DNA of 10,232 nt from positions 3,790 to 14,021 of the forward strand of contig MGON01000072.1 in assembly GCA_001795345.1 (NCBI GenBank), given 5' to 3'. Below, in pieces: positions 1 through 10,232 of the stretch. This stretch comes from Chloroflexi bacterium RIFCSPLOWO2_02_FULL_71_16. GTDB taxonomy: Bacteria; Chloroflexota; Limnocylindria; P2-11E. The notes beneath the pieces were generated by a model that made no database searches, was not told the origin of the DNA, and saw only the letters and a program-made list of their open reading frames with translations. Position numbers and translations under genes: made by a program. How positions within the stretch are numbered: the stretch's first letter is position 1; every line of letters starts with the position of its first letter.

Positions 1-49
1 GCCAGAGCATCGCGGGCGCCGGGCCGGGAGGCCGATCGCGGCGGGTCAC
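1..49 (-). CDS. Possible start of a gene downstream of metG (runs off window)
   Basis: Reading leftwards, a GTG at 49-47 overlaps the metG stop as GTGA and its frame stays open to the window edge (16 codons, Pro/Arg-rich, ending in Met-Leu-Trp). An in-frame ATG at 10-8 is an alternative start. GTGA overlaps are used repeatedly by other minus-strand genes here, which supports a coupled downstream gene. In many bacteria metG is followed by the TatD deoxyribonuclease gene, and a start reading Met-Leu-Trp could fit a TatD-like N-terminus, but there is too little sequence to identify it. I see no clear Shine-Dalgarno sequence. The call rests on position and the open frame alone. Confidence 0.25.
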   Translation of the reverse strand, partial: MTRRDRPPGPAPAMLW

Positions 50-1608
50 GCGGGCGCTGAGGTGACCTTGTTCGCTTCGAGCCGAGGGAAGAGCGCGGGG
101 CCCGGCCGGAGCTCGGTCCCGGGCGGCAGGGCGCCCCACCGGGCGACCTCTGCCCAATCCGCGGTCGCGGGCGAGGGCACGCGAAGCTGGTCGGCGATCC
201 GCTCCGACGTCGCGGGCAGGTAGGGCCAGAGCAGGTACGCGAGCAGGCGGATCGCCTCGGCGCCCGCGTAGAGCGACGCGCCGAGCTCGGCCCGCCGCGC
301 CGGGTCGCGCGCCAGCTGCCACGGCTGCGTGCGCGTGTAGTGCTTGTTCGCCGCGTCCACGAGCGTGAAGGCGGCGGCGAGCGCGTCGGCGAAGCGGAGC
401 TGCCCGGCCGCCGCGTCGTGGTCGCGCAGCGCTCGCTCCGCGACGTCGCGGACGGCCGCCTCCGACGGACCCGCCGGGTCCGGATCCGGAACGCGCGATC
501 CGAAGTAGCGCTCGACCATCGCCAGCGTCCGTGAGACGAGGTTCCCGAGGCCGTTGGCGAGGTCGGCATTGAAGCGGGCGCTGAAGATCTCGGGGGACAC
601 GTCGCCGTCGGTCGCGAAGCCGACCTGCCGCAGCACGAGGTAGCGGACAGCGTCGGCGCCCCACTCCTCCGCCGCGGCGAAGGGATCGATCATGTTGCCG
701 CTCGTCTTCGAGAGACGCTGACCCTGGTAATCGAGGAACCCGTGCACCCAGACCTGCTTCGGCAGCTCGACGCCGGCCGACAGCAGCATCGCCGGCCAGT
801 AGATGCAGTGGAACCGACTGATGTCCTTGCCGATGACGTGAACGTCGGCGGGCCAATACCGCTGGAACAGGGCGTCGTTCGTGCCGAAGCCGACACCCGT
901 GACGTAGTTGATGAGCGCGTCGAACCAGACGTAGACGGTCTGCTCAGGATCGTCGGGCCAGGGGATCCCCCATGACAATCCGCGGCGGGACACGCTGATG
1001 TCCTTCAGCCCGCGCTCGATCCAGCCGAGCACCTCGTTCCGGCGGATCTGCGGCTCGCAGAACTCCGGATGCTGGCCGTACAGATCCTCCAGCGCCTTCT
1101 GGTACTTCGACAGCCGGAAGAAGTAGTTCTTCTCCGACAGCTTCTCGATGGTGTCCCGGCCTGAGTGGAACGGGCAACGCCCCTCGACCAGGTCGGCCTC
1201 CTCGTAGAACGCTTCACATGAAACGCAGTACAGACCCTCGTACGTGGACTCGTAGATGTCGCCGTTCTCGATCCAGCGGCGGACGAACCACTGGACGCCT
1301 TCCACGTGATCGGCGTCCGTAGTACGGATGAAGCGGTCATACGAGATCCCGTACACCTTGGCCGCCCTCTTGTAGAGCTCGGCGAGCCGGTCGACGAACA
1401 CACGGGTGTCCTCGCCCTTCGCCTTGGCGGCCCGGTCGACCGTCGTGGCGTTCTCGTCGGTACCCGTCAGGAAGAAGACGTCACGTCCGCGCTGACGCTG
1501 GAAGCGCGCGAGCGCGTCCGCACCGATCTGCTCATAGAGGTAATGCAGACCGGGCGCGTCATTGACGTACACGATCGCCGTCGTGACGTAGAACTTCTCG
1601 GCCGTCAT
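46..1608 (-). CDS. metG: Methionyl-tRNA synthetase with degenerate HIGH motif
   Basis: This cytoplasmic class I aminoacyl-tRNA synthetase (520 aa) charges tRNA-Met with methionine using ATP. The Rossmann-fold core starts near residue 6. GTDEN (49-53), a zinc knuckle of type CxxC...CxxH (C128, C131, C145, H148), the WGIP...VYVWFDAL block (213-232), IGKD (259-262), VHGF (288-291) and a KMSKS-like loop RLSKT (298-302) are all present. An alpha-helical anticodon-binding domain fills about 345-470. The protein ends near 520, so the C-terminal dimerisation/tRNA-binding extension of longer MetRSs is absent. The oddity is at 20-23: family members read HIGH or HLGH after the YVN..P segment, but here the ungapped alignment gives G-L-H-Y, losing both histidines and the glycine. 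Other active-site residues (Y14, D51, W228, H289, K301) are kept. The ATG at 1608 gives the expected N-terminus and there is no strong Shine-Dalgarno. Family assignment is firm; full activity is less certain. Confidence 0.95.
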   Translation of the reverse strand: MTAEKFYVTTAIVYVNDAPGLHYLYEQIGADALARFQRQRGRDVFFLTGTDENATTVDRAAKAKGEDTRVFVDRLAELYKRAAKVYGISYDRFIRTTDADHVEGVQWFVRRWIENGDIYESTYEGLYCVSCEAFYEEADLVEGRCPFHSGRDTIEKLSEKNYFFRLSKYQKALEDLYGQHPEFCEPQIRRNEVLGWIERGLKDISVSRRGLSWGIPWPDDPEQTVYVWFDALINYVTGVGFGTNDALFQRYWPADVHVIGKDISRFHCIYWPAMLLSAGVELPKQVWVHGFLDYQGQRLSKTSGNMIDPFAAAEEWGADAVRYLVLRQVGFATDGDVSPEIFSARFNADLANGLGNLVSRTLAMVERYFGSRVPDPDPAGPSEAAVRDVAERALRDHDAAAGQLRFADALAAAFTLVDAANKHYTRTQPWQLARDPARRAELGASLYAGAEAIRLLAYLLWPYLPATSERIADQLRVPSPATADWAEVARWGALPPGTELRPGPALFPRLEANKVTSAPA

Positions 1609-1614
1609 TCTCAG

Positions 1615-1620
1615 ATGTTA
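1615..1620 (-). promoter_or_regulatory. Candidate -10 element for leaderless metG transcript
   Basis: On the minus strand TAACAT ends 6 bases before the metG ATG. It fits the TANNNT -10 pattern known for leaderless transcripts in several GC-rich bacteria, and would put the transcription start at or within a base or two of the A of the ATG. No good -35 box is visible, and metG lacks a convincing Shine-Dalgarno sequence, which agrees with a leaderless message. Confidence 0.35.
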
Positions 1621-1639
1621 CGGAAGCGCGCCACGTAAC
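1617..1639. repeat. Inverted repeat GTTACG-N11-CGTAAC in divergent region
   Basis: Six-base arms at 1617-1622 and 1634-1639 are perfect reverse complements with an 11-base spacer. The left arm overlaps the candidate metG -10 element and the right arm lies just upstream of the candidate M28 peptidase -10. The position suits an operator controlling both divergent genes, but arms this short could occur by chance, and no regulator gene lies in the window. Confidence 0.3.
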
Positions 1640-1640
1640 G

Positions 1641-1646
1641 TAGCGT
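1641..1646 (+). promoter_or_regulatory. Candidate -10 element for the M28 peptidase gene
   Basis: TAGCGT matches TANNNT and lies 8 bases before a GTG at 1655, with an ATG directly after it at 1658. TTACGG at 1618-1623 sits 17 bases upstream, a good distance for a -35 box but a weak match. Transcription starting near 1653-1655 would make the message leaderless. The GAGG at 1652-1655 is too close to either start codon to serve as a normal ribosome binding site. Confidence 0.3.
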
Positions 1647-1657
1647 CTGACGAGGTG

Positions 1658-3154
1658 ATGACCTCTATCCGGACCCGCGCGGCGCTGGTCGCCATCGCCA
1701 CCATCGGCGGCGTCGTCTTCGCCGCGGTCGTCGCGTTCACGCTGGCGGCGGGGCCGGGCGGTCCGATACCGCCCACGCGGACCGCCTCGCCGGCGGCCAC
1801 CGCCGATGTCTCGCCCACCACCGGGCCCGAGACGACCCCGACCACGGAGTACCCGGAGGTCGACGGCGTCCGGGCGCTGGAGCACGTGCGGTACCTCGCC
1901 GATCCCGCTCGCGGCGGGCGGTACACCGCGTCGAGCGGCTACGAGGATGCGGCCGGATACGTCGCCGACCGCTTCGCGGAGGCCGGCCTCGAGCCCTGGG
2001 GCGACGGCGGGTCGTTCTTCCAGAGCTTCCGGATGCCGCTCGTGGATCTGGCCGCGACGCCGGTCCTAGAGGACACCGGCGGCGACCGGGAGTACCAGCA
2101 CCGCGTCGACTTCACCGAGCGCGTGGGCGGTATGTTCGGATCGGGCGACGCCCAGGGCCAGCTCGCGTTCGTGGGAAGCGGCTCGGCCGACGACCTGGCG
2201 AAGGTCGAGGTACGCGGCAAGGTCGCCGTGGTCGTCCTGGCGGGCCGCGCGGACCCCGCCCGCACGCTCGCCGCACGGGGTGCGGTCGCGCTCATCTACG
2301 TGTCCAGCAGCATCCTCAAGTTCTCGTACCTGCCCCGCTTCGACCCGGCCGCGCTGCCCGCGGTCGTCGTGACGACGGCCGTCGCGAACGAGCTGCTCGC
2401 GCCGTCGGGACGCAGCGTCTCCGAGCTGGCCGCGGCCGTGGACGCGCAGTCGCGGAGCGGAGGCCCGTCGCCGGCGTTCGAGCTCGCCACGCGCCTGCGC
2501 GTGGCCGTGCCCCTGACCCCGGTGCGCGACGTGGAGACCGTGAACGTCGTCGGCCTCCTGCGCGGGAGCGACCCGGAGGCAGCGAAGCGCGCGGTGGTCG
2601 TGGGCGGGCACCTGGACGGCGTCGGCACCGACCCCGACGGCACCGTCTTCGAGGCCGCCAACGACAACGCCTCGGGTCCCGCGGTGACGGTCGAGGTCGC
2701 GCGCGCGCTGGCGCAGAGACGTGCGGAGCTCGTCCATTCAGTGATCTTCGTCGCGTTCGCCGCGGAGGAGCAGGGCTTCTTCGGATCGGAGGCCTTCGTC
2801 GAGCAGTTCGCGGCGCTCCCCGGGCGGCGCGAGAGCCTCATCGGCTACGTGAACCTCGACGTCGTCGGCTGCTGCGGCGGGACCGTGAGCGCCTCGAACG
2901 AGAGCACCGCGATGGTCGCCCGCGCCCGCGACGCGGCGGAGAAGATCGGCGCGCCGTTCGGGAGCGAGGGCGCCGGCTCGAGCGACCAGGTGAGCTTCTC
3001 GCGCCGCGGGATCCACGCCACGCTCCTCAACTGGTCCACCATCGGGCCGATCCACACCACCGCGGACACGGTCGCGCGGATCACGGCGGAGAGCCTTCGG
3101 ACGATCGGCCGCGTAGCCGCGCTCATGACGCTGGAGATGGCCGCCGGCCGCTAG
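1658..3154 (+). CDS. M28-family zinc aminopeptidase, secreted or membrane-anchored, with PA domain
   Basis: This is a 498-residue metallopeptidase of the M28 (aminopeptidase Y/S-like) family, expected to trim N-terminal residues from peptides outside the membrane. It has a basic N-terminus followed by a hydrophobic stretch (about 8-31), either a signal peptide or an anchor. A Pro/Thr-rich linker (33-66) leads to an M28 N-terminal part and an inserted PA-like domain (about 165-260, with the RGKVAVVVL strand and ARGAVALIYV). The catalytic core shows GGHLDG (H318, D320), NDNASG (bridging D336), AAEEQG (general base E370, ligand E371), NLD (D401) and IHTTADT (H466), so the two-zinc site is complete. 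A GTG at 1655 is an equally possible start, one codon longer. It is divergent from metG and convergent with the ligase gene, sharing the CTAG that contains both stops. Its substrate cannot be told from sequence. Confidence 0.93.
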   Translation: MTSIRTRAALVAIATIGGVVFAAVVAFTLAAGPGGPIPPTRTASPAATADVSPTTGPETTPTTEYPEVDGVRALEHVRYLADPARGGRYTASSGYEDAAGYVADRFAEAGLEPWGDGGSFFQSFRMPLVDLAATPVLEDTGGDREYQHRVDFTERVGGMFGSGDAQGQLAFVGSGSADDLAKVEVRGKVAVVVLAGRADPARTLAARGAVALIYVSSSILKFSYLPRFDPAALPAVVVTTAVANELLAPSGRSVSELAAAVDAQSRSGGPSPAFELATRLRVAVPLTPVRDVETVNVVGLLRGSDPEAAKRAVVVGGHLDGVGTDPDGTVFEAANDNASGPAVTVEVARALAQRRAELVHSVIFVAFAAEEQGFFGSEAFVEQFAALPGRRESLIGYVNLDVVGCCGGTVSASNESTAMVARARDAAEKIGAPFGSEGAGSSDQVSFSRRGIHATLLNWSTIGPIHTTADTVARITAESLRTIGRVAALMTLEMAAGR

Positions 3155-4272
3155 TCCAGGACCACCTCGGGCACCCCGCGCACCGTCTCCTCGCACACCG
3201 AGTCCACGACCTTGTGCAGATGTCCCGTCTCCTTCCACACGCGGATCTGCCGGTCGGCGCTGGTGCCCTCCCGCGCGACGGTGAGGATGTGCTCGCACTC
3301 CCGCCTCGAGCCGAGCGTGTCCACGACGTCGTCGACGAACTCGAGGATCTCGACGGCCAGCTCCTTCATCGGGACCTCGGCCTGCTTCCCGAGGTCGATG
3401 AGCTTCGCGTCCATGCCGGCCCGCAGCGCCCGCCACTTGTTCTCCTGGATGAGGTTGGGCATGTACTTCCGGAAGCCGAGGTTGCGCTCCCGGAGGACCA
3501 GCAGCTTCGCGCAGAACGCCTGCGCGAGCGCCGCGAGGCAGAGCGTCTCCTCGACCGTGGTCGCCGCGTCGCAGATGCGGAACTCCAGCGTCGGGTAGAA
3601 GGCGTGCGGCCGCAGGTCCCACCAGATCTTCTTGCCGTCGTCGATGCTGCCCGTCCGGACGAGCACCTCCACGTAGTTCTCGAACTCGTCCCACGACGAG
3701 AAGTCGGGTGGGATGCCGGTGCGCGGGAAGCGCCCCCAGATGACCTGCCGGTACGACTTGAGCCCGGTGTTGCGCGTCAGCCAGAACGGGCTCGACGTCG
3801 AGACGGCGAGCAGGTGCGGGAGGAAGTAGCGGGCCTCGTTCATCACCTCGATGCGGCCGTCTCGGTCCGGGATGCCGACGTGGACGTGCATGCCGAAGAT
3901 GAGCAGCTCGCGGATCACGTCCTGGAGCTCGTCCTCGAGCATCTTGTAGCGCTCGTGCTCCGTCACCTCCTGCTCCTGCCAGTGGGAGAAGGGGTGGGTG
4001 CCGGCCGACGCGAGGCGCAGCCCGGCCGGCCGCAGGAGGGCCGCGAGCGTCCCGCGCAGACGGGTGATCTCCTCGCGTGCCTCGCTGATGTCGCGGCAGA
4101 TCTTGGTGCCGATCTCGACGACCGACTGCAGCATCTCCGGCTTCACCTGATCGCCGAGCCGGGGCGAGGCGACCTTCAGCAGGGCTGCGATGTGGCTCTT
4201 GAGCTGCCCCTGCTCGTCGACGATCTGGAACTCTTCCTCGATGCCGATCGTCAGCCGCTGCACCCCCCTCAC
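3151..4272 (-). CDS. ybdK: YbdK/GCS2-type carboxylate-amine ligase
   Basis: This glutamine-synthetase-fold ligase (373 aa) resembles the glutamate-cysteine ligase 2 family, close to the usual YbdK length of about 370. Such enzymes activate a carboxylate with ATP, typically the side chain of glutamate, and join it to an amine; E. coli YbdK has only weak gamma-glutamylcysteine ligase activity and its true substrate is unsettled. Visible signatures are GIEEEFQIVD (10-19), GTHPF (91-95), HVHVG (129-133), RFPRTG (181-186), WWDLRPH (217-223), TLEFRICD (228-235) and ENKWRA (277-282). The conserved acidic and histidine residues expected for metal and ATP binding are present. The GTG at 4272 overlaps the preceding ligase stop as GTGA, with GGAGGG six bases upstream, so the longer open frame reaching 4680 is rejected. 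It is the last gene of the operon, and its stop overlaps that of the convergent peptidase. Family is clear; the substrate is inferred from neighbours only. Confidence 0.88.
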   Translation of the reverse strand: MRGVQRLTIGIEEEFQIVDEQGQLKSHIAALLKVASPRLGDQVKPEMLQSVVEIGTKICRDISEAREEITRLRGTLAALLRPAGLRLASAGTHPFSHWQEQEVTEHERYKMLEDELQDVIRELLIFGMHVHVGIPDRDGRIEVMNEARYFLPHLLAVSTSSPFWLTRNTGLKSYRQVIWGRFPRTGIPPDFSSWDEFENYVEVLVRTGSIDDGKKIWWDLRPHAFYPTLEFRICDAATTVEETLCLAALAQAFCAKLLVLRERNLGFRKYMPNLIQENKWRALRAGMDAKLIDLGKQAEVPMKELAVEILEFVDDVVDTLGSRRECEHILTVAREGTSADRQIRVWKETGHLHKVVDSVCEETVRGVPEVVLD

Positions 4273-5651
4273 GCGCGGCCCTCCACGAGGTACGTGGGGA
4301 CGACGCTGCCGTCGCCCGCGGTCACGTTGAGGAGCGCGCTCGAGGAGAGCCGGCAGAGGTTGCCGCGCGCGCGGCCCCAGAAGAGGTAGGGGTCGTGGTC
4401 GACCGCCAGGTCGAGGAAGTGCACGCTCTCGAGGAGCACGGGGAAGGCCTGGCGCTGCACGTCGACGCGCTCCTGGACGACGTAAGAGCTCGTGAGCGCC
4501 GCCAGGAACGTCTGCTCCCACTCGCGCGCGTCCACCGTCCAGCCGAGCACGACGCCCTTGCCCCCGTACTCGTCGTTCGGCTTCAGTACGAAGCTCTCGC
4601 GGTGCCGCAGGACGAGATCGGCGAGGTCGGCCAGCTTCCCCCGGTACGTCGTATGGCCCTCGCGGACCTTGCGCGTCCATGGGATGTGCGTCGCGATGGC
4701 CGCGCGCTGCGCGGCCGTGTACAGCCGCTCGTAGCGGTCGTCGGACAGCAGCGCGAGGCTCATCTTCTTGTGCAGGAGCTTCGCCCGGAAGCTGTTCACC
4801 ACCGCGACCGCGCCCTTGAGGTACGCGTTCACGAGCGGCGCCGCGATGTCGGGCCGCGCCAGGAGCTCGCTCGTCAGGACGCGCCGGTACACCAGGTGCA
4901 CGCGCTCGCCGCGGGCGTAGAGCCGGTCCCGCCGCAGCTCGAGCTCCTGCGGCGCGCAGATCACCGTCCGCATGCCGGACTCTTCGAACGAGCGCTGGAA
5001 CATCTCGAACTCGGTGAGCGTCGGCAGCCCGTGCCAGTCGACGATGGCGATCGCCGGCCGTTCGGGCGTGCGGCCGGCGTAGGCGCGGAGCATCACGGCG
5101 AGCTGATGGCGGCGGAGCGGGACGGCGCGGATCCGCCAGCGGCGACGGAACGCGGCCGTGACCGGCAGGCCATCGAAGACCGCGACCAGCTCGTCGTTGT
5201 AGGCCATCCCGGCGGGCGACTCCGCGTTGTACTCGACGAAGCGGATGACACCGTCGGCGCCTACGAAGCCGTCGAGGCGCGCGGCCGGCGACGACGCCTT
5301 GAAGCCGGGGTCCGCGAGAGCAAGGCGCTCCTCCTCCGGATCGAGGTCGAGCTCGCGCCGGAGGACCTCCTCCTCCAGGAGAGCGCGCTCGAGCCGCCCC
5401 AGCGCGCCGTACAGCGTCTCCGCGACGCGCCGGATCCGCTCGTACGCCCCTTTGGGCACGAGGTTGGGCCGCAGCGACGCGCAGAGGGGCCGCTCGCCGA
5501 AGACGAGCCGGCGGGCACGCTGGCCTTCCGCGAGCGCCGCCGCGCTCGCGACGGCAAGGTCGGGATCCTCGAGGAGCGCGTGATGATCGCGCACGTATGG
5601 CGGGTCGGCGGGGGCCCGCGCGGCGCGGCCCGCGCGCTGGGGTGGGCTCAC
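4269..5651 (-). CDS. Circularly permuted ATP-grasp amidoligase
   Basis: This 460-residue protein has the elements of an ATP-grasp ligase in swapped order. The acidic/Asn metal-binding segment FVEYNAESPAG (138-148; E140, N142), usually near the end of the fold, comes first. The nucleotide-binding strand and glycine loop, VLKPND..GGKGVVLG (355-369), and VVQERV (391-396) come near the C-terminus. In between, VYRRVLTSELL (254-264) and AVVNSF (283-288) resemble segments of circularly permuted ATP-grasp and glutathionylspermidine-synthase-like proteins. The family joins a carboxylate to an amine through an acyl phosphate. The GTG at 5651 overlaps the upstream ligase stop as GTGA; little Shine-Dalgarno is seen, so translation may depend on coupling. 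The first 40 residues are low-complexity and may not be folded. The next gene, ybdK, is also coupled. The fold is well supported; the exact subfamily and substrates are not recognised. Confidence 0.8.
   Translation of the reverse strand: MSPPQRAGRAARAPADPPYVRDHHALLEDPDLAVASAAALAEGQRARRLVFGERPLCASLRPNLVPKGAYERIRRVAETLYGALGRLERALLEEEVLRRELDLDPEEERLALADPGFKASSPAARLDGFVGADGVIRFVEYNAESPAGMAYNDELVAVFDGLPVTAAFRRRWRIRAVPLRRHQLAVMLRAYAGRTPERPAIAIVDWHGLPTLTEFEMFQRSFEESGMRTVICAPQELELRRDRLYARGERVHLVYRRVLTSELLARPDIAAPLVNAYLKGAVAVVNSFRAKLLHKKMSLALLSDDRYERLYTAAQRAAIATHIPWTRKVREGHTTYRGKLADLADLVLRHRESFVLKPNDEYGGKGVVLGWTVDAREWEQTFLAALTSSYVVQERVDVQRQAFPVLLESVHFLDLAVDHDPYLFWGRARGNLCRLSSSALLNVTAGDGSVVPTYLVEGRA
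4279..4284 (-). promoter_or_regulatory. Shine-Dalgarno fixing the ybdK start
   Basis: GGAGGG lies inside the last codons of the upstream ligase gene, six bases before the GTG at 4272. It supports the short start and the four-base overlap rather than an upstream start. Confidence 0.65.
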
Positions 5652-6610
5652 CGTACGAACCGCGACCAGCGCATCTCGCCGCGCCACGGCGGCTCCGCCC
5701 GGCCGAGCGCGTAGTCGATGACCAGGTCGCTCATGTGCTCGAGCACCCAGGCGAACGCCTCCTCCTTGATGGAGAAGCTGTCGAAGTCCGGCGCGGGGTT
5801 GAGGAAGTCGATCGCGTAGAGGGTCCCCTCGCGCACCGCGAACTCGACGGTGTCCATGTCGTAGCCCAGCGCGTCGACGAGCGTCGTGGCGTCGCGGACG
5901 GCGCGCTCCAGCAGCTCCCCCTCTACCGGTCGCCCGACCACGTACCGCTCGGCGAACGGCGCGGTCGGGTCGTAGCGCATCGGGCGGACGTGCTTGCGCC
6001 CGATGCAGATGCACCGGACGTAATCGTCCCACTTGATGAACTCCTGGAGGATCATCGTCTTCGGCCGGTACCCGAACGCGGCCGATCCGGTCTGGTCGTA
6101 GGCCCAGATGAGCTCCTCCATCGTGTCGACGCGGTAGACGTCCTTCCATCCGCCGCCGGTGTTCGGCTTGAGGATCGCCGGGAGCCCGACGTAGGAGACG
6201 ATCCCCTGCCAGTCGAGCGGGTACTGCAGGTTCCGGAGCGAGCCCTCGTTGATGTCGGGGATGTGGGACTTGTTCGGCAGGACGACGGTCTTGGGCACGG
6301 CGACGCCCAGGCGGCGCGCGAGCACGCACTCGAAGTACTTCTCGTCGGCCTCCCACCAGAAGGGGTCGTTCACCACGACCGTGCCCTGGAGCGCCGCCCC
6401 CTTCAGGTGCGCACGGTAGTACGGCACCTCGTGGCTGATGCGGTCGACGATGACGGCGTAGCGAGGGTCGTCGTCGAGCTTCGCGCCGCCCAGGAGCGCC
6501 ATCTCGGCACGGATGCCGAACGCAGCGCCCTTGCGCTCGACCGTCTCGAGGAACGGCTTCGGGAAGGTGTCCTCACGCCCGACGAGCAGGCCGACGATCC
6601 GGTCTTTCAC
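5648..6610 (-). CDS. RimK/D-Ala-D-Ala-ligase-like ATP-grasp protein
   Basis: This is a 320-residue ATP-grasp ligase in normal domain order. Residues 1-80 form a pre-ATP-grasp domain (IVGLLVGRED at 5-14, then AVIVDRIS at 52-59). Next are a PNKS segment (112-115), ATP-binding ILKPNTGGG (146-154, with K148), LQEFIKWDDYVR (188-199), a TVEFAV strand (254-259) and the metal-binding YAIDFLNPAPD (265-275; D268, N271). The chemistry expected from the fold is ATP-driven amide or peptide bond formation in the cytoplasm. The GTG at 6610 overlaps the hydrolase stop as GTGA, and its own stop overlaps the next ligase start in the same way. A GGTGG lies 10 bases before the start. It is not a paralogue in simple tandem with its neighbour, since the two have different domain orders. 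Substrate is unknown. Confidence 0.82.
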   Translation of the reverse strand: MKDRIVGLLVGREDTFPKPFLETVERKGAAFGIRAEMALLGGAKLDDDPRYAVIVDRISHEVPYYRAHLKGAALQGTVVVNDPFWWEADEKYFECVLARRLGVAVPKTVVLPNKSHIPDINEGSLRNLQYPLDWQGIVSYVGLPAILKPNTGGGWKDVYRVDTMEELIWAYDQTGSAAFGYRPKTMILQEFIKWDDYVRCICIGRKHVRPMRYDPTAPFAERYVVGRPVEGELLERAVRDATTLVDALGYDMDTVEFAVREGTLYAIDFLNPAPDFDSFSIKEEAFAWVLEHMSDLVIDYALGRAEPPWRGEMRWSRFVR

Positions 6611-7308
6611 AGGAAGACGTCCACCATCTCCTTCCAGAACGGCCAGTCGTGCGCCCAGCCCTGCCACAGGTGGAGGTCGGCGGGAACGCCCTTCTCCTGG
6701 AGGACGGCCGCGAGGCGCTTGGACTCCTCCACGTTCGGGTCGAGCTCGCCCGTCGCGATGACGATCTCGGTCTCGCGCAGCGGCGCTAGGTAGCGCTCCT
6801 CGGTCAGCCCGGGAAGGAACGCCAGCGGGTCCAGGAAGTAGGCGTCCGCGCTGCCGTCCAGCCAGCGCGACACGGCGTACGCGCCCGAGAGGCACACCGC
6901 CTTCCGCGCCACGCCGGGGTGGCGCGTGACCAGCATCGCCGCGTGCGTCGCGCCGAACGAGGTCCCCGCCGCGATGAGGAAGGGCACGTCGTTCTCGGCG
7001 CGGATCGCCGGGACGACCTCGTCGAGAAGGTAGCGCTCGTACGCGAGGTGCCGCGCCGCGCGCTGGTCCGGAGAGCGGTCCTTCGCGTAGAACGACTCGG
7101 CATCCACGCTGTCCACGCACCAGAGCTGGAGCCAGCCGCCGTCGATGCGCGGGGCCATGTGCGCGACGAGACCGAAGTCCTCCCACTGGTAGAAGCGGCC
7201 CCGGGAGGTCGGGAAGACGAGGACGGGCGTCCCGCGGTCGCCGAAGACGAGCAGCTCCATGTCGCGCTCGAGGGCCGGGCTCCACCACTTTCGGTGCTGG
7301 CGGTGCAT
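6607..7308 (-). CDS. Alpha/beta-hydrolase, esterase-D-like
   Basis: This cytoplasmic serine hydrolase (233 aa) has no signal peptide and resembles the esterase-D/PF00756 type. The nucleophile elbow is G-T-S-F-G (115-119, Ser117) after a hydrophobic strand. The likely acid is D190 in ATGELDP, and the likely base is H220 in GWAHDWPFW. An oxyanion-hole strand VLVFPTSRG lies at 29-37. The ATG at 7308 forms TGATG with the rsmI stop, and AAGGGGAG eight bases upstream is a good ribosome binding site. Its stop overlaps the ATP-grasp gene start. Its place as first gene of the ligase set suggests it hydrolyses, releases or transfers an ester or amide in the same pathway, which is inference. A stand-alone esterase is the alternative. 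Confidence 0.85.
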   Translation of the reverse strand: MHRQHRKWWSPALERDMELLVFGDRGTPVLVFPTSRGRFYQWEDFGLVAHMAPRIDGGWLQLWCVDSVDAESFYAKDRSPDQRAARHLAYERYLLDEVVPAIRAENDVPFLIAAGTSFGATHAAMLVTRHPGVARKAVCLSGAYAVSRWLDGSADAYFLDPLAFLPGLTEERYLAPLRETEIVIATGELDPNVEESKRLAAVLQEKGVPADLHLWQGWAHDWPFWKEMVDVFL

Positions 7309-7997
7309 CAGCTCGTCTCCCCTTCGCGAGCCGGCGCGATCACCACCGTGACCTCGCCCTTCGGACGAGCGGCAGCATAGCGAGAGGCGAGGTCCGTGGC
7401 CGTCCCTCGGACCATCTCCTCGTGCACCTTCGTCATCTCGCGCGCGACCGCGACGCGCGCGCCGGGCTCGACCGCGGCGAGGTCCGCGAGCAGATCGCCG
7501 ACGCGGTACGGGCTCTCGTAGAGCACGGCCGTGCGGCCCTCGTCGAGCAGCCTTCGCAGCAGCTTCCGGCGAGCGCCGCTCTTCTTCGGCAGGAACCCGA
7601 CGAAGGTGAACTCCCGCGTGGGCAGGCCGGACGCGACCAGCGCCGCGATGGCCGCGGCCGGTCCGGGTATCGGCACCACCTCGTGACCGGCCGCGATGGC
7701 CGCGGCGACGAGGGCCTCGCCCGGGTCCGAGAGCGCGGGCGTGCCGGCGTCGGACACGAGCGCGACGTCCCAGCCCCGGTCGAGCTGCCCGATCAGCTCG
7801 GCGACCTTCTTCCGGTGGTTGAAGTCGTTGTAGGAGGTGAGATGTTTCGCTCGGATCTCGTGGCGCCGCAGGAGCAGCTGCGTGTGTCGCGTGTCCTCGC
7901 ACGCGACCATGTGCGCCTCCTGGAGGACGCGCAGCGCGCGCGCGGAGACGTCCTCGAGGTTCCCGATGGGCGTCGCGACGAGGTAGAGCTTCCCCAC
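7308..7997 (-). CDS. rsmI: 16S rRNA (cytidine-1402 2'-O) methyltransferase
   Basis: RsmI methylates the ribose 2'-OH of C1402 in the 16S rRNA decoding centre using S-adenosylmethionine. The 229-residue product shows the family signatures in order: KLYLVATPIGNLEDVS near the start (3-18), CEDTRHT (33-39), SYNDFNH (55-61), the SAM-binding VSDAGTPALSDPG (81-93), IPGPAA (110-115), GFLPKKSGAR (134-143), LYESPYR (159-165) and REMTK.HEE (186-194). It lacks the longer C-terminal tail seen in some RsmI proteins. The GTG at 7997 gives the standard N-terminus. A GTG at 8033 would add 12 residues and overlap the divergent DUF3105 gene, so it is less likely. The gene leads into the hydrolase-ligase genes through a TGATG overlap. 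Confidence 0.94.
   Translation of the reverse strand: MGKLYLVATPIGNLEDVSARALRVLQEAHMVACEDTRHTQLLLRRHEIRAKHLTSYNDFNHRKKVAELIGQLDRGWDVALVSDAGTPALSDPGEALVAAAIAAGHEVVPIPGPAAAIAALVASGLPTREFTFVGFLPKKSGARRKLLRRLLDEGRTAVLYESPYRVGDLLADLAAVEPGARVAVAREMTKVHEEMVRGTATDLASRYAAARPKGEVTVVIAPAREGETS
7317..7324 (-). promoter_or_regulatory. Shine-Dalgarno of the hydrolase gene
   Basis: AAGGGGAG sits eight bases before the ATG at 7308, inside the 3' end of rsmI. It is the best ribosome binding site in the operon and decides the hydrolase start. Confidence 0.65.
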
Positions 7998-8026
7998 TGG
8001 CCCGGAGTATCGGCGACACTGCTCGC
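7998..8026. promoter_or_regulatory. Compact divergent promoter region, rsmI / DUF3105
   Basis: Only 29 bases separate the chosen starts of the two divergent genes, so their promoters must lie here or inside the opposite coding regions. On the minus strand GATACT (8011-8006) matches four of six -10 bases and sits 8 bases before the rsmI GTG, which would give an almost leaderless transcript. For the plus strand I see no better than GACACT at 8015-8020. Neither has a clear -35. Confidence 0.25.
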
Positions 8027-8656
8027 GTGGCACCTGGACGCGGCTCCCGAAAGAAGCCGGCGGCGGAGAGGCGGCCGGCCGTCCCTGAGCGGAGCGCCGC
8101 GGCCGCGCGGCGGCGCGGCTACCAGCGGCGCTCGAAGTGGCAGCCGATCGGGCTGCGCGTCGCGGTGGTGGCCGGGCTCGTCGTCGGCGTGCTGCTCCTC
8201 GCGAACGCGGCCGGGCTGCTGCGGCCGTCGGCCGGCGTCGTCATGCCTGACCTCGGCCGCGGGCACGTGCCCGAGGGGTCGGCCATCACGTACGACAGCG
8301 TCCCGCCCACCTCCGGCTCGCACTACGCCGCCAAGGTCGCGCCCTGGGGCTCCTACACCGCGCGGATCGAGGACCCCGTCGTGGTGCACAACCTCGAGCA
8401 CGGGGGCATCGCCATCGCGTACGACGGGATCGACGAGGCCACGGTCAAGCAGCTCGACGGGCTGCTCACGACGTTCCCGCGGAGCCGCTACGGGAACCGG
8501 GTGAAGCTCGTCATCCATCCCGACGACCGGCTCGCCGCCGGCGAGATCGTGCTCACGGCCTGGGCGCGCATGGACCGGCTCGCGGGCTACGACGAAGCGC
8601 GCATCCGCGCGTTCTACGAGGCGCACCTCGACCGCTGCTGCGAGAGCGTGCCCTGA
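8027..8656 (+). CDS. DUF3105 family protein, single-pass membrane
   Basis: This is a 209-residue protein of unknown function. Residues 1-40 are strongly basic and cytoplasmic by the positive-inside rule. One hydrophobic helix lies at about 42-65, followed by an outward-facing DUF3105 domain. The domain hallmarks are GRGH (77-80), PPTSGSHY (93-100) and HNLEHGG (121-127); several conserved histidines suggest a metal or redox role, but this is not established. The chain ends with a cysteine pair (C204, C205). Start is the GTG at 8027; no Shine-Dalgarno is visible and no better start lies before the membrane helix. It is divergent from rsmI and followed by a hairpin. Family membership is recognised from the motifs; biochemical function is unknown. 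Confidence 0.85.
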   Translation: MAPGRGSRKKPAAERRPAVPERSAAAARRRGYQRRSKWQPIGLRVAVVAGLVVGVLLLANAAGLLRPSAGVVMPDLGRGHVPEGSAITYDSVPPTSGSHYAAKVAPWGSYTARIEDPVVVHNLEHGGIAIAYDGIDEATVKQLDGLLTTFPRSRYGNRVKLVIHPDDRLAAGEIVLTAWARMDRLAGYDEARIRAFYEAHLDRCCESVP

Positions 8657-8660
8657 TCCT

Positions 8661-8686
8661 CGAGCGCCGGCAAAGCCGGACGCTCG
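8661..8686. terminator. GC-rich hairpin between convergent genes
   Basis: CGAGCG-CCGGC (8661-8671), a three-base AAA loop and GCCGG-A-CGCTCG (8675-8686) pair over 11 base pairs with a single bulged A. It lies 4 bases after the DUF3105 stop and 10 bases after the EamA stop on the other strand, so it can act for both. There is no T-run on either side, so it would be a non-canonical intrinsic terminator or an mRNA 3'-end stabiliser. Confidence 0.65.
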
Positions 8687-8696
8687 CTCGACCTAG

Positions 8697-9668
8697 CTAA
8701 ACGCTCCCGGCGCTCGGCCGAAGACTCTGAGCGACGGCGATGCCCACGAGCACGACCGCGCCGCCGATCAACTGCGGCACCGCGAGCATCTCCGACAGGA
8801 GCAGCCAGGCCGCGACGACCGCGACGACCGGCTCCGCCGTGGAGGTGAGGCCGGTGCGGGCCGCCGGGATGAGGCTCACCGACAGGAAGATGAGCGCGAA
8901 CGGCAGGGTGGTCCCGAACACGATCACCCCCGCGAGGAGCGCCGTGTTCACCGGCTCCGCGACGACCGTCCACGGCAATAGCCAGATCGGCCGAACGATC
9001 GTCCAGGCCACGAGCGCCGACCCGAAGCCGTAGACCAAGAGGGTCCAGACGGCGTACCGCGCGAGGATCCGCTCCGCGAGCAGGAAGTACACGACGAAGA
9101 TGACCATCGATAGGACCGCGTAAGGGATCCCCGCGAGGTTGAGCGAGAGGAGGTCGGCGTCGTACGCGCCGACGACCAGGAAGGAACCCGCGAGCGTCAG
9201 CGCGCCCGCGAGCCAGAGGCGGCCGCCGACCCGGAGCCCGCGCCACCTCGCGTAGGCCAGCATCACGAGCGGCCCGGTGTACTGGATGACCAGCGCCACG
9301 CCGAGCGGCAGCCGCTGGATCGACTCGTAGTACGCCCACTGCACGCCGGCGAGCGCGAACACGCCGAAGAACGAGATGAGCGGAAGGTCGCGCCGGTCGA
9401 CGCGCAGGTCGGAGCGCCGGAAGACCGCCACGGCGATGAAGAACACGAGGAACCCGAACAGGATCCGCAGCTCGGCCAGCTCGGAGGGCTGGATACCCGA
9501 ACGGAAGATGCCCTTCGCGAAGATCCCGCCGAACGCGAACAGCGCGGCGGCGAGCAGCGACGCGCCGTAGCCGAGCGCGAGGCGCAGCGGGTCGGCCGCG
9601 CGCGCCTTCGCGGCGATGGCCTCGGCGGACGTGACGCTCGCTGCCGCCCGCGCGTCCCGTCCGCTCAG
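8697..9668 (-). CDS. EamA (DMT superfamily) transporter
   Basis: This inner-membrane protein (323 aa from the CTG) has about ten hydrophobic helices arranged as two EamA repeats, the first from about 32 to 168 and the second from about 176 to 313. The second repeat ends with TSTAEPVVAVVAAWLLLSE (275-293), a typical EamA closing helix with its Ala-Glu-Pro, and the first contains QYTGPL (129-134). EamA proteins export or import small metabolites, and the substrate cannot be read from sequence. The start is unusual: no ATG, GTG or TTG occurs in frame between the nadE stop and the second helix. A CTG at 9668 overlaps the nadE stop as CTGA and has GGGAGG four bases upstream, so I use it. Residues 1-27 are then a polar cytoplasmic tail. 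The gene lies directly downstream of nadE in an apparent operon. Confidence 0.88.
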   Translation of the reverse strand: MSGRDARAAASVTSAEAIAAKARAADPLRLALGYGASLLAAALFAFGGIFAKGIFRSGIQPSELAELRILFGFLVFFIAVAVFRRSDLRVDRRDLPLISFFGVFALAGVQWAYYESIQRLPLGVALVIQYTGPLVMLAYARWRGLRVGGRLWLAGALTLAGSFLVVGAYDADLLSLNLAGIPYAVLSMVIFVVYFLLAERILARYAVWTLLVYGFGSALVAWTIVRPIWLLPWTVVAEPVNTALLAGVIVFGTTLPFALIFLSVSLIPAARTGLTSTAEPVVAVVAAWLLLSEMLAVPQLIGGAVVLVGIAVAQSLRPSAGSV

Positions 9669-10232
9669 TCGGCCTCCCAGTCCCTCGGGTAGAGGAAGTC
9701 GTGGCCCACGGTGCGCAGGCTGACCTTCGCGATGAGCGGCATGACGCGCTTGAAGTGGCTCTTCCGGACCATCTCGCGGATCCGGTGGACGAGCGCGGCG
9801 TCGAAGCCCGCCTGGACCAGCTCGTCCGGGCGCAGGCGGCGGTCGACCATGTGGTACAGGACGAGGTCGGCCTGGGCGTAGGTGAACCCGAGCTCCTCCT
9901 CGTCCGTCTGCCCTGGCCAGAGCTCCGCGGTCGGCGCCTTGCGCACGATGCGCCCCGGGATGCCCAGGAGGACCGCGAGCTCGCGCAGCTGCGTCTTGTA
10001 GAGGTCGCCGACCGGGTTCAGCGAGCTCGCCATGTCTCCGAACCAGGTCCCGTAGCCCAGCAGGAGCTCCGTCTTGTTGCTCGTCCCGAGCACGGCGCCG
10101 TCGGGCCACGCGAGGTCGAACTCGATCGACTTGCGCTCGCGCGCCATCTTGTTGCCCAGGCGCACCTGGTGGACGTCGCCCCCGACGAGCTCCCGGTAGG
10201 CGTCGACCTGCGCGGTGATCGGAATGACGCGG
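9665..10232 (-). CDS. nadE: NAD synthetase, C-terminal part (5' end outside window)
   Basis: The visible 188 residues are the C-terminal part of NAD synthetase, which amidates nicotinic acid adenine dinucleotide to NAD in the cytoplasm using ATP. The frame is open to the right edge, so the N-terminus with the SGGxDS ATP-pyrophosphatase loop is not seen. Signatures include RLGNKMARER, GTSNKTELLLGYGTWFGD, NP.GDLYKTQ, LWPGQTDEEELGFTY and a C-terminal FKR followed by YPRDW. The ending after YPRDW, without a further domain, suits the short ammonia-dependent form, but an N-terminal glutaminase domain beyond the edge cannot be excluded. The stop TGA overlaps the putative CTG start of the transporter gene. 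Confidence 0.93.
   Translation of the reverse strand, partial: RVIPITAQVDAYRELVGGDVHQVRLGNKMARERKSIEFDLAWPDGAVLGTSNKTELLLGYGTWFGDMASSLNPVGDLYKTQLRELAVLLGIPGRIVRKAPTAELWPGQTDEEELGFTYAQADLVLYHMVDRRLRPDELVQAGFDAALVHRIREMVRKSHFKRVMPLIAKVSLRTVGHDFLYPRDWEAD
9673..9678 (-). promoter_or_regulatory. Shine-Dalgarno before the putative CTG start of the EamA gene
   Basis: GGGAGG lies within the last nadE codons, four bases before the CTG at 9668. It is slightly close but is the only good ribosome binding site near the beginning of the transporter frame, and supports initiation at this non-standard codon. Confidence 0.45.

Follow-up and report, generated by a model that had tools for sequence, protein, structure and literature searches.

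A four-gene cassette of one hydrolase and three ligases

The window, i.e., the whole stretch of 10,232 nt from Chloroflexi bacterium RIFCSPLOWO2_02_FULL_71_16 analysed here, carries on its minus strand, between positions 3151 and 7308, four genes which have been named EST, ATG, CPA, and GCS. These encode an alpha/beta-hydrolase of the PF00756 family (EST, 6607..7308), an ATP-grasp ligase of normal domain order without a Pfam family (ATG, 5648..6610), a circularly permuted ATP-grasp ligase (CPA, 4269..5651), and a YbdK/GCS2 carboxylate-amine ligase (GCS, 3151..4272), with an overlap of exactly four bases at every junction. On the same strand rsmI, encoding a 16S rRNA methyltransferase (7308..8033), overlaps EST by one base, while an M28-type peptidase gene (1655..3154, plus strand) is convergent and has four bases in common with the GCS stop. 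A preliminary description of this DNA had reported four minus-strand genes each overlapping the next by four bases, with which the gene coordinates agree; its family calls held for the ATP-grasp, permuted ATP-grasp, GCS2, and hydrolase proteins, but not for esterase D as the closest sequence relative of EST. All component families are of known kinds.

EST exceeds the PF00756 cut-off by a modest margin (26 versus 22 bits) and contains a G-x-S-x-G motif with Ser117, which together with His220 is nearly invariant (at least 90%) in 36 aligned sequences, that of the window included. Its closest solved relative by sequence profile is the putative esterase 5vol (2.9e-12). The best S-formylglutathione hydrolase chain (8.2e-5) and esterase D (0.0031) are weaker matches, and identification of EST with either enzyme was rejected since other PF00756 esterases are nearer. 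For ATG the structural matches listed give a whole-chain match to the RimK/LysX-type ATP-grasp fold in normal domain order; it is not a member of the RimK alpha-L-glutamate ligase family TIGR00768, scoring 27 bits, far under the cut-off of 143.4. Across 41 aligned sequences Glu256 and Asp268 of ATG are nearly invariant and Asn271 is invariant, and we take these three residues to be a metal site. CPA lies above the curated cut-offs of PF14403 and PF04174 and matches the permuted ATP-grasp fold over its whole chain, the structural matches listed being to (homo)glutathione synthetase, YjfC/YgiC, and glutathionylspermidine synthetase folds. GCS scores 515.8 bits against PRK13515 (curated cut-off 371), and its G10, E12, E13, and E14 are invariant in 26 aligned sequences; the intact GIEEE stretch thus conforms to the GhExE active-site signature described for GCS2/YbdK in the accessible text of PMC2588565.

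Conservation and co-inheritance across phyla

Neighbourhoods were analysed across 140 loci, composed of 60 Chloroflexota stretches from 59 of the 77 ATG-positive genomes (G144 contributes twice) and of 80 named loci, the best 80 of 576 confirmed. It should be noted that some genomes are reached twice (e.g., L062 and L099), that many loci end at contig breaks, and that spacings between genes were measured between matched domains and not from stop to start codon. Near-duplicates were removed in the analysis which gave the ATG tail charges and which was also used among the tests of adjacency and co-occurrence.

The cassette recurs in several gene orders in loci titled Chloroflexi, Acidobacteria, Gemmatimonadetes, and others. 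ATG was found in 77 of the 301 Chloroflexota and 44 of the 149 Acidobacteriota genomes sampled, and all four genes in 61 of the former. EST accompanies ATG in 67 of the 77 Chloroflexota genomes, and in Acidobacteriota it is present in 41 of 44 genomes with ATG versus one of 105 without; the Fisher p values for such co-occurrence ignore kinship. So close an association in two phyla makes EST look like a core partner of ATG and not a late accessory. GCS, as a member of the broad GCS2 family, was counted at thresholds of 1e-60 and 1e-120, which differ between phyla, and the distance correlation was calculated without a control protein and partly reflects shared species history. The neighbourhood search for co-occurrence proposed in the preliminary description therefore yielded adjacency conserved across phyla and genomes which co-inherit the genes, and a scattering of the homologues, which it had raised as the opposing outcome, is rejected by the 61 of 301 Chloroflexota genomes with all four and by the recurrent adjacency. 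The same results bear out its view of a coupled unit in which a hydrolase accompanies three ligases, each of a different architecture; functionally, the four genes make up one unit.

Some observations do run against the explanation preferred below. Among the 44 Acidobacteriota genomes with ATG, 12 lack GCS at threshold and 23 lack a strong CPA match, and some families of Chloroflexota have EST and GCS far away from ATG-CPA. In the 140 loci, including the best 80 of 576 named ones, ATG has no neighbouring partners in 18, some of which stop at a contig break, and neither CPA nor CPB is present in 28. The latter gene replaces CPA in the cassette version of the named isolate Bryocella elongata DSM 22489 (L154), and is under-counted in Acidobacteriota because CPA sequences make up nearly all of the profile. 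That a hydrolase and three amide-forming enzymes travel together across phyla suggests a widespread pathway for a small molecule or a peptide.

Genes found beside the cassette

In the same 140 loci (best 80 of 576 included) an M29 peptidase gene occurs in 20 and a C26 peptidase in six. The C26 loci are all titled Gemmatimonadetes or Gemmatimonadaceae, and in six of the eight loci so titled this gamma-glutamyl-hydrolase-type gene lies inside the cassette; both accessory peptidases fit a peptide-like product. Three candidate members were rejected from this sample of 140 loci with its best 80 of 576: rsmI, which is near the cassette in 13 loci, Chloroflexota by kinship labels and titles, and therefore probably a bystander; the M28 peptidase, near the cassette in five; and DUF3105, without a match in the scan. 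None of the neighbour families present in at least five loci is a substrate-naming gene that keeps a constant position next to the cassette from phylum to phylum. The gene for an ABC ATPase, seen in 16 loci, varies in its distance and is usually on the opposite strand; that for an EamA-like transporter, seen in 11, occurs only among the window's relatives; and that for an aldehyde dehydrogenase, seen in seven, is about 6.8 kb off on the opposite strand, with a DeoC-type gene recurring in nearly the same loci.

Upon screening of the 4076 small ORFs near the cassettes for the acidic C-terminal pattern of LysW-type carriers, no LysW-like C-terminus was found. A ribosomally made precursor was rejected as these ORFs contain no convincing recurrent family, the recurrent groups (at most six loci) looking like overlapping-frame artefacts within one lineage. 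A defence system was likewise rejected, none of the four proteins matching any PADLOC family of anti-phage defence components at E 0.01.

A candidate ligation pathway and its alternatives

On the observed basis of the four proteins, the two ATP-grasp folds, the conserved active-site residues, and the cross-phylum co-inheritance, we favour on balance a unit in which successive ATP-dependent ligations yield a small peptide or amide of the gamma-glutamyl type. GCS would activate the gamma-carboxylate of glutamate, or of a like acid, and join it to an amine; the start from glutamate, already suggested in the preliminary description, is plausible as a predicted activity because the GCS2 signature is intact and because of the C26 gene in six of eight Gemmatimonadetes- or Gemmatimonadaceae-titled loci. 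CPA, which folds like the glutathione and peptidyl-polyamine synthetases, would extend the GCS product at its free carboxylate, and ATG would attach a further amino acid, either to this chain or to an acceptor. EST might hydrolyse, or transfer via an acyl-serine, the bond that ATG makes or uses, and the M29 and C26 peptidases added in some phyla may turn the product over. A bolder form of this scheme seems doubtful to us, namely a previously undescribed core metabolite pathway of Chloroflexota, Acidobacteriota, Gemmatimonadota, and Ignavibacteria in which three ligases make a gamma-glutamyl compound of three or four units, finished by the near-obligate hydrolase, which may replace glutathione in Chloroflexota without bacillithiol.

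We regard protein tagging as unlikely. In that reading a protein, which might be ribosomal or bound to nucleic acid, would receive glutamate or the GCS/CPA product through the RimK-like ATG, and the tag would be taken off again by EST and the peptidases. The closest folds of ATG among the matches listed, RimK and LysX/ArgX, do act on proteins, and basic tails (net charge of at least +5) are found in ATG alone of the four (20 of 138 ORFs, versus 0/94 for CPA, 0/90 for GCS, and 0/82 for EST), with a helix-hairpin-helix-like end in four loci that Pfam confirms for L059; a peptidase, RimB, also pairs with RimK in the accessible text of PMC12239564. However, the ATG of the window is tailless, 49 of 69 ATG tails of at least 15 residues are under +5 and a few are acidic, the small ORFs near the cassettes offered neither a LysW-like C-terminus nor a convincing recurrent precursor-like family, and small-molecule ligases are the known context of GCS2 and of the CPA fold. 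The pairing of GCS2 with a glutathione-synthetase-type CPA could alternatively indicate a glutathione-like thiol, GCS joining glutamate and cysteine, CPA adding a third unit like eukaryotic glutathione synthetase, and EST acting on thioesters in the manner of S-formylglutathione hydrolase. The main thiol is open in the Chloroflexota tested, where 60 of 60 genomes gave no BshC match and 54 of 60 no EgtD above a cut-off that no control genome passed. Genomes of this phylum with and without ATG are nevertheless alike in missing BshC and mostly EgtD, so that the absence does not track the cassette, and BshC is present in 27 of 30 genomes from named non-Chloroflexi-titled loci in which ATG has two or more partners; a replacement thiol is therefore unneeded there, which weakens the case for the main low-molecular-weight thiol in all hosts. 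YbdK is a weak Glu-Cys ligase, by sequence EST resembles S-formylglutathione hydrolase less than it does other PF00756 esterases, and the third ligase is left unexplained; we judge this thiol distinctly improbable.

Very little probability is given to gamma-glutamyl protection in amine or polyamine use, in which GCS would cap an amine with glutamate, the ATP-grasp enzymes would process it, and EST or C26 would release it, much as the Puu pathway caps and then releases amines. The C26 (PuuD-type) gene of six loci, the closeness of the CPA fold to glutathionylspermidine synthetase and YgiC/YjfC, and the aldehyde dehydrogenase recurring in seven loci are in its favour, but C26 is limited to Gemmatimonadetes-titled loci, the dehydrogenase has the distance, strand, and DeoC-type companion given above, and no amine oxidase or aminotransferase was recognised among the families in at least five loci, part of which were model-scanned.

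Comparison with known systems

The glutathione/homoglutathione pathway likewise combines a GCS2-type ligase with a eukaryotic-type glutathione synthetase, whereas the cassette adds a third, RimK-fold ligase and a hydrolase, and in the structural matches CPA shares 12-16% identity with the (homo)glutathione synthetases. No description of the four-gene combination was found among the matches listed from the open-licence literature. In a 2009 survey Iyer et al. reportedly predicted amidoligase operons by comparative genomics; these resemble the cassette in the general idea of operons mixing ATP-grasp, glutamine-synthetase-fold, and peptidase genes. The Anbu operon, in the accessible text of PMC6376114, comprises an ATP-grasp protein with similarity to glutathione synthetase, alpha-E, a transglutaminase-like protein, and Anbu. 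It too has a glutathione-synthetase-kind ligase adjoining a hydrolase-fold protein, but the cassette has two further ligases and an alpha/beta-hydrolase, and its separateness from the ATP-grasp/alpha-E/transglutaminase operon, as first described, is upheld by the ten window proteins, none of which matches alpha-E or transglutaminase. The ATG fold and the peptidase partner of RimK (PMC12239564, accessible text) recall RimK/RimB and LysX/ArgX-LysW, from which the cassette differs in the low TIGR00768 score of ATG (27 versus 143.4 bits) and in that no LysW-type carrier was found nearby. The accessible text of PMC12568646 terms YgiC/YjfC peptidylpolyamine synthetases and has the E-64 pathway ligase Cp1B working with an oxygenase and an ANL-type amide synthetase; neither a GCS2 nor a RimK-fold ligase is named there.

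ATG is a Pfam-less ligase present in 77/301 Chloroflexota and 44/149 Acidobacteriota genomes, nearly always together with EST. Because the genes are compact and one version of the cassette is carried by a named isolate, expression coupled to LC-MS could be used to look for the product of the pathway. The ligases would extend the toolset for making amides without NRPSs, and a pathway so common would represent a large unseen share of bacterial chemistry.

Gene arrangement and protein families

Positions 3151-7308 of the window are wholly occupied by four minus-strand genes with zero spacer between them: EST (7308-6607), an alpha/beta-hydrolase; ATG (6610-5648), a normal-order ATP-grasp ligase of the RimK/LysX fold; CPA (5651-4269), a circularly permuted ATP-grasp ligase of the glutathione-synthetase fold; and GCS (4272-3151), a YbdK/GCS2 ligase. 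The head-to-tail order with four-base overlaps reported in the preliminary description was borne out, the tetranucleotide GTGA forming the junction at all three boundaries. Upstream of EST lies rsmI, the two genes having one base in common within TGATG at the EST start, while at the other end an M28 peptidase gene on the opposite strand converges on GCS, the stop codons overlapping by four bases (window 3151-3154). An M28 homologue was also seen near the cassette, as we call the four genes together, in loci L071, L072, L073, L093 and L105. The source assembly (1.93 Mb in 131 contigs) is 78% complete, and those of the window's nearest relatives that have names are metagenome genomes of Limnocylindria or of other Chloroflexota.

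GCS scores 515.8 bits with PRK13515 (cut-off 371) and has an intact GhExE signature, which has been described as belonging to the Mg/ATP site (PMC2588565). CPA is above threshold for both permuted ATP-grasp models, and EST passes the PF00756 cut-off by a small margin only. ATG matched no Pfam family and scored far under the RimK-family cut-off, yet it matches at least 7,972 proteins in a large protein set (scoring covered the 7,998 candidates with the most words in common) and so represents a large unnamed family.

Co-occurrence and gene order across phyla

The preliminary description had treated the four families as one unit, and this held when 301 Chloroflexota genomes were each searched with all four proteins: ATG was found in 77, CPA in 72, EST in 71, GCS in 114 and the complete set in 61. 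ATG occurred together with CPA in 67 genomes (CPA without ATG in 5), with EST in 67 (EST without ATG in 4) and with GCS in 68; the 46 genomes with GCS and no ATG are expected, because GCS2 is a broad family. Fisher p values for these pairs, kinship being ignored, ranged from 1e-26 to 8e-51. Among 149 genomes of a second phylum, Acidobacteriota, ATG was present in 44 and EST in 42, with both in 41 (ATG without EST in 3, EST without ATG in 1); GCS accompanied ATG in 32/44 and a strong CPA match in 21/44, and none of the 149 had a strong CPA match without ATG. By p value EST-ATG is the tightest pair in this phylum, and the tie persists where the two matches sit on separate contigs, which speaks for EST acting on a product or a substrate of ATG.

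Gene order was analysed in 140 loci, comprising 60 Chloroflexota stretches and the best 80 of 576 confirmed named loci. EST-ATG-CPA-GCS was the most frequent order (36/140), followed by shorter versions of it, some of them cut by contig ends (EST-ATG-CPA and ATG-CPA, 12 each; ATG-CPA-GCS, 11). Eight loci, all titled Acidobacteria or its groups, had the arrangement EST-ATG-GCS-M29-CPB; three, with Ignavibacteria or Melioribacter in their titles, had EST-ATG-GCS-CPB; and six had GCS-ATG-CPA-M29 together with EST in reverse orientation. CPA-GCS-ATG occurred four times and CPA-GCS-EST-ATG twice; in 18/140 loci ATG had no neighbouring partners. CPB, related to CPA but diverged from it (19% identity in an hhalign match at 99.9% over 347 columns), was present in 14/140 loci, never with CPA, so that the three-ligase make-up is often kept without CPA, and 28/140 had neither. 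Removal of ATGs at least 80% alike, with 4 kb required on each side, left 51 loci; in 26 of these, EST, a permuted ATP-grasp gene and GCS all share one strand and lie within 4.5 kb. At least two of these partners were kept in 37/51 and none in 7/51, confirming conserved adjacency as opposed to a scatter of homologues. Across 40 loci with all four genes, protein distances correlated at 0.88-0.91 between ligases and 0.60-0.64 between ligases and EST, in part owing to shared species history; 500 permutations for each pair gave at most 0.20. The cassette joins a serine hydrolase to three ligases which, by family and fold, use ATP to form amide bonds, and the four are inherited together.

Neighbouring genes and variant loci

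An M29-type aminopeptidase gene (31.5 bits against a cut-off of 27 for the one member named by Pfam) adjoins the cassette in 20/140 loci, titled Acidobacteria or its groups (e.g., L135:10231-11268). A PuuD-type C26 peptidase gene (one member named by Pfam, 210.8 bits) lies inside the cassette in 6/8 loci titled Gemmatimonadetes or Gemmatimonadaceae (L126, L127, L129, L130, L144, L161). Families present in at least five loci, identified from examples, included an ABC ATPase in 16 loci, variable in its distance and usually on the opposite strand, and an EamA-like transporter in 11 loci, relatives of the window only. An aldehyde dehydrogenase gene and a DeoC-type gene were each found in 7 loci, the former some 6.8 kb from the cassette on the opposite strand. 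None of these four has a fixed position beside the cassette across phyla, and the neighbourhood therefore does not name the substrate.

A subtilase (S8) gene lies directly upstream of EST in four Chloroflexota loci (L068, L132, L142, L147). Loci L065, L066 and L067 (family f9) carry an ATG that has diverged to about 30% identity and bears an acidic C-terminal extension of ~100 residues; a diverged GCS2 gene adjoins it, with CPA absent nearby, and this is possibly a second version of the system. Genes in two pieces (ATG of genome G163 in L062 and L099, CPA of G299 in L072, GCS of L135) may be assembly errors or decay.

Candidate product and alternative readings

Gamma-glutamyl amides are products of GCS2 enzymes, and this chemistry, together with a C26 peptidase of the gamma-glutamyl-hydrolase kind in the cassettes of one phylum, makes a gamma-glutamyl start the most economical reading. 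GCS would carry out that step; CPA, with the fold of enzymes joining an amine to a gamma-glutamyl dipeptide or other acid, and ATG, with that of enzymes adding an amino acid to a carboxylate, could extend the product, and EST would hydrolyse or transfer an acyl group. We somewhat favour a small gamma-glutamyl-type compound as the product. Protein modification by ATG is an unlikely reading, kept alive by the ends of the ATG proteins, potential binding sites for nucleic acid or for an acidic polymer. Basic tails (net charge of at least +5), many of them lysine-alanine repeats, occur in 20/138 ATG ORFs (e.g., L122, L131, L150, L136, L154, L165, L162) and in 0/94 CPA, 0/90 GCS and 0/82 EST; 15 of the 20 belong to loci titled Acidobacteria or its groups. 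A helix-hairpin-helix-like end is found instead in four Chloroflexota loci (L049, L051, L053 and L059, Pfam-confirmed for L059 only). Of the ATG tails of at least 15 residues, 49/69 are under +5. Both kinds of end are lacking from the ATG of the window itself.

That the cassette makes the main thiol of its hosts is improbable. The bacillithiol enzyme BshC matched in 0/60 Chloroflexota genomes (30 with and 30 without ATG) and in 3/14 control genomes, and EgtD passed its cut-off in 6/60 (2/30 with ATG, 4/30 without) and in no control genome; absence of the two in Chloroflexota does not track the cassette. BshC was found in 27/30 genomes represented by 30 named loci in which two or more partners accompany ATG and whose titles do not include Chloroflexi, and a published gene survey (PMC6282198) likewise predicts that Acidobacteria and Gemmatimonadetes have bacillithiol, so the cassette cannot simply replace bacillithiol in these carriers. 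Amine protection appears less probable still. All these readings, the small gamma-glutamyl product included, overlap in part.

Every single part of the cassette is of an already-known kind, and mixed amidoligase operons were reportedly proposed in a 2009 survey; we found no description of the four-gene combination among the open-licence papers listed by literature searches. Judged from sequence comparison, the combination of EST, ATG, CPA and GCS is well conserved and testable.
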